Shown: positions 1 through 46,988 of the stretch, piece after piece | Layout of the letters: each line of letters opens with the position of its first letter | Position numbering within the stretch: position 1 is the stretch's first letter | The notes under the pieces: generated by a model | The model's database searches: none | What the model saw: only the letters and a program-made list of their open reading frames with translations | What the model was told of the DNA's origin: nothing | Origin: a virus | Length of the DNA: 46,988 nt | IMG/VR virus record: IMGVR_UViG_3300045747_000487 | Location: 1 to 46,988 of that record | Reading direction: 5' to 3' (one strand) | Translations under genes and position numbers: made by a program

Positions 1-126
1 GGTACGTTGAAGTGGCCGGGCGGCTCCGTGCCGGCGCTCTCCACAGCAGCGAACGCGGTGGACATTCTGGTCTTATCGAACATCGCTGGCGTCGTATACG
101 CCACACTGTCGAAGGGTCACGCATAA
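1..126 (+). CDS. C-terminal end of a phage structural protein (5' truncated)
   Basis: The frame is open from the first base of the window and ends in TAA at 124-126. It encodes about 41 residues, including WPGGSVPALSTAANAVDIL and VVYATLSKGHA. The pattern 'W P G G ... P x L S T A A N A V D' is common at the C-termini of phage tail or fibre proteins, where it forms a beta-rich end. The next gene starts inside the stop codon (TAATG), which suggests translational coupling. The bulk of the gene lies outside the window, so its exact role cannot be given. Confidence 0.7.
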   Translation, partial: GTLKWPGGSVPALSTAANAVDILVLSNIAGVVYATLSKGHA

Positions 127-590
127 TGAGCTTCGCGAGTCGCATGGTAGGTATGGGGATCGCGGGCGGCAGCTCGCTGATCACCGCCGTGAGCCTCGCA
201 GACTTGGCTGCGTGGCTGGCGGCGAATGCGAACACCGCTACCAACAGCGTTAGCGGTACGATGAACTTGACGTTTCTCTCCACGGGTGCGTGGCAGATCA
301 ACGAAGACAGCGGTACAGCTGCGGGTACGTGGGGAACGCCCAACACGGGTACGGCGGGCAGCGGAGCCAACTTCTGGATACGCTTCACAAGAACAGCTTC
401 ATCCGGCACAGGGTCTTCTTCGGCCACTACGGGGTGGCTCCAGCTGAACGCCAACCGTAGCGTAACGGTCATCACGTCCGCAACGCACTCTATGCAGGCA
501 ACGTACACGGTGGATATCGCATCGGACGCAGCCGGCACTACCATCGTGGCTACGCAAGCGGGCATCACGATGTTCGACACTCTCATCTAA
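126..590 (+). CDS. Putative structural protein of unknown function, 154 aa
   Basis: The ATG at 126 overlaps the previous stop (TAATG), so it was preferred to an upstream in-frame start that would run far into that gene. After an N-terminal stretch (SLADLAAWLAANAN) the protein is rich in Ser, Thr, Gly and Ala with alternating hydrophobic residues, as expected of a beta-sandwich virion protein. There is no signal peptide or catalytic motif. Its place after a fibre-like C-terminus and before the lysis genes suggests a minor tail or fibre-associated component, but this rests on context and composition only. Confidence 0.6.
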   Translation: MSFASRMVGMGIAGGSSLITAVSLADLAAWLAANANTATNSVSGTMNLTFLSTGAWQINEDSGTAAGTWGTPNTGTAGSGANFWIRFTRTASSGTGSSSATTGWLQLNANRSVTVITSATHSMQATYTVDIASDAAGTTIVATQAGITMFDTLI

Positions 591-618
591 CCGCAACACA
601 ACACTGAAGGAGAAGCAA

Positions 619-897
619 GTGAACTACGCCCTGAACCTAACACAACAAGAGCTTGACTACATCGCCCAGACGATGGGTCAGCGTCCGTGGCTGGAGGTGA
701 ACCCGGTCATGGTCAAGCTTCAACAATCCGCCGCCGTACGCGACGCCGCCGTGGCCGAAGACACCAAGCTGCTCGCCGCCGCGAAGGACGCCGCCGCGAA
801 GGACGCCGCCGCGAAGGACGCCGCCGCGAAGGACGCCGCCGCGAAGGACGCCGCCGCGAAGGACGCCGCACCCGTCGCAGAGGCGCTCCCATCATGA
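619..897 (+). CDS. Small protein with an AAAKD repeat tail, 92 aa
   Basis: It starts with GTG at 619 behind a clear AGGAGAAG ribosome binding site. Residues 1-52 form a mixed N-terminal segment (ELDYIAQTMGQRPWLEV). Residues 53-82 are six exact AAAKD pentads, followed by AAPVAEALPS. The repeat should form a rigid charged alpha-helix, much like EAAAK linkers. The stop overlaps the next start (ATGA). It is unknown; small proteins beginning with a similar 'LTQQELDYIAQTLGQRPW' stretch occur in tail regions of phages, but no function is assigned here. Confidence 0.65.
   Translation: MNYALNLTQQELDYIAQTMGQRPWLEVNPVMVKLQQSAAVRDAAVAEDTKLLAAAKDAAAKDAAAKDAAAKDAAAKDAAAKDAAPVAEALPS
775..864 (+). repeat. 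In-frame 15-bp tandem repeat, 6 copies (AAAKD)
   Basis: Six copies of gccgccgcgaaggac follow one another without a mismatch and encode AAAKD. A unit of 15 bp keeps the frame whatever the copy number, so the helix length could change by slippage or recombination. Confidence 0.95.
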
Positions 898-1172
898 CGC
901 ACCGCACCCTACACTGGGACTCCGACAAGCAGTCCGGCTACGCCACGCAAGACGCAGTGACGATCACAATGGGCATCGCGTTGTCCGTGGCTGCTGGCGC
1001 TCGGGCGTTTCACTACGACAGCGCCAGCGATTCGGGCTCTTACCGCGAAGTGGACGCAGTGGTGTTCGACGATCCGGAAGCGACGCGCGTGCGCCACCCG
1101 CTATTGGCCACAGACGCCGATGTTGTCAACGCGTACTTCGACGCACACGTTGAGCTTTTCACAGGAGCCTAG
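894..1172 (+). CDS. Hypothetical protein, 92 aa
   Basis: The ATG at 894 overlaps the upstream stop as ATGA. This start fits the operon; the longer same-frame extension begins inside the previous gene and would only translate its repeat in another frame. The protein is acidic and soluble (for example YREVDAVVFDDPEA), with no membrane segment and no motif that I recognise. Its position between a structural-type gene and the membrane/lysis genes is the only hint to its role. Confidence 0.6.
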   Translation: MTHRTLHWDSDKQSGYATQDAVTITMGIALSVAAGARAFHYDSASDSGSYREVDAVVFDDPEATRVRHPLLATDADVVNAYFDAHVELFTGA

Positions 1173-1173
1173 C

Positions 1174-1665
1174 ATGCGCAAGCTCAGAGATGTACTCGTG
1201 GCGGTACTGCTGGAGGTGGTGGGGTGGTCGGCATTCGTGCTTGCGCCGATTGCCGTGCTGTTCGCCCGTCTCGACGCGGAGCCGTCCGTGGGCGGATGGG
1301 CGGACGATCTCACGCTGCCCACGACGCGCCGCGCCACGTTGCCGTGGGGGTTCCGCTGGCTGGACGCGCCGGACGATAGGTTGCCGGGCGGTATGTACGA
1401 GCCCGACGTGCGCCGTTGGCTCGCAACCTACGGCTGGCGCGTGTGCTCCGTACTTTGGCTCTGGCGCAACCGCGCGTTCGGATTGGCCTGGGTGTTCGGG
1501 CGCGACGTAGCGACAGAAGCCGAAGCCCCGTGGCGCATAGACTGGACCTGGCGCTTCCTGCGCGGGACGCTCGGGTGGAAGGTGTACCGCAAAGGATTGT
1601 ACAGCAAGCCGCTCATCGCAATACCTGCCGTTTCCATACGCTTCAACAAACCAGCCGCAACATAG
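1174..1665 (+). CDS. Predicted membrane protein with WLWRNRA motif, 163 aa
   Basis: The ATG at 1174 has ACAGGAG just upstream. Residues 6-30 (VLVAVLLEVVGWSAFVLAPIAVLF) form a strong N-terminal membrane segment. It is followed by a conserved-looking WLDAPDDRLPGGMYEP stretch, then LWLWRNRAFGLAW. This combination occurs in a family of uncharacterised phage membrane proteins usually encoded near lysis genes. It stands upstream of the endolysin, so a part in lysis or in inner-membrane changes is possible but not shown. Confidence 0.65.
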   Translation: MRKLRDVLVAVLLEVVGWSAFVLAPIAVLFARLDAEPSVGGWADDLTLPTTRRATLPWGFRWLDAPDDRLPGGMYEPDVRRWLATYGWRVCSVLWLWRNRAFGLAWVFGRDVATEAEAPWRIDWTWRFLRGTLGWKVYRKGLYSKPLIAIPAVSIRFNKPAAT

Positions 1666-1697
1666 CGGCTTCCGCACACCGCCATCAGGACACCGCC

Positions 1698-2042
1698 ATG
1701 CACACCCCCCTAGACGATGAAGACGAAGTCAGCATCACAGCGCAGCTCCGTACGCTGTTGCGTTCGGAAAACATCTTGGAAGCCGACGAAACGCCTCACG
1801 GGAGAAGTATCGTGCTCACAGACATTCAGCTGGAGCGAATTGTGCGCGTGGCGGTGAAGGTGGCGGCGCGCGAAGCCGCTCGCGACGCGGTGGAGTTGGC
1901 CACGAAAAATTTCTACACAGCGGTGGGCAAGAGCGTCGTTCAGCGCGGGCTCCTGTATCTCGGCATCGCCGTCGTGGGCTTCGCCGTCGCGAAGGGCTGG
2001 TTGCCCTTCGACAAGGTCTTCAGCCCTTCGCACGGGGGCTGA
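1698..2042 (+). CDS. Small protein with C-terminal membrane segment, 114 aa; lysis-cassette candidate
   Basis: The ATG at 1698 is preceded by an AGGACACC ribosome binding site. The first 80 residues are charged and probably helical (VAVKVAAREAARDAVELATKN). Residues about 88-104 (RGLLYLGIAVVGFAVAKGW) form one membrane segment, followed by a short tail. The stop overlaps the endolysin start (TGATG), so the two are probably co-translated. A cytoplasmic helix followed by a single C-terminal membrane span fits a holin, antiholin or other lysis helper; the sequence does not decide between them. Confidence 0.6.
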   Translation: MHTPLDDEDEVSITAQLRTLLRSENILEADETPHGRSIVLTDIQLERIVRVAVKVAAREAARDAVELATKNFYTAVGKSVVQRGLLYLGIAVVGFAVAKGWLPFDKVFSPSHGG

Positions 2043-2722
2043 TGCACATGACGCCCGAACGCCTAACCCTAGCTGTGGGCTGTTCCCTAGCGAACGCGCT
2101 GCGCTACGCCCCCGCGCTAACCGTGGCTGTGGGTCGGTACGGGATCAACACCCCGCGCCGCATAGCCGCCTTCCTAGGCCAAGCGGCGGTGGAGTCCGCC
2201 TGCTTCACCGCCGTCGAGGAGCACCTGTTCTACTCCACAGCCATGAGCCTCGTGGCGGTCTGGCCGCAGCGCTTCCGCATACCGCTGCTGGGCGAAAGTC
2301 TGGATGATATGTTCGATGACGGCATGCATAACGCAACCTTCTACACCGGCGCTCCTGCGAAGCTAGCTGAGTTGGTCTACGGCGGACGCCTCGGCAACGG
2401 ACCTGTGGGCACCGGTGACGGCTACAAGTACCGGGGGCGCGGTCTGTTCCAGCTCACCGGGCGCGAAGCGTACCGGGCGGCGTCCGCAGGACTCGGGTTG
2501 CCGTTGCTGTCGGAGCCGGACTTGCTGCTGCGCCCGGGGCACGCTGTGAACAGCGCCGCGTGGTTCTGGGACAACGTGTGCGGCAACTACCACGCTGACC
2601 GCAACGACCTCGCCGCCCTCACGCGCGCCGTGACCGGCGGGCATACGGACCTCGCGAAGCGTATGGAGTACACGCAACGTGCATACGCTATCTACAGCGC
2701 ATCGGAAGGAGCAGCCCCATGA
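2042..2722 (+). CDS. Endolysin, glycoside hydrolase family 19 (chitinase/lysozyme fold)
   Basis: This enzyme should cut the glycan strands of peptidoglycan at the end of infection. The GH19 signature is complete: FLGQAAVESACF with the probable acid Glu51, then EEHLFYS with the second catalytic Glu near residue 60, then GDGYKYRGRGLFQLTG around residues 121-137, which shapes the substrate groove. At 226 aa it is a single catalytic domain of usual length. There is no signal peptide, so it should depend on a holin for release; small membrane proteins are encoded on both sides. The start is either 2042 or the second ATG at 2048. Confidence 0.92.
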   Translation: MHMTPERLTLAVGCSLANALRYAPALTVAVGRYGINTPRRIAAFLGQAAVESACFTAVEEHLFYSTAMSLVAVWPQRFRIPLLGESLDDMFDDGMHNATFYTGAPAKLAELVYGGRLGNGPVGTGDGYKYRGRGLFQLTGREAYRAASAGLGLPLLSEPDLLLRPGHAVNSAAWFWDNVCGNYHADRNDLAALTRAVTGGHTDLAKRMEYTQRAYAIYSASEGAAP

Positions 2723-3054
2723 GCGCACGCCCCGCACTGACCGTTTGGGTTGCCACCCTTCCGTGGACAGCGCTGTTCGTATACTTCGGAAGCGGAATGG
2801 TGGGCGTGGTGGCGCATTGGTTCAAGAAGGCTTCCGCCGGTGAGGTGTCGCCCAGCTTCTTCAGCTACTTCTTTGGGGAGTACCGGCTGCGCACGGCGTC
2901 GGTGGTGATCGGCTTCGCGGGCACGGCGGCTTCGTTCGTGTTCACGGAGCTACTACCGACGATGACGTGGGGCGCGATTATGGTTCAGGGCTTCACGGCG
3001 GGCGTCTCGTTCAACGCGCTTCTCAATAAAGGCGACGCTCCGCCCCGCCCGTGA
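2719..3054 (+). CDS. Putative holin, 111 aa with 2-3 membrane segments
   Basis: It overlaps the endolysin stop by ATGA. Hydrophobic stretches at about residues 8-32 (VWVATLPWTALFVYFGSGMVGVV), 56-77 (RTASVVIGFAGTAASFVFTELL) and 83-100 (WGAIMVQGFTAGVSFNAL) suggest two or three spans, and the tail is short and polar. Size, topology and direct coupling to an endolysin without a signal peptide make it the best holin candidate in the window. Holins are poorly conserved, so this is mainly a topology and context call. It is the last plus-strand gene before the convergent terminator. Confidence 0.6.
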   Translation: MSARPALTVWVATLPWTALFVYFGSGMVGVVAHWFKKASAGEVSPSFFSYFFGEYRLRTASVVIGFAGTAASFVFTELLPTMTWGAIMVQGFTAGVSFNALLNKGDAPPRP

Positions 3055-3080
3055 TCCAAGTACGGCTTGTCGGATGGCAC

Positions 3081-3146
3081 CTAGGTGCAATGAAAAAGAG
3101 CCCGCAGGTATCACCCTGCAGGCTCAACTAGGTCGATTGCACCTAG
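3081..3146 (-). terminator. Hairpin terminator at the convergent junction
   Basis: The inner stem pairs GAGCCCGCAGG (3098-3108) with CCTGCAGGCTC (3115-3125). Read on the minus strand it has one G-U pair and is followed directly by TTTTTCA, a classical intrinsic terminator for the leftward operon that ends at 3166. An outer inverted repeat, CTAGGTGCAAT (3081-3091) with ATTGCACCTAG (3136-3146), encloses it. The whole structure may also stop plus-strand transcripts from the lysis cassette. Confidence 0.8.
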
Positions 3147-3165
3147 ACACCGACTGATGAAATCG

Positions 3166-3429
3166 TTACAAGCGCAACCCGTAGTCCGGTTGCAGCTCCG
3201 CAAGTACGGTAGCGGGCACGCGGCGGTCTGCCGTAGCCGCCCGGCGGAACCCGAGGAGCGGCGGCGCGGGGCGCTCCGTTCCGTAGACCAGCGCAAGGCT
3301 GAACGTCACCACGCGCGGCATTAACACCTGGCTCAACTCCAGCTGGACTGCGCGAGCGCCTTGCGGCAAGCCCCGCCCGTACAGCTCGCGCAACGTGACT
3401 TCGATGTGGTACAGCTTCGCCTGGGTCAT
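3166..3429 (-). CDS. Hypothetical protein, 87 aa
   Basis: This is the last gene of the leftward operon. Its ATG overlaps the upstream stop (ATGA) and has AGGAGAAGG before it. The sequence (YHIEVTLRELYGRGLP, VVTFSLALVYG) suggests a small alpha/beta protein. No family is recognised. Confidence 0.55.
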   Translation of the reverse strand: MTQAKLYHIEVTLRELYGRGLPQGARAVQLELSQVLMPRVVTFSLALVYGTERPAPPLLGFRRAATADRRVPATVLAELQPDYGLRL

Positions 3430-3611
3430 GATGCCTTCTCCTGCAACGCGAGTTCAGCGGCCATCGACCGCGCACACACCACGGCCAGCTTCGCCGCACT
3501 GTCGGCGAACCACTGTTGGTCCGCCGGGGACATCGTCAGCAGCTGTACGCCCGTGCTGCCGCTGGAGAGAATCGCCCACCACGCGAACGGTATGAGCTCA
3601 GACTGTTCCAT
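3426..3611 (-). CDS. Hypothetical protein, 61 aa
   Basis: The ATG at 3611 was chosen because AAGGAGC stands 6-7 bases upstream; longer in-frame starts would overlap the DUF3310-like gene almost completely. It overlaps the end of that gene by 14 bases and the next gene by 4. The protein reads MEQSELIPFAWWAILSS and then a polar helical part. The function is unknown. Confidence 0.55.
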   Translation of the reverse strand: MEQSELIPFAWWAILSSGSTGVQLLTMSPADQQWFADSAAKLAVVCARSMAAELALQEKAS

Positions 3612-4065
3612 TGAGCGCTCCTTCGGGGCGGGTGCGCAGCGCGTTGTCCACGGCTTCCGCCGTAGTCGTAGCGTCGAGTTGCGCGCGGGCGATGATCGTG
3701 TCCAGCAAGTGACGCGCCCACAAGACATCGTCTGCGTCGCGCGCACGCATCAGCGTGTAGAGAAAGAGTGCGTCCACGCGCTCAACACCGTTGGCGCGCA
3801 CGAACGTTTCGACGTTCGCAGCCAACGCCCGAGGGGCTATGGCGTACGTGGGTGCGGACGCACTCACCGCCTCGTGGTACTTCGTCACGTAGTGGCGCGC
3901 CTTGCGCAGGTCTTCCAACCCGTTCTTCTTGCGCCACCGGGCAACGTACTTCGACGCGCAAGCCACAAGCCACATCGTACCGTACGTGTCCAGCATGAAG
4001 TCCCAGTGCTGGTACCCTGACTTGTAGTGGGTGCCGCCTTCTTGAAAGTCGTTTGCCGTGCTCAT
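3598..4065 (-). CDS. DUF3310-like protein, 155 aa
   Basis: The N-terminal half carries the pattern of the small phage DUF3310 family: HYKSGYQHWDFMLDTYG, then SKYVARWRKKNGLEDLRKARHYVTKYHE (residues 13-65). In phages this domain is often found next to nucleotide metabolism genes, and it is sometimes fused to nucleotide kinases. Its biochemical role is not established. The C-terminal half (residues 75-155) is helical and not recognised. It overlaps the upstream HD-domain gene by ATGA, which places it in the same translational unit as the nucleotide and hypermodification genes. Confidence 0.75.
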   Translation of the reverse strand: MSTANDFQEGGTHYKSGYQHWDFMLDTYGTMWLVACASKYVARWRKKNGLEDLRKARHYVTKYHEAVSASAPTYAIAPRALAANVETFVRANGVERVDALFLYTLMRARDADDVLWARHLLDTIIARAQLDATTTAEAVDNALRTRPEGALNGTV

Positions 4066-4601
4066 GATGCCAGTGCCCTTTCCAAAGTGTCGAGAATGTA
4101 GGTTGCCGTCACAACAGCGCTAGCTGGAGCGGGAGCGTTGATGTTGTTCAGGTACGTGCGCACATACGAGCAGTACACGCGCCCGACGGCGGCGGCGTAG
4201 CGGTTGCCCATGCGCGCTTGCTCTGTACAATAGTACGCACCCTCCAGGCAGTCCGCCAGCTTCAACAGCCACGCTTCCACGGGCGTGAGCGCGGGCAGCG
4301 CTATGTCGTGCCTGCTCAGCTCTTCGGTTTCCGCCGCATCGAAGGCAGCGCCCAGGTTCAGCCTGCGCTTCACCGGCGCGGGCAAGTCTCCCGTCGCCAC
4401 CTCGGCTACGTCGTGGAGAAGGGCACACTGAAGCAGTTCGCTGGACGGCGTACCGGGGCGGTGCAGCTCCAACAGGATCGCCGCCACTCCCCACGAGTGC
4501 GCCGCCACGGACTGCGGAGCGATACGCTCGGTGTGGTAGCGGGCGACGGCTCCGCCCGAGAACAGGAAGTCCGTGCGCAACACGGTTTGTACGGCGCTCA
4601 T
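4062..4601 (-). CDS. HD-domain nucleotide phosphohydrolase (YfbR/5'-nucleotidase-like)
   Basis: The metal-binding HD pattern is clear: H35 in AAHSWGVA, H63-D64 in ALLHDVAEVATGDLP and D117 in LLKLADCLEG. R21 in AVARYH sits where YfbR-type enzymes have an arginine for the substrate phosphate. YfbR removes phosphate from deoxynucleoside monophosphates; phage relatives include dNTP triphosphohydrolases such as DatZ. The gene overlaps the thymidylate-synthase-like gene by 4 bases. I infer that it removes a competing nucleotide, for example dTMP/dTTP or another dNTP, so that the modified nucleotide enters DNA. Its substrate cannot be read from the sequence. Confidence 0.8.
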   Translation of the reverse strand: MSAVQTVLRTDFLFSGGAVARYHTERIAPQSVAAHSWGVAAILLELHRPGTPSSELLQCALLHDVAEVATGDLPAPVKRRLNLGAAFDAAETEELSRHDIALPALTPVEAWLLKLADCLEGAYYCTEQARMGNRYAAAVGRVYCSYVRTYLNNINAPAPASAVVTATYILDTLERALAS

Positions 4602-5752
4602 GAGCCCACCCCGCCGTTGTTGGTTGTGAACAGGGCTTGCTGCTCCTTTTCCTTGCGCGCAGCTACGCGGCGGTCAATCCACTCCTCAGCGGCGGCGCGC
4701 CAGTCCGCAGCGAGGCACTGACGCAGCCACTCGTACGCCACGCTCACGTTGCCTTGCTTGTACTCGAAATGCGCATTCAACAACGGCACCGCCACAGTGA
4801 CCAAGAAGCGGCTGTCCAGGTTTACGTCGTGCGCCCAGTAGCCGTCGAGTGTGTAGCGCGCCACGAGCACTTCGCATTCGCGCAACCACACGGCAAAGTC
4901 TTCGCCCGCATCGAGGAGCGGTACGGGGAACCACTTGCGCCACGTGCGCGTGTAGCAGGGGTCGCCCACCGTGTATCGGGGATCGCCCACCACCCGAGGC
5001 ACCCACGTTTTCGGATCGTCGCTCGGCATCGAGAACAACCGCTGCACATCCGGACGGTCGATGTACATGTGGTAGTTGTTCGACATCTGGTAGTACGTGC
5101 CCACGGCGTACCCGGCGGCTTGTGCGACAAACTCCTGCAGCATGCCCATGTGCACGTAGTTCGCGCCGTACGCACCCCATATGATGTCGTTCGAGCGGTT
5201 ACACACGGTCATGTCCAGCGCCCCGTCCTTCACGGAAAGGTACGCATGAGTGTTACACGGTACGTCCGCGCCGCCCGCCTTCGCCTTCAGCGTGTCGTCC
5301 CACTTGTCGCTGGAGCGCGCCAACCGCATCCCGTTCCACATGCTGATCACAACGCGGCGCGTGGTCGGGTCGCCACGCAGGGCGATGATCGCGCTGGCGA
5401 TCTGATCGAAGCCGAACCAATGGCGCCAGCGCATGCCGTAAGCGCCCCAGAGCGTCTCGCCGTCGTCACTGAACGTCTCGATGTGCTTCGCGTAGCGCGC
5501 GGGGCCAGCGGCGTCGTTCGCGCCAGCGAGCATCCACAAGCCCTCGAACAGGTGGAAGAACGGGTTGGCGTCGCGAAGCGGCGACAGCAACACGCGCTCC
5601 GTGGGCTGTAGGTACTCCGTGATCACGGGACCGTCCGCCACCAACACACGCCCGTTGCGCGACTGCTCGACGCGCCCGTTGCCCTTCAGAAACCACAAGC
5701 CCGACTCCAACGCGTCATTCACGTTGCGGGCTTTGATCGTATGTACTCCCAT
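4598..5752 (-). CDS. Thymidylate synthase-fold enzyme, probable dUMP hydroxymethylase
   Basis: The protein has 384 aa with the thymidylate synthase signatures: RRVVISMWN (about 132-140, phosphate-binding arginines), the catalytic Cys166 in DVPCNTHAYL, NRSNDIIWGAYGANYVHMGML (185-205, with an Asn near 198 where TS reads the uracil) and SNNYHMYID (224-232). TS methylates dUMP. A sister group in phages with hypermodified thymidine instead adds a hydroxymethyl group to give 5-hmdUMP. Sequence alone does not separate the two, but the adjoining kinase and transferase genes favour the hydroxymethylase. RBS AAGGAG precedes the ATG. The C-terminal 30 residues are a charged extension. Confidence 0.85.
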   Translation of the reverse strand: MGVHTIKARNVNDALESGLWFLKGNGRVEQSRNGRVLVADGPVITEYLQPTERVLLSPLRDANPFFHLFEGLWMLAGANDAAGPARYAKHIETFSDDGETLWGAYGMRWRHWFGFDQIASAIIALRGDPTTRRVVISMWNGMRLARSSDKWDDTLKAKAGGADVPCNTHAYLSVKDGALDMTVCNRSNDIIWGAYGANYVHMGMLQEFVAQAAGYAVGTYYQMSNNYHMYIDRPDVQRLFSMPSDDPKTWVPRVVGDPRYTVGDPCYTRTWRKWFPVPLLDAGEDFAVWLRECEVLVARYTLDGYWAHDVNLDSRFLVTVAVPLLNAHFEYKQGNVSVAYEWLRQCLAADWRAAAEEWIDRRVAARKEKEQQALFTTNNGGVGS

Positions 5753-5770
5753 GGTGCTACTCCTTCACGA

Positions 5771-6631
5771 TTAGAACTGCGGTTTGTATGAGCTGCGGGG
5801 CTTACCTTCGCCGCGCAGCACACGTTGATACTTGTCGAACTCACACAGACAGTTTTGTACATCCTGTGCGTGCATGACCTCCCATCCCTTCGGCAACTGC
5901 GTGTTCGTGTATTCGCGAAGCGCCAGCACGCCGTCCAACCACTCCTGCTCCACCCAGGGCGTGCTCACGTCCCGGCCCATTACGCGGTTCAACCCACGCT
6001 TGCTTCCCGGCCCACTAGCGGCGAACGTATCCCAGTCGGGCGCATTCACCAGCAGCGGCGTGTACTTCAAGTCCGCCACCACTTGCGCCGCCAGGAAGCT
6101 TCCCCAACCAGGCATGTTCATCAGCCGCTCGTGGAACGCGCGCAGCGTGTCGTCGCGCCGGGGGCGGAGTGCGTTGCGTTCGCCCCACAACGGATCGAGC
6201 ATCTTGATGCAGGTGTAGAAGGGCTTGTCCATCGCGTCGCTGCGCAGCATGTACGCACCTGTGTAGACCTTCTCGCCGCGCGCCGCCCGGTGCCGCATCT
6301 TCTGCAACGCCTTCAACGAATCCCAACGCTTCGGGAACCCAACCTCCACCAGCGTGTCGGGCCAGTTTATGGCGCGCGCCACCGCTGCCGCAAACCACAG
6401 GTTGGGGTGTGTGCTGTTCGGGTTGTACCACTGCGTGCGCAGCCAGACCGACACGCGGTCCAACTCCCTGTACACATTGCAAAACCTGAAACTGCCTAGG
6501 ATGGGATCGTCTGTCCACACGGGTGCGCCGTCCACTACCCGCACCGGCGTCCCCGCCGCGCGCCGAAGGTATACCGCATGGCGTGCATTCACGAAAGCAA
6601 CGAAGTCCTTGTTAACAAGCGCTGCGCTCAC
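5771..6631 (-). CDS. Helical protein of the 5-hmdU DNA kinase / aGPT-pyrophosphorylase group
   Basis: The start is GTG at 6631 (GTGA overlap with the upstream stop, GGGAG before it); longer starts run into the methyltransferase gene. The 286-aa protein has FRFCNVYRELDRVSVWLR near residues 47-64, a HhH-glycosylase-like stretch MPGWGSFLAAQVVADLKY, then GPGSKRGLNRV and DVQNCLCEFDKYQR near the C-terminus. These are hallmarks of the helical domain found in phage 5-hmdU DNA kinases and in the alpha-glutamyl/putrescinyl thymine pyrophosphorylases, also called amino acid:DNA transferases. It could be the missing helical half of the kinase at 7329 or a second transferase. Confidence 0.75.
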   Translation of the reverse strand: MSAALVNKDFVAFVNARHAVYLRRAAGTPVRVVDGAPVWTDDPILGSFRFCNVYRELDRVSVWLRTQWYNPNSTHPNLWFAAAVARAINWPDTLVEVGFPKRWDSLKALQKMRHRAARGEKVYTGAYMLRSDAMDKPFYTCIKMLDPLWGERNALRPRRDDTLRAFHERLMNMPGWGSFLAAQVVADLKYTPLLVNAPDWDTFAASGPGSKRGLNRVMGRDVSTPWVEQEWLDGVLALREYTNTQLPKGWEVMHAQDVQNCLCEFDKYQRVLRGEGKPRSSYKPQF

Positions 6632-7332
6632 TTCAGCTCCCAGGCGTAGATCAGGCGATCGTAGAACGACTTGAACCGCTCCGCGCCAGACTCCAGTGCA
6701 CGGTCGTACTCGGGTTCGTACCAGATGTTCCTGTACCGCTTCTTGATCGCGTTCAGCCGCCGCCGCAACGCCTTGGTGCTGTCGTCGCGTGACGTGTGGT
6801 ACTCCAGAACTAGCTTGTTGGCGCGCGGCAGGAGCCACTTGTCGAGGATCGCGCCTTCGCTACCCTCGATGTCCATCTTGATACCGTCGAACTCCTTGTC
6901 CATCAACGCGCCAGCCCACACATTCTTGACGGGCGGTTGCGCCACGTACCCGTGCACGGGCAGGATCGTACCGCGTGCGTGGGTGTTGCGGTTGCTCGCG
7001 AAGAAGGTGATTGTAGGCTCGTTCAGGGCGGTCACGGCGGCATTCACCGTGATCATCTTCTGCACATTCTTGCGCAACACCCGGTAGCAGTCCGGGTCGG
7101 GTTCGTAGCACATGGCGGTGGCGCCACGCGAGCGGCAGTACAGTCCGAAGGCTCCGATGTTCGCCCCCAGGTCCAGCCACCGTTCGCCCTTCTCCACGTC
7201 GAAGCCGATGCTGGCGCGGCGGTACGAGCGGCGGGTGATAACTTCCTCCAGGATGCGTTCGTCACCACTGACCTCGTCACCATTGTCGTCACGGTAGTGG
7301 CACGTCAAGCCTTGTATGATCTTTGTCTTCAT
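6628..7332 (-). CDS. FkbM-family SAM-dependent methyltransferase
   Basis: The 234-aa protein has the Rossmann SAM site RWLDLGANIGAFGLYCRSRG (about residues 51-70), an acidic ribose-binding end to strand 2 in AMCYEPDPDCYRVL, and the FkbM-typical GIKMDIEGSEGAIL at about 150-163, where Asp and Glu sit by the active site. FkbM enzymes usually O-methylate sugars or small molecules; they are not the usual DNA base methylases, and no DPPY or PC motif is present. The gene overlaps both neighbours (kinase and helical-domain protein) by 4 bases. From this I infer that it may methylate the group attached to the modified base. A sugar or lipid substrate is the main alternative. Confidence 0.85.
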   Translation of the reverse strand: MKTKIIQGLTCHYRDDNGDEVSGDERILEEVITRRSYRRASIGFDVEKGERWLDLGANIGAFGLYCRSRGATAMCYEPDPDCYRVLRKNVQKMITVNAAVTALNEPTITFFASNRNTHARGTILPVHGYVAQPPVKNVWAGALMDKEFDGIKMDIEGSEGAILDKWLLPRANKLVLEYHTSRDDSTKALRRRLNAIKKRYRNIWYEPEYDRALESGAERFKSFYDRLIYAWELK

Positions 7333-7934
7333 GCCGGTTCCTTGCGGATCGTTATGTTGTACAGACGCATCAGCGCCCGCAGCGGTTGTTCGTGGTCGAT
7401 GATCTCCACGCGTCGTTGCGGCACGCCGCCCTCGCCCAGCACCAACTTAGAGCGCAGGCGTGAGATCGACGCAAACTTGGACTCGATGTTGCGGTTGTTC
7501 GACAGCGGCTCCGCGCCGCGCGCCGCCCGCCTTCGGTTCACGCGGTCTATACACAGCGCCAGCGGCGTGTCCAGGAATGCGAACGCGAAGCGGTTGCCGT
7601 ACGCCTCTGACGCCTTCCCAATCGCGCCGTAGGTGGTGCTTGTGAGCGCGCCTTCGAACAGCACGTGCCAGCCCAGCGCGTCAGCCTCCACAACGCGCGG
7701 CAGTATGTCGGCGAACGGCTGTACAGCGTCGCAGCCGCCGCAGGGCGTGGTGTATGGGCCGACGATGAACAGCTTCGCCTCGGGCAACCGCACGAGGTGG
7801 CCGAGGGGCTTACTCGCGGACGTGGACACGCCCGGCATCGAGTGCACCGGCTCCTGGCCGTACTTGTCCATCACCTTGCGCGCCAGCGTGCTCTTGCCGG
7901 AGCCGTGCGTGCCGTGTAGCTTGACGATGGTCAT
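7329..7934 (-). CDS. P-loop kinase, probable 5-hydroxymethyl-dU DNA kinase
   Basis: Walker A is GTHGSGKST at residues 8-16. Residues near 58-92 (GPYTTPCGGCDAVQPFADILPRVVEADALGWHVLFEG) and a lid-like CIDRVNRRRAARG follow. This arrangement matches the P-loop part of phage 5-hmdU DNA kinases, which phosphorylate the 5-hydroxymethyl group in DNA to make it a leaving group. Characterised kinases carry a helical domain in the same chain. Here the 201-aa protein stops after the P-loop fold and helical-domain proteins are encoded separately. It overlaps both neighbours by 4 bases. Confidence 0.75.
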   Translation of the reverse strand: MTIVKLHGTHGSGKSTLARKVMDKYGQEPVHSMPGVSTSASKPLGHLVRLPEAKLFIVGPYTTPCGGCDAVQPFADILPRVVEADALGWHVLFEGALTSTTYGAIGKASEAYGNRFAFAFLDTPLALCIDRVNRRRAARGAEPLSNNRNIESKFASISRLRSKLVLGEGGVPQRRVEIIDHEQPLRALMRLYNITIRKEPA

Positions 7935-8770
7935 AGTTCCCCCACAACGGTAGCTTCTGGCAGCTTGTTAGCGCGTTGTCCGTGGTTCAGCTCGCGAAAC
8001 GTCACGATCATGAACGGAGAGTAGCTGTTGTTCGTCACCAACGTCAGTGAACGCGCTTTGCGCAACAACACCGCGTAGGAGATTTTGTACAGCTTCTTTG
8101 TCACCCACGAGGGCAACCCGTCGCAGATCGTGTCGATACGCCAAAGCACACTCAGCATACGTTCGTCCGCCGGTTGTTCGCTATCCGCGAACCAAGGCAA
8201 CGCAAACGACATCACGCGCACAAACCTGTCTGCGTCCAACGTCGCATACTTGTAACACCAACCAACACCACGCACGTAGTTGGTAGTGCTTTTGAGCTTT
8301 TGACATACGCGCCAACCGTGGCGTTGAACGGTCGCCTCGACCAACTTAGCCACCGCGTCGCCTTGAAGAAGACGTTGCGCGTAAAGCTCAACGCTCAGCA
8401 CGCGCTTACGCACCGTGTTCAAGTCTATGAACATACGAGAAACCTCAGCCTCGGAATCGGCTTGGTATAGGTCGCACCGCAACTTCTTCACGCCCACTTG
8501 TCGCGCAGCCAACACGCGATGTTGCCCGTCCACCACCAACAACCGCCCGCGATAGACAGCCACTTGGATAGACCCCGCCAAGTCCAACTTCCAATTACGC
8601 GCAATGTTCGCCACGTGCGCTTTGTGCGCGGGGCGTTGCGCGTCGTGATCCGTTATCAACACAGACACGTCTTGTAAGTCTGTGCCGATGAAGCGCGACT
8701 CCGTGGGGTCTTTGAGACCTACGCTTTTGCGCGGGTTGGGTGTTGCGTCAATACTTGTTTGCCTGCTCAT
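7931..8770 (-). CDS. ParB-like N-domain protein, 279 aa
   Basis: The ATG at 8770 overlaps the stop of the FAD gene (ATGA) and lies about 6 bases after GAAGGAG; longer starts would run through that gene in another frame. The ParB-type core is LLVVDGQHRVLAARQVGVKKLRCDLYQ near residues 78-104, with an upstream DLAGSIQVAVYRG strand. A helical C-terminal part (about 110-279) is not recognised. ParB folds bind or hydrolyse nucleotides and appear in phages as nucleases or partners of DNA modification systems. Its place inside the modification cluster suggests a related role, but the activity is unknown. Confidence 0.75.
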   Translation of the reverse strand: MSRQTSIDATPNPRKSVGLKDPTESRFIGTDLQDVSVLITDHDAQRPAHKAHVANIARNWKLDLAGSIQVAVYRGRLLVVDGQHRVLAARQVGVKKLRCDLYQADSEAEVSRMFIDLNTVRKRVLSVELYAQRLLQGDAVAKLVEATVQRHGWRVCQKLKSTTNYVRGVGWCYKYATLDADRFVRVMSFALPWFADSEQPADERMLSVLWRIDTICDGLPSWVTKKLYKISYAVLLRKARSLTLVTNNSYSPFMIVTFRELNHGQRANKLPEATVVGEL

Positions 8771-9585
8771 GTCAGCTCCTTCACGAATTGATATGCTTGC
8801 CAAGCGGCCAATACAGTGCCGTTCTTGGCGCCCCCAGTGGACACCCATACGTTGGGCATGGCTCGGGCGAAGTACCCTGCCTTGTGCCCTGGCACGTATG
8901 GACGCGCACCGACTGTTACGCGCGGCTTGCTCTTCAACCCGAACAACGATGCGCCGCGCGCCACCGTGTCCGCCTGCCTTTGTACAGACTCCTTCTCCCA
9001 CGTGGTGGTGATCAGCGCCGTGCCGTCTCCCATCCAGACCGCGTTGCCCCGCAGTTGGAAGGCGACTGCCTGCCTGTACGGAGCGTACACGTGAATGCGC
9101 GGCTCGGGTAGCGTACCGCTGAACACGGCGGACGCGCCCCAAAGCGCCTTGATAGCCGGCATATGCACGAGGCGGTCTGTCCCGATACCCGCCGCCACGA
9201 GCACCTTGCCCCGGAGCACCTTGCCGCTGTCCGTCACCACCGCGCCGTCCCGAACCTCCACAACCTCCTCGCGTACGTCGGGCGTCACCAGTACGTCCTG
9301 CGGGTCGATGCGCTGGGCGCGGAAGGTCTTGAACAGGTTCGTCTTGAACTCCACATCGTGGACGGCGTACAGCCCCCCGAGCACATCCATGGCCGTGGCG
9401 ATCTGTTCAGACGAAAGGCTGCTCAGCCAGGAAGGCGCTAGAACGCACCCAGATGCCTTGCTCGCGCCGCCGGGTAGGTCGGCGCCCACTACCGTCACGG
9501 AGTGCCCCTGGGCACGCGCTAGGGTGGCTGCTATGCTTCCGAAGAGTCCAGCGCCCACGACTACGACGTTATGCTTGCGTGCCAT
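8767..9585 (-). CDS. FAD-dependent oxidoreductase (DAO-like), candidate flavin lyase of base hypermodification
   Basis: The protein has 272 aa. The dinucleotide-binding motif is VVVVGAGLFGSIAATLARAQGHSVTVV (GxGxxG at residues 11-16), followed by LPGGASKASGCVLAP, a DAO-like flavin contact. A second FAD region is VLRGKVLVAAGIGTDRL, and the C-terminus has NVWVSTGGAKNGTVLAAW, typical of D-amino-acid-oxidase-fold enzymes. In phages such as Pseudomonas M6, flavin-dependent lyases trim the amino acid attached to thymidine, leaving an aminomethyl group. With an apparent transferase gene overlapping upstream by 17 bases, that role is the most likely one here. Confidence 0.8.
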   Translation of the reverse strand: MARKHNVVVVGAGLFGSIAATLARAQGHSVTVVGADLPGGASKASGCVLAPSWLSSLSSEQIATAMDVLGGLYAVHDVEFKTNLFKTFRAQRIDPQDVLVTPDVREEVVEVRDGAVVTDSGKVLRGKVLVAAGIGTDRLVHMPAIKALWGASAVFSGTLPEPRIHVYAPYRQAVAFQLRGNAVWMGDGTALITTTWEKESVQRQADTVARGASLFGLKSKPRVTVGARPYVPGHKAGYFARAMPNVWVSTGGAKNGTVLAAWQAYQFVKELT

Positions 9586-10390
9586 GTGGCAACCCCTTCT
9601 GAAGTTGTTGTGCCAGGTCGCCCCAACCGTCCAGGCCGTGGGCTATCTCGCGGGTGTCCTTCCCCACAGGGTAGTGCCCGTTGCGGTGAGACTTGTACTT
9701 ACACAAAATGGTTTCGACCTCCTGTATATTGACCAACCTGTCGTATGCGGGCGGCGCTTTCGCTCCTTGTCGTTGCCAGTACGACACGAGCACCTCGCAC
9801 GTGTGGCGTAGCTCCAGGTTGCTGATGGGAGTGTTCTTGTCTCCGGTGGCCACGAGCGCCGCGCCTTGTCGCGGGTCTTTGTAGATGCCTAGTTCGCAAT
9901 CTGCGAAGTCCGTGTCATAGCCCAAGACGCGCTCGCTCATGTCTGCGACCTTGAAGGCAATCCAGTCCCCGAAGCCGTAATGCTCCTTGGCGGCGTTGGC
10001 GACGGACTGGAACGTCATGGTGTCTATTGAGCGCGTAGCTATGCCCAACAAGCCCTCCACGGCGTACATGGCGTCGCGTGCACCGTAGCGCTTGCGCAGT
10101 TCTTGTACCCCAGTGATGCTCAGGTCTCCTCTGAAGTGACGGCGTTCCGTACCGCGTGGCCAAGCGCGGTCGTGGTTGGCGGCTGCTTGCTCAAGCAGGT
10201 GCCAGAACGAAGAAGGGTTGCGACACTCGGCAAGGCGAGCGGCAACCCCAAGGTGGTAAAACAGCCAGTAAGCGAGACACAACCGCGCTCCGGTGCCGGC
10301 ATCTAGTCTCGCGTTTCGGAGCGCCACGTACACAGGGTCTAGGTCCTGTGTGCGTAGCAACTCGTCACCGAAGCTATACACTGTGTGCAT
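9569..10390 (-). CDS. aGPT-pyrophosphorylase / amino acid:DNA transferase-like protein
   Basis: The 273-aa protein is mostly helical: DPVYVALRNARL near 18-29, LAYWLFYHLGVAARL, a central KRYGARDAMYAVEGLLG, then DWIAFKVADMSERV, and a diagnostic C-terminal CKYKSHRNGHYPVGKDTREI followed by DGWGDLAQQL. This end is typical of the alpha-glutamyl/putrescinyl thymine pyrophosphorylase group. Members replace the activated phosphate on 5-hmdU in DNA with an amino acid or amine. It is the first gene of the cluster in transcription order. It belongs to the same broad group as the 5771-6631 protein, but the two differ in length and end motifs, so they probably do different steps. Confidence 0.75.
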   Translation of the reverse strand: MHTVYSFGDELLRTQDLDPVYVALRNARLDAGTGARLCLAYWLFYHLGVAARLAECRNPSSFWHLLEQAAANHDRAWPRGTERRHFRGDLSITGVQELRKRYGARDAMYAVEGLLGIATRSIDTMTFQSVANAAKEHYGFGDWIAFKVADMSERVLGYDTDFADCELGIYKDPRQGAALVATGDKNTPISNLELRHTCEVLVSYWQRQGAKAPPAYDRLVNIQEVETILCKYKSHRNGHYPVGKDTREIAHGLDGWGDLAQQLQKGLPHGTQA

Positions 10391-10403
10391 AGCGTCCCCG
10401 GAA

Positions 10404-11306
10404 TTAGGCTGCGGACTTGAGAATGCCCTTCATGATGGCATACTGGGCGTAGCGCACCAGCTTGTCTTCCGAATAGCGGGCGGTGAACTGGGCTTGGATG
10501 GCGGCGATGTTGACGCCCTTCTTCTGCTCTGCCACCCACTTGCTGAGCTCCTTCAAGAAGCCCGACTTGACGCTGGACAGGTCGCCAACCACGAAGCGGG
10601 CGGACGCCTTGGGCACAGGCAGATCGACTTCCTTGCGGATCAGAAACGCGGCAACCTCGCCTGTGTTGGCCGTGATGTTCGGCTTCCGGGCGGCGGGGGT
10701 TGCGGCCTTCTTCGGTGCCGCTTCCGGCGCAGCGGATACTGGCTTCTTGGCAACGACGGGGGCGACCTTGGCCGTGGGTGCAGCCTTTGCTGCGGGCTTT
10801 GCTACGGGCGCGGATTTTGCTACGGGCTTTGCCGGTGCCGGGGTGGCCTTCGGAGCCGCCTTGGCTGCGGGCTTTGCCGGTGCCGGGGTGGCCTTCGGAG
10901 CCGCCTTGGCCTTCGGGGCGGCTTTGCCGTTGAAGCCCGAAGCGACGGGGGTTGCGGGGGTGGGTGTTGCGGTTGATGTGGTCATGAGAGACTCCTGGTC
11001 AGGGGTTTTGGTTGAAACTACGATGTTGGCCAAGTGAGGCTTGGCGATTGCTACCAACGCCTTGCGGGCGTCTTCGGTGCTCGGGATGTGGCTGCTGCTT
11101 GCGTACAGCGCAGCGGCGCGGGAAACGGGATACTCGGGGAACGGATGCCACGTGGTGTCGAACTCCTTGGCGGGCTGCTTGCGAATCTCGAGCCCCGCCG
11201 CCGTCATGGGGATGTACATGATCTGGCCCGCCTTGTCGAGACCCAGTACGATCGCCGTGTGGGTGCCGTCGCGATAAACCTGTGCTGCTTGCGCTACTGA
11301 TGCCAT
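10404..11306 (-). CDS. Ala/Pro/Lys-rich, histone H1-like linker protein, 300 aa
   Basis: The ATG at 11306 has GGAGAAC upstream and was preferred to a start 61 codons earlier that overlaps the next gene. Residues 1-105 form a folded-looking domain (IVLGLDKAGQIMYIPMTAAG). Residues about 120-205 are low-complexity AAPKATPAPAKPAAK repeats, like bacterial and eukaryotic H1-type tails. Residues 205-300 are again globular (TGEVAAFLIRKEVDLPVPKASARF). The basic middle could bind DNA or act as a flexible linker. There is no enzyme motif. It lies just upstream of the modification cluster, so a DNA-binding role is plausible but unproven. Confidence 0.65.
   Translation of the reverse strand: MASVAQAAQVYRDGTHTAIVLGLDKAGQIMYIPMTAAGLEIRKQPAKEFDTTWHPFPEYPVSRAAALYASSSHIPSTEDARKALVAIAKPHLANIVVSTKTPDQESLMTTSTATPTPATPVASGFNGKAAPKAKAAPKATPAPAKPAAKAAPKATPAPAKPVAKSAPVAKPAAKAAPTAKVAPVVAKKPVSAAPEAAPKKAATPAARKPNITANTGEVAAFLIRKEVDLPVPKASARFVVGDLSSVKSGFLKELSKWVAEQKKGVNIAAIQAQFTARYSEDKLVRYAQYAIMKGILKSAA
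10823..10909 (-). repeat. 45-bp tandem duplication inside the Lys/Ala-rich linker
   Basis: Bases 10823-10865 recur exactly at 10868-10910 (period 45 bp, in frame), so the stretch KAAPKATPAPAKP is present twice. This looks like a recent in-frame expansion of the low-complexity tail. Confidence 0.9.
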
Positions 11307-11343
11307 GGTGTTCTCCGGGAAGTTGGGTGCTGGGATGTAGTGC

Positions 11344-11778
11344 TTAGAGCACGACGCCGCGTTGATCGTCGCTGGGCGTGTCTTCGCTGACGGCGTCGTA
11401 CGGGCTGTCGTCGCGGTCGTACTCTGCGAGGCGCGTGTGGATGAGATCGCACTGCGCTTCTGTGTACGCGAGAATATCCACCACCTCAACGTCTGGGTCC
11501 GCCGTGCCGTACGTCCCCGCGTATATGCGATTCTCGACTACGTCTGCGGCCACCTCCACGGCGCGATCGTGCGTCATGAGGAGCGCTCCTTGGAACGGGC
11601 GCGTGCCGTCGAAGTACAGCCAACCCTCCTTCGTGAACACGTACGCGCGGATGTAGCCGTCGCTGTCGGGGGCATCGCCGATAAGGACGAAGCGGTTGGA
11701 TGCGCCGAGTCCTTGTAGGCTGAGGTGAATTTGTTCGTAGAAGCTGAGTTGCTGTTCGAGTGTTGGGCGTGTGCTCAT
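11344..11778 (-). CDS. Hypothetical protein, 144 aa
   Basis: The start is ATG at 11778, after GGAGCCCGCC. The N-terminal helix (LEQQLSFYEQIHLSLQ) is followed by a strand-rich core (NRFVLIGDAPDSDGYIRAYVFTKEGWLYFDG) and an acidic C-terminus (DRDDSPYDAVSEDTPSDDQ). No family is recognised. It is the second gene downstream of a predicted promoter at 12168-12196. Confidence 0.6.
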   Translation of the reverse strand: MSTRPTLEQQLSFYEQIHLSLQGLGASNRFVLIGDAPDSDGYIRAYVFTKEGWLYFDGTRPFQGALLMTHDRAVEVAADVVENRIYAGTYGTADPDVEVVDILAYTEAQCDLIHTRLAEYDRDDSPYDAVSEDTPSDDQRGVVL

Positions 11779-11804
11779 GGCGGGCTCCGGGCGTGGGTGT
11801 CTGG

Positions 11805-12098
11805 TTAGTTGATGCCGATGCGTGCGGCCAAGGCGCGGAGCGCCGTGGGGTAGCCGTGGTCCTTGGCGGCTTGGCGGAAGATCGCCTGCGCCTCGACGCC
11901 GGTGAGCGACGTTTCGCCCGTGAGGTGCTGCATGGTGATGCGGTCTGCGTCGAAGCACGCTTCGATGCACTCTTCGTTGTCCGCTGTGGGATCGCTTTCG
12001 AGAATGTCGAAGCCGATGACGGCCCACACGCTTTGGACAGCGCTGGTCAGAAGGCTGATTTGCGCCGGGGTGTAGACTACGTTTGTTTGCTTGCTCAT
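11805..12098 (-). CDS. Hypothetical protein, 97 aa; first gene after a promoter
   Basis: AGGAGCG lies about 8 bases before the ATG at 12098. The sequence is helical and acidic (YTPAQISLLTSAVQSVWAVIGFDILESDPT) with a final AIFRQAAKDHGYPTALRALAARIGI. No domain is recognised. It is the first gene of the transcript from the promoter at 12168-12196, which should also serve the modification cluster downstream. Confidence 0.6.
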   Translation of the reverse strand: MSKQTNVVYTPAQISLLTSAVQSVWAVIGFDILESDPTADNEECIEACFDADRITMQHLTGETSLTGVEAQAIFRQAAKDHGYPTALRALAARIGIN

Positions 12099-12111
12099 TT
12101 TGTTCGCTCCT

Positions 12112-12128
12112 GTACACGGTTGGTTGGG
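12112..12128 (-). promoter_or_regulatory. Shared leader element (copy 1)
   Basis: The minus-strand sequence CCCAACCAACCGTGTAC lies in the leader about 14 bases before the ATG at 12098. The same 17 bases are found at 24977-24993, in the leader of another promoter-proximal gene. A small hairpin (GGCTGA with TCAGCC) precedes it here. Confidence 0.65.
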
Positions 12129-12167
12129 GGCTGATTCACGGTCAGCCAGTTCAATACAGCAGCTCGT

Positions 12168-12196
12168 AGGATAGCTTGGTTTGTTTTGAAAGTAAA
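12168..12196 (-). promoter_or_regulatory. Sigma70-like promoter for the modification gene block
   Basis: Read leftward: -35 TTTACT (12191-12196), 17-base spacer, -10 TATCCT (12168-12173). The start point would be near 12161, giving a leader of about 60 nt before the gene at 11805-12098. The -35 TTTAC core recurs at two other predicted promoters in this window. Confidence 0.55.
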
Positions 12197-12201
12197 GTGG
12201 G

Positions 12202-13716
12202 TCACCCGTCCCAACCAGCGAATACAGGCAGTCGCGCCTTTGCCCGTTGTTTCAACGCGTCGAACAACGCTTGCTGCGTGCGCCGCTTTGCGTGAAGCGC
12301 ACTCCATACGTCTTCCTCCACCGTGTCGCGTCCCATGAACACGTACATGAACACGCGGTCGGACGTGTTACCGGAGCGCCGCAGGCGACGGTTGAACTGG
12401 TCGAAGTCTTCGAAGTTGTACGTGAGTGTGAACCAGCATATGTGGTGAGCGCCGCCTTTCTGTAGGTTCAGCCCGTGGCCCATCGACTGCGGATGCGCCA
12501 GCAGGATCGGTAGTTGCCCCGCGTTCCACAGGTCTTCCAACTCCTTGCCCCGCTTCGCGCTCACGCCGCCCCCGATGTACGGGGTGTCCTTGCCGATGCG
12601 CGCCAGGATGCGCTCCAGGTCGTGTCCATACCCGTACGCCACGAGCAGCGGTTGGCCTTGCAGCTCGTCGATGAGATCTTCCAACATGTCCAGCTTTACG
12701 TCGTGTATGTGGGCGGCGCGGCGATTACGCTTGTCGCGCGGCGCTCCGGTTTCGGGGTCGATGTCCGCAGGGTATACAGCACCCGAGGCGATCTGGCGGC
12801 ACTTGCCGTTCGCCACGCCCTTGTTCACCGCCAAGATCGCGTCCTGCTCCACGAGCGTCAACAGCTCCGCCTCCAGTTCGTCGTAGTGTGCACGCGCCTT
12901 CGGGGGCAGCTCGAATTTCATTACCTGCGCTATGAGCTGCGGCATCGTCACGTAGTCTTCCGCTGCCATGCGTAGCACCAGCGGCTTCAGCCGTTCGTAT
13001 ATGTACTCCTCAGCGCCCTCCTTCGGCGCCCACACATATCCGTTGTCGTCCACGGGCGTGAAGAAGGCGGCGCGAAAGTGTGTGATGAACTGGCCGAAGG
13101 AGCGCCCGAGGTCTAGGCAGAACACCTGCCCGAAAAGATTCAACAGCCCGTTCGACGCGGGCGAACCCGTCAGCCCCCAGCGCCGCGCAAACTTCTTCAA
13201 CCACGGCTTCAGCAGGTTGTAGCGCTTCGTCTCGCTGTGCTTGAACTTCGACAGCTCATCGATCACCAGCGTATCCACCCAGTGCTTACGCAACCACGCC
13301 TGGAGATGCCCCGCCTTCAGCAGCCAGTCCAGCCCCTCGTAGTTCATGATGTACACGTCGTAGCGCTTCGCGGCGGCGTAGTCCTTCCGCTCACCGTGCA
13401 GCACCGTGTAAGACAGACCGTTGAACTCCAGCCACTCCTCAAGCTCGCCCGGCCATACGGCGTACGCAGGGCGCAGCGGCGCGAGTACCAACACGCCGTT
13501 GCACAGCCCCTGGTTGCGCAGCACCTTGATCGCTGCGAGCGTGATGGCGGTCTTGCCCAGCCCCGGATCAAGAAACAACCCGGCGGCGGCGTGCTCTAGC
13601 AGAAACTTCACCGCCTTCTTCTGATACGGGCGCGGCACCCAGGGCTTCGGTACAAGCGGCATAGACGGCGCAGAGCGCTGTGCGGCGATTGTCGTGGACT
13701 TCAACTTTGTAACCAT
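12202..13716 (-). CDS. SNF2-type DEAD/DEAH helicase, 504 aa
   Basis: A superfamily 2 ATPase: RPYQKKAVKFLL Q-like region (29-40), Walker A FLDPGLGKT (48-56), motif II in VDTLVIDELSKFKH (near 150), motif III LTGSPASN, and motif VI in DQFNRRLRRSGNTSDRV at the end. Enzymes of this type translocate on duplex DNA and in phages serve replication, recombination or fork remodelling. The start at 13716 lies 149 bases inside the VRR-NUC gene, a long overlap; a second Met at residue 19 would shorten it to 95. SNF2 helicase and VRR-NUC genes are often neighbours, which suggests joint function. Confidence 0.88.
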   Translation of the reverse strand: MVTKLKSTTIAAQRSAPSMPLVPKPWVPRPYQKKAVKFLLEHAAAGLFLDPGLGKTAITLAAIKVLRNQGLCNGVLVLAPLRPAYAVWPGELEEWLEFNGLSYTVLHGERKDYAAAKRYDVYIMNYEGLDWLLKAGHLQAWLRKHWVDTLVIDELSKFKHSETKRYNLLKPWLKKFARRWGLTGSPASNGLLNLFGQVFCLDLGRSFGQFITHFRAAFFTPVDDNGYVWAPKEGAEEYIYERLKPLVLRMAAEDYVTMPQLIAQVMKFELPPKARAHYDELEAELLTLVEQDAILAVNKGVANGKCRQIASGAVYPADIDPETGAPRDKRNRRAAHIHDVKLDMLEDLIDELQGQPLLVAYGYGHDLERILARIGKDTPYIGGGVSAKRGKELEDLWNAGQLPILLAHPQSMGHGLNLQKGGAHHICWFTLTYNFEDFDQFNRRLRRSGNTSDRVFMYVFMGRDTVEEDVWSALHAKRRTQQALFDALKQRAKARLPVFAGWDG

Positions 13717-13972
13717 GGTACCTCAGTGCTTTGTGGATGAGCTGCTGGGGAGGCGTAGCGACTTCGCCCAGTCGCTTAAACTCGATGAATAGCGGCTTGC
13801 CGCCGGGAATGAAGAACTGCCTGTCTGGCCAGTGGTTGTTGCCTTGTAGGTTGAGCTTGATGCTGCGGACCCGCCACCGCACCAACACGTAGTCCACGAC
13901 ATACTGCTCGATGACAGCCTCAAGCTCATGGGCATACGTGCCCGGGACCGTCGCGGGGTCAAGAGGCGTCAT
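13568..13972 (-). CDS. VRR-NUC domain nuclease
   Basis: The nuclease core lies at residues 46-95: NHWPDRQFFIPGGKPLFIEFKRLGEVATPPQQLIHKAL, with D50, E64 and K66 forming the PD-(D/E)XK-type metal site. The 134-aa protein is a single-domain phage form that may cut branched or flap DNA. After residue 97 the frame runs on inside the start of the helicase gene (149-base overlap). This gives an Arg-rich tail, EVSARARRRRVVS, that may be an accident of the shared DNA. It overlaps the upstream GNAT gene by 14 bases. Confidence 0.85.
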   Translation of the reverse strand: MTPLDPATVPGTYAHELEAVIEQYVVDYVLVRWRVRSIKLNLQGNNHWPDRQFFIPGGKPLFIEFKRLGEVATPPQQLIHKALRYHGYKVEVHDNRRTALCAVYAACTEALGAAPVSEEGGEVSARARRRRVVS

Positions 13973-14315
13973 GGCGTCGAATCATCAAGTCCGCGTCGCA
14001 CGGCGCGAAGCCGTGATCAGCGTAGAACGCCCACAGCGCAGCCAGCTCGGGCTTCGCGCCGTTACCGAACGGAGCCGGGTAGCAGTACACGTCGAAGCCA
14101 TACGCGTCCGCGAAGGCTACGCACTCCGCCACGACGATGCTTGCCCACCCACGGCGGCGACGCAACGGGTGACAGTGCACGTCGGTGAGCGCAACCAGCG
14201 GCGCTTCGCTCGCGAGCTCAGCGCAACACGGCTCAGGTTCCGTGAGCGACGCCTCCGCGATAAAGCCGCCGTGACCGACAACGTACCGATACACCAAGGA
14301 CGCACGCGACGCCAT
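13959..14315 (-). CDS. GNAT-fold acetyltransferase, 118 aa
   Basis: The ATG at 14315 has GGAGCAGGG upstream; an earlier same-frame start would overlap the nuclease gene. The GNAT core is short: LVALTDVHCHPLRRRRGWASIVVAECVAFADAYGFDVYCYP (about 40-80, with RRRRGWAS as the likely acetyl-CoA phosphate loop) and LWAFYADHGFAP near the end, the usual final strand-helix. Acetyltransferases are among the tailoring enzymes of thymidine hypermodification. This gene, about 3.6 kb upstream of the cluster in the same direction, could supply that step. N-acetylation of a protein or small molecule is equally possible. Confidence 0.75.
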   Translation of the reverse strand: MASRASLVYRYVVGHGGFIAEASLTEPEPCCAELASEAPLVALTDVHCHPLRRRRGWASIVVAECVAFADAYGFDVYCYPAPFGNGAKPELAALWAFYADHGFAPCDADLMIRRHDAS

Positions 14316-14328
14316 CACCCTGCTCCGA

Positions 14329-15033
14329 TTAGAATTTGCACGGCCCACCGTTGCTCCGGCGGAAGTGGCACCACCTGCACGCATCTCCGGGCTTCGGCGC
14401 AAACGTCGTATCGTTCAGCATCGGCTTCACCCGCTTCTCCCACGTGGTGCGCAGCTTCTTCGCGTCCTTTGCCAGGTACGGCTTCGTGTCTTCCGGGGGC
14501 CAGTCCAGACCTTCGTCGATATACCACAGGCGCGGCTCCACTGCCAGCACATCGGGGCATTGTACAAACCCGGCGGCGGCGTACAGCTCCAGCTGCTCCA
14601 CATACGCCTCGTGCTGCTCGGGCCTGAACTTACCCGTCTTGTGGTCGATCACCACCAGCGTGTTATCGTCCCGGATGAACGCCAAGTCCATCTTCACACG
14701 CAGCCATGCGCCGCTCCAGTCGTTCCACGCAGCAGGCGACCAGTCCGCCTTGTATGCCCACTGCTCCTCCACCATCTTGCTCTTCAGCTTCTTCACAGCG
14801 GCAAACTCGGGCTTGAACGATAGCAGCTCTGGGGGCAGCGCCTTGATCTTGCCCAGCGTGTAGTCTTCGGCCAGCTTGTGTATGGCGGTGCCGCGATCCA
14901 TCGCCGCGCTTCCCGGCTCCTTCAGCTTGTCGATGTGCTTGTACTTCGCGAGCGCGGGGCACTTCTTGTAGTCGGAGTACCGGCTGAACGACCACGCTGT
15001 GATCTGCTTTATGGGGATTACCTTCGTTGCCAT
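14329..15033 (-). CDS. PD-(D/E)XK exonuclease, Cas4/RecB-like, 234 aa
   Basis: The ATG at 15033 follows CCGGAGAG. Motifs: SFSRYSDYKKCPALAKYKH (14-32) with the first Cys, GTAIHKLAEDY with the His of motif I, an Asp in WLRVKMDLAFIRDD, and VVIDHKTGKFRPEQ with the catalytic D-x-K. A C-terminal CRWCHFRRSNGGPC supplies three more Cys. Four cysteines in this arrangement fit an iron-sulfur cluster as in Cas4 and AddB nucleases. The probable role is processing DNA ends in replication or recombination, next to the polymerase gene. Confidence 0.88.
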   Translation of the reverse strand: MATKVIPIKQITAWSFSRYSDYKKCPALAKYKHIDKLKEPGSAAMDRGTAIHKLAEDYTLGKIKALPPELLSFKPEFAAVKKLKSKMVEEQWAYKADWSPAAWNDWSGAWLRVKMDLAFIRDDNTLVVIDHKTGKFRPEQHEAYVEQLELYAAAGFVQCPDVLAVEPRLWYIDEGLDWPPEDTKPYLAKDAKKLRTTWEKRVKPMLNDTTFAPKPGDACRWCHFRRSNGGPCKF

Positions 15034-15034
15034 G

Positions 15035-16966
15035 CTACGCTCTCCGGTTAAACACGGGCTTGGGTTCGACCAAGTCCTGTAGGTCGGCCCAGTTGGGCCC
15101 ATACTCTCCGTCAGACAACATCGGCACGTCAAACTCCACCGACATCATGACGTCTCGCAACGCAAGCATCTCCGCCTTCAGCGCCTTCTTCGGCACGCTG
15201 ATGTCGATCTCATCATACACCGTCACCAGGAAGCGCCCTTCCTTCCGGGGCATTTCATCGTACCGTATCAGGGCTTCCTTCGTACAGTCCGCAGCGGAAC
15301 CTTGGATGATGTAGTTCAACAGCTTGTACTCGTACGTCATCCACTTGTTGAACTTCTTGCTGAAGCCGGGCGGCTCCGCGAAGTATTCCCGCCCGCCCCA
15401 CGTACGCACAGCTTGCCCTGACTTGCCCCGCCCGACGATGGCCTGTTGGAGGGTCTTCAGCCCTGGCACGGCGGATAGTTGCGCATTGCGTAGCTTCTGA
15501 ATCTCATCCACGGGGCGGTCCAGCTTCCCCGCCATGCTGCCCACGCCTTGTCCATAGATGTACCCGAAGTTCAACGTCTTCACGGGCGTGCGCGGCAGGT
15601 CGATGCCCAGCATGTCGGAGATGGCCTGTCGCACATACTCGTGTACGTCCAGCAGCGGATTATCCCAGTACGCTTCCTGCAACGCGCCGTCTTCAAAGTG
15701 GCCGAGAATGCGCAACTCTTGTTGGTTGAAGTCGCGCCGTCCGAACCAATGTGTGGGCGCGTCCGGGAGCACGTACCGCCGCACCAGCGGCAGGCTAGGC
15801 AACGCGATGCTCGTGGGCATGGACCATCCGTCACCTTTGTCGGAGAAGTCCTTGCTGACGTTCAGGAAGTTTGGGTTGTTCGTGCTCGGGCGTCCTGTGC
15901 GCGTACCGCCGCCGGTATCGCCGGTGTTGCTACCCCTCACTTGGTTCCACGTGGTGTGTATAGTGCCGCCCGTTGCCTGCGCCAGCGCCAACCACTGCTC
16001 CATGAACATCCGCAGGCACGTGGCGGCGCGGTTACGATACCCCAGCATCTGGAACACGCACTCATCCTTGTAGTGCCGCTTCAGGAGGTTTGCCTTGCTG
16101 ACGGAGCGTTGCCCGGTCTTCGTCAGCGTCCACTCCGTCACGATACCGCACTTGTCGAGCGCGTCTCCTACATCCTTGTCGTTGTCCAGCTCCAGGTCGG
16201 GCGTCTTCAGGCGTTTACGCAACCACGTATCGGCGGCTTCTAACCCTTTGCGCACCAGCGGTATGTCGCGCTCCAGGGCAACGGTATCGCACCGCATCCC
16301 TTCGCGCTCGTTGCGCAGGAGGATCGGCATCAGGCGCTTCTCACGCTCGTACGCAGGCAGCATACCGCGCTTCGCAATCTCCACATACAGCTTCTGATAC
16401 AGCAGCTCGGTGCGTGTCGTGTCCCCATTAGCGTACGCCCCCACAAGCTCTCCGGGCGCAAGGCATATCCACTCACCGCTGTTCGCGAGCGTGACGCGCG
16501 AGTTGAGCGGCAACAGCCCGTCCACCTTCAGCTGTTTTTGGTTCGCAACCAACCACTCGCCCACCGCGTCGCGTTCGTCGGGCGGCAGGTCTAGCAGCCG
16601 TGCGGCGGTGGGCTTCAGCCCGAGCTGGCGCTGATGCGGGTCGGACAGGTACACCAGGAACATCGCGTCTTCAATCTCCAGCGCAGGGAGGTCGGGCAGT
16701 CCGAACCACGTCTGTGCGATGTCGTAGTCAAACTTGCCGTTGAAGAACAGCTTGTGAAGCGGTTCTGCCCACGCGTTCGCTAGCGCGTTGCGCGCATCAT
16801 CCACCGTACAGTTGTTGCCCCCGGTGACGTGTCCAAACGCGTAATACCGCCCCACTTTCCAGTTGGGCAGCTTGATGGACACGCCCACGGGGCGCGGCGG
16901 GTAGTGCGGGCGCGAGCGAATCGGCTCTGTTTCAAAGTCGATTGTCACCACGCGCGGCGGCTTCAT
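15035..16966 (-). CDS. Family A DNA polymerase with 3'-5' exonuclease domain, 643 aa
   Basis: The start is ATG at 16966 (ATGA overlap with the MazG-like gene). The exonuclease is complete: IDFETEP (D10, E12), FFNGKFDYD (D80) and YANGDTTRT (Y178, D182). Polymerase motif A is RRDFNQQELRI (D412), motif B RTPVKTLNFGYIYGQG (459-474), motif C TVYDEIDIS (D585, E586). Most family A enzymes read VHDE in motif C; here His is Tyr. There is no 5' nuclease domain, as in T7-type replicases. It is very probably the phage replicase, and it would have to accept hmdUTP and copy a modified template if the pathway works as inferred. Confidence 0.93.
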   Translation of the reverse strand: MKPPRVVTIDFETEPIRSRPHYPPRPVGVSIKLPNWKVGRYYAFGHVTGGNNCTVDDARNALANAWAEPLHKLFFNGKFDYDIAQTWFGLPDLPALEIEDAMFLVYLSDPHQRQLGLKPTAARLLDLPPDERDAVGEWLVANQKQLKVDGLLPLNSRVTLANSGEWICLAPGELVGAYANGDTTRTELLYQKLYVEIAKRGMLPAYEREKRLMPILLRNEREGMRCDTVALERDIPLVRKGLEAADTWLRKRLKTPDLELDNDKDVGDALDKCGIVTEWTLTKTGQRSVSKANLLKRHYKDECVFQMLGYRNRAATCLRMFMEQWLALAQATGGTIHTTWNQVRGSNTGDTGGGTRTGRPSTNNPNFLNVSKDFSDKGDGWSMPTSIALPSLPLVRRYVLPDAPTHWFGRRDFNQQELRILGHFEDGALQEAYWDNPLLDVHEYVRQAISDMLGIDLPRTPVKTLNFGYIYGQGVGSMAGKLDRPVDEIQKLRNAQLSAVPGLKTLQQAIVGRGKSGQAVRTWGGREYFAEPPGFSKKFNKWMTYEYKLLNYIIQGSAADCTKEALIRYDEMPRKEGRFLVTVYDEIDISVPKKALKAEMLALRDVMMSVEFDVPMLSDGEYGPNWADLQDLVEPKPVFNRRA

Positions 16967-17571
16967 GTTCCGCACGCAGGCATAGCCGCCGTCATCACAG
17001 CGTCCTGCTCCAGCTCCGCCATCGACTTCACCAACCCTTCTATGCTGTCCAAGAACCCAACGCACTCAGTGCCCGTACTGTGTATGTCCCCACCGTACAG
17101 CCCAACACGCTCCGACAAGCTGCTGATGACGTTGCCTACGCGCGGGGGTTCGTAGTTCGGACCCCTCATCACCTTCCCGTCCGCGCGCAGAAGCGGCTTC
17201 CCGTCCGCACCCAGCTTGGTCATATTGGCGTGGTGAACTTCCCACACCACGGCGTCGTGTGGTATGCCCAGCGCCAGCGCCGTACCGCACACAACGTAGT
17301 CGATGTCCGCCAACGCATCCGCCGCCGCGATGACGTTGATGTTGGGCAGATCGCTGGCGAGCACGACTTGCATGTTGGCGTAGCCGTTCGGTTGGTGGTG
17401 GCAAACCACACTCACGTTCAATGCGTCGGCCAGCTCGCACAGCTCTTCAAGGATCAACTTCACACGCAGCTCACGCAGCTCCTTGCTGGCGCTGGTTAGC
17501 GGGCGCGTTTCGACGGGGTGTCCGAAGGCTTCGTGAAACTCGCGGACGCGTTGGCTAGTGGTGATACTCAT
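16963..17571 (-). CDS. MazG-like (all-alpha NTP pyrophosphohydrolase) protein, 202 aa
   Basis: The all-alpha NTP-PPase pattern is clear: VREFHEAFGHPVE, then LRVKLILEELCELADAL (residues 36-52, ExxE metal site), then AAADALADIDYVVCGTALALGIPHDAVVWEVHHANMTKL with the second acidic site near 85-92 (ADID). The K-L-DGKPLLRADGKVMRGPNYEPP tail is typical of phage MazG/HisE-like proteins. It converts a (d)NTP to the monophosphate and pyrophosphate. Since the phage also has a dCTP deaminase and a TS-fold enzyme, dUTP is an attractive substrate, but this is inferred. The last 40 residues are an extra helical segment. Confidence 0.85.
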   Translation of the reverse strand: MSITTSQRVREFHEAFGHPVETRPLTSASKELRELRVKLILEELCELADALNVSVVCHHQPNGYANMQVVLASDLPNINVIAAADALADIDYVVCGTALALGIPHDAVVWEVHHANMTKLGADGKPLLRADGKVMRGPNYEPPRVGNVISSLSERVGLYGGDIHSTGTECVGFLDSIEGLVKSMAELEQDAVMTAAMPACGT

Positions 17572-17594
17572 ATCAGATTCTCCTGTGTTAAACA

Positions 17595-17617
17595 GTGCCG
17601 GGTTACACGCCCGGCAC
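17595..17617 (-). terminator. GC-rich hairpin between two genes, terminator-like
   Basis: GTGCCGGG and CCCGGCAC form a perfect 8-bp stem with a 7-base loop; on the minus strand it is followed by TGTTTAA. The T tract is weak, so it may lower rather than stop transcription from the gene at 17641 into the MazG-like and polymerase genes. Confidence 0.55.
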
Positions 17618-17640
17618 TCGACTCACAAAACCCTACAGGC

Positions 17641-18507
17641 TCAAAACTTCGTCTTGCCGCCGCCTGTTTTCTTTGCCGCCGGCACGATCTTCTGCCCGGC
17701 GCTCGGACCGCGTGCCGGAGCCGCCTTCGCCGCAGCCTTGCCGCGTGCAGCGGGTGTCGGGGCGGGCATCTGCTCAATCTTGAAGTACGGCGTGGGCAGC
17801 GCCTTCTCCGCTTCGACTTTGCGCGCTTTCAGGACGGTGATCAACTCGGGACTGGTGCTGAAGTCGATGTTGTCGGCGAAGCTGAACGTGTACTGCCGCG
17901 ACGCGGCGTCGTACCCGACGGTGGTGATCAAGCTCCAGCTCGGACGCTTCAGGTTGCCGAGTACCTCGCGGATGTACCGTGAATAGTTCTTCGTGCTGGT
18001 GACCGATACCTTCACCTTCACCAACTCCGCGTTCGACAGCGCGTCCGCACTCTCCAGCGCGTCTTCCGACAACACGAGCAGCTGGCGGATGTTGCCGCAA
18101 GCCTTGCCCTTACCGTTGCCGCCGTCCGCCGTCCCGAATTTGTTGTGCTCGCAATTCACACAGCCTTCGCTCTGTGGGTTTTCCGCTTCAGCGTGCGGCT
18201 CCATGGCGTCTTGCGCATCGGGGCTCTTGTCGGCAGGATCGCTGAACGCGTAGCAGGCCGGGATCGCCGGGGTGTTGGGGGTGTACGGCTGGTCGTAGTA
18301 CTGATTCTCATACATGTCCGCGACGATGATGCAGCGAAACTCGTTGCCGGGGATCGGTGCGCCGCCGTACGTCAGCACGCCGTTCTTCAGGTCGATACGG
18401 GCGGACGCGCCTTGCGGCTTCTCTGCGGACGCCTGGACAGCGGCTTCCGCTGCCAACTCCTCTTCCCAGGCCACTACAGCGGTGCTGGGTGTCTTCTTTG
18501 TTGCCAT
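17641..18507 (-). CDS. Possible ssDNA-binding/replication accessory protein with Cys cluster, 288 aa
   Basis: The start at 18507 follows AAGGAGTAGC. A core of about 200 residues contains RIDLKNGVLTYGGAPIPGNEF, CVNCEHNKFGTADGGNGKGKACG (three Cys, near residues 118-140, probably a metal knuckle) and a strand-rich part with a KNYSRYIREVLG segment. The C-terminus is Lys/Ala/Gly/Pro-rich and ends in GGGKTKF. Proteins of this layout occur beside phage polymerases, and some are labelled ssDNA-binding. No OB-fold signature can be read with certainty, so the call is tentative. Confidence 0.5.
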   Translation of the reverse strand: MATKKTPSTAVVAWEEELAAEAAVQASAEKPQGASARIDLKNGVLTYGGAPIPGNEFRCIIVADMYENQYYDQPYTPNTPAIPACYAFSDPADKSPDAQDAMEPHAEAENPQSEGCVNCEHNKFGTADGGNGKGKACGNIRQLLVLSEDALESADALSNAELVKVKVSVTSTKNYSRYIREVLGNLKRPSWSLITTVGYDAASRQYTFSFADNIDFSTSPELITVLKARKVEAEKALPTPYFKIEQMPAPTPAARGKAAAKAAPARGPSAGQKIVPAAKKTGGGKTKF

Positions 18508-18556
18508 GGTGCTACTCCTTGTGTGGGTAAATGAAACGAGGTTGCCTTGCGCTTTG

Positions 18557-19210
18557 CTACAGGGTGAATACGGTCTTGCCCTTCGTTACCGCCTTGTGTA
18601 CCGTGCGCGCAGCCGCCAACCACTCGGGCGGCTTCCGCGTCGTGTATACGAGTTCATGCTGCGCCATCCGCAGCGCTGTGCGGTAGCTTTCCACGGTGTC
18701 GTAACAGCCGTCACCGTCCAACACAACAAACTGCTCGGGTACTAGGGGCACCGGCTGCGCAGCCCCGTCGTTATCGTCCGCCATAGGCGCAGCCTCGTAA
18801 CCCCAGACACACGCCAACAATGCGTCCGAAGCCCCTAGCCGCGCCACGCACTCCAACGCCAGCGTGGCGGCGTAGGTAAATGTCCAGCAATAGTTCGCGA
18901 AGCTGGCTGCTGTCCAGTCCGCGTGAGTGGGGGCTGGGGTGCCGTTGTACGGAGCGTAGACGCGCGCCGCCGACAACCGCCACTCGATCCAGCTCAGCTC
19001 GTGTGGCAACGCGGGTCCGTAGTTCGACACCTCCGCCGTGAGCGCGTCGGGTGTGTGGAAGCTGTATGCGTGCGCAAGAAGCCGCCCCGCGCCCGCAAGC
19101 GCCGTGGACAGGTGGTTGTTCGGAACGGCGTGCGCTGCCTCCTCGGGGTCGTGTGCGAGGTACAACACGCGCCCGTTCGTTACGTCGTGGTTGTATGCGG
19201 AGTATATCAT
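18557..19210 (-). CDS. Hypothetical protein, 217 aa
   Basis: A single-domain protein with many aromatic residues: NHLSTALAGAGRLLAHAYSFHTP, HELSWIEWRLSAARVYA, WTAASFANYCWTFTYAATLALECVARLG, then an acidic linker and EQFVVLDGDGCYDTVESYRTALRMAQHELVYTTRKPPEWL. The regular W/Y/H spacing suggests an enzyme or nucleic-acid-binding fold, but I do not recognise the family. It lies in the replication gene block. Confidence 0.6.
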   Translation of the reverse strand: MIYSAYNHDVTNGRVLYLAHDPEEAAHAVPNNHLSTALAGAGRLLAHAYSFHTPDALTAEVSNYGPALPHELSWIEWRLSAARVYAPYNGTPAPTHADWTAASFANYCWTFTYAATLALECVARLGASDALLACVWGYEAAPMADDNDGAAQPVPLVPEQFVVLDGDGCYDTVESYRTALRMAQHELVYTTRKPPEWLAAARTVHKAVTKGKTVFTL

Positions 19211-19212
19211 GA

Positions 19213-19707
19213 TCAGTGCAGCTTGTCGTCAGCGGCGCGCACGATGGTGTGGGCTGTTTGCAAGAACGACTCCGCATCACCCAAGCCCAAGTCTGCCAGC
19301 GCCCGGTCCACGGTCGCCCGCGCGGCGTCGCGGAATTCGGTGTACGCCTGGCACAGCGTTTCGTCCGACTGCGCCACCAGCGCCGTCACCGCCGCAGCCA
19401 CGCCGGTGTATTGGCCTGTGGCCGTAGACTCCACGGCTACCGTTCCGGGGCGATCCTCGGGCACATACACCACGCTCAGCGCGCAGGCGATTACCCTGCT
19501 GTCGTTGCGCTCGATGCAGTCCGCCGCATAGCGAAGGCGTGCCACGAGGTCTTCGTTGTGTTGGCGCAGGTGCTCTGGGAACGGCTCCAGGTTGCGCGCT
19601 ACGTCTTCCGCAAGGAAGTCGATGACCTTGCTGGCCCAGCCCGCATCGAGCACCTGCCCTATCCACGCCAGGGCGTGGCCGTGGCTCTTATGATCGTTGT
19701 CGCTCAT
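19213..19707 (-). CDS. Hypothetical protein, 164 aa
   Basis: The ATG overlaps the upstream stop by ATGA. The protein is acidic and helical (VIDFLAEDVARNLEPFPEHLRQHNEDLVARLRYAADCIE), ending in VDRALADLGLGDAESFLQTAHTIVRAADDKLH. No motif is recognised and there is no membrane segment. Confidence 0.6.
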   Translation of the reverse strand: MSDNDHKSHGHALAWIGQVLDAGWASKVIDFLAEDVARNLEPFPEHLRQHNEDLVARLRYAADCIERNDSRVIACALSVVYVPEDRPGTVAVESTATGQYTGVAAAVTALVAQSDETLCQAYTEFRDAARATVDRALADLGLGDAESFLQTAHTIVRAADDKLH

Positions 19708-19895
19708 ACGGTGCTCCGGGAGAGGATGCGTTCCACAGTGGGGTACTCGGGTTGGGTCTTGCCGTCCACGAGGGAGGCGAGGTGCTTGTGTGCGTCCTTA
19801 CGGGTGTCGAAGGTCTTCGTGACCGCGAGCCCGTTGAAGTACACGATGTGCTTGCCGGTGTCGAGGCTGACCGACACCCAGTTGCGTGAGCTCAT
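19704..19895 (-). CDS. Small protein, 63 aa
   Basis: The ATG at 19895 was chosen; longer in-frame starts lie within the next gene. The sequence NWVSVSLDTGKHIVYFNGLAVTKTFDTRKDAHKHLASL looks like a small beta-hairpin protein with a helical end. The function is unknown. Confidence 0.55.
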   Translation of the reverse strand: MSSRNWVSVSLDTGKHIVYFNGLAVTKTFDTRKDAHKHLASLVDGKTQPEYPTVERILSRSTV

Positions 19896-19906
19896 AGCGG
19901 GTTGCC

Positions 19907-20329
19907 TCAGAGTTTGTTCAAAGAAACGAAGTCCACCTGCATCAGGTCGGTGCCGGGGCAAGGCTTCTTGTTGTTGCGCATATCCTTCACGGCGGAGTCT
20001 CCGATGCGCTTCTGCATCACCGCCCACACCCCAGGGTTCTTCCGGGCGTTCTTCAGGATGTAGTCGTACACAGCATCCCAATCGGTGACGATGACGATGT
20101 CTTTTTTCTCCAACGAGGCGCGCACGAGCTTGCCTGCGATGCCGGTGGCGTTCGTCTTCGGAAGTTGTTCGATGAGGTACGCGCCGCACGCCTTCTCAAT
20201 AGCTTCCAACTTCGATACTTGCTGCTGCAGTTGGAAGCGCTCGTGGCGAGTCGAGTACATCAGGTCAGCCACGGCGGCGGGGGACTTCGGGAGTTTAATG
20301 ATGGGGGCTGCGGGCTTGTCGGTAGCCAT
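19907..20329 (-). CDS. Conserved-looking phage protein, 140 aa; first gene after a promoter
   Basis: RBS GAAGGAGC lies before the ATG at 20329. A coiled helical segment (RFQLQQQVSKLEAIEKACGAYLIEQL, residues 31-56) is followed by TNATGIAGKLVRASLEKKDIVIVTDWDAVYDYILKN and a C-terminal PGTDLMQVDFVSLNKL. Similar small proteins occur near replication genes of podo- and siphophages, with no known function. The strong promoter just upstream suggests high expression. Confidence 0.65.
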   Translation of the reverse strand: MATDKPAAPIIKLPKSPAAVADLMYSTRHERFQLQQQVSKLEAIEKACGAYLIEQLPKTNATGIAGKLVRASLEKKDIVIVTDWDAVYDYILKNARKNPGVWAVMQKRIGDSAVKDMRNNKKPCPGTDLMQVDFVSLNKL

Positions 20330-20391
20330 GGTGTTGCTCCTTCACGGTGGTTGTAAATCAACTTTGCGTTGCGTAACGGGTAAGGCCAGCG

Positions 20392-20440
20392 AGTATATTC
20401 GCACTCACAAGCGCTAGTAAATAGACTGGTTTGGCAAGCA
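20392..20440 (-). promoter_or_regulatory. Leftward promoter with upstream 17-bp element
   Basis: Read leftward: -35 TTTACT (20416-20421), 18-base spacer, -10 TATACT (20392-20397). Two bases upstream of the -35 box is the 17-mer TGCTTGCCAAACCAGTC (20424-20440). The identical 17-mer sits at the same 2-base distance from the -35 box of the primase promoter (31464-31511). It is probably a binding site for a regulator or a phage-specific promoter element. Confidence 0.65.
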
Positions 20441-21355
20441 CTACGCCATGTCCAGCGGGGATCGGAAACCCTTGAACGTCGGGAAGCGCGGCGCGGCGTC
20501 GCTGCCGACGTTGAAGAATTTGTACGTGATAACTTTGCCGACGAGCCCTTGGGCGTCCGCCCACAGGGCGGCGCGCTCGCTGGCCGTAAAGCCGCTACCT
20601 ACGCGGAACGCAGTGCCCTTGTACCGTCCGTTGAACCCGCGCACGATCAGCGCACCTAGCACGTTTTTGCCCACCAGCCCAGCCTTTACGGTGCTGCGCT
20701 TCGATGACCCGTCCGCCTGCCGCACGGCTTCGTTCGTGTTTTGCATCTCCTCTTCGACCCCTAGCACGACGGCTTCAGCATCTTCAAAGCGCTTCAGCTT
20801 CAGCAAGTACCCCTCGCGCAAGGTGCTGCGCCCGTACTTGTATGGGCCTGCCGGAGCGCGCAACATCACGCCTTCATAGCCTAGTGTGATGTAGTGCTCC
20901 TCGTATCGCAGGAGCTGCTCCACGTCGTGAACTACGTCGTGCTGAACCGGCATGACCAACGCGCTGCCCGCCTGCGCGATCATGTTGCAGGCGTAGTGAT
21001 ACCGCGCGGACCAACACGCGTTCGGGCTATCGTTCATGCGGTCGAACACGTGGAACGTGACCTGCGGTTCGCCCGAGCGTGTGGTGACGCCGCTGCTCGT
21101 GCGCTTAAACACGTCCGGCCCGTACGGATCGCCCACGATCAACTCCCCATCCAACCCCTCCAGCTCGGGGCGTCCGAACAGCTGGCGCGTGTACGCGTTA
21201 GGGATCGGCTTCAGCGTCTTGCTAAGGAGCTGCCCGTTGCGCACCACGGCGCGGAAGCCGTCCAGCTTCGGCGCAACATACAGCGGGTATTTCAAGGTGG
21301 CCAGCTTGTCGAGCGGTGCAGCCTCGGCTTTCATTGGTTGGAATTGTGCTGCCAT
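20441..21355 (-). CDS. ATP-dependent DNA ligase, 304 aa
   Basis: The nucleotidyltransferase motifs are present: motif I VAPKLDGFRAV (adenylated Lys30), ELEGLDGELIVGD (motif Ia/III region), VTFHVFDRMND, motif IV GYEGVMLRAPAGPYKYGR and motif V YLLKLKRFEDAEAVVLG, followed by a small OB-like C-terminal domain ending near ITYKFFNVG. It seals nicks in replication and repair. The ATG at 21355 is preceded by an AAGGAAGAG site; a much longer frame upstream is only the shadow of the neighbouring gene. It overlaps that gene by 25 bases. Confidence 0.93.
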   Translation of the reverse strand: MAAQFQPMKAEAAPLDKLATLKYPLYVAPKLDGFRAVVRNGQLLSKTLKPIPNAYTRQLFGRPELEGLDGELIVGDPYGPDVFKRTSSGVTTRSGEPQVTFHVFDRMNDSPNACWSARYHYACNMIAQAGSALVMPVQHDVVHDVEQLLRYEEHYITLGYEGVMLRAPAGPYKYGRSTLREGYLLKLKRFEDAEAVVLGVEEEMQNTNEAVRQADGSSKRSTVKAGLVGKNVLGALIVRGFNGRYKGTAFRVGSGFTASERAALWADAQGLVGKVITYKFFNVGSDAAPRFPTFKGFRSPLDMA

Positions 21356-21753
21356 GACTCTTCCTTTGCGTGTGTGAACGACAAGGCGTATCGGCCCACG
21401 TAGCGCTGTATGCGCCGCAGCAGGTCCGCCTTCTTGGATTGGGTGCCCGCGTCGGTGAAGCCGCGCATATAGAGCGCCTCCACTTCGGCGTAGTGCGCCG
21501 TGAGCGCCACGTACCCCACCGCCGCCTTCTTGGAGCGCCAGGTGACGTGCGGGTATAGATCGTACATCCCGAAGTGCGAGCCGCCTACAACATGCCAGGC
21601 GTAGTCCAGCCACACCACAGCGGCGTCGAGCGTACCCGCCCCGCGCACGCGGATCGACACCACGGTGCTGAGGCGGTACGTTAGCACCGCCCCCGCGCCA
21701 GCGAGCAACCCCAGCACGAACACGGCTAGCACGAGCAACACAACTTCGGACAC
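21331..21753 (-). CDS. Membrane-anchored hypothetical protein, 140 aa
   Basis: Residues 3-26 (EVVLLVLAVFVLGLLAGAGAVLTY) form one N-terminal membrane span. The soluble part has WLDYAWHVVGGSHFGMYDLYPHVTW and a charged helical end. AAGGAGTGC precedes the start. The function is unknown; the position beside the ligase need not imply a link. Confidence 0.6.
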   Translation of the reverse strand: MSEVVLLVLAVFVLGLLAGAGAVLTYRLSTVVSIRVRGAGTLDAAVVWLDYAWHVVGGSHFGMYDLYPHVTWRSKKAAVGYVALTAHYAEVEALYMRGFTDAGTQSKKADLLRRIQRYVGRYALSFTHAKEESWQHNSNQ

Positions 21754-21769
21754 GGCGCACTCCTTCGGG

Positions 21770-22321
21770 TTAGTCTGGGCTGTCGGGTTCGCCGCGTGCC
21801 GCTAGCACATCGCCCAGCGTTTCCGCGCCCAGCAGGCGATCCAGCCGGGAGTATACACCCGAAGTGTTGCGCCGATGTAGTGCAGCCAACGCCCGAAGCG
21901 AGGAGCCGCGCCAGAAGTTTCGCAGCAAGTCCGCATCTTCCTTCGCGTTCCATCGGGCGCAGTACCGTGCGAACGCCTTGTGTTGTATGATACCGTTCGT
22001 GCTCCATCCCATGTTGTCGGTGTTCGGCGTCCTGGGCGGCTGTGTGGGGTGCACCCCCTTCGGCTCCGCGCTCATGCGTATCGGCCACTGCGTCGGCTCC
22101 TCTTCCTTGCGCAGCTCCCGGTAGTGATCGTCCGTCATGCGCACGAGTTGCCACCCCAGCGCGCAGGCCTGCTCGCTAGTGAGCCACGCGGCGTGAATGA
22201 CCGGCAGCAGCGTGTAGTTCGTCCCGTCGTACGTCGTGCGCTCTTCGCCTCCCATATGTACGGTGACGCCGCCCGCTTGGGCATAGGCGGTGACTGGGGG
22301 GTTGTGTTCAAATTTACTCAT
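21770..22321 (-). CDS. Hypothetical protein, 183 aa, possible helix-turn-helix C-terminus
   Basis: The N-terminal half has AAWLTSEQACALGWQLVRMTDDHYRELRKEE. The C-terminal half reads RWNAKEDADLLRNFWRGSSLRALAALHRRNTSGVYSRLDRLLG (about 122-165), which resembles a Myb/SANT-like or HTH unit: 'W ... ED..LL ... G.S...LA..H.R....V..RL'. It may therefore bind DNA and regulate transcription, but the call is tentative. Confidence 0.55.
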   Translation of the reverse strand: MSKFEHNPPVTAYAQAGGVTVHMGGEERTTYDGTNYTLLPVIHAAWLTSEQACALGWQLVRMTDDHYRELRKEEEPTQWPIRMSAEPKGVHPTQPPRTPNTDNMGWSTNGIIQHKAFARYCARWNAKEDADLLRNFWRGSSLRALAALHRRNTSGVYSRLDRLLGAETLGDVLAARGEPDSPD

Positions 22322-22502
22322 GGTGCAGCTCCTTCACGTGTGGGTGGTTCCGGTACCAGCGTGCTACGTCGAAACGGGCTTGTATCTGCATCCGCAAGCC
22401 CGTGCATTGCAAAAAGACGGCGTATTCCAGCCGCGCCGCCCGACGGTTTATGAGCGCGTTCACGCGGCGCATAGCGGCATCCTCGGGCGTTTCGGCGTTC
22501 AT
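22314..22502 (-). CDS. Small basic protein, 62 aa
   Basis: It overlaps both neighbours (ATGA at the start, 8 bases at the end). It is Arg-rich and helical (MRRVNALINRRAARLEYAVFLQ). The function is unknown; real translation is supported only by the operon packing. Confidence 0.45.
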   Translation of the reverse strand: MNAETPEDAAMRRVNALINRRAARLEYAVFLQCTGLRMQIQARFDVARWYRNHPHVKELHHE

Positions 22503-22762
22503 TCCCTGTACCCTCCTGGCTTCGTGGAGCCGTTCGTTGATCCTAGGTGTCGTTCCGTGACCGGGTAGTGTACCCGTAAAGCCTCCCTCACCACCCCTTC
22601 GATGCGGTAAAGGCGTTGCGCCGCGTCGGCCAGCCCCATCGTGGACAGTCCGCTGCGGGGCGGCTCCGCCAGCGCCTTGCCGCGTGCGTGTTGTTGGCGG
22701 GCGGTCCCCGCGTTGTGCGGTATGCCGAAATACTTGCGCAATCTGGTCCAGTCAGCGGTCAT
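22499..22762 (-). CDS. Hypothetical protein, 87 aa
   Basis: It overlaps both neighbours by ATGA. It begins MTADWTRLRKYFGIPHNAGTARQQHARGKALAEP and has a C-terminal AAQRLYRIEGVVREALRVHYP helix. No family is recognised. Confidence 0.5.
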   Translation of the reverse strand: MTADWTRLRKYFGIPHNAGTARQQHARGKALAEPPRSGLSTMGLADAAQRLYRIEGVVREALRVHYPVTERHLGSTNGSTKPGGYRE

Positions 22763-22992
22763 GGCTGTGCTCCTGTCGTCTTCGGTACGGTGACGCGGCC
22801 CACCGCGTTGGCGTAGCCGCCATTTCCTGCCAGCAGAAGGCGTATCGTCTCTGCGTTGACGTCAACGTCCACCCACCGCAACTCAAGGTCTTCCTTGGTG
22901 GTGCTATACAGGCCTGTGCGGATAGCGGCGGCTTTCGTGGTCTCGCAGCCGAGGGTTTCGCCTGCGGTGTTGGTTACGATCCAGAATTTCAT
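22759..22992 (-). CDS. Small protein, 77 aa
   Basis: The ATG at 22992 follows AAGGAGCACAGCC; a longer frame lies inside the next gene. The sequence MKFWIVTNTAGETLGCETTKAAAIRTGL suggests a small alpha/beta fold. The function is unknown. Confidence 0.5.
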   Translation of the reverse strand: MKFWIVTNTAGETLGCETTKAAAIRTGLYSTTKEDLELRWVDVDVNAETIRLLLAGNGGYANAVGRVTVPKTTGAQP

Positions 22993-23003
22993 GGCTGTGC
23001 TCC

Positions 23004-23312
23004 TTATGCGCGGATGTCGCGGTTGGCGAACCAGGCGACAACGTGACGGTTGTTGTAGTAGCTTGGCTCGCACGACAGGAGGTGTACGAGCGTGGCGCGG
23101 AAGATGCCGATGTAATCGAAGGATGCGTGCTCGACTTCGCAGGTCTGGATCGTGTTCGCACGGGCGCTGTCGAGCATCGCGCGGACTCGGGCGCGGTTCG
23201 GGCGCGCTAGCTTCGCGGCGGCGGCGTACAACGTGTCGTAGCGATCTTGCATCGCCAGGCGTTGCTCGTGGTCGATCATGGCGTCAATTGCGGCGTTAGG
23301 AAGGCGGCTCAT
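23004..23312 (-). CDS. Hypothetical protein, 102 aa (repeated-leader cassette 1)
   Basis: The start at 23312 is preceded by the repeated leader with AAAGGAAAT. The protein is helical and basic (LAMQDRYDTLYAAAAKLARPNRARVRAMLDSARAN) and ends in a YIGIFRATLVHLLSCEPSYYNNRHVVAWFANRDIRA segment. No domain is recognised. Confidence 0.55.
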   Translation of the reverse strand: MSRLPNAAIDAMIDHEQRLAMQDRYDTLYAAAAKLARPNRARVRAMLDSARANTIQTCEVEHASFDYIGIFRATLVHLLSCEPSYYNNRHVVAWFANRDIRA

Positions 23313-23349
23313 GGTGTATTTCCTTTGTGCTTTGTGGGTGTGGAGTGGA

Positions 23350-23784
23350 TTAAAGCGTAGCCGCCGGGGTGTGATTGCCGGCAAGCGTTTCTTTGATGGC
23401 TTCCACGAGGTCTTCGACATTGTCGTGCGACACGCCGTGAACGGCGGCGTCTCCGCTACCGTACACCACGCACGCCAACTCGCGCCGGTGCCCCTTGATA
23501 TACGTCACGTACACGTTCGGCGTTATGGACAGGTGGCTGCGCAGCGTACCCCACCCAGCGGGGTGCGGGAGGTGCGCTGCGCGTACCGCGCGAAGGACTG
23601 CCGCCGGGGTGATTGGGGTGAGTTCCGCCTTCGCCAACACGGTGTACTCCACGGCGTCGAGAGCGTCTTCCAACGCGCGTATCACGACGGCGCGGGCGGC
23701 TGTGTTCTGGGCGGCTGTGTTGTGGGGGCTTCCGGCGGTGTCGATGATGAAAGCGAGCTTCGCCTGGAGTTGGGTCTTGTTCAT
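23350..23784 (-). CDS. Hypothetical protein, 144 aa (repeated-leader cassette 2)
   Basis: It begins MNKTQLQAKLAFIIDTAGSP behind the repeated leader. Its middle (AVVIRALEDALDAVEYTVLAKAELTP) is helical, and NVYVTYIKGHRRELACVVYG suggests a strand pair. The C-terminal HDNVEDLVEAIKETLAG is another helix. No family is recognised. Confidence 0.55.
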   Translation of the reverse strand: MNKTQLQAKLAFIIDTAGSPHNTAAQNTAARAVVIRALEDALDAVEYTVLAKAELTPITPAAVLRAVRAAHLPHPAGWGTLRSHLSITPNVYVTYIKGHRRELACVVYGSGDAAVHGVSHDNVEDLVEAIKETLAGNHTPAATL

Positions 23785-23818
23785 GGTGTATTTCCTTTGT
23801 GCTTTGTGTGGAGAGGGA

Positions 23819-24151
23819 TTAGGCTGCGTGGTTGTATTCTGGGTTCTGTAGGGCGGCGCGTACCCGCAAAGCTACGTCGCGCACCGTGGTTAGGGTGCGG
23901 CTGCTCACGTAGGCGACTGCGGTGACGTCACCGTCTTCGTCGCGATCATAGGCACACACTTCGTACGTTTCGCGACCCCAGCGCGTGTCGCTGACCTGCA
24001 CAGAGATGTGGCGGGTGATCTCCACTTCGGCGTCTGTGGTGTGAGTGGCTTCGTGGACGGCGAGCACCGGGAGATTGTACGCGGTGCGAAGTTGGGTGGC
24101 CAGAAACTCAGCAGCGGTTTGTTCCGGTTGGTTGGCGGTGTTAGTGCTCAT
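23819..24151 (-). CDS. Hypothetical protein, 110 aa (repeated-leader cassette 3)
   Basis: An N-terminal helix (QPEQTAAEFLATQLRTAYNLP) is followed by a strand-rich part (AEVEITRHISVQVSDTRWGRETYEVCAYD) and TTVRDVALRVRAALQNPEYNHAA. It may be a small alpha/beta protein. No domain is recognised. Confidence 0.55.
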   Translation of the reverse strand: MSTNTANQPEQTAAEFLATQLRTAYNLPVLAVHEATHTTDAEVEITRHISVQVSDTRWGRETYEVCAYDRDEDGDVTAVAYVSSRTLTTVRDVALRVRAALQNPEYNHAA

Positions 24152-24209
24152 GGCGTGTTTCCTTTGTGCTTTGTGTTGGGAAGTGGGGGCGTTAGCCCCG
24201 GTGTACTCG

Positions 24210-24608
24210 TTAGGCTCCGTTGTGCTTCGACTCTACTGCCTTGCCCTCGTAGTCCGCGAAGAAGCCGATGACGCGGCAGTTGCGTGCCGAGCGGCTGTCG
24301 ATACGCGGCGTGATCGCGCTCATGGTGCCCTTCTCCGGGTAGAAGTAGCAGCCGCCCTCCCAGACCTTTTCGCCGGTGGGGAACATCACCGCGAAGCCGT
24401 GTATGTAGATGTACGGGGACATAGTAGCCACGAGCGGGGTATTCACCCCGGAGCACTCTACGGTCTTGCGGACGCCGAAGAGCGTGACGTCCACGGTGTA
24501 GCGGTCCGCTGTACGCGTTACGCCGTAGGACACCCAGCTGTACGGCTCGCCTTTGGTGTGGGTGTCGAAGTGCACTTCAAGCGGCTTGCGGGGGTTGTAG
24601 TTAAGCAT
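24210..24608 (-). CDS. Hypothetical protein, 132 aa (repeated-leader cassette 4)
   Basis: The start at 24608 follows the repeated leader; longer starts run into the next gene. The protein is strand-rich (YTVDVTLFGVRKTVECSG, MSPYIYIHGFAVMFPTGEKVWEGGCYFYPEKGTMSAITPRID) with several Cys and aromatic residues. The function is unknown. Confidence 0.55.
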   Translation of the reverse strand: MLNYNPRKPLEVHFDTHTKGEPYSWVSYGVTRTADRYTVDVTLFGVRKTVECSGVNTPLVATMSPYIYIHGFAVMFPTGEKVWEGGCYFYPEKGTMSAITPRIDSRSARNCRVIGFFADYEGKAVESKHNGA

Positions 24609-24645
24609 GGCGTGTTTCCTTTGCGCTTTGTGTTGGGGTGGGGGG

Positions 24646-24963
24646 TTATGCCAGCTTGGCGATGTAGCGGGCGTAGGCGTAGCCCTCTGTGACCACGAGG
24701 TAGCGTGCGCCGTGGCGAAACAGTACGAAGGCGGGCAACTCACGTTGCGCGAATTCGGCGGTGAAGTTGTCGTACGGGTTGGGGCTGGACGTACCGAACG
24801 CCACCAGCGCGTCGACCATCGGGGCGTCCGCTACGGCGCTGCGAACGACCGTGGCGCGCGCTACGTCGCTCCACAGGGCAGGCTTGCACACAAACGCGTC
24901 GGGGTTGTGCGAGAGAAGGGTGGCGGCTTTACGGGCGGCTGCGAGGGGGCTGAACTTGTTCAT
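24646..24963 (-). CDS. Hypothetical protein, 105 aa; first gene after a promoter
   Basis: TAGGAGCC precedes the ATG at 24963. The sequence is helical then mixed: NKFSPLAAARKAATLLSHNPDAF, later AFVLFRHGARYLVVTEGYAYARYIAKLA. No domain is seen. It is the first gene of the transcript from the promoter at 25036-25064, like the 97-aa gene at 11805, with which it shares a leader element. Confidence 0.6.
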   Translation of the reverse strand: MNKFSPLAAARKAATLLSHNPDAFVCKPALWSDVARATVVRSAVADAPMVDALVAFGTSSPNPYDNFTAEFAQRELPAFVLFRHGARYLVVTEGYAYARYIAKLA

Positions 24964-24976
24964 TTGAGGCTCCTAT

Positions 24977-24993
24977 GTACACGGTTGGTTGGG
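24977..24993 (-). promoter_or_regulatory. Shared leader element (copy 2)
   Basis: CCCAACCAACCGTGTAC on the minus strand, about 14 bases before the ATG at 24963, is identical to 12112-12128. Both copies lie in 60-70-nt leaders of promoter-proximal small genes. Confidence 0.65.
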
Positions 24994-25035
24994 ACTTCAC
25001 TTCACGGCACCTTGTTTCGGCTACCGCTACGCGGT

Positions 25036-25064
25036 AGTCTAGCACAAACCAAGCGACAAGGCAA
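25036..25064 (-). promoter_or_regulatory. Leftward sigma70-like promoter in an AT-rich gap
   Basis: -35 TTGCCT (25059-25064), 17-base spacer, -10 TAGACT (25036-25041). An AT-rich stretch with A/T runs lies directly upstream (25065-25110) and could act as an UP element. The gap 24964-25118 holds no gene. Confidence 0.6.
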
Positions 25065-25118
25065 GCGATATTTTGCTTTTTCGTAAACTATTTTTGTTTG
25101 TCCCAATAAATCAAGCAC

Positions 25119-25772
25119 TTAGAAGCCACAAGCCAAGCACTTATTTTCGCGCCGCCACCGGCTTGTCTTGCTCGTTATACGCGCCGCGTGCGCCGCCACC
25201 GGCTTGTCTTGCTCGTTATACGCGCCGCGTGCGCCGTAGCTGGCGTGCTCGGGTACGTGTGCGTGTGCGAAGAAGACCACCTGCCCTAGCTTCGTGCCGG
25301 GCGGTATGGTGAGGAAGTGGTGTTGCGTCAGGTTCTTCAGCTCGATCACGAGCGAAGACCCGCGCCACCCCGCCGACAGCCAGTGCGGGTTCAGCGTGGA
25401 CAACCCGCTGCGCGACATCGTGCTGCTGGCGCAGTACGTGGCGCTGAGCCAGGGTGGGAGGTTGAACACTTCGCGGCTCGTCACCAGCGCGAAGTCCCCT
25501 GGCGTGAGTAGCACCGGGTGCTCTGCTGTGACTTTCTTTTCCCGGAACGCGAGCGGATCGCGCGACGCGAGGTTCACCCGGCGGGCGCTCATCGTGGCGG
25601 GCACCTCTTCGTACAGCACCGTGTCGCCGCAGGTAAGGTCGATGCTGGAGGCGTTGATATGCTCGGGGCGTACGCCCTTCGCCACCCCCTGCGCCACCAG
25701 GCGGCACAAATCTTGATACGACAGCACGCCGGGGGCGTAGCCGTGGTTGGTTTGATTCAGACTGTCTATCAC
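25119..25772 (-). CDS. dCTP deaminase (dCTP deaminase/dUTPase fold) with altered C-terminus
   Basis: The 217-aa protein has INASSIDLTCGD (40-50), LLTPGDFALVTSREVFNLPPWLS (88-110), SRSGLS (120-125, the RSSxxRxG-like loop), and AGWRGSSLVIELKNLT (134-149) with the probable catalytic Glu144. LTIPPGTKLGQVVFF and YGARGAYNEQ complete the fold. The enzyme makes dUTP from dCTP, the entry point to dUMP and 5-hmdUMP here. A 41-bp tandem duplication shifts the frame after Ala194: without it the protein would end ARK, but now it carries 23 extra residues (HAARITSKTSRWRRENKCLACGF). Activity may depend on this C-terminal lid. Confidence 0.85.
   Translation of the reverse strand: MIDSLNQTNHGYAPGVLSYQDLCRLVAQGVAKGVRPEHINASSIDLTCGDTVLYEEVPATMSARRVNLASRDPLAFREKKVTAEHPVLLTPGDFALVTSREVFNLPPWLSATYCASSTMSRSGLSTLNPHWLSAGWRGSSLVIELKNLTQHHFLTIPPGTKLGQVVFFAHAHVPEHASYGARGAYNEQDKPVAAHAARITSKTSRWRRENKCLACGF
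25149..25230 (-). repeat. 41-bp tandem duplication causing a frameshift
   Basis: Bases 25149-25189 and 25190-25230 are identical, with gcgccg repeated once more after the second copy. Since 41 is not a multiple of three, the duplication shifts the reading frame of the dCTP deaminase near its end. Perfect identity implies it is recent. Confidence 0.93.
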
Positions 25773-26212
25773 GTCGGGTCTCCGTCAGTGGGGCGTTTCC
25801 AGTTCAACGCGGGTAAGGTGTGCGCGCTGGCGCGGGCAGTGTGCGCTGCGCGGCGCGCTTTGTCCGGCGCGCGATGACGCGCCAACTTGTTTCGTCCGGA
25901 TAACACGAGCGCGCCGCCCGTTGCGAGCGCCTCTGCGGTCTGTGGGGGCTCGTTCATGGACAGTACGCGGTAGCAGTACTGCGTCGCCATCTCGCGCGTC
26001 GCCACGTGCAGCGGATCGACGGGATTCCACCCGCCGCACAGGATCAGGATACCGCACGGCGTGTCGCAGAGCTGCGTGGCGTCGAGCACCTGCACGTAGA
26101 CAGCGGGCGGTAGGCCGCGCGCCCAGTCGAAGGCTTCTTGCGCCGTAGCGCCCAGCACATAGATGCGTGCGAGCGGACGGTTGGCGTTATCGGGAAGCGG
26201 GGGCAACTTCAT
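25769..26212 (-). CDS. Hypothetical protein, 147 aa, nucleoside-related fold possible
   Basis: The start is ATG at 26212 (ATGA with the J-domain gene). It has RIYVLGATAQEAFDWARG (a strand-helix pair), YVQVLDATQLCDTPCGILILCGGWNPVDPLHVATREMATQYCYRVL and a basic tail. The alternation of hydrophobic strands and helices hints at a Rossmann-like or nucleoside-2-deoxyribosyltransferase-like fold, but no catalytic motif is certain. The stop overlaps the deaminase start by 4 bases. Confidence 0.5.
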   Translation of the reverse strand: MKLPPLPDNANRPLARIYVLGATAQEAFDWARGLPPAVYVQVLDATQLCDTPCGILILCGGWNPVDPLHVATREMATQYCYRVLSMNEPPQTAEALATGGALVLSGRNKLARHRAPDKARRAAHTARASAHTLPALNWKRPTDGDPT

Positions 26213-26598
26213 CGCGCCCCCGAACCTTCGCAGTGCGCGCATATCGTCTTCACGCGCTCGCTGAAACCCTTGCTCTTGTACGTGAAGCCTTTCGCGTCGC
26301 AGTGGGTGCAAGAGCCTTTGTTAAAAAGCACCGTGCGGTACTTCTTGAGGCGTGCTGGGTCGATCAGCGTGTCGTACGCCGTGTTTACTCGCGCCATCAA
26401 GTCCGCCGCCCGAGGTTCGTTGCCCCAGTGGTCCGGGTGCAGCGCCCGTGCGAGCATGTACCGCGCCGTGCGCAGTTCGGCTTCCGTGGCGTCCTTGTGT
26501 ATGTTCAGTAGCGCGTAGTGGTGCGGGGCTTCTTCCAACCCTTGTATCATCGCCATCCGGGCGTGCGCAATCGGTTTTTTCTTCGGAATCGAAGTCAC
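26209..26598 (-). CDS. J-domain (DnaJ-like) protein with a zinc knuckle, 129 aa
   Basis: HHYALLNIHKDATEAELRTARYMLARALHPDHWG carries the HPD motif at residues 54-56, and ARVNTAYDTLIDPARLKKYR closes the J-domain. It ends with CTHCDAKG (Cys97, Cys100) and CAHCEGSG (Cys120, Cys123), one DnaJ-type CxxC...CxxC zinc centre. J-proteins recruit and stimulate Hsp70 (DnaK). No DnaK is encoded in the window, so it would use the host one, for replication complex remodelling or virion folding. Confidence 0.9.
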   Translation of the reverse strand: MTSIPKKKPIAHARMAMIQGLEEAPHHYALLNIHKDATEAELRTARYMLARALHPDHWGNEPRAADLMARVNTAYDTLIDPARLKKYRTVLFNKGSCTHCDAKGFTYKSKGFSERVKTICAHCEGSGAR

Positions 26599-26819
26599 AA
26601 CGGTTTCTCCTTGCGCAGCTGCTGCGCTAAACGGTGCAGGGTGGCGTGAACGTCGAGTTGGGTGTGGCTACGCTTGGGCGTGTATGCGCGTTGCGTAGCG
26701 GCTGTGCCGGTGCGATTCTCCGCCGCCGCGCGCCAGCCGTCATACGCGTACTCCAGCGCAGCCAGTACCGCCGCCGCGACGAAGAGGGACTTGCCGAGTT
26801 CATACAATAGCCGCGCCAT
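26595..26819 (-). CDS. Small membrane protein, 74 aa
   Basis: The ATG at 26819 follows GGAGGTGCCC; longer starts lie inside the next gene. Residues 8-28 (LGKSLFVAAAVLAALEYAYDGW) form one membrane segment, and the remaining 45 residues are basic and soluble. It overlaps both neighbours. The function is unknown. Confidence 0.55.
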   Translation of the reverse strand: MARLLYELGKSLFVAAAVLAALEYAYDGWRAAAENRTGTAATQRAYTPKRSHTQLDVHATLHRLAQQLRKEKPL

Positions 26820-27978
26820 TGGGCACCTCCGCATAAAGGGGCATCTGCGCACGCAGGTCACGCACGTGTACGAAGTCGCCTTGCTCCGTGAGCAGCATTC
26901 CCGTCCGCGTCCACACCCATGTGCGGAAGTCCTGCAGCTGTAGCGGACGTACCGGGTACGTGGGGCGTACGTGGTCGGGAACGACGCACACCGGGGCGGC
27001 AGCGATACCGGGAATGGGGCGGGGGCTGAGCACGCCGTGTTCGCTAACGAAGCCCACCACCTCGGGCTTCCACGCGGGTGGTTCGTTGTCCTTGCGCTCA
27101 CGTACGACCCAGTGAGCGTTCGCGTTCAGCGCGTCCGCCATCCACCTGTACGCGGAGCCTAGGCTCACCCCATACAGCCCGGCAATCGTGTCGGCGATGC
27201 GCGCGGGATCGTCGTGCTTCACGAACGCTGGCGACGCCTTGTCGCACACGTGGTCGAAAGCCGCGAACAGGCTCGCTATGGGCGCGCCGCACCGCTCGCA
27301 CTTCATGGCGTCCCCGCCAGCCCCTACGACGCTGGGGACTGGCGAGGGGGTAGGCTCGGACGGCTTGCGCTTCGGAACGTCGAAGGTGAGCGGTGCGCCG
27401 GGTACGCTCACGGGGTCCGACAACAGCTTCTTCACGAACGCAACCGGCTCGGACGGGTCAGGCGCATGGGACGCGGGTTGCTCGGGCTGTGGGTGGCACT
27501 TGCAACTGTGGGCCACATAGCCGCATTTCTCGCACGGCTGCTGCCCTGTGATCTGAGCAGCCAACGTGATCGCGCCCGGGGCACCTGTGGAAGCAGCGGC
27601 GGCAAGTAGGGCAATGTCGCTGGCGTCGTACTTCGGCGCACGGGGCGCGGCGGGTGCGCTGTGGGGCGCTGTGGGGCGTTGCGTCAGGTAATCCACGAGC
27701 GGTTGCAGGATCGGATTCCACGACCACTCGCCCAGGGGGCTCGTTCGGAACAGCTCGTTCGGCAGCTCCTTGCTGTGGCGGGTACGCAGCGCGAGGCGCA
27801 ACGCGCTGGCGCGTTCGTTGGCGGCGTACAGCTCCTTGCTGAGGCGCTCGATGGCGTCCGCGCTAGCCCCCAGCAGCTCGCGCAAGTCCACGAGGCGCTT
27901 GTGTACGATGCCCTTCGCCCAAAAGTTGCTGTGCTCCTCGCGGAGCGCTGTGATCACTTCGTTATCGTCCGGGTTCAT
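26800..27978 (-). CDS. Multi-domain protein with two Cys-rich knuckles, 392 aa
   Basis: Residues 1-70 are helical and charged (ALREEHSNFWAKGIVHKRLVDLRELLGAS, then a coiled-coil-like AIERLSKELYAANERAS). A Pro/Ala-rich linker leads to CEKCGYVAHSCKC (near 150) and, after a second linker, CERCGAPIASLFAAFDHVC (near 228). Both look like zinc knuckles. The last 150 residues have IAGLYGVSLGSAYRWMADALNANAHWV and FRTWVWTRTGMLLTEQGDFVHV. No family is recognised. Linkers joining separate zinc knuckles suggest a DNA- or protein-binding scaffold. Confidence 0.6.
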   Translation of the reverse strand: MNPDDNEVITALREEHSNFWAKGIVHKRLVDLRELLGASADAIERLSKELYAANERASALRLALRTRHSKELPNELFRTSPLGEWSWNPILQPLVDYLTQRPTAPHSAPAAPRAPKYDASDIALLAAAASTGAPGAITLAAQITGQQPCEKCGYVAHSCKCHPQPEQPASHAPDPSEPVAFVKKLLSDPVSVPGAPLTFDVPKRKPSEPTPSPVPSVVGAGGDAMKCERCGAPIASLFAAFDHVCDKASPAFVKHDDPARIADTIAGLYGVSLGSAYRWMADALNANAHWVVRERKDNEPPAWKPEVVGFVSEHGVLSPRPIPGIAAAPVCVVPDHVRPTYPVRPLQLQDFRTWVWTRTGMLLTEQGDFVHVRDLRAQMPLYAEVPNGAAIV

Positions 27979-28265
27979 GGTTGCTCCTTCAGGGTGGGTG
28001 AGACGTAGTTGCGTTCGGTGTAGAGGGCGGTGCCGGGCGGGATGTCCACGTCACGTACAAACATCGCGTCGTGCCACTCCACCCCGCGCGAGTCCCTACC
28101 GTTGCGGGCGACGTACGCCACGGGCCCATACAGCGGCACGTCAGCGTGTACGGCGTATATCACCTTGCGGCAAAGGTCCGACGGCGTGGCGTACGGATCG
28201 CGCATCCAGCGGTCCACCAGCTGGCGCGCCTCGGCATCGCTGAGCATACGGGGCGGGCGGCTCAT
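27975..28265 (-). CDS. Hypothetical protein, 96 aa
   Basis: It overlaps both neighbours by ATGA. The sequence has LSDAEARQLVDRWMRDPYATPSDLCRKVIYAV followed by a strand-rich end (WHDAMFVRDVDIPPGTALYTERNY). The function is unknown. Confidence 0.55.
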   Translation of the reverse strand: MSRPPRMLSDAEARQLVDRWMRDPYATPSDLCRKVIYAVHADVPLYGPVAYVARNGRDSRGVEWHDAMFVRDVDIPPGTALYTERNYVSPTLKEQP

Positions 28266-28462
28266 CGCGACAACCCCTTTGTTACGCGCTCCACGTGCAG
28301 CTCGCAGTCCACGGTGTAACGCACGTACTGCACGACGGCGTTAACGCCCGCCATCACGAACGCGAGCGGTGCGAGGAGGTTGGTGTGTGCGAGCAACTCC
28401 GCCGCCGCCCATCCGAAGAGCACGCAGGCGAGCATAAGCAGGTACAGCGAAAAGAGTTTCAT
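28262..28462 (-). CDS. Small membrane protein with two spans, 66 aa
   Basis: Two hydrophobic segments, LYLLMLACVLFGWAAAELL (about 6-24) and LAPLAFVMAGVNAVVQYVRY (30-49), are joined by a short turn, with a basic C-terminus. It is not next to the lysis genes. The role is unknown; early phage membrane proteins often act on host functions. Confidence 0.55.
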   Translation of the reverse strand: MKLFSLYLLMLACVLFGWAAAELLAHTNLLAPLAFVMAGVNAVVQYVRYTVDCELHVERVTKGLSR

Positions 28463-28695
28463 GGCTTCGCACCCTCCTGTGCATAGTGGTTCTTGATGCG
28501 CGCTACGGCGTCACGTGCGCCTTCGGGATCGCTGTATGCGAGAAACCTGTCTACAGAGCCTATTTCCCACGCCACCCCCGCTTCGTCCACCGCGAGCACA
28601 ATGATGCGCTCGGTGGCGAGGTCGCGTTGCAGGTCCACCCCGAGCGCCTCCGCGCGCATCACGTTCGCGAGCCGTTCGCGTAGCTGGGCGCTCAT
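28459..28695 (-). CDS. Hypothetical protein, 78 aa
   Basis: It overlaps both neighbours by ATGA. It is predicted to be alpha/beta (RIIVLAVDEAGVAWEIGSVDRFLAYSDPEGARDAVARIKNHY). No family is recognised. Confidence 0.5.
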   Translation of the reverse strand: MSAQLRERLANVMRAEALGVDLQRDLATERIIVLAVDEAGVAWEIGSVDRFLAYSDPEGARDAVARIKNHYAQEGAKP

Positions 28696-29102
28696 ATTTC
28701 CCCCTCCTGGCGCTGCGACTCGCGCTTACGCAACTTCATCGCCAGCTGCCCGCCCACTTCGGCTCGCGCGGCGGTGCGTAGCGCGGCGGTGTACGCACTC
28801 AAGGCTTTGTACACCGCCGTTTCGACCCACAGCCCCGTGTCGAGCCAGAAGTACGGCGGTGTGGGCTGCGGCTCATCGTCTTCCGCCACTAGGCTCTTCG
28901 CGAATGCCCGGCGCGTGCGTTGCTCCGACACCGTGAACCCGTCCACCGCGTCCCCCACGCGGTAGGGCGCGGGCGACGAAGCGCGCCGCACGGTGTCCAC
29001 GCATTCGATGGAGTGTACGACGTAGCGTGTACACCCGCGCACAGCCTCGGGCGTGTCGATCTCGAAAATCCCTTCATAGCGGGGGTGCTCGTAAGTCCTC
29101 AT
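28692..29102 (-). CDS. Hypothetical protein, 136 aa
   Basis: The ATG at 29102 is preferred to an upstream GTG because GAAGGAGC lies 9 bases before it and would be inside the longer version. It has GIFEIDTPEAVRGCTRYVVHSIECVDTVRR and a long C-terminal helix (AVYKALSAYTAALRTAARAEVGGQLAMKLRKR). The function is unknown. Confidence 0.55.
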   Translation of the reverse strand: MRTYEHPRYEGIFEIDTPEAVRGCTRYVVHSIECVDTVRRASSPAPYRVGDAVDGFTVSEQRTRRAFAKSLVAEDDEPQPTPPYFWLDTGLWVETAVYKALSAYTAALRTAARAEVGGQLAMKLRKRESQRQEGEI

Positions 29103-29149
29103 GGTGCTGTGCTCCTTCACGGTTGCGTGTGTTGTGTGTTGCGTGGTGG

Positions 29150-31261
29150 TTAAAATTTCGACGGCTTGTCGAACTGCTTAAAAAGCTCAGGGTGACGCGC
29201 GCCGTAGTGGTCGCACGCCTCCCTCCAGGTTCGCCTCAGATCGTGCCAATAGGCTGTGTTCCGGACAGCGTAGACCGTGACCTGGCGGTTCCCCACCTTC
29301 AGTTTCGCGGAAGAACCTACAGAAGGCGGCTTAAATCCTGCGCGCTTCAGCTCGCGCGCTAGGGCGTTGCAAGTGGTGCGCTTCATGCCGTTCGGATCGT
29401 ACACCGCCATGAGCTCCTGCGCCGTGGCGAGGTCGCCCAGCACGCGGTTGCCCATCACGTACTCCGGATTGTCGCGTAGCTCGCGCACCCACACCCCCAG
29501 CTCGGACTTCACTATGTCGATCATGTCCCGTTTCGACGCCGTGTCGGGGGCGGGGGCGGTGGGGTCGAAGCCGGTGAGGTCGAGGCGCAGGAGGTGCCCC
29601 CAGAGCGCCGCCACGCCGCCATCCTTGTCACGCCACTGTAGGAAGGTCTTCAGGAAGCTGCGGTCGATTCGCTCGCTGCGCACTTCGTGGACGAAGTTGC
29701 GCCGGTTGTTGTCGCTGAGCATCAACGCGTCCGGATCGTTGCTGGTCATGTAATAGTTTATGCAGTCCGGGACGCTGAAGCTGGGCACGTACTTCGGGTT
29801 CAGGCGTATTGTCGTCTGGCTCGTCATCGTCTTCAGCCGGTTCGCTAGCTTGCGGGAGTCCTGGCCGGTGATGTCGTCGAAGATGATGAACTGTTTATTT
29901 TCGGCCCACTCGTTGCGGTCATCCTCCAGGTCCGCGTCCTTCAGCTCGGCCGCCCCGCGCCCGTATATTTTCGCGATTGTCTGGCCGAGCATCGTCTTGC
30001 CCGTACCTTCCTCGACGCCCCACAGCAACACCGCACTCGTGAGTTTCGCGCCGGGGTGCTGTAGCGGGTACGCGAGCCACTGCTCGAACCAAAGGCGGTC
30101 CGCTGCGGTCGCGCCGTACAGGAGGTGGTCTAGCAGCGCGGTCCACGGCGTTATGTCCCCGTCCGTGGGTTCGTCGAGTCCCCAGCCCGTCCACGTGTTC
30201 AGTAGATTCGTGGGGGACGTGATGCGTGGCTGGCCGGGGGCGAAGGTAATGCCCGCCACTTCAGCGCGGTACTCCCACTCCAGCCAGCTCTTCGCCGTCG
30301 GTACTTTCACGAGCGTTTCGACGCCCTTGGGGCTGATGCGCTTTTCGAAGTACCACAGGTTGCTGAACGCGTGGGCGGTGAACGCCTGTGGGTTGATACG
30401 CATTTCGGCGAGGTGGTCCCACACGAGCCCCGGATTGCGTACATACACGACACGCTCGCTCAGGGCGTGGAGCGCCTCGCACTGTGCGTAGGGGAACGCT
30501 GCGTCCAGCACGCACTCCCGAAACGAGTCTACGTCGTACAACTGCAGGTAATCGTCGAGCCCCATTTTCGCGACGATGTCTTCGTTCGTAGGGATACGGG
30601 CTATGCGCACAATTGCGCCACGTTCGGTGAGGCGTGCTGCTAGGCGTACCTCGGCTGCGACCACGTTCGGGTTCGTCGCGGCATCGCTGTCGTAGCAGAT
30701 CGTCACGTCACGGTCCACGAGCGTGAAGGCGTCGAAGATAGGCAGCAAGGCATCGCCCGCACGGGAGGATTGGAAACACCACACGCCCCCGAGCCCGAGT
30801 GTGGGTATGCCCAGGGAGCTGGCGCACGCGGCTTTCAGCTCACCTTCGGTGATCACGAGCGGCACCGTGGCGTCGGCAGCGATAGCAGCCCAGTCGAGCA
30901 AGGGCGGCATGTAGACTTCGTTGACGGTGCCGTGCGACTGTCCGTAGCGCAAGGACTTCTTGGTGGTGAGCGCGTCGAAGCCCTTGCGCGTGTCTTCCAA
31001 GTAGCGGTAGCGGTAGAACGTGGACGGGCGGCCGTGGATGTCGAAGTAGGGGATGAGGAAGCCGCCCGCCACGGCGGGTAGACCTAGCTGGGCGCATTGC
31101 TCGCGCGTGCAGGCGCGGAACCTGAGCTGTGCGGCGTGCGAGCGGGTGAGTCCAGACCCTTCGATCTTGGCCGTCATGGCGGCGGTGATCGTGGCTTCTT
31201 CGGCGGCTAATGAGGCGGATATGTCGCCACGACTACGGCGGGGTGGTTTGGTTGCTGCCAT
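29150..31261 (-). CDS. Primase-helicase: TOPRIM-like (DUF3854-type) domain plus SF3/D5-like ATPase, 703 aa
   Basis: The N-terminal part reads YFDIHGRPSTFYRYRYLED, then VPLVITEGELKAACASSLGIPTLGLGGVWCF (Glu139, Lys143) and DRDVTICYDSD (Asp191, Asp193), a TOPRIM-like metal site. The C-terminal half has Walker A GVEEGTGKT (415-423), Walker B KQFIIFDDI (456-464) and a later YYMTSNDPDALMLSDNNRRNF sensor region, as in D5/DUF5906 phage helicases. It probably primes and unwinds DNA for the family A polymerase. It is the first gene of the leftward transcript from the promoter at 31464-31511 and is preceded by a structured leader of about 195 nt. Confidence 0.88.
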   Translation of the reverse strand: MAATKPPRRSRGDISASLAAEEATITAAMTAKIEGSGLTRSHAAQLRFRACTREQCAQLGLPAVAGGFLIPYFDIHGRPSTFYRYRYLEDTRKGFDALTTKKSLRYGQSHGTVNEVYMPPLLDWAAIAADATVPLVITEGELKAACASSLGIPTLGLGGVWCFQSSRAGDALLPIFDAFTLVDRDVTICYDSDAATNPNVVAAEVRLAARLTERGAIVRIARIPTNEDIVAKMGLDDYLQLYDVDSFRECVLDAAFPYAQCEALHALSERVVYVRNPGLVWDHLAEMRINPQAFTAHAFSNLWYFEKRISPKGVETLVKVPTAKSWLEWEYRAEVAGITFAPGQPRITSPTNLLNTWTGWGLDEPTDGDITPWTALLDHLLYGATAADRLWFEQWLAYPLQHPGAKLTSAVLLWGVEEGTGKTMLGQTIAKIYGRGAAELKDADLEDDRNEWAENKQFIIFDDITGQDSRKLANRLKTMTSQTTIRLNPKYVPSFSVPDCINYYMTSNDPDALMLSDNNRRNFVHEVRSERIDRSFLKTFLQWRDKDGGVAALWGHLLRLDLTGFDPTAPAPDTASKRDMIDIVKSELGVWVRELRDNPEYVMGNRVLGDLATAQELMAVYDPNGMKRTTCNALARELKRAGFKPPSVGSSAKLKVGNRQVTVYAVRNTAYWHDLRRTWREACDHYGARHPELFKQFDKPSKF

Positions 31262-31327
31262 TTGTGGATATGTCCTTATGACTTCACGATCATGACACTG
31301 CGGTGAACCTCGCTTCGCCCACGAGGT

Positions 31328-31456
31328 GCTCTCACTTGCGGCGTCCCCAGCCGCCTACAAGGTGCCCGGAGCGAGGGTTGACGCGAGAAGCGGTGCGCCG
31401 CTTACGAAGCGCACGACGGAGCCGTGAAACAACGCGCTGGGGTGCCGAGTGAGAGC
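31328..31456 (-). ncRNA. Highly structured 5' leader of the primase-helicase transcript
   Basis: The minus-strand RNA would start near 31457 with GCUCUCACU-CGGC-CCCCAGC (31456-31436) and pairs with GCUGGGG-GCCG-AGUGAGAGC (31351-31328): 20 base pairs broken only by two small bulges. The enclosed 84 bases contain further hairpins, such as GUGCGC...GCGCAC and ACGG...CCGU. The stem begins just where the promoter predicts the transcript to start. It may be a regulatory leader, a stable small RNA, or part of the replication origin. No known riboswitch class is recognised. Confidence 0.65.
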
Positions 31457-31463
31457 GGGGCGG

Positions 31464-31511
31464 ATTATCGGGGATAACGGGGCGGGCGGCAATCGACTGG
31501 TTTGGCAAGCA
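31464..31511 (-). promoter_or_regulatory. Leftward promoter of the primase-helicase with upstream 17-bp element
   Basis: -35 TTGCCG (31487-31492), 17-base spacer, -10 GATAAT (31464-31469). The 17-mer TGCTTGCCAAACCAGTC (31495-31511) lies 2 bases upstream of the -35 box, as at 20424-20440. Confidence 0.65.
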
Positions 31512-31536
31512 TGTAATGCTGAGCGGCTCGGTGTTT

Positions 31537-31620
31537 GTGTTTGTCGAAGCGGGGCGCGTGGGACGCCGTGTTGTGTTTGTCGAAGCGGGGCACGCGGCGC
31601 GTGGGACGCCGTGTTGTGTT
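31537..31620. repeat. Imperfect tandem direct repeat in the intergenic region
   Basis: GTGTTTGTCGAAGCGGGG occurs at 31537-31554 and 31573-31590. Each copy is followed by GCGTGGGACGCCGTGTTGTGTT, with CACGCGG inserted in the second. No open frame here looks coding. Confidence 0.8.
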
Positions 31621-31796
31621 AATTCGCTTGTGTAAATGCTTGTATAAAATTAACAGGCGAAATTGGGTGAAAATCGGCTGTGTAAAATTGCTTGATCATG
31701 CAAGTTTGTCGGCTTGTGGCGCGTGCTTGTTCAAGCAGTTGAATCGTGGCAGGGATGGCCTTAGCGGCAATTCGTGTGCGTACGGCGACAAGCAAA

Positions 31797-32066
31797 ATCC
31801 GCATATCCGCATATACCCATTTTTTGCGCCACAATCTTTATAGGAAATAATTTTTATCTTCTGTATATTAGTTAAAAGAAAATAAGGATATACGGATATT
31901 GTGTTTGTAAGAAGCCACGCCCCGCAGCAGCGGGTTTGTATCCGTATATCCGCCAGAATGCGGATAAAAATGCGGATAATATCCGTATTCGTTTGTGTAC
32001 ACGCGACAGACCAGGCGCCATGCTTGGTTTGCCCTTGGTTTGCTAAAACGCAAAATTCGTATCCGC
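31797..32066. other. Iteron-rich, AT-rich region, candidate replication origin
   Basis: ATCCG or its complement CGGAT occurs nine times in about 270 bases (near 31797, 31805, 31893, 31939, 31947, 31961, 31973, 31980, 32060), usually within ATATCCGCAT or ATGCGGATA and in both orientations. An AT-rich stretch at 31841-31890 adjoins it and could melt easily. Clustered short repeats beside an AT-rich tract, directly upstream of the primase-helicase and between divergent transcription units, are typical of phage origins. The initiator is not identified. Confidence 0.6.
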
Positions 32067-32114
32067 ATTGATCTTTTATACTCATTCTCTAAAAAATGGG
32101 ATACGAGCGACCGT

Positions 32115-32128
32115 GCTTGTCGACAAGC
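32115..32128. promoter_or_regulatory. Perfect 14-bp palindrome, possible operator
   Basis: GCTTGTCGACAAGC is a perfect inverted repeat; a further GCGACAAGC follows at once. It lies between the iteron region and the packaging genes. A dimeric regulator could bind it, but no partner is known. Confidence 0.45.
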
Positions 32129-32355
32129 GCGACAAGCCAGGCCACCTCGCGAATTTGCTTGGTTTGGTTTGTGGTAACTTTGCTTGCTAAAATACACAGC
32201 CGAAACGCCACGCGCCGCGACAAGCTAAACGCCTGTCTACGCGGCTGTCCGTGGCTTGGTCTGTAGGGTGGTGGAGCCTACCCGCCGCGCGACGCACTGG
32301 CGCAGCTCTAGGGGCTTCGCGCGGGGTCCGGGCGGCTATGCGACCCTTGCGCGGC

Positions 32356-32467
32356 CAGAGTCACAGAGTCACAGAGTCACAGAGTCACAGAGTCACAGAG
32401 TCACAGAGTCACAGAGTCACAGAGTCACAGAGTCACAGAGTCACAGAGTCACAGAGTCACAGAGTCA
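32356..32467. repeat. Perfect 8-bp tandem repeat, 14 copies
   Basis: CAGAGTCA is repeated 14 times without a mismatch, ending 69 bases before the small-terminase start. Each unit contains GAGTC, a GANTC sequence. All frames through it are open only because of the repeat, so no gene is called. It may be a slippage-prone spacer, a protein-binding array or part of a packaging signal. Confidence 0.97.
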
Positions 32468-32476
32468 TCACTGAGC

Positions 32477-32505
32477 TTTACGCCCCGCCGCCGCGCGGTT
32501 ATACA
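32477..32505 (+). promoter_or_regulatory. Rightward promoter for the packaging and head genes
   Basis: -35 TTTACG (32477-32482), 17-base spacer, -10 TATACA (32500-32505), about 30 bases before the GTG start at 32536. The TTTAC core of the -35 box is shared with two leftward promoters. Confidence 0.5.
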
Positions 32506-32535
32506 TACCGCCATCCTAGATACTAGAGTGCTGCG

Positions 32536-33081
32536 GTGGCGACCAAACCTGTGTCCAAGAAGCGCGTTGTCGTGGAGGCTCCGAAGCCTACCACGGCAAA
32601 GCCACGCACACGTCCCACGCCCCGCGTGCCTACCGTCGATATGCCACCCACTGAAGCCGAAGCGAACCTGGAGCTGCGCCGCCCTGTGCTGCGCCCCACG
32701 GACGTGACGGGCGTGTATATAAACGAAGCGGGCGTGGAGGTCGATCAGCTGGGCATCGCCGTGGACCTTCGCAAGATGTACAAGCGCGACAAGGAGCGTA
32801 TCGCGGAGCTGGCGGAAGATGGCGTGGGCCCGCTGGCTCTCATGCGGAGCATCGTGGCTGATCCTCGCTTGCCGCTCTCCACGCGCCTCGACGCCGCCAA
32901 CAAGCTGGCGCCATATACAGACCGCAAGCAGCCCACCTCCATCGAGGGCGGCGATAAACCGATACAACACACCATGACTGTAGTGCCCGATATAGTGGCG
33001 GCGTTGAAGGCGTTGTCGCCCGAGGATCGCGCGTTGCTCGTGGGTATGCATGCGAAGATTATCAACGGCGGCGCGTCGTGA
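32536..33081 (+). CDS. Putative terminase small subunit, 181 aa
   Basis: A Pro/Lys-rich N-terminus (residues 1-45) is followed by a helical core: DLRKMYKRDKERIAELAEDGVGPLALMRSIVADPRLPLSTRLDAANKLAPYTDRKQPTSIEG. The 'P L x x M ... R L D A A N K x A P Y x x x K' pattern is frequent in small terminases, which bind the packaging site and load the large subunit. It overlaps the large-subunit gene by 4 bases (GTGA). The GTG start has only a weak ribosome binding site, so the true N-terminus may be further in. Confidence 0.65.
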   Translation: MATKPVSKKRVVVEAPKPTTAKPRTRPTPRVPTVDMPPTEAEANLELRRPVLRPTDVTGVYINEAGVEVDQLGIAVDLRKMYKRDKERIAELAEDGVGPLALMRSIVADPRLPLSTRLDAANKLAPYTDRKQPTSIEGGDKPIQHTMTVVPDIVAALKALSPEDRALLVGMHAKIINGGAS

Positions 33082-34481
33082 AGAAGAGCGCTGACATCAT
33101 CCAGTTGCGCGGCTCTCCACTGGAGCTGATCCTAGCGCAGCCCACAGAGGTCATCGAGGCGGCGCTGGAGGCGTTGCGTTGCGACTGGGCGTTCAACGCC
33201 CGCCCGTATCAGTTGTTGCCCGCTGGGCTGTGGACGTACTGGCTTATCCTCGCAGGGCGTGGCTGGGGTAAGACCCGCACGGGCAGCGAGGCGATGCGAC
33301 AGTGGGTGCGCGAGGGGGCGAAATACCCGAACCTCATCGGCGCCACTGTGGACGATGCGCGTGACATTATGATCGAAGGCGAGAGCGGCATACTTGCCTG
33401 CTGCCCGAAGGATGAGCGTCCGTTGTACAAGAAGTCGGAGCGCAAGCTGGTGTGGCCCAACGGCGTCACATCACTCATATTCACCGCTGACGAACCCGAG
33501 CGCCTGCGCGGCAAGCAGCACGAAAAGCTATGGGCTGACGAGCTGGGCGCGTGGAGGTATCCCGAGAGCTGGGATCAGGCCCAGTTCGGTCTTCGCCTCG
33601 GGCGCAACCCGCAGGCAGTCGTTACCACCACGCCACGCCCCACACAGCTGGTGAAGGAGTTGGCTGCGGACCCGAATACCATCGTGACGCGCGGCTCCAC
33701 GTACGACAACCAGGCCAACCTCGCACCCAAGTTTCTCCAGACGATTGTCGCCAAGTACGAAGGCACGCGCCTCGGGCGGCAGGAGCTGCACGCAGACATA
33801 CTGACCGACAACCCGCGCGCCCTGTGGAAGCGCTCGCAGGTGGACGCCCTACGGATTACGAGCGCACAGCTGCCGCGCATGAAGCGCATTGTCGTGGGCG
33901 TGGACCCTGCGGTGACGAACAACGAAACGAGCGACGAGACGGGCATCGTGGTCGTGGGGCTGGGCGAAGACAACCACGGCTATGTGCTCGATGACCGTTC
34001 GCTGAAGGACTCGGTGAGCGCCTGGGGGCAAGCCGCTGTGAACGCCTACAGACACTTCAGCGCGGATCGCGTGGTTGCCGAGGTGAACAACGGCGGTGAC
34101 CTCGTAGAGGTGGTTGTGCGCCAGGCAGACGCCAATGTGTCCTACAAGGCAGTGCGCGCCAGCCGTGGTAAGCAGACCCGAGCGGAGCCTGTGAGCGCGC
34201 TGTACGAGCAAGGGCGCATACACCACGTCGGAGCCTTCGCCACGTTGGAAGACCAGATGTGCGACTACGACCCCGTCACCGCCACGAAGTCGCCTGACCG
34301 CATGGACGCCCTCGTGTGGGGCTTCACGGAGCTGTTTGGTATCCTACCTGGACAAGGCATGCTGGACTACTTTGCTGAGCAGTACACCGAACACATGAGG
34401 CAGGTAGAGCCGCCGCGCGCGCAGCAGATTGTAGTCGCTGCCCCCACAGCGTTCGACCGTGCGAAGGCGATGCTAGGATGA
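33078..34481 (+). CDS. terL: Terminase large subunit, 467 aa
   Basis: The packaging ATPase and nuclease are both recognisable. Walker A LAGRGWGKTRTG lies near residues 58-69 and Walker B EKLWADELGAW near 147-157. The VTTTPRP coupling motif follows. The RNase H-like nuclease has VVGVDPAVTNNETSDETGIVVVG, VVAEVNNGGDLV and SPDRMDALVWG, which give the acidic metal site. It translocates DNA into the prohead and makes the final cut. It starts with GTG inside the small-subunit stop codon. Length and motifs suit the family of large terminases seen in siphophages and gene transfer agents. Confidence 0.95.
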   Translation: MKKSADIIQLRGSPLELILAQPTEVIEAALEALRCDWAFNARPYQLLPAGLWTYWLILAGRGWGKTRTGSEAMRQWVREGAKYPNLIGATVDDARDIMIEGESGILACCPKDERPLYKKSERKLVWPNGVTSLIFTADEPERLRGKQHEKLWADELGAWRYPESWDQAQFGLRLGRNPQAVVTTTPRPTQLVKELAADPNTIVTRGSTYDNQANLAPKFLQTIVAKYEGTRLGRQELHADILTDNPRALWKRSQVDALRITSAQLPRMKRIVVGVDPAVTNNETSDETGIVVVGLGEDNHGYVLDDRSLKDSVSAWGQAAVNAYRHFSADRVVAEVNNGGDLVEVVVRQADANVSYKAVRASRGKQTRAEPVSALYEQGRIHHVGAFATLEDQMCDYDPVTATKSPDRMDALVWGFTELFGILPGQGMLDYFAEQYTEHMRQVEPPRAQQIVVAAPTAFDRAKAMLG

Positions 34482-34906
34482 GCGCCCGCGAAGCCGAAGA
34501 CATCAAGTGCCCCGTGCGTGTAGGCTCGCGCATGGGTATGCGTGACGTGGGGTATAGCGATCACTGGCTGCGCGCGGAGACGCAGTGGAAGGCGGGCACG
34601 TTCCCGATGGCGGTGCGCGTCTGCTCGTACTGCAGCAGCGTACACCCCGAGGATGCTTGGACGCTCTACAGCGAGCACGCGTACGAGCTGACCGGCAGCG
34701 AACACCCCGGCAAGCGCTACTTCCAAGCACCCGGTTTCTACGCCGCCATTCGCGAGATAGCGTGTGGCGAAGACACGTCACCCCCACACATACCAGGCCC
34801 ACCCGTCAAGCTGTACTTCGCGCACTTCAGCGAGGAGCAGATGGCGGCGTGGAACGCGGCGGTGGCCATACGGCGCGCCAAGGCATTTACGGCTCCGAGC
34901 ATATAA
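34478..34906 (+). CDS. Hypothetical protein with CxxC, 142 aa
   Basis: It overlaps the large terminase by ATGA. CSYCSSVHPEDAW (near 50-62) has a CxxC and a His that could bind zinc; the rest (HAYELTGSEHPGKRYFQAPGFYAAIRE and LYFAHFSEEQMAAWNAAVAIRRAKAF) is not recognised. Its position suggests a packaging or head accessory, but nothing more can be said. Confidence 0.6.
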   Translation: MSAREAEDIKCPVRVGSRMGMRDVGYSDHWLRAETQWKAGTFPMAVRVCSYCSSVHPEDAWTLYSEHAYELTGSEHPGKRYFQAPGFYAAIREIACGEDTSPPHIPGPPVKLYFAHFSEEQMAAWNAAVAIRRAKAFTAPSI

Positions 34907-34979
34907 CAGCTCGCAACGTACCCTGCGCGTGGTGCTGGCGCTCGTGTACGTCCTAACAACAGCGCCGAAGGAAAGCAAC

Positions 34980-35459
34980 ATGAACAACTTTCGTCGCACC
35001 CGAGTAATGCGCCCGCGTGATCACGACTTCGCGCCGCGTTCGTCCCTTCGTCCCGAAGCGCTGCTGGTGCCGCGTAACGGAGAAGGCGACGCTGCGAACG
35101 CCTTCGTGGGTAACGCCACGCTGACCGCGCTCATCCTGCGTATCTTCCAAAACAACATCACACCCGCCAACACGGACATCGCCTCGGGGTATACCGAAGC
35201 GACGTGGACAGGCTACACTGCGCTGACTCTCGCGGCGGCTTCGTGGACGGTGACCGAAGCGAACCCCACCACGTGCGCGTACGCCCAACAGACATTCACA
35301 TCCTCTGCTGGCGCGCAGTCGCAAGCGTGCTACGGGTACTACATGACGCGCACCACTGGCGGTCGCATCGCCGTGGCGGAGCGCTTCACCGACGGTCCGT
35401 ACACAATTGTCAACAACGGCGATCAGATCAAGGTCACCCCCAACATCACGTTCGCGTAA
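34980..35459 (+). CDS. Structural-type protein, 159 aa
   Basis: The ATG at 34980 follows GAAGGAAAGC; upstream in-frame codons lie within the previous gene. Residues 20-159 are rich in Thr, Ala and Tyr: LTALILRIFQNNITP, then SGYTEATWTGYTALTL and YGYYMTRTTGGRIAVAERFTDGPYTIVNNGDQIKVTPNITFA. This 'aerF..gP....nGD.i.v.P.itf' ending is common in small phage virion proteins. It is a probable decoration or fibre-associated protein; its function is unproven. Confidence 0.65.
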   Translation: MNNFRRTRVMRPRDHDFAPRSSLRPEALLVPRNGEGDAANAFVGNATLTALILRIFQNNITPANTDIASGYTEATWTGYTALTLAAASWTVTEANPTTCAYAQQTFTSSAGAQSQACYGYYMTRTTGGRIAVAERFTDGPYTIVNNGDQIKVTPNITFA

Positions 35460-35493
35460 GCAGCGTACAACCATACACAAGAGGAGTAGCAAC

Positions 35494-35778
35494 ATGAACC
35501 CAACCATCACGAAGGGCACCTGGGCGAAGGATGAGCAAGGCCGCATCGGCGTCGCCACGGCGGACGACACGTACAACACGTTCGGACAACCGATCACCGA
35601 CGTGTTCGGCAACCGCATCCAGGCACCCTCCTTCCACCTCGTGGACCCCACCACCGGGGACACCACGCTCATGGTGAGTCGTACCTACGACGGGCTGACC
35701 CGCGCAACCCGCGCCGATATCCCGACGCCACGCATTGCGCACCTCACGGGCGAAGACCTCACGCGGCTCGGGTACTAA
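35494..35778 (+). CDS. Hypothetical structural-region protein, 94 aa
   Basis: The start follows GAGGAGTAGC. The sequence GTWAKDEQGRIGVATADDTYNTFGQPITDVFGNRIQAPSFHLVDPTTGDTTLM is strand-rich, without a signal peptide. It sits between two likely virion genes. No family is recognised. Confidence 0.6.
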   Translation: MNPTITKGTWAKDEQGRIGVATADDTYNTFGQPITDVFGNRIQAPSFHLVDPTTGDTTLMVSRTYDGLTRATRADIPTPRIAHLTGEDLTRLGY

Positions 35779-35779
35779 C

Positions 35780-36166
35780 ATGCTCAGATCGCTGCGTATC
35801 GCTGCCGTTGTAGGTGCCTTGGGGGTATGCCTGGGCGCTTCATCGGCGTTGATCCTAGACCCGCTCGTGGACTATCGCTACGCTGGCGAAGTCCTGCGCG
35901 ACAAGAACGGTAACACGTTGCGCAGCGATAAGACGATCAACGCGTTCAGAAAGCTGTACGTCTGCCCCTCCACGCTCCAGCATACCGGGGCGTGCGCGGG
36001 GTGGGCCATTGACCACGTGGTGCCGCTCGATTGCGGCGGGCGCGACGCGGTGTTCAACATGCAGTGGTTGCCCGATCAGATCAAGTCTGCTCAGGGACCA
36101 TTCACCAAGGATCACTGGGAGCGCCGCGTGTATGGCGGTCACCAGCTTAGCAAGGGGTGCCCATAA
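35780..36166 (+). CDS. HNH nuclease with signal peptide, 128 aa
   Basis: The start is ATG at 35780. Residues 1-23 (MLRSLRIAAVVGALGVCLGASSA) are a typical export signal. The mature part has a beta-beta-alpha metal nuclease motif, CAGWAIDHVVPLDCGGRDAVFNMQWLPDQIKSA, with Asp78, His79 and Asn93 in the active site. Cysteines 62, 72, 85 and 127 could form disulfides or bind zinc. HNH proteins near terminases usually help cut DNA during packaging, but an exported one would act in the periplasm, perhaps on incoming or released DNA. It overlaps the next start (TAATG). Confidence 0.8.
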   Translation: MLRSLRIAAVVGALGVCLGASSALILDPLVDYRYAGEVLRDKNGNTLRSDKTINAFRKLYVCPSTLQHTGACAGWAIDHVVPLDCGGRDAVFNMQWLPDQIKSAQGPFTKDHWERRVYGGHQLSKGCP

Positions 36167-37527
36167 TGGCTGACGGTCTAGTACAAGTTGCGCCGGATAG
36201 CACCGGCAAGAAGGTGGACTCAAGCGAGTTGACGGTTGGCGCGAACACAGTAGAACGGCAGCGTATCGGCATTGCTGGCCATACCGTCGCGGCGGCTCTG
36301 GCCGACGTGGTGAACACGATACTCGCAGGCACGGAGTACGGGCTCATCACGCGCTCGCTGGTCGGTCCGATGGCTGCGCCTGCTGCTACGACGGGCGCTA
36401 TCACCACAGCCGCAACAGTGGTCGGTCCGGTGACCATGGGGCTGTACGACGGCGTCACGGTCACGGTGTCGGGCACCTATGCGGGCGTCAACTTCGGGTT
36501 TTTCGGGTCGAACGACGGCACGCTCTGGTTGCCTGTTCAGGCAGTGCGCACGGATTCCGGGATTGTGGAAACCACAACGGGCGTCCTGACGGCGAATACT
36601 TCGCGCGCATGGGACATCAGCATCGGGGAGTTCCTGCAATTCCGCGTTGGGTCATCTGCGTTCACGTCGGGCAGCGCAGCCGTTGGCATTCAACGCGGCA
36701 TGTTCGCAAGCGAATCGGCTGTTGCCGCTACTACGCAAGGTCCAGCGGCATCCGGCACCACGGTTGCAGGCAACCCGAACCTGATCGGCGGAAGTGACGG
36801 CACCAGTGTGCGGAATGCCTTGGTCGATACGTCTGGGCGCTTCGCAGTCGTTGGCGGCGTCGCTAACGGCGCAGCGGTCGCGGGCAACCCCTTCCTGTGC
36901 GCAGGTACGTTCACCACCGCGCTACCCACCATCACAACCGGCAACGTCTCGCAGCTTCAGGTCACGAGCAAGGCTGAGTTGATCGTCTCGCCCTACCTGG
37001 GCGGCGTGCCTATCTACTCCAGCCCCGCCGCGCTCGCAGACGCCTTCGCCAACCCGACGGTAGGCCACCACGCCACCGACACGATGCTGTTCAACGGTAC
37101 AACGTGGGATCGTGCGCGGGGTATGTCCACAGCCTTGACCACTGGCGACACGGGCGCGAAGACGGCAACGGGCAACGGCGCAACACAGACAAACGTCGGC
37201 AACAAAGGCGTTACGGTTGTTGTGAATATGGGTGCCGTCACGGGTACCACGCCAACCTGTACCATCAAGCTTCAAGGTTCGTTGGATGCGGGCACAACTT
37301 GGTACGACATACCCGGCGCAACGACGGCTGCGCTCGTGGCCACTGGCGTATGGTCTATCACGGTCTATCCGGGCGCACCCACCGTGGCGGGAACGACCGT
37401 CAGCATTGCCGGCTCCGCGTCGTGTGGACAACCCCTGCCGCGTACGTGGCGCGCGGTCTGGACTATCGGCGGCACCACACCCTCCTTCACGATCACCAAC
37501 ATCCAAGCGATGTACCACCAGAATTAA
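36166..37527 (+). CDS. Large virion protein (fibre or decoration type), 453 aa
   Basis: The ATG at 36166 is coupled to the HNH stop. The sequence is dominated by Gly, Thr, Ala and Val with beta alternation. Segments include GLYDGVTVTVSGTYAGVNFGFFGSNDGTLWLPVQAV (near 90-125), a middle AGNPNLIGGSDGTSVRNALVDTSGRFAVVGG, and a jelly-roll-like end (CTIKLQGSLDAGTTWYDIPGATT and SFTITNIQAMYHQN). Such 'FxGSxDGTxW' segments are common in phage fibre and head-decoration proteins. Which structure it builds is not clear. Confidence 0.7.
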   Translation: MADGLVQVAPDSTGKKVDSSELTVGANTVERQRIGIAGHTVAAALADVVNTILAGTEYGLITRSLVGPMAAPAATTGAITTAATVVGPVTMGLYDGVTVTVSGTYAGVNFGFFGSNDGTLWLPVQAVRTDSGIVETTTGVLTANTSRAWDISIGEFLQFRVGSSAFTSGSAAVGIQRGMFASESAVAATTQGPAASGTTVAGNPNLIGGSDGTSVRNALVDTSGRFAVVGGVANGAAVAGNPFLCAGTFTTALPTITTGNVSQLQVTSKAELIVSPYLGGVPIYSSPAALADAFANPTVGHHATDTMLFNGTTWDRARGMSTALTTGDTGAKTATGNGATQTNVGNKGVTVVVNMGAVTGTTPTCTIKLQGSLDAGTTWYDIPGATTAALVATGVWSITVYPGAPTVAGTTVSIAGSASCGQPLPRTWRAVWTIGGTTPSFTITNIQAMYHQN

Positions 37528-37538
37528 GAAGGAGCATC

Positions 37539-37589
37539 ATGGCTGATTATAAGCAACTCGCTGCTCAGCGCGACGCTGGCGCTCTGTAA
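37539..37589 (+). CDS. 16-codon open frame with strong ribosome binding site
   Basis: AAGGAGCATC precedes an ATG, and the frame MADYKQLAAQRDAGAL ends at TAA. It is too short for a folded protein. It could be the remains of a truncated gene, a leader peptide for the repetitive gene that starts at 37603, or an artefact of a frameshift. Confidence 0.4.
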   Translation: MADYKQLAAQRDAGAL

Positions 37590-37602
37590 GGGCTGAGCCG
37601 CC

Positions 37603-39837
37603 ATGCTGCTCGCGCTTCGTTCGCTGTATGAGGACACGACGCCACAGCTGTGGGCGTCGCCCTCGCAGGGCGCACAGGCAACACTAAACGGCGTCGCCGG
37701 TCCGATGGTGGTGTCGGCGCCGTCGGGTATAAGTGCCGGCGATCTGCTGCTGCTGTTCTATTGGGCAGAGGAGGGAAATTTCGGGTTCGCCACGGTAACG
37801 TGGCCGAGCGGTTGGACAGTATTGCAGGACGGTCTAACGGCAAGCGGCGCCGGTTTCGGTCGCGCCGCATTGTTGGCCAAGGTTGCGACGGGAAGCGAAC
37901 CGAGCACTTATTCGATTAGCTTCAGTCGCACTGTTCAGAATGCCGCATTCATTGCCCGATTTACTGGCAACAGCGCGACACCGATCGACGCGTCGAACCT
38001 GAACAATGCGTCGGCAACGAATCAGGCATACCCGCACACGCTTTCGAATACGGCGATTACAACGGCGGTCGCGCAAGAGTTAGTGTTGTGGTTCGGAATG
38101 ACCGAGGCGAACGGCGGTTCGCCAACATTCAGCGGACCCCCGGCGGGTTATACATCGATCGGTTCATTTGTCGATGGTTCTGGATTAGTTGCGGGGTTGG
38201 TGGCATGGAAGCAGCAAAACGTCGCGGGCAGTACCGGCAGCGTAAGCACCACGGCAACAAACGGGGCTAGCAACGGACAGTGGGAAGTTATCGCTGCAGC
38301 GTTCAAGCCTGCAGGCACGGGGCCAGTAGCCCACACATACTCGGGCAGCGGTACGTTGTCCATGGCGGGCGGCGCGGCGCTCGTGAAGAGCAAGGTGTTC
38401 ACCCCTGCGGGCGGGGTGACGTTCGCGTCCAGCGCCAGCGTGGCGAAGGGCAAGACGTACGCGCCCAGCGGCGGGCTCGCGTTCGCCAGCGCCGCAGCAA
38501 CGACGAAGGGCAAGTCATACACACCTACAGGCGGGCTCGCCTTCGCGGGCAGCGCCACGCTCGTGAAGAGCAAAGTGTACGCGCCCTCGGGCGGCATCGT
38601 CTTCGCTGGCGCGGCTACCACGTCCCTGTTCACGGGTTCGACCTCGCATAGCTACAGCGGCTCGGGCACGCTCACGTTCGCGGGTGCGACGCTCGTGGCG
38701 AAGGGTAAGGTCTACACGCCCACGGGTGGCTTGTCGCTAGCCGGAGCAGCCACGCCGTTGAAGGTGAAGGTCTACACGCCCACGGGTGGCTTGTCGCTAG
38801 CCGGAGCAGCCACGCCGTTGAAGGTGAAGGTCTACACGCCCAGCGGGGGGCTCGTGATATCGGGCGCTGCTGCGCTCGTGAAGAGCAAGGTGTTCACGCC
38901 CTCGGGCGGCATCGTCTTCTCGGGCGGTGCGACGTTGTTGAAGGTGAAGGTGTACAGCGGCTCGGGCACGCTCGCCTTCGCGGGTGCCGCCACGACCAGC
39001 ATGGGCGGCGCGTCGTCGCACAGTTACAGCGGCTCGGGCACACTCGCCTTCGCGGGCAGCGCCACGCTCGTGAAGTCGAAGGTGTATACACCCTCGGGCG
39101 GACTCGCGTTCAGCGGCGCTTTCGTCCACGCTCGCACGAAGGCGTACATAGCCGGGGGCACCCTCGCGATAGGCGGCGGGGCGGGATTGGCGAAAGCGAA
39201 GGCGTACATATGCACCGGGGGCATGCTATTTGCTGGCGCCGCGCAATTATCTAAGGGTAAGACATACAACCCTACAGGCGGACTCGCAATTGCCGGTTCT
39301 AGCGGCACCTCGCAAGGCGGGGCTAGTTCGCACCCTTACGTCGGTTCGGGCACCCTCGCGCTGTCCGGTTCCGCCGTACTCGTGAAGTCGAAGGTGTATA
39401 CACCCACGGGCGGACTCGCGTTCAGCGGCGCTTTCGTCCACGCACGCACGAAGGCGTACAGCGCCAGCGGTACGTTGGTCTTCGCGGGCGTGGCGGTGAC
39501 GGGCAAGACTTCCACCCGCGCATACGTGGGCTCGGGCTCACTGGCCTTTACCGGGGCAGCAGGACTCGCGAAGATACATGCCGTGACGGGGACGGGTGGC
39601 TTGTCGCTGTTCGGCTCCGCGCAATGGGCGAAGGTAAAGCGCTACATTGGCAGCGGCGGCATACTGCTACAAGGCAACGCCACCACGCAGTACATCCCCA
39701 TCAGCGCGGCTACGCTCCACAGCGGACCACGCTTCATTATCACACGCAACGGTGATCCACGCTCCTGGGTTGTGCGGACGGAGCGGAAGTGGATCGTGGA
39801 GTACCGGACGCGCAACTTTGAGGTGACCAATGAATAA
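37603..39837 (+). CDS. Repetitive beta-rich virion protein, likely tail fibre or decoration, 744 aa
   Basis: Residues 15-245 form one domain (AGDLLLLFYWAEEGNFGFATVTWPSGWTVLQDG, later SYSISFSR-like strands and AGLVAWKQQNVAG), resembling lectin-like modules found on phage surfaces. From residue 246 to about 690 runs a series of 18-20-residue repeats of the type 'Y-P-S-G-G-L-A-F-A-G-x-A-x-L-V-K-x-K-V', suggesting a long beta-solenoid or fibre shaft. The last 45 residues are charged. The N-terminal domain uses AT-rich codons (TTA, ATT, AAT) more than its neighbours. Its stop overlaps the next start by 8 bases. Confidence 0.75.
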   Translation: MLLALRSLYEDTTPQLWASPSQGAQATLNGVAGPMVVSAPSGISAGDLLLLFYWAEEGNFGFATVTWPSGWTVLQDGLTASGAGFGRAALLAKVATGSEPSTYSISFSRTVQNAAFIARFTGNSATPIDASNLNNASATNQAYPHTLSNTAITTAVAQELVLWFGMTEANGGSPTFSGPPAGYTSIGSFVDGSGLVAGLVAWKQQNVAGSTGSVSTTATNGASNGQWEVIAAAFKPAGTGPVAHTYSGSGTLSMAGGAALVKSKVFTPAGGVTFASSASVAKGKTYAPSGGLAFASAAATTKGKSYTPTGGLAFAGSATLVKSKVYAPSGGIVFAGAATTSLFTGSTSHSYSGSGTLTFAGATLVAKGKVYTPTGGLSLAGAATPLKVKVYTPTGGLSLAGAATPLKVKVYTPSGGLVISGAAALVKSKVFTPSGGIVFSGGATLLKVKVYSGSGTLAFAGAATTSMGGASSHSYSGSGTLAFAGSATLVKSKVYTPSGGLAFSGAFVHARTKAYIAGGTLAIGGGAGLAKAKAYICTGGMLFAGAAQLSKGKTYNPTGGLAIAGSSGTSQGGASSHPYVGSGTLALSGSAVLVKSKVYTPTGGLAFSGAFVHARTKAYSASGTLVFAGVAVTGKTSTRAYVGSGSLAFTGAAGLAKIHAVTGTGGLSLFGSAQWAKVKRYIGSGGILLQGNATTQYIPISAATLHSGPRFIITRNGDPRSWVVRTERKWIVEYRTRNFEVTNE
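38707..38826 (+). repeat. 60-bp tandem duplication within the fibre repeat array
   Basis: Two exact 60-base copies (38707-38766 and 38767-38826) encode one 20-residue repeat each. Elsewhere in the array more diverged copies occur, for example about 39060-39150 and 39380-39460. Exact copies point to recent expansion of the shaft. Confidence 0.88.
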
Positions 39838-40150
39838 ACGAATGCCCGCAATCGACCCTAGTGAAAGCGTGGTGCTCACGTTCGACTTCTCGGCAGAGTT
39901 GGCGACGGGCGAAACGCTCACGGGCATAGGGACTACGACAGTGAGCGTCTTCCTGGGCACGGACTCCACCCCGGCGTCGTTGCTGAACGGGACGCCCTCT
40001 GTGGACGTGACGGGGACGAAGGTGCTCGTGCCGGTGAAGGGACGCCCGACGGACGGGGTGGACTACGACGTGGCGCTCACGGCGGTGCCCACGAGCAACG
40101 TGAAGAAGGTTCTGGCAATGGGCTGTATCCTTCCTGTAAGGGTGGTGTGA
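39830..40150 (+). CDS. Small structural-region protein, 106 aa
   Basis: The pattern DPSESVVLTFDFSAELATGETLTGIGTTTVSVFLGTDSTPASLLNG is typical of a small beta-sandwich protein family found among phage head genes. A TGVDYDVALTAV-like strand pair follows. It may decorate the capsid or connect with the fibre protein before it. The exact role is unknown. Confidence 0.7.
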   Translation: MNKRMPAIDPSESVVLTFDFSAELATGETLTGIGTTTVSVFLGTDSTPASLLNGTPSVDVTGTKVLVPVKGRPTDGVDYDVALTAVPTSNVKKVLAMGCILPVRVV

Positions 40151-40151
40151 G

Positions 40152-41663
40152 ATGGGTGATCGAGCAAACAACGCGGGCACGCCCGTCGAAACGAGTGTGG
40201 TGGCGCGCGTGGCGCAAGGCGTGCGGTACATCGTCAGCGGGGTCACGCCCAACGCGTGGTTCGGCCCAGCGCAGCCGCTCCAGCCGGTAGCGCAGGAGCA
40301 AGCCGCCGGGCGGCGCTTCGACTTCCCCACAGGCGTCAACACGCGCTTCACCCCGCGCCAGACGGAGCAGGTGCCCTTCTGGATGCTGCGTGCGCTCGCT
40401 GACAACTGCGACATCCTGCGTACGGTGATCGAAACGCGCAAGGACCAGCTGGAGGGTTACGACTGGGAAATTGTCCCGAAGGACGGCAAGCCCGAAAACC
40501 CGGCACTGTGCGCGCAGGTGGTGGACTTCCTGCTACAGCCAACGCCCGAGTACGACTGGAGCCAGTGGCTGCGCATGTTGCTCGAAGACCTCTTTGTGCT
40601 CGACGCGGTGGCGGTGTATCCGCGCTTCACGCGCGACGGTTCGCCCTACGCGCTGGAGTTGCTCGACGCCGCGACGATCATGCGTGTTGTGGATGACAGC
40701 GGGCGCACACCCTTGGCGCCGTCCCCGGCGTACCAACAAGTGCTCCACGGCGTACCCGCAGCGGACTATTCCACGGATGATCTCGTGTACATCGTGCGTA
40801 ACCCGCGCACGCACAAGATGTACGGGTATGGCCCTGTGGAGCAGGTGATCACCATAGTCAACGTCGCCATCCGACGCACAGTGAGCCAGCTGCAATACTT
40901 CACGGAAGGCAACATCCCCGAAGCGCTCGCTGCGCTGCCCGACGCGTGGAACCTCGATCAGATTCGGGAGTTTCAGGTGTACTGGGACACGATGATGGAG
41001 GGCAACACCGCCCAGCGCCGCCACATGAAGTTTGTTCCGTTCGACGCCACAAAGATCAAGGAAATACGCACAGGCGATAGCCTGAAGGACTCGTTTGACG
41101 AATGGATCGCGCGCGTGGTGTGTTTCGCCTTTTCGATCCCGCCCACCCCGTTCGTGAAGGAAACGAACAGGGCGCAGTCGGAGCAACTCAGCAAACAAGC
41201 GAAGCAAGAAGGCTTGTTGCCGTGGATGAAGTTTCTGAAGCGGCGCATCGACAACCTGCTGCATCGCATGGGTGTGGAGGGTGTGGAGTTCAGATGGAAG
41301 CTGGACGAAACGGTGGACTTGCTCGTACAGGCGCAGGTCGATCAGATATACATCGAGTGCGAAGTGGTCACGGCGGACGAGGTACGCACAGACCGCTTCG
41401 ACCGCCAACCAATGACCCCCGAGGAGCGCGCCGCCGCGTTCCCCGTACCGCCGCCCCCGGTGGCCGCAGCGCCAGGAGCGCCCCGCAACGGCGCGGCGAA
41501 CCCACAGCCAGGAGAATCCCCAGAGGCGTTCCAGCAGAAGTATTTCAAGATCGACATCGCACAGCCCAAGATCGTCGTTGCGCCGAACATCAACCTAGGC
41601 GACACCAACGTCACCGTGCCGATGCCCGACGTACACGTCACAGTGGATGATGGCGATGCGTAA
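40152..41663 (+). CDS. Portal protein, 503 aa
   Basis: The protein forms the DNA channel at one capsid vertex. FWMLRALADNCDILRTVIETRKDQLEGYDWEIVP near residue 80 and LDAATIMRVVDD, YGYGPVEQVITIVNVAIRRTVSQLQYFTEGNIPEALAALP (about 220-260) match the portal clip and stem region of many siphophages. A conserved AFSIPPTPFVKETNRAQSEQ follows. The C-terminus is Pro/Ala-rich. Position after the terminase and before the MuF-like gene is standard. Confidence 0.92.
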   Translation: MGDRANNAGTPVETSVVARVAQGVRYIVSGVTPNAWFGPAQPLQPVAQEQAAGRRFDFPTGVNTRFTPRQTEQVPFWMLRALADNCDILRTVIETRKDQLEGYDWEIVPKDGKPENPALCAQVVDFLLQPTPEYDWSQWLRMLLEDLFVLDAVAVYPRFTRDGSPYALELLDAATIMRVVDDSGRTPLAPSPAYQQVLHGVPAADYSTDDLVYIVRNPRTHKMYGYGPVEQVITIVNVAIRRTVSQLQYFTEGNIPEALAALPDAWNLDQIREFQVYWDTMMEGNTAQRRHMKFVPFDATKIKEIRTGDSLKDSFDEWIARVVCFAFSIPPTPFVKETNRAQSEQLSKQAKQEGLLPWMKFLKRRIDNLLHRMGVEGVEFRWKLDETVDLLVQAQVDQIYIECEVVTADEVRTDRFDRQPMTPEERAAAFPVPPPPVAAAPGAPRNGAANPQPGESPEAFQQKYFKIDIAQPKIVVAPNINLGDTNVTVPMPDVHVTVDDGDA

Positions 41664-42600
41664 AGTTTCTGTGTACTTCGGACGCATCGCCGAAGCCCCG
41701 TGTAGCTGCTACAGCGCGCTCCTGAAGGGGCGCAAGAGCGGCAAGCGTAAGCGCACGAAAACTATCGGCGCACCCGAGTATGTGGCGCACCTCGCAGTCG
41801 TTGCGGCGAAGCCAGCAGTGGCGCTCGGGAAGCTGATGCGCCGGGAGGCGAAGCGCGTGGCCGAGGAGATCACCAAGAAACTGGACATGGACAAGTTGCG
41901 CAAAGGGACGTTGACCGAGGCGCAGATCGATCAGATCATCAAACACCTGTCCTTCAAGGACTTCGACGATGACGCGATGACGCTCCTGCGCGAAGCGTTG
42001 CGCAACGAGTTCATCGACATCGCCAAGGACTCCGCCGTGGGCGTGGGCAGTGCGTTGGACGGCGTAGCGCTCGACCAGGTGTCCCAAGAGGCGCTCGCCT
42101 GGGCTCGTGAGCGTTCGGCGTACCTCGTGGGGAAGAAGGTGTTGGATGACGGCTCCGTGGTGGACAACCCCAACGCCGCATACTCCATCAGCGAAGAGAT
42201 GCGCAACGGACTCCGCAACACGGTGTCGGACGGTTTAGAAGAGGGGCTGTCGCCACAGGCGCTCGCTGGTGAAATACGAGACGGCTACGCCTTCAGCAAG
42301 GAGCGCGCCACGACCATCGCCCGAACTGAGCTTGCCTTCGCCCATACCAACGGTAATATAGCCGGGTGGGATGCCAGCGGCGTGGTGGAGGGCAAAGAGT
42401 CAATTCTGGGTTCTGAACACGATATGGATGACGACTGTAACGACAACGCCGATGCTGGCGTGTTGAAGCTGGATGAGGACTTCCCCAGCGGAGACATCGG
42501 ACCGCCGTATCATCCGAATTGTGTATGTGCCCTGCTACCTGTCGTGATGGACGAACAGCCAGCAGATCAACCCGAGGTGCCTGTTGGTGCCGATGAATGA
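41647..42600 (+). CDS. MuF/SPP1 gp7-like head morphogenesis protein, 317 aa
   Basis: It overlaps the portal by 17 bases, with several possible ATG starts (41647, 41650, 41656). The N-terminal half is helical. The minor head domain is marked by EEMRNGLRNTVSDGLEEGLSPQALAGEIRDGYAFSKERATTIARTELAFAHTNGNIAGW and by the closing DIGPPYHPNCVCALLPV, whose His-Pro-Asn-Cys is diagnostic. MuF proteins help head assembly and may be injected with DNA. Confidence 0.9.
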   Translation: MMAMRKVSVYFGRIAEAPCSCYSALLKGRKSGKRKRTKTIGAPEYVAHLAVVAAKPAVALGKLMRREAKRVAEEITKKLDMDKLRKGTLTEAQIDQIIKHLSFKDFDDDAMTLLREALRNEFIDIAKDSAVGVGSALDGVALDQVSQEALAWARERSAYLVGKKVLDDGSVVDNPNAAYSISEEMRNGLRNTVSDGLEEGLSPQALAGEIRDGYAFSKERATTIARTELAFAHTNGNIAGWDASGVVEGKESILGSEHDMDDDCNDNADAGVLKLDEDFPSGDIGPPYHPNCVCALLPVVMDEQPADQPEVPVGADE

Positions 42601-42611
42601 AAGGAAGTACC

Positions 42612-42842
42612 ATGAGCAACAAGACAATTCTCCGCGCACCCGCAGGCATGCAGCGCATCTACATGTCCACGGGCTTGTTCAAGGACGTAGCCGCTGACGG
42701 CACCGTGGAAGCCGACCACGTGTCGGAGCACCTGGCGCTGGTTGCCATCGGCTGCGAGCCGGTGGAAGAAGCCGTGACCGAAGAAGCTGCGCCCGAAGTC
42801 GTGGCCAGCGATCCGGAAGCGCCGAAGTCCAAGAAGCAATAA
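42612..42842 (+). CDS. Small head-region protein, 76 aa
   Basis: ATG at 42612 after AAGGAAG. The N-terminus (LRAPAGMQRIYMSTGLFKDVAADGTVEADHV) is strand-like; the C-terminus is acidic, ending EAPKSKKQ. A similar small protein is encoded at 46209-46382. The role is unknown. Confidence 0.6.
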   Translation: MSNKTILRAPAGMQRIYMSTGLFKDVAADGTVEADHVSEHLALVAIGCEPVEEAVTEEAAPEVVASDPEAPKSKKQ

Positions 42843-42872
42843 CCCACACGCGCCCCCACAGGAGCCACGCAC

Positions 42873-44549
42873 ATGAAGACCCCGCAAATGTTTGCGCAGA
42901 TCACAAAGGTGGACGAAGCCTCGCGCACCGTCACCGCTCGCGCTGCGCAGGAAGTGCCGGACTTGTCCGGCGAGATCATGGATTACGCCACCACGAAGCC
43001 GTACTTTGAAGAGTGGAGCCGCGAGACCGCCGCCGCCAGCGCGGGCAAGTCCCTCGGCAACATCCGTTCGATGCACACGAACATAGCCGCCGGGAAGGCC
43101 ATCGGCATCGAGTTCAACGACGCTGAGAGCGCGATTGACCTGAAGTTCAAGGTGGTGGACGATCAGGAGTGGACAAAGGTTCTTGAAGGCGTATACACCG
43201 GCCTGTCGATGGGCGGAACGTACGTGAAGCAGTGGCAGGACGCCACCAACCCGGAGCTGACCCGCTATACCGCCAACCCGCACGAAGTGTCGCTGGTAGA
43301 CAAACCGTGCATACCCACAGCGTTGTTCTTCGACGTACACAAGGCAGACGGCTCCACGCTGCGCAAGTCCTTCGCGCTGAAGGACGTTGCCCCGCAGCCG
43401 GAAGACACGTTGGAAGCCGCTGCGGAGCTGAGTGTAGAGAAGGTGGTTGCGGTCGAAGCGCCAGCCGTCGAAGCGCCAGCCGTCGAAGCGCCAGCCGTCG
43501 AAGAAACCCCCGTGGAGAAGAACATCACAGGCACGCCCGAAGAAGTGGGTGCGTTGCTCGACATGATCACCACCAGCGGACTGGATGCGAAGGCGACCAC
43601 CGACACCCTGGGCAAAGCGTTGCGCTGGGACTCGTACAGCAAGGTGACCTTTGCGGACGAAGCCGCCAAGCGCTTCCCGCTGGACACGACGGCACAGGTG
43701 AAGGCGGCGATGTACCACATTGACACGGACGCCGCGAAAGCCGCATACACGGACGCCGATGCATACGCCAAGGTGCGCGAGACGATTGCCGCAGCCTACG
43801 CCGCGAAGGTCGGAGAAGCCGCGCCCGAAGTCGGCAAGGCAGCGAAGCCCGAGTTGCAGAAAAGCTTCTATGTAATCGAAGACCTCGCACGCGTGACGCA
43901 GAGTCTCGTGTGGATGTTGCCGACGCTGGAGTGGGAAGCGGACTTGCTCGGTGGTGACGCAGAAACGCTCTCAGATGCCTTCCGCACCGCCACCCTGGCC
44001 ATAGCCACATTGGTGTCGCAGTTCGCGGCACTGGAGGCAGCGGCGTTGACCGGAGAGCCAGACGCCGACAATGGGCCGGGGGCGCTCATGGCGCTTTCCG
44101 CTTCGGCGGGCGATCTCGTGAAGGCGGCGAAGTCTCCGACGGAGAAGGGACTGCAGAAGATGCACGACATGTGTGCGAAGCTGGGTGCGAAGTGCGCCGC
44201 CGGGGACGCGGAGAAGGTAGCCGAAGTCGAGCTGGAGAAAGCCGCAGCACCCGAGATGGACAAGCACACCCACGGCGCGGACGTGGAGAAGCTGATGGGC
44301 GATAACGCGGCGCTGGCGAAGCGACTGGATGAGTTGGCGGCGTCCTTCGCGAAGTTGTCGAAGGAGCCGGTGCCCACACGCGTCGTACTGAAAGCCGTAC
44401 CGCGCACTGCTGACGTCGTGTCGGATACGCAGCAACCGAATACGCATGTTGAACCCGTGAAGGCGGACACCTCGGGAGTCAACGCGGTAGCAACAGCAAT
44501 CAAAGGTGTCCACCTCGGTGGGGGTGCCCCACTGCTGTCGAAGATGTAA
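42873..44549 (+). CDS. Prohead protease fused to scaffold-like domain, 558 aa
   Basis: The N-terminal 165 residues match phage prohead proteases: DLSGEIMDYATTKPYFEEWS, the probable catalytic His in IRSMHTN, the probable nucleophile Ser in YTGLSMGGTY, and NPHEVSLVDKPCIPTALF. After a Pro/Glu linker with three VEAPA repeats, a long helical, Lys/Glu/Ala-rich region (about 200-480) resembles a scaffold. The last 75 residues are a coiled stretch. Such fusions act as the internal scaffold and cleave themselves and the capsid protein during maturation. Confidence 0.85.
   Translation: MKTPQMFAQITKVDEASRTVTARAAQEVPDLSGEIMDYATTKPYFEEWSRETAAASAGKSLGNIRSMHTNIAAGKAIGIEFNDAESAIDLKFKVVDDQEWTKVLEGVYTGLSMGGTYVKQWQDATNPELTRYTANPHEVSLVDKPCIPTALFFDVHKADGSTLRKSFALKDVAPQPEDTLEAAAELSVEKVVAVEAPAVEAPAVEAPAVEETPVEKNITGTPEEVGALLDMITTSGLDAKATTDTLGKALRWDSYSKVTFADEAAKRFPLDTTAQVKAAMYHIDTDAAKAAYTDADAYAKVRETIAAAYAAKVGEAAPEVGKAAKPELQKSFYVIEDLARVTQSLVWMLPTLEWEADLLGGDAETLSDAFRTATLAIATLVSQFAALEAAALTGEPDADNGPGALMALSASAGDLVKAAKSPTEKGLQKMHDMCAKLGAKCAAGDAEKVAEVELEKAAAPEMDKHTHGADVEKLMGDNAALAKRLDELAASFAKLSKEPVPTRVVLKAVPRTADVVSDTQQPNTHVEPVKADTSGVNAVATAIKGVHLGGGAPLLSKM
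43452..43496 (+). repeat. 15-bp tandem repeat, 3 copies (VEAPA)
   Basis: GTCGAAGCGCCAGCC is repeated three times in frame in the linker between the protease and scaffold parts. Confidence 0.9.
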
Positions 44550-44592
44550 CCCCACAACCAACCGCCATACACTCTCATACGAGGATTAACAA

Positions 44593-46086
44593 ATGGATGC
44601 GAATCAAGTGCAACAAACCATCGCGCTGAGTACCGCGATGAAGCTGGCCCAGAAGACGGGCAACCCCGAGTTGGCGAAGGCTTTCGCGCAGAACGCCAGC
44701 GCTGTCAGCGGCATCACCGCATACGACCTTGAAGGCCCAGCAAAGCTGCTGTACCCGGTGATCACACCGCTCCGCAACGCCATTCCCCGCGTGTCGGGTA
44801 AGGGCGGCATTCAAGCCAACTGGCGCGCCATCACCGGCATCAACACCGGGCGCGTGAGCGTCGGTGTGGGTCAAGGCAACCGCTCGGGCGTCACCGCCAC
44901 CACCACGAAGGACTACACGGCAGCGTACAAGACGCTGGGCTTGGAAGACTACGCGACGTTTGAAGCTGACCTGGCCGCGCAAGGCTTCGATGACGTGAAG
45001 GCGCTGACTGTCGAAGGTCTGCTGCGTTCGCTGATGATCGGTGAAGAGCAAGTCCTGTTGGGCGGCAACTCCACGCTCGCGCTCGGCACCACAGCCACTC
45101 CCTCGCTTTCGACCAGCACCACCGGCGGCGCTCTTGCTGCCGCGACCTACAGCGTCATCTGCGTTGCGTTGACGCTGGATGGTTACCTGAACAGCTCGGT
45201 GACGGGCGGCGTGACGGGTGCTGTTGTGCGTACGAACAGCGACGGCTCCAGCGACTCCTATGGCGGCGGTGCTGCTCAGAAGTCCGCTGCAGGTTCGCAG
45301 GTCACCACAGGCTCCACCAGCACGATCAGCGGCACCGTGGCGGTGAAGACGGGCGCTGTTGCCTACGCCTGGTATTGGGGCACTGCCGGCAACGAACTGT
45401 TGGGCGCGGTTACCACCATCAACTCGGTGGTCATCTCCGCCGCAGCCACGGGTACGCAGAACGCTTCTGCGCTCACCGGCGACAACAGCCAGAACGCCCT
45501 TGTGCACGACGGTCTTATCTCGATGTGCTCGCAAGGCGGCTCGGGTAGCTACATCACCAACCTCGCCACTGGCACCGCCGGCACGGGTACGCCGCTGACC
45601 AGCGACAGCGCTGGCGGCATCGTCGAGATCGATGTTGCGCTGAAGTCCTTCTGGGACAACTACCGCCTCACCCCAGACACCATCTGGGTGAACGCGCAGG
45701 AAGCCCTGAACATCAGCAAGAAGATCGTCACCGGCGGTACCAACGCCGCGCAACGCTTCGTGTTCAACAGCGAGCAAGGCGTGTTGGCGGGCGGCATCAT
45801 GGTCCGTTCGTACCTGAACCGCTTCAGCATCACCGGCGCGGCTGAAATCCCAATCCGCATCCACCCGAACCTTCCGCCGGGCACGATCCTGTTCACGACC
45901 ACTCAGCTGCCGTACCCGCTGAGCAACGTGGCCAATGTGCTCCAGGTTCGCGAACGCCGTTCGTATTATCAGATCGAATGGCCGATGCGCAGCCGTAAGT
46001 ACGAGTACGGCGTGTATGTGGACCAGGTGCTGCAGAACTACTTCCCGCCCGCCTTCGGTCTGATCACCAACATCGCCAACGGCTAA
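44593..46086 (+). CDS. Major capsid protein, HK97-type with inserted domain, 497 aa
   Basis: The N-arm and E-loop region (LLYPVITPLRNAIPRVSGKGGIQANWRAITGIN, residues 53-85) and the closing VLQVRERRSYYQIEWPMRSRKYEYGVYVDQVLQNYFPPAFGLITNI (about 450-495) suit an HK97-fold capsid. DTIWVNAQEALNISKKIV and PIRIHPNLPPGTILF are also characteristic. Between about residues 158 and 285 there is a Ser/Thr/Gly-rich, beta-strand insertion (TYSVICVALTLDGYLNSSVTGG, SGTVAVKTGAVAYAWYWGTAGN), compatible with an Ig-like domain exposed on the capsid. RBS CGAGGA precedes the ATG. Confidence 0.9.
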   Translation: MDANQVQQTIALSTAMKLAQKTGNPELAKAFAQNASAVSGITAYDLEGPAKLLYPVITPLRNAIPRVSGKGGIQANWRAITGINTGRVSVGVGQGNRSGVTATTTKDYTAAYKTLGLEDYATFEADLAAQGFDDVKALTVEGLLRSLMIGEEQVLLGGNSTLALGTTATPSLSTSTTGGALAAATYSVICVALTLDGYLNSSVTGGVTGAVVRTNSDGSSDSYGGGAAQKSAAGSQVTTGSTSTISGTVAVKTGAVAYAWYWGTAGNELLGAVTTINSVVISAAATGTQNASALTGDNSQNALVHDGLISMCSQGGSGSYITNLATGTAGTGTPLTSDSAGGIVEIDVALKSFWDNYRLTPDTIWVNAQEALNISKKIVTGGTNAAQRFVFNSEQGVLAGGIMVRSYLNRFSITGAAEIPIRIHPNLPPGTILFTTTQLPYPLSNVANVLQVRERRSYYQIEWPMRSRKYEYGVYVDQVLQNYFPPAFGLITNIANG

Positions 46087-46101
46087 CTGGTTGTCGAGGT
46101 A

Positions 46102-46133
46102 CTCGCCACGGGGCGTCTCCTCCCTGTGGCGAG
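46102..46133 (+). terminator. Hairpin after the major capsid gene
   Basis: CTCGCCACGGGG pairs with CCCTGTGGCGAG (12 bp, one G-U pair) around an 8-base loop, followed by CTTTC. The T tract is short, so it probably stops part of the transcripts and keeps capsid mRNA more abundant than that of the connector genes. Confidence 0.65.
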
Positions 46134-46208
46134 CTTTCAGGGCGCGGCGCAAGCCGTGTTTACCGCGTGGAGGGAAACCACCACGCGGCTTTTTGAAGGA
46201 AGAACAAA

Positions 46209-46382
46209 ATGAAGATGCAACACCCTGAGCAGATCGAAACGAGCGTCAGCGTCAACGGCATCACACTGTCTTCGGACAAGCGCGGCGTCGTGGACGTACC
46301 CGAGCACCACGTGGAGGATATGAAGTCACACGGCTTCGTTGTCTTCACCGCAGAGCAAGACAAGCAGCAACAACGTCGGTAA
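46209..46382 (+). CDS. Small head-region protein, 57 aa
   Basis: ATG at 46209 follows GAAGGAAGAAC; the stop TAA is at 46380-46382. The sequence HPEQIETSVSVNGITLSSDKRGVVDVPEHHVEDMKSHGFVVF is a compact beta-alpha unit with a Gln-rich end. Short proteins of this kind are often found between capsid and connector genes. The function is unknown. Confidence 0.6.
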   Translation: MKMQHPEQIETSVSVNGITLSSDKRGVVDVPEHHVEDMKSHGFVVFTAEQDKQQQRR

Positions 46383-46394
46383 TTGGAGCAGGTC

Positions 46395-46958
46395 ATGTCC
46401 ATCGTATCGCTCGCCACCGCCAAGGAGTACCTGGAGCTGTCCAGCACGTCCACCTACGACAAGATGCTCACGCGCTTGTTGGACGCGTCGGAAGAAGCCG
46501 TCACGCAGTACCTGAACCGCGACTCCATACTGGACCACGCGTTTACGGAGACGCGCGACGGTACGGGGCGTGACCTGATTCAAATGAAGAACTACCCGCT
46601 AACAGCCATCACCAGCGTGACCGTAGACAAGCAGGTGCTGCCCGCGAGCGCGTATGTGGTGGATGGTACATCCGCAGAGTCCACGCGCACCGTAGTGCGT
46701 ATAGACGGCGGCGTGTTCGGTCTAGGGCGGCGCAACGTCGTGATCAGCGGGCAGGCCGGGCATACTGTTGCCACCGTACCGTCCGCCATCACGCAGGTAA
46801 TCATCGAGACGGCAGGCGTGGCGTACAAGAAGCGCACGCGCCTCGGGGAACGTAGCAAGTCATTGCAGAGCGAAACAATCAGCTACTCCGATGACGTGCT
46901 GCTCTCCAACGCTAGCAAGTCGATTCTCGAACCCTACAAAGACAGGTTGCCGCTATGA
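46395..46958 (+). CDS. Head-tail connector (gp6-like), 187 aa
   Basis: The start is ATG at 46395 with GGAG upstream. SLATAKEYLELSSTSTYDKMLTRLLDASEEAVTQYLNRDSI is the helical head of gp6-type connectors; MKNYPLTAITSVTVDKQVLP and ITQVIIETAGVAYKKRTRLGERSKSLQSETISYSDD complete the family pattern. It forms a ring below the portal. The stop overlaps the next start (ATGA). Confidence 0.88.
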   Translation: MSIVSLATAKEYLELSSTSTYDKMLTRLLDASEEAVTQYLNRDSILDHAFTETRDGTGRDLIQMKNYPLTAITSVTVDKQVLPASAYVVDGTSAESTRTVVRIDGGVFGLGRRNVVISGQAGHTVATVPSAITQVIIETAGVAYKKRTRLGERSKSLQSETISYSDDVLLSNASKSILEPYKDRLPL

Positions 46959-46988
46959 GCGCCGAAGAGCAGTTGACGAAGGGCGGCT
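46955..46988 (+). CDS. 5' end of the next head-tail gene (truncated by the window)
   Basis: ATG at 46955 overlaps the connector stop. Eleven codons (MSAEEQLTKGG) are visible, enough for a start but not for identification. Confidence 0.55.
   Translation, partial: MSAEEQLTKGG

Follow-up and report, generated by a model that had tools for sequence, protein, structure and literature searches.

Does a methyltransferase gene inside an apparent thymidine-hypermodification operon point to a DNA base that has not yet been described? The question is raised by an IMG/VR virus record from an uncultured phage, the whole 46,988 bases of which were analyzed here (the window). In known phages 5-hmdU is incorporated in DNA and phosphorylated by a 5-hmdU DNA kinase, after which transferases modify it (PMC6449724), and the enzymes reported to tailor hypermodified thymidines are of the radical SAM, PLP, flavin and acetyltransferase types (Lee et al., 2021). 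Our answer is that this phage probably has in its DNA a methylated base, derived from T, that has not been recorded in nature, although the base itself is inferred.

Organization of the Operon

Nine consecutive genes on the minus strand (3598-10390) form one operon (Table 1), transcribed in the order ADDT (amino acid:DNA transferase), FAD enzyme, ParB-like protein, P-loop kinase, methyltransferase, HMUDK_hel, TS-fold protein, HD phosphohydrolase and DUF3310 protein. In this order the junctions measured -17, -4, -4, -4, -4, +18, -4 and -4, with overlap in seven of the eight. All eight genes within 4062-10390 were open reading frames on the minus strand, and the DUF3310 gene, which overlaps the end of the HD gene, is the ninth. 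The HMUDK_hel gene starts at GTG, a 355-aa version of the reading frame being over-extended. The Pfam and PHROG assignments were clear with the exception of the ParB-like protein, the weakest of the nine, for which phmmer detected no counterpart in other ADDT loci. No GNAT acetyltransferase, PLP-type or radical-SAM-type gene was matched among the nine genes in Pfam or PHROG.

An earlier note on this DNA, made from sequence alone, had described seven consecutive genes, most overlapping by 4 bases, with an aGPT-like protein first in transcription. Its gene list, strand and positions held, as did the 4-base overlaps (six of the eight junctions), but the count failed. The call of the first protein, an ADDT, was close, and that of the ParB-like protein is weakly supported, its Pfam match lying below cut-off.

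Table 1. Features of the window discussed in the text, with the profile matches that support them.
Feature	Position	Strand	Supporting match
ADDT, amino acid:DNA transferase, first operon gene	9569..10390	-	PF18724 4.2e-23
FAD/DAO-family flavin-dependent lyase, PaMx11 gp47 relative	8767..9585	-	DAO PF01266 1.4e-12
ParB/DndB-like protein	7931..8770	-	PHROG 1033 ParB-like 7e-10; PF20188 1e-4, below cut-off
P-loop 5-hmdU DNA kinase (HMUDK)	7329..7934	-	PF18748 2e-6
FkbM-type SAM methyltransferase	6628..7332	-	PF05050 5e-7
HMUDK_hel helical protein, DNA-glycosylase-like fold	5771..6631	-	PF18723 4.5e-43
TS-fold dUMP hydroxymethylase	4598..5752	-	Thymidylat_synt PF00303 8.5e-19; PHROG 5131 thymidylate synthase 7e-99
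HD phosphohydrolase, YfbR-like 5'-deoxynucleotidase	4062..4601	-	PF12917 1.4e-10
DUF3310 protein, last operon gene	3598..4065	-	PF11753 8e-8
dCTP deaminase, outside operon	25119..25772	-	PHROG 1663 5e-34
MazG-like nucleotide pyrophosphohydrolase, outside operon	16963..17571	-	PHROG 671 4e-35

Core Pathway Enzymes

The first two genes of the operon matched solved structures. The ADDT matched PDB 25qc (2e-54) and 8z2m, named "Glycinyltransferase" (2e-45), and kept all of the invariant columns in an alignment of ADDT proteins (n = 14); the related entry 8z2n is titled as the 5-PmdU glycinyltransferase, gp46 of PaMx11. The flavin enzyme, coded by the gene directly after the ADDT gene with a 17-base overlap, matched PDB 8z2o/8z79, named "Flavin-dependent lyase" (4.5e-40), and an alignment of flavin lyases (n = 12) displayed conserved GxGxxG, WAPY-Q and GG-K motifs, including those of the window. 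PaMx11 gp46 and gp47 are reported to make N-alpha-glycinyl-T and then 5-aminomethyl-dU (Wen et al., 2024), with which the structure titles agree. From these matches to the PaMx11 structures we expect 5-aminomethyl-dU as the product of the core steps. The ADDT probably uses glycine, which is inferred by homology at about 40% identity.

The TS-fold protein grouped with SPO1 gp29 (a dUMP hydroxymethylase) and with the proteins of M6, PaMx11 and a ViI-like phage, and this hydroxymethylase side of the tree was split from E. coli ThyA, phi3T and T4-type td with support of 98/97; the branches are long and the inner order of the hydroxymethylase side is unsure. The protein also has the residues common to hydroxymethylases, with no W80, a D-x-PCN motif at the catalytic Cys and a conserved Asn177 (N177), the last of which indicates that its substrate should be dUMP. 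While the grouping is shown, activity is inferred, and on tree and residues together the protein is very likely a dUMP hydroxymethylase and not a thymidylate synthase. Identification as an ordinary thymidylate synthase was rejected on this grouping. The P-loop kinase scored 27.9 bits against PF18748, barely above the cut-off of 27, and could be aligned with M6 and PaMx11 proteins annotated as terminase small subunit. The position of the HD gene matches PaMx11 gp52 and M6 gp59.

Comparison With Known Systems

The closest known arrangement is gp46-gp53 of PaMx11, a Pseudomonas phage (Mesyanzhinovviridae), which has the ADDT/glycinyltransferase, flavin lyase, P-loop kinase, HMUDK_hel, TS-fold, HD and DUF3310-like genes in the same order, with 35-44% identity between the core proteins. 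The two differ at two places: PaMx11 has a GNAT acetyltransferase gene between the lyase and the kinase where the window has the ParB-like gene, and only the window has a methyltransferase gene between the kinase and HMUDK_hel. Pseudomonas phage M6 (5-NedU) shares the ADDT, P-loop kinase, HMUDK_hel, hydroxymethylase and HD genes; unlike the window, it has no methyltransferase and, instead of the flavin lyase, genes annotated as a threonine dehydratase and a DNA repair photolyase, which we take to be PLP-type and radical-SAM-type tailoring enzymes. The gene order is shown directly and, because PaMx11 and, with variations, dozens of IMG/VR contigs keep it, the arrangement is not due to chance.

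On profiles, PaMx11 synteny and the TS-fold tree, the operon very likely encodes a thymidine-hypermodification pathway of the PaMx11 (glycine/flavin-lyase) branch, the modified base itself being inferred. This supports the hypermodification pathway proposed in the earlier note. The checks proposed there placed the TS-fold protein with hydroxymethylases, away from thymidylate synthases, and matched the kinase, helical, ADDT and DAO families; the outcome that would have refuted it at the sequence level (grouping with ordinary thymidylate synthases and kinase and helical proteins of unrelated families) did not occur. The lack of radical SAM and PLP enzymes that it had remarked on is real but not novel, as PaMx11 is without both and uses a flavin enzyme. 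The added methyltransferase held and is the real novelty; a new final base, also suggested there, stands as an inference.

Tailoring Sets in Related Loci

The most common tailoring sets among 80 ADDT loci were PLP with radical SAM (24), FAD alone (23) and FAD with GNAT (14). Two loci with the core of the window (L010 and L012) had a GNAT gene between the kinase and HMUDK_hel, the slot held by the methyltransferase in the window; the ADDT of L010 is the most similar full-length ADDT to that of the window (50%). The order ADDT-FAD-kinase-methyltransferase-HMUDK_hel in L098 is that of the window without the ParB-like gene, and the window, L098 and L107 each had an ADDT, a flavin lyase and a methyltransferase.

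The PF05050 (FkbM) profile had no match in 70 ADDT-bearing records. That the methyltransferase is unique to the window was nevertheless rejected, as a scan with the methyltransferase itself found L089, L090 and L098 with both genes. Viral scans with a single methyltransferase or ADDT sequence gave no matches, and alignment-based scans were needed.

A Methyltransferase Clade Linked to HMUDK_hel

The methyltransferase scored 30.4 bits against PF05050 (curated cut-off 22.7). Its invariant residues include H179 and D225, with D54 and G56 at the predicted SAM site. Its model (pLDDT 91) had class I methyltransferases as structural neighbours, the fibrillarin-type RNA 2'-O-methyltransferases being near it in fold along with many other enzymes (Z 12-13.5), which does not discriminate between O- and N-acceptors. 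A scan of viral contigs with a methyltransferase alignment resulted in 20 records at 36-56% identity, the next relatives being at 34% or less, and these together with the window form one clade (n = 21, support 99/96). Among the matches returned by a second viral scan there was no further close member. No close relatives were found in genome contigs or in the plasmids searched, and the clade was absent from isolate phages, whose best matches were about 32%.

HMUDK_hel was present in all 20 records of the clade when whole records were considered, its gene usually adjacent to or overlapping the methyltransferase gene. Within the fetched stretches it was found in 19 of 20 close relatives compared to 0 of 60 more distant ones (P = 2e-17, a value that takes no account of sequence relatedness and is hence too small). 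This linkage, like the clade, is shown, and it is not circular because only the sequence of the methyltransferase, and not its context, went into the scan. In the HMUDK_hel tree the label with or without methyltransferase changed 10 times, at least six of these forced by supported branches, indicating that the partnership was gained or lost many times. Members of the wider FkbM-like phage family were found where the thymidine pathway is absent, and in 43 of 60 stretches they had a ParB-like gene as neighbour.

Records Without Kinase and Amino Acid Transferase

The clade records (among them L098, L089, L091, L101 and G081) resemble the window in having HMUDK_hel and, mostly, the TS-fold hydroxymethylase, but most are without ADDT and 5-hmdU kinase. 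ADDT was detected in six of 20 (Pfam), the kinase in five of 20 (the same by Pfam and by a 15-row profile) and the flavin lyase in two of 20. Twelve records, with about seven distinct methyltransferases, had hydroxymethylase, HMUDK_hel and methyltransferase together while neither ADDT nor 5-hmdU kinase was detected with Pfam and purpose-built profiles; the residues typical of hydroxymethylases are conserved in the TS-fold proteins of these records. In two of the clade records (L091 and L104) the scanned genes between the TS-fold, HMUDK_hel and methyltransferase genes also had no transferase or kinase match.

Most clade records are fragments. In G081 (67,368 bases), one of the twelve, the two ends share an identical repeat of 123 bases, and the HMUDK_hel reading frame is restored when they are joined; because the repeat closes this gene, G081 is a complete genome, and it has no detectable ADDT or 5-hmdU kinase.

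Structure and Possible Role of HMUDK_hel

The best structural neighbour of the HMUDK_hel model (pLDDT 90.5) was the PaMx11 glycinyltransferase gp46 complex (8z2n; Z 11.5, rmsd 4.1, 223 aligned), followed by base-flipping DNA glycosylases (Z about 8-11). Helical proteins easily reach middling Z values, Foldseek alone gave no significant match (E 0.75 or worse), and a sequence-profile search against solved structures found none. From this fold similarity we infer that HMUDK_hel presents a flipped base; its partner would be the kinase in most phages and, in the present clade, the methyltransferase.

Proposed Pathway and Alternative Explanations

In the proposed pathway the TS-fold hydroxymethylase would convert dUMP to 5-hmdUMP, and 5-hmdU would then be incorporated in DNA. 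The P-loop kinase together with HMUDK_hel would phosphorylate 5-hmdU in DNA, the ADDT would add an amino acid (glycine by homology) to the phosphorylated base, and trimming by the flavin lyase would leave 5-aminomethyl-dU. A methyl group would be added by the FkbM-type methyltransferase, to which HMUDK_hel would present the base in DNA. We regard this whole pathway with a DNA-directed methyl step as likely, without naming a single base; the chemistry of the methyl step is all inferred and rests on no biochemistry or mass spectrometry of this phage or a close relative. Against it, the sequence does not reveal the acceptor atom, the methyltransferase fold search did not discriminate, the kinase is only marginally supported and base presentation depends on fold similarity.

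The most likely of the candidate targets is, by inference, the 5-hmdU hydroxyl, methylation of which would produce 5-methoxymethyl-dU at part of the sites, an assignment that could as readily prove wrong as right. This hydroxyl is the parsimonious acceptor because most clade members have only 5-hmdU available; however, a kinase, which may use up 5-hmdU first, is encoded in the window, L089, L090, L093 and L098. A bolder reading, which we lean slightly against, is that these methyltransferases act on 5-hmdU in DNA with HMUDK_hel instead of the kinase, in a short scheme of hydroxymethylation, flipping and O-methylation that would yield 5-methoxymethyl-dU in phages without kinase and ADDT. In the window this route would coexist with the glycine/flavin route, giving two modified thymidines or a methylaminomethyl base.

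Ranked second, and possible, is that methylation is the final step and takes place at the amine of 5-aminomethyl-dU, to give 5-methylaminomethyl-dU, the DNA counterpart of tRNA mnm5U. This is supported by the co-occurrence of ADDT, flavin lyase and methyltransferase in three records, by the slot between kinase and HMUDK_hel, which holds GNAT in L010 and L012 and the methyltransferase in L098, and by the tRNA precedent in which MnmC takes cmnm5U to nm5U (flavin) and then mnm5U (SAM) (PMC9626948). If the amine is the target, the likeness is close, as flavin removes the carboxymethyl part before SAM methylation, but MnmC acts on tRNA, whereas the window methyltransferase is FkbM-type by Pfam and its glycine is delivered by a different enzyme. 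The scarcity of flavin lyase and ADDT in the clade means that most members cannot have the aminomethyl substrate. FkbM-type enzymes are, moreover, mostly O-methyltransferases.

A target elsewhere is unlikely; the methyltransferase would then act on a protein, on a different base or on the glycinyl intermediate (at its carboxylate), and 5-aminomethyl-dU would be the final base in the DNA. In favour of such a target, the wider FkbM-like phage family exists without the thymidine pathway and often by ParB-like genes, but the tie to HMUDK_hel throughout the close clade would be left unexplained. That the operon serves ordinary nucleotide metabolism, through a thymidylate synthase and kinases, and leaves the DNA without hypermodification is virtually ruled out: the annotations thymidylate synthase and terminase small subunit are carried by relatives of the TS-fold and P-loop proteins, but the TS-fold protein groups with hydroxymethylases, and ADDT, flavin lyase and HMUDK_hel are not, to our knowledge, involved in thymidylate synthesis.

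Novelty and Significance

This kind of pathway is already known, and the methyltransferase is likely to be a new class of tailoring enzyme, its methyl chemistry being inferred. No report of a methyltransferase as tailoring enzyme in such operons was found in the literature searched; an earlier mention is not excluded, key papers being outside the search. Nor was any report found there of the hydroxymethylase/HMUDK_hel/methyltransferase module without kinase, and none in isolate phages. With a methyltransferase that has entered these clusters repeatedly, and that in a complete genome occurs where kinase and transferase are missing, the set of tailoring enzymes gains a class and new natural DNA bases are indicated, while the separation of HMUDK_hel from the kinase in this clade suggests it may be a general base-presenting partner. 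Modified bases of this kind bear on phage evasion of restriction and on enzymatic DNA labelling. The methyltransferase idea is directly testable, the proteins being small and the assay a simple methyl transfer on 5-hmdU DNA.

Other Features of the Window

Outside the operon, the dCTP deaminase might plausibly supply dUTP and the MazG-like protein might have a role in nucleotide-pool control; both roles are only possible. The DUF3310 gene was found in many related loci and, in the window, a terminator-like stem of 11 pairs (3125-3098) lies downstream of it.

Accessory genes of the hypermodification loci

An amidoligase-like gene (5e-4, below the cut-off) and a low-molecular-weight-phosphatase-like gene (9e-14) lie side by side between the flavin lyase and the 5-hmdU DNA kinase in L024, one of the loci found via the amino acid:DNA transferase (ADDT). 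Comparable pairs occur in about 10 ADDT loci (e.g., L028, L029, L041, L046, L066, L069, L071, L079), and the pair could possibly add a tailoring step via amide ligation. In the window, a dCTP deaminase and a MazG-like pyrophosphohydrolase are likely nucleotide-pool helpers for the thymidine-hypermodification pathway. A small window ORF (619-897) has a string of AAKD repeats at its end.

Coordinates of accessory genes
Gene	Location	Pfam
Amidoligase-like	L024:6675-7619	PF12224
Low-molecular-weight-phosphatase-like	L024:7567-8073	PF01451
dCTP deaminase	window 25119-25772	
MazG-like pyrophosphohydrolase	window 16963-17571	

Surroundings of the FkbM-type methyltransferases

Among relatives in the window methyltransferase's clade, that of L104 is flanked on either side by diverged genes for the helical protein HMUDK_hel (4761-8187), and L106 encodes a glutamine-amidotransferase-type protein (4172-4948; PF13522, 3e-8) neighboured by ADDT, methyltransferase and HMUDK_hel. 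A single short contig, L093, carries the methyltransferase and three kinase-like (HMUDK) open frames (2-1017 and 2541-3164).

A ParB-like gene was present in 43 of the 60 stretches bearing more distant FkbM-like phage methyltransferases (L109-L168), including Pelagibacter phage HTVC112P and cyanophage MED4-184. The MED4-184 methyltransferase also adjoins a gene annotated as queuine tRNA-ribosyltransferase.

Follow-up and report, generated by a model that had tools for sequence, protein, structure and literature searches.

What might an FkbM-family methyltransferase do in the middle of a viral operon for thymidine hypermodification? Thymidine hypermodification is a known means by which phages escape restriction, and the tailoring described for it so far comprises amino-acid addition, lyase, isomerase and decarboxylase reactions, and acetyl transfer. 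The gene in question occupies positions 6628 to 7332, on the minus strand, of a 46,988-nucleotide stretch of viral DNA (IMG/VR record IMGVR_UViG_3300045747_000487), here called the window. It encodes 234 amino acids from an ATG start and is proposed here, from sequence and gene context, as a candidate 5-hydroxymethyluracil (5-hmU) DNA methyltransferase. The first-pass annotation had placed the protein in the FkbM family, and this assignment was borne out by a match to PF05050 (Methyltransf_21/FkbM; E 5.1e-7) that scores 30.4 bits, where the curated cut-off is 22.7. The annotation had also described 4-base overlaps with the kinase gene and the helical-domain gene, and both are indeed read from the minus strand: the kinase stop codon TGA (7331-7329) lies on the FkbM ATG (7332-7330), forming ATGA at 7329-7332, and the FkbM stop codon TGA (6630-6628) lies on a GTG (6631-6629), forming GTGA at 6628-6631.

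The gene belongs to one tight minus-strand operon. Its order begins with an amino acid:DNA (glycine) transferase (ADDT; 9569-10390; PF18724, E 4e-23), and the profile of its family (A4) has the solved glycinyltransferase structure 8z2m among its matches. A flavin-dependent lyase homologue of the DAO fold follows (8767-9585; PF01266, E 1.4e-12), matching the structure 8z2o, named 'Flavin-dependent lyase', at 4.5e-40. Next are a ParB-like/DUF6551 protein (7931-8770; PF20188, E 1e-4, below the cut-off; ParB-like phrog_1033, E 7e-10) and a predicted P-loop 5-hmdU DNA kinase (7329-7934; HMUDK_HMUD1, PF18748, E 2e-6, just above the cut-off), which could be aligned to its positional counterparts in the M6 and PaMx11 operons. 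FkbM is then followed by an HMUDK_hel/aGPT-Pplase1-type helical protein (hel; 5771-6631; PF18723, E 2e-43) with a DNA-glycosylase-like fold, which is 286 amino acids long if the GTG at 6631-6629 is its start. The operon ends with an M6-type thymidylate-synthase (TS) homologue (4598-5752; PF00303, E 8.5e-19; phrog_5131, E 7e-99), which by its family match is a putative dUMP hydroxymethylase, an HD (YfbR-like) nucleotidase (4062-4601; PF12917, E 1.4e-10) and a DUF3310 protein (3598-4065; PF11753, E 7.7e-8).

The ParB-like protein between the flavin lyase and the kinase also shows faint DndB similarity, and NTP binding has been reported for DUF6551 ParB-fold phage proteins (PMC12704722). Just upstream of the operon lies a repetitive protein rich in Ala, Pro and Lys (10404-11309, minus strand), and A/P/K-rich ORFs similarly precede ADDT in the virus contigs L014, L023, L024 and L026. 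Elsewhere in the window, a short protein at 619-897 (plus strand) carries a tandem AAAKD repeat of about 7 units, likely a rigid helix.

The closest known pathway is that of Pseudomonas phage PaMx11, which encodes a glycinyltransferase (gp46), flavin lyase (gp47), acetyltransferase (gp48), kinase (gp49), hel (gp50) and TS (gp51); the first two proteins have counterparts among solved structures, under the names 5-phosphomethyl-dU glycinyltransferase and flavin-dependent lyase. The window shares ADDT, flavin lyase, kinase, hel, TS, HD and a DUF3310-type gene with PaMx11 in the same order, with matches to the TS homologue, kinase, hel, ADDT and flavin lyase as PaMx11-type components. It differs in having a ParB-like gene before the kinase and FkbM between the kinase and hel. 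Unlike PaMx11, it encodes no GNAT acetyltransferase between ADDT and TS. A GNAT-like ORF at 13959-14342 (minus strand) makes a poor candidate for the missing enzyme (weak Pfam matches, 0.028; hhalign probability <1% against the pathway acetyltransferases), though it could be a displaced acetyltransferase; it lies between VRR-NUC-like and PD-(D/E)XK genes, 3.6 kb upstream of the operon. Among 28 virus contigs retrieved with a flavin-lyase alignment, a local profile recognised the acetyltransferase in 15, and in seven of these (L014-L017, L023, L026 and L035) the gene lies exactly between the kinase and hel. This is the slot that FkbM occupies in the window; the PaMx11 acetyltransferase is placed after the lyase. 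The M6-type pathway to 5-(2-aminoethyl)-dU shares TS, kinase, hel and ADDT with the window; searches of the window for the M6 radical SAM enzyme and the M6 PLP enzyme gave no homologue.

The AlphaFold2 model of the FkbM protein (pLDDT 94.5) has a class I methyltransferase fold. The top solved folds were the rRNA/tRNA base methylases RlmK, Trm5, TYW2 and RsmD (Z 12-12.8), a ranking that is unspecific, as many class I methylases tie at these Z values. The SAM motifs DLGANIG and YEPDP and a K-D-x-E-G-x-E motif are intact, and the A7 profile matched 2py6, a solved example of the FkbM family, at 1.4e-5. PF05050 was matched by 35/35 FkbM relatives at E<=0.01. Residues R14, D24, E30, Y37, R120, K152, E156, E159 and E177 are invariant in 35 FkbM sequences from all gene contexts, as are the SAM-site residues D54, G56, G60 and E77 (35/35); isoelectric points were uninformative. 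Characterised PF05050/FkbM members usually methylate hydroxyl oxygens. The window protein is like the family in its above-threshold profile match and differs from the family at large in belonging to a compact, single-domain viral clade that is tied to DNA-base modification genes, not to glycan or antibiotic clusters.

To follow the gene in other viruses, alignments were needed, since scans of viral contigs with the single window FkbM or hel protein gave no matches. An FkbM alignment seeded with the window protein and those of phages HTVC112P and MED4-117 found 123 IMG/VR relatives, and the best 80 were fetched. The 20 closest of these, representing about 13 lineages once near-copies are merged, are 36-56% identical to the window FkbM over most of the protein, and all 20 are in virus records that encode hel. 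Nineteen of the 20 have hel and FkbM on one strand, separated by no more than 0.55 kb in 18 of them and by 2.2 kb in L122. In L141, hel and a kinase lie on the FkbM contig at a distance of about 14 kb. The 20/20 count is independent of the two TET-linked seeds, because the window is its only close seed. The architecture of the window recurs in L131, which encodes ADDT, lyase, kinase, FkbM (50% identical to that of the window) and hel, with FkbM flanked by two 4-bp overlaps, again GTGA and ATGA; L126 also has FkbM between kinase and hel, and an ATGA overlap. The repetition of kinase/FkbM/hel with two overlaps in L131 argues that the architecture of the window is more than chance. In the reverse direction, FkbM was found in none of the 80 hel, 80 ADDT and 28 flavin-lyase loci fetched. 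Thus, FkbM is an uncommon accessory, and its adjacency to hel does not simply follow from hel being ubiquitous.

Other genes were seen at these loci. A GATase_6 glutamine amidotransferase-like gene, possibly a further tailoring step, lies beside ADDT, FkbM and hel in L138 (1795-2535) and L139, and ORFs of the GIY-YIG or NUMOD3 homing-endonuclease type adjoin the FkbM or hel genes in L122, L128 and L138.

Twelve records (L124, L125, L127-L130 and L132-L137) carry hel, FkbM and TS, and neither the kinase nor the ADDT profile matched anywhere on their contigs; because virus records can be fragments, a missing gene is firm evidence only in the circular genome described below and in phage genomes searched whole, and divergent kinases could escape profile detection. 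Six of these contigs (L124, L125, L129, L133, L136 and L137) are 33-66 kb long and gave no flavin-lyase match either. In seven of the records, searched further, there was no match to the flavin lyase, and AAA_33 P-loop matches were confined to one record, where the score was far below the cut-off. The same absences were found in the 67,368-bp genome of L132, which is circular and probably complete, since it has a 123-bp terminal repeat and its hel ORF reads continuously across the joined ends. These phages indicate that glycine or aminomethyl chemistry is unnecessary for FkbM to be retained beside hel and TS. Because the FkbM clade is found in hel/TS phages with no detectable kinase or ADDT, 5-hmU is a simpler substrate than a late amino-acid side chain.

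The other 60 of the best 80 relatives have a different neighbourhood: a TET/JBP gene lies beside FkbM in 56/60 and a ParB gene in 53/60, the TET/JBP count depending on the two TET-linked seeds of the alignment. In these cassettes, exemplified by HTVC112P of SAR11 and MED4-117 of Prochlorococcus, a related FkbM (about 30% identity) is directly beside ParB and TET/JBP, and the hydroxymethyl group would be made on DNA by TET/JBP, whereas in the window it would be made by the TS homologue. ParB genes are thus seen both in the window operon and alongside the TET-FkbM cassettes. No PF00145 C5-cytosine methylase and no PF00303 TS was found in 24 TET-FkbM records, of which HTVC112P and MED4-117 were searched whole; PF00145 matched in 10/14 control genomes, and both searches were positive in most controls. 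From the missing C5 methylase we infer that thymine is the TET substrate; host 5-methylcytosine is a possible substrate instead.

A connection between TET/JBP and the PaMx11 chemistry was seen in two IMG/VR loci of 8 and 19 kb (L028 and L029), where genes for ADDT, flavin lyase, acetyltransferase and kinase come after ParB-TET/JBP; with no TS homologue nearby, these loci look like a PaMx11 pathway fed by TET. Likewise, Rhodococcus phage Tonitrus is reported to carry genes for ParB, a TET/JBP-like protein, aGPT-Pplase2 and a 5-hmU kinase (PMC11955845). Therefore, ParB-TET would seem to be another means of supplying this pathway with 5-hmU.

The first-pass annotation had regarded FkbM as built into the hypermodification operon and had named a lack of recurrent linkage elsewhere as evidence against its reading. 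The lack was not found: the gene overlaps its neighbours on both sides, and its linkage recurs in other phages, with 20/20 of the closest relatives in hel records and 56/60 of the next beside TET/JBP.

Phylogenetic analysis placed the hel-associated FkbMs, including that of the window, in a monophyletic group (17 rows; bootstrap/SH-aLRT 100/97, and 97/93 in a smaller tree). Within it, the FkbMs of kinase/ADDT phages and of kinase-less phages are intermixed, and forcing either set into one clade was weakly rejected (p-AU 0.038 for the kinase-bearing, 0.025 for the kinase-less). Thus, it is simpler to assume one substrate for both sets than a switch between substrates. In cellular genomes the clade is almost missing, with 2 weak matches in 84,980 bacterial and archaeal species. 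More distant FkbMs that have glycosyltransferase, ThyX or thymidylate-kinase genes beside them (Trina, StarPlatinum) were set aside because the tree puts them on long branches outside this clade.

In its model (pLDDT 92.4), hel has a fold like that of DNA glycosylases. Its best structural match was the PaMx11 glycinyltransferase 8z2n (Z 11.5 over 226 residues, rmsd 4.2), and the archaeal OGG structures 3fhg and 3knt scored Z 10.8-11.0 (SsOgg Z 10.8). These values are suggestive of a base-flipping role, and for a helical protein they are not proof of it. The residues invariant in hel are preserved in the kinase-less phages too, so that hel seems to serve some purpose even where there is no kinase, and the name under which Pfam lists it, '5-hmdU DNA kinase, helical domain', may cover only part of its role.

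As 5-hmU in DNA is the common denominator of all FkbM contexts, we propose O-methylation of the 5-hydroxymethyl group. According to this model, the TS homologue would make 5-hmdUMP, which would then be polymerised into DNA, and hel, by its modelled base-flipping fold, would present 5-hmU in TS-type phages. Two fates could follow. The kinase would phosphorylate some 5-hmU, and ADDT and the flavin lyase would convert it through a glycine adduct to aminomethyl-dU, as in PaMx11. Alternatively, FkbM would transfer a methyl group from SAM onto the hydroxymethyl oxygen, yielding 5-(methoxymethyl)-dU. In the window, the FkbM route would run parallel to the kinase/ADDT/lyase route, and the methyl ether might protect 5-hmU that escapes hypermodification; in phages lacking the kinase, it would be the final base. 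In TET/JBP phages, 5-hmU would arise from T, and FkbM of the same clade would then act on it.

We consider that FkbM probably methyl-caps 5-hmU or its decorated form. That it O-methylates 5-hmU in DNA to 5-methoxymethyl-dU, on a base presented by the glycosylase-fold hel, is a tentative reading to which we give slightly less than an even chance. A little more tentative is the generalisation that the whole virus-specific clade comprises 5-hmU DNA O-methyltransferases making 5-(methoxymethyl)-dU, with 5-hmU supplied through TS and polymerase or through ParB-TET/JBP and with a base-flipping glycosylase-fold partner that works kinase-free. The full kinase-ADDT-lyase route of the window is a counterpoint, as FkbM there could act on a later intermediate.

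The main alternative, which we regard as rather unlikely, is that FkbM replaces the PaMx11 acetyltransferase and N-methylates the 5-aminomethyl-dU left by ADDT and the flavin lyase, giving 5-methylaminomethyl-dU. The window has both of these enzymes and no operon acetyltransferase, L131 repeats ADDT, flavin lyase, kinase, FkbM and hel, and the acetyltransferase holds the FkbM position in the seven contigs named above, a placement that hints at tailoring of the amine. A precedent for such chemistry exists in the MnmE/G-MnmC wobble uridine pathway, where tRNA MnmC removes a carboxymethyl group in a flavin-dependent reaction and then methylates (cmnm5U to nm5U to mnm5U). N-methylation in the window would copy this logic in DNA; MnmC is a two-domain enzyme, and the window proteins are not homologous to it as such. 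However, the hel-FkbM phages without ADDT and lyase, together with HTVC112P and MED4-117, would offer no amine, L122 and L123 have ADDT and no detectable lyase, FkbM enzymes usually O-methylate, and the kinase-bearing FkbMs form no clade of their own. The same two loci would fit methylation of the carboxylate of the amino-acid adduct that ADDT yields, and FkbM lies directly before ADDT in L122. This reading, or one in which free 5-hmdUMP is methylated before polymerisation, is less likely still: ADDT is missing from most relatives, and TET/JBP enzymes act on DNA, so that a free-nucleotide substrate would not fit the TET cassettes.

FkbM might instead have different roles in the two groups, serving in TET cassettes as a pyrimidine methylase that supplies 5-methylcytosine to TET. 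The pairing of a methylase with TET is a known logic in phages, the 24 TET-FkbM records lack a PF00145 methylase, and the fold resembles rRNA/tRNA base methylases (Z ~12). We nevertheless judge this quite improbable, as it leaves unexplained the hel/TS phages, where 5-hmU would come from TS, and as FkbM is an O-methylase family with conserved residues common to the hel and TET groups. Least probable, and by a wide measure doubtful, is that FkbM is an unrelated passenger that acts on host surface sugars or glycans and is in the operon by chance. FkbM genes often reside in glycan or natural-product clusters, but this reading is largely refuted by the linkage to 5-hmU genes over about 13 lineages and the TET cassettes, and the repeated 4-bp overlap architecture and the near absence of the clade from cellular genomes also speak against it.

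The literature that we searched, which did not reach the main pathway papers, holds no report linking FkbM to hypermodification, JBP or pelagiphages. Within it, the earlier suggestion that FkbM methylation is a new step seems right, and 5-(methoxymethyl)-deoxyuridine is, as far as searched, a base without earlier description. The enzyme families and the pathway were already known; what is new, within the same literature, is the association of this FkbM clade with 5-hmU DNA. If true, methyl capping would be a new branch of base chemistry in phage DNA, would explain phages that carry hel and have no detectable kinase or transferase, and would tie TET/JBP phages such as HTVC112P and MED4-117 to the same chemistry.
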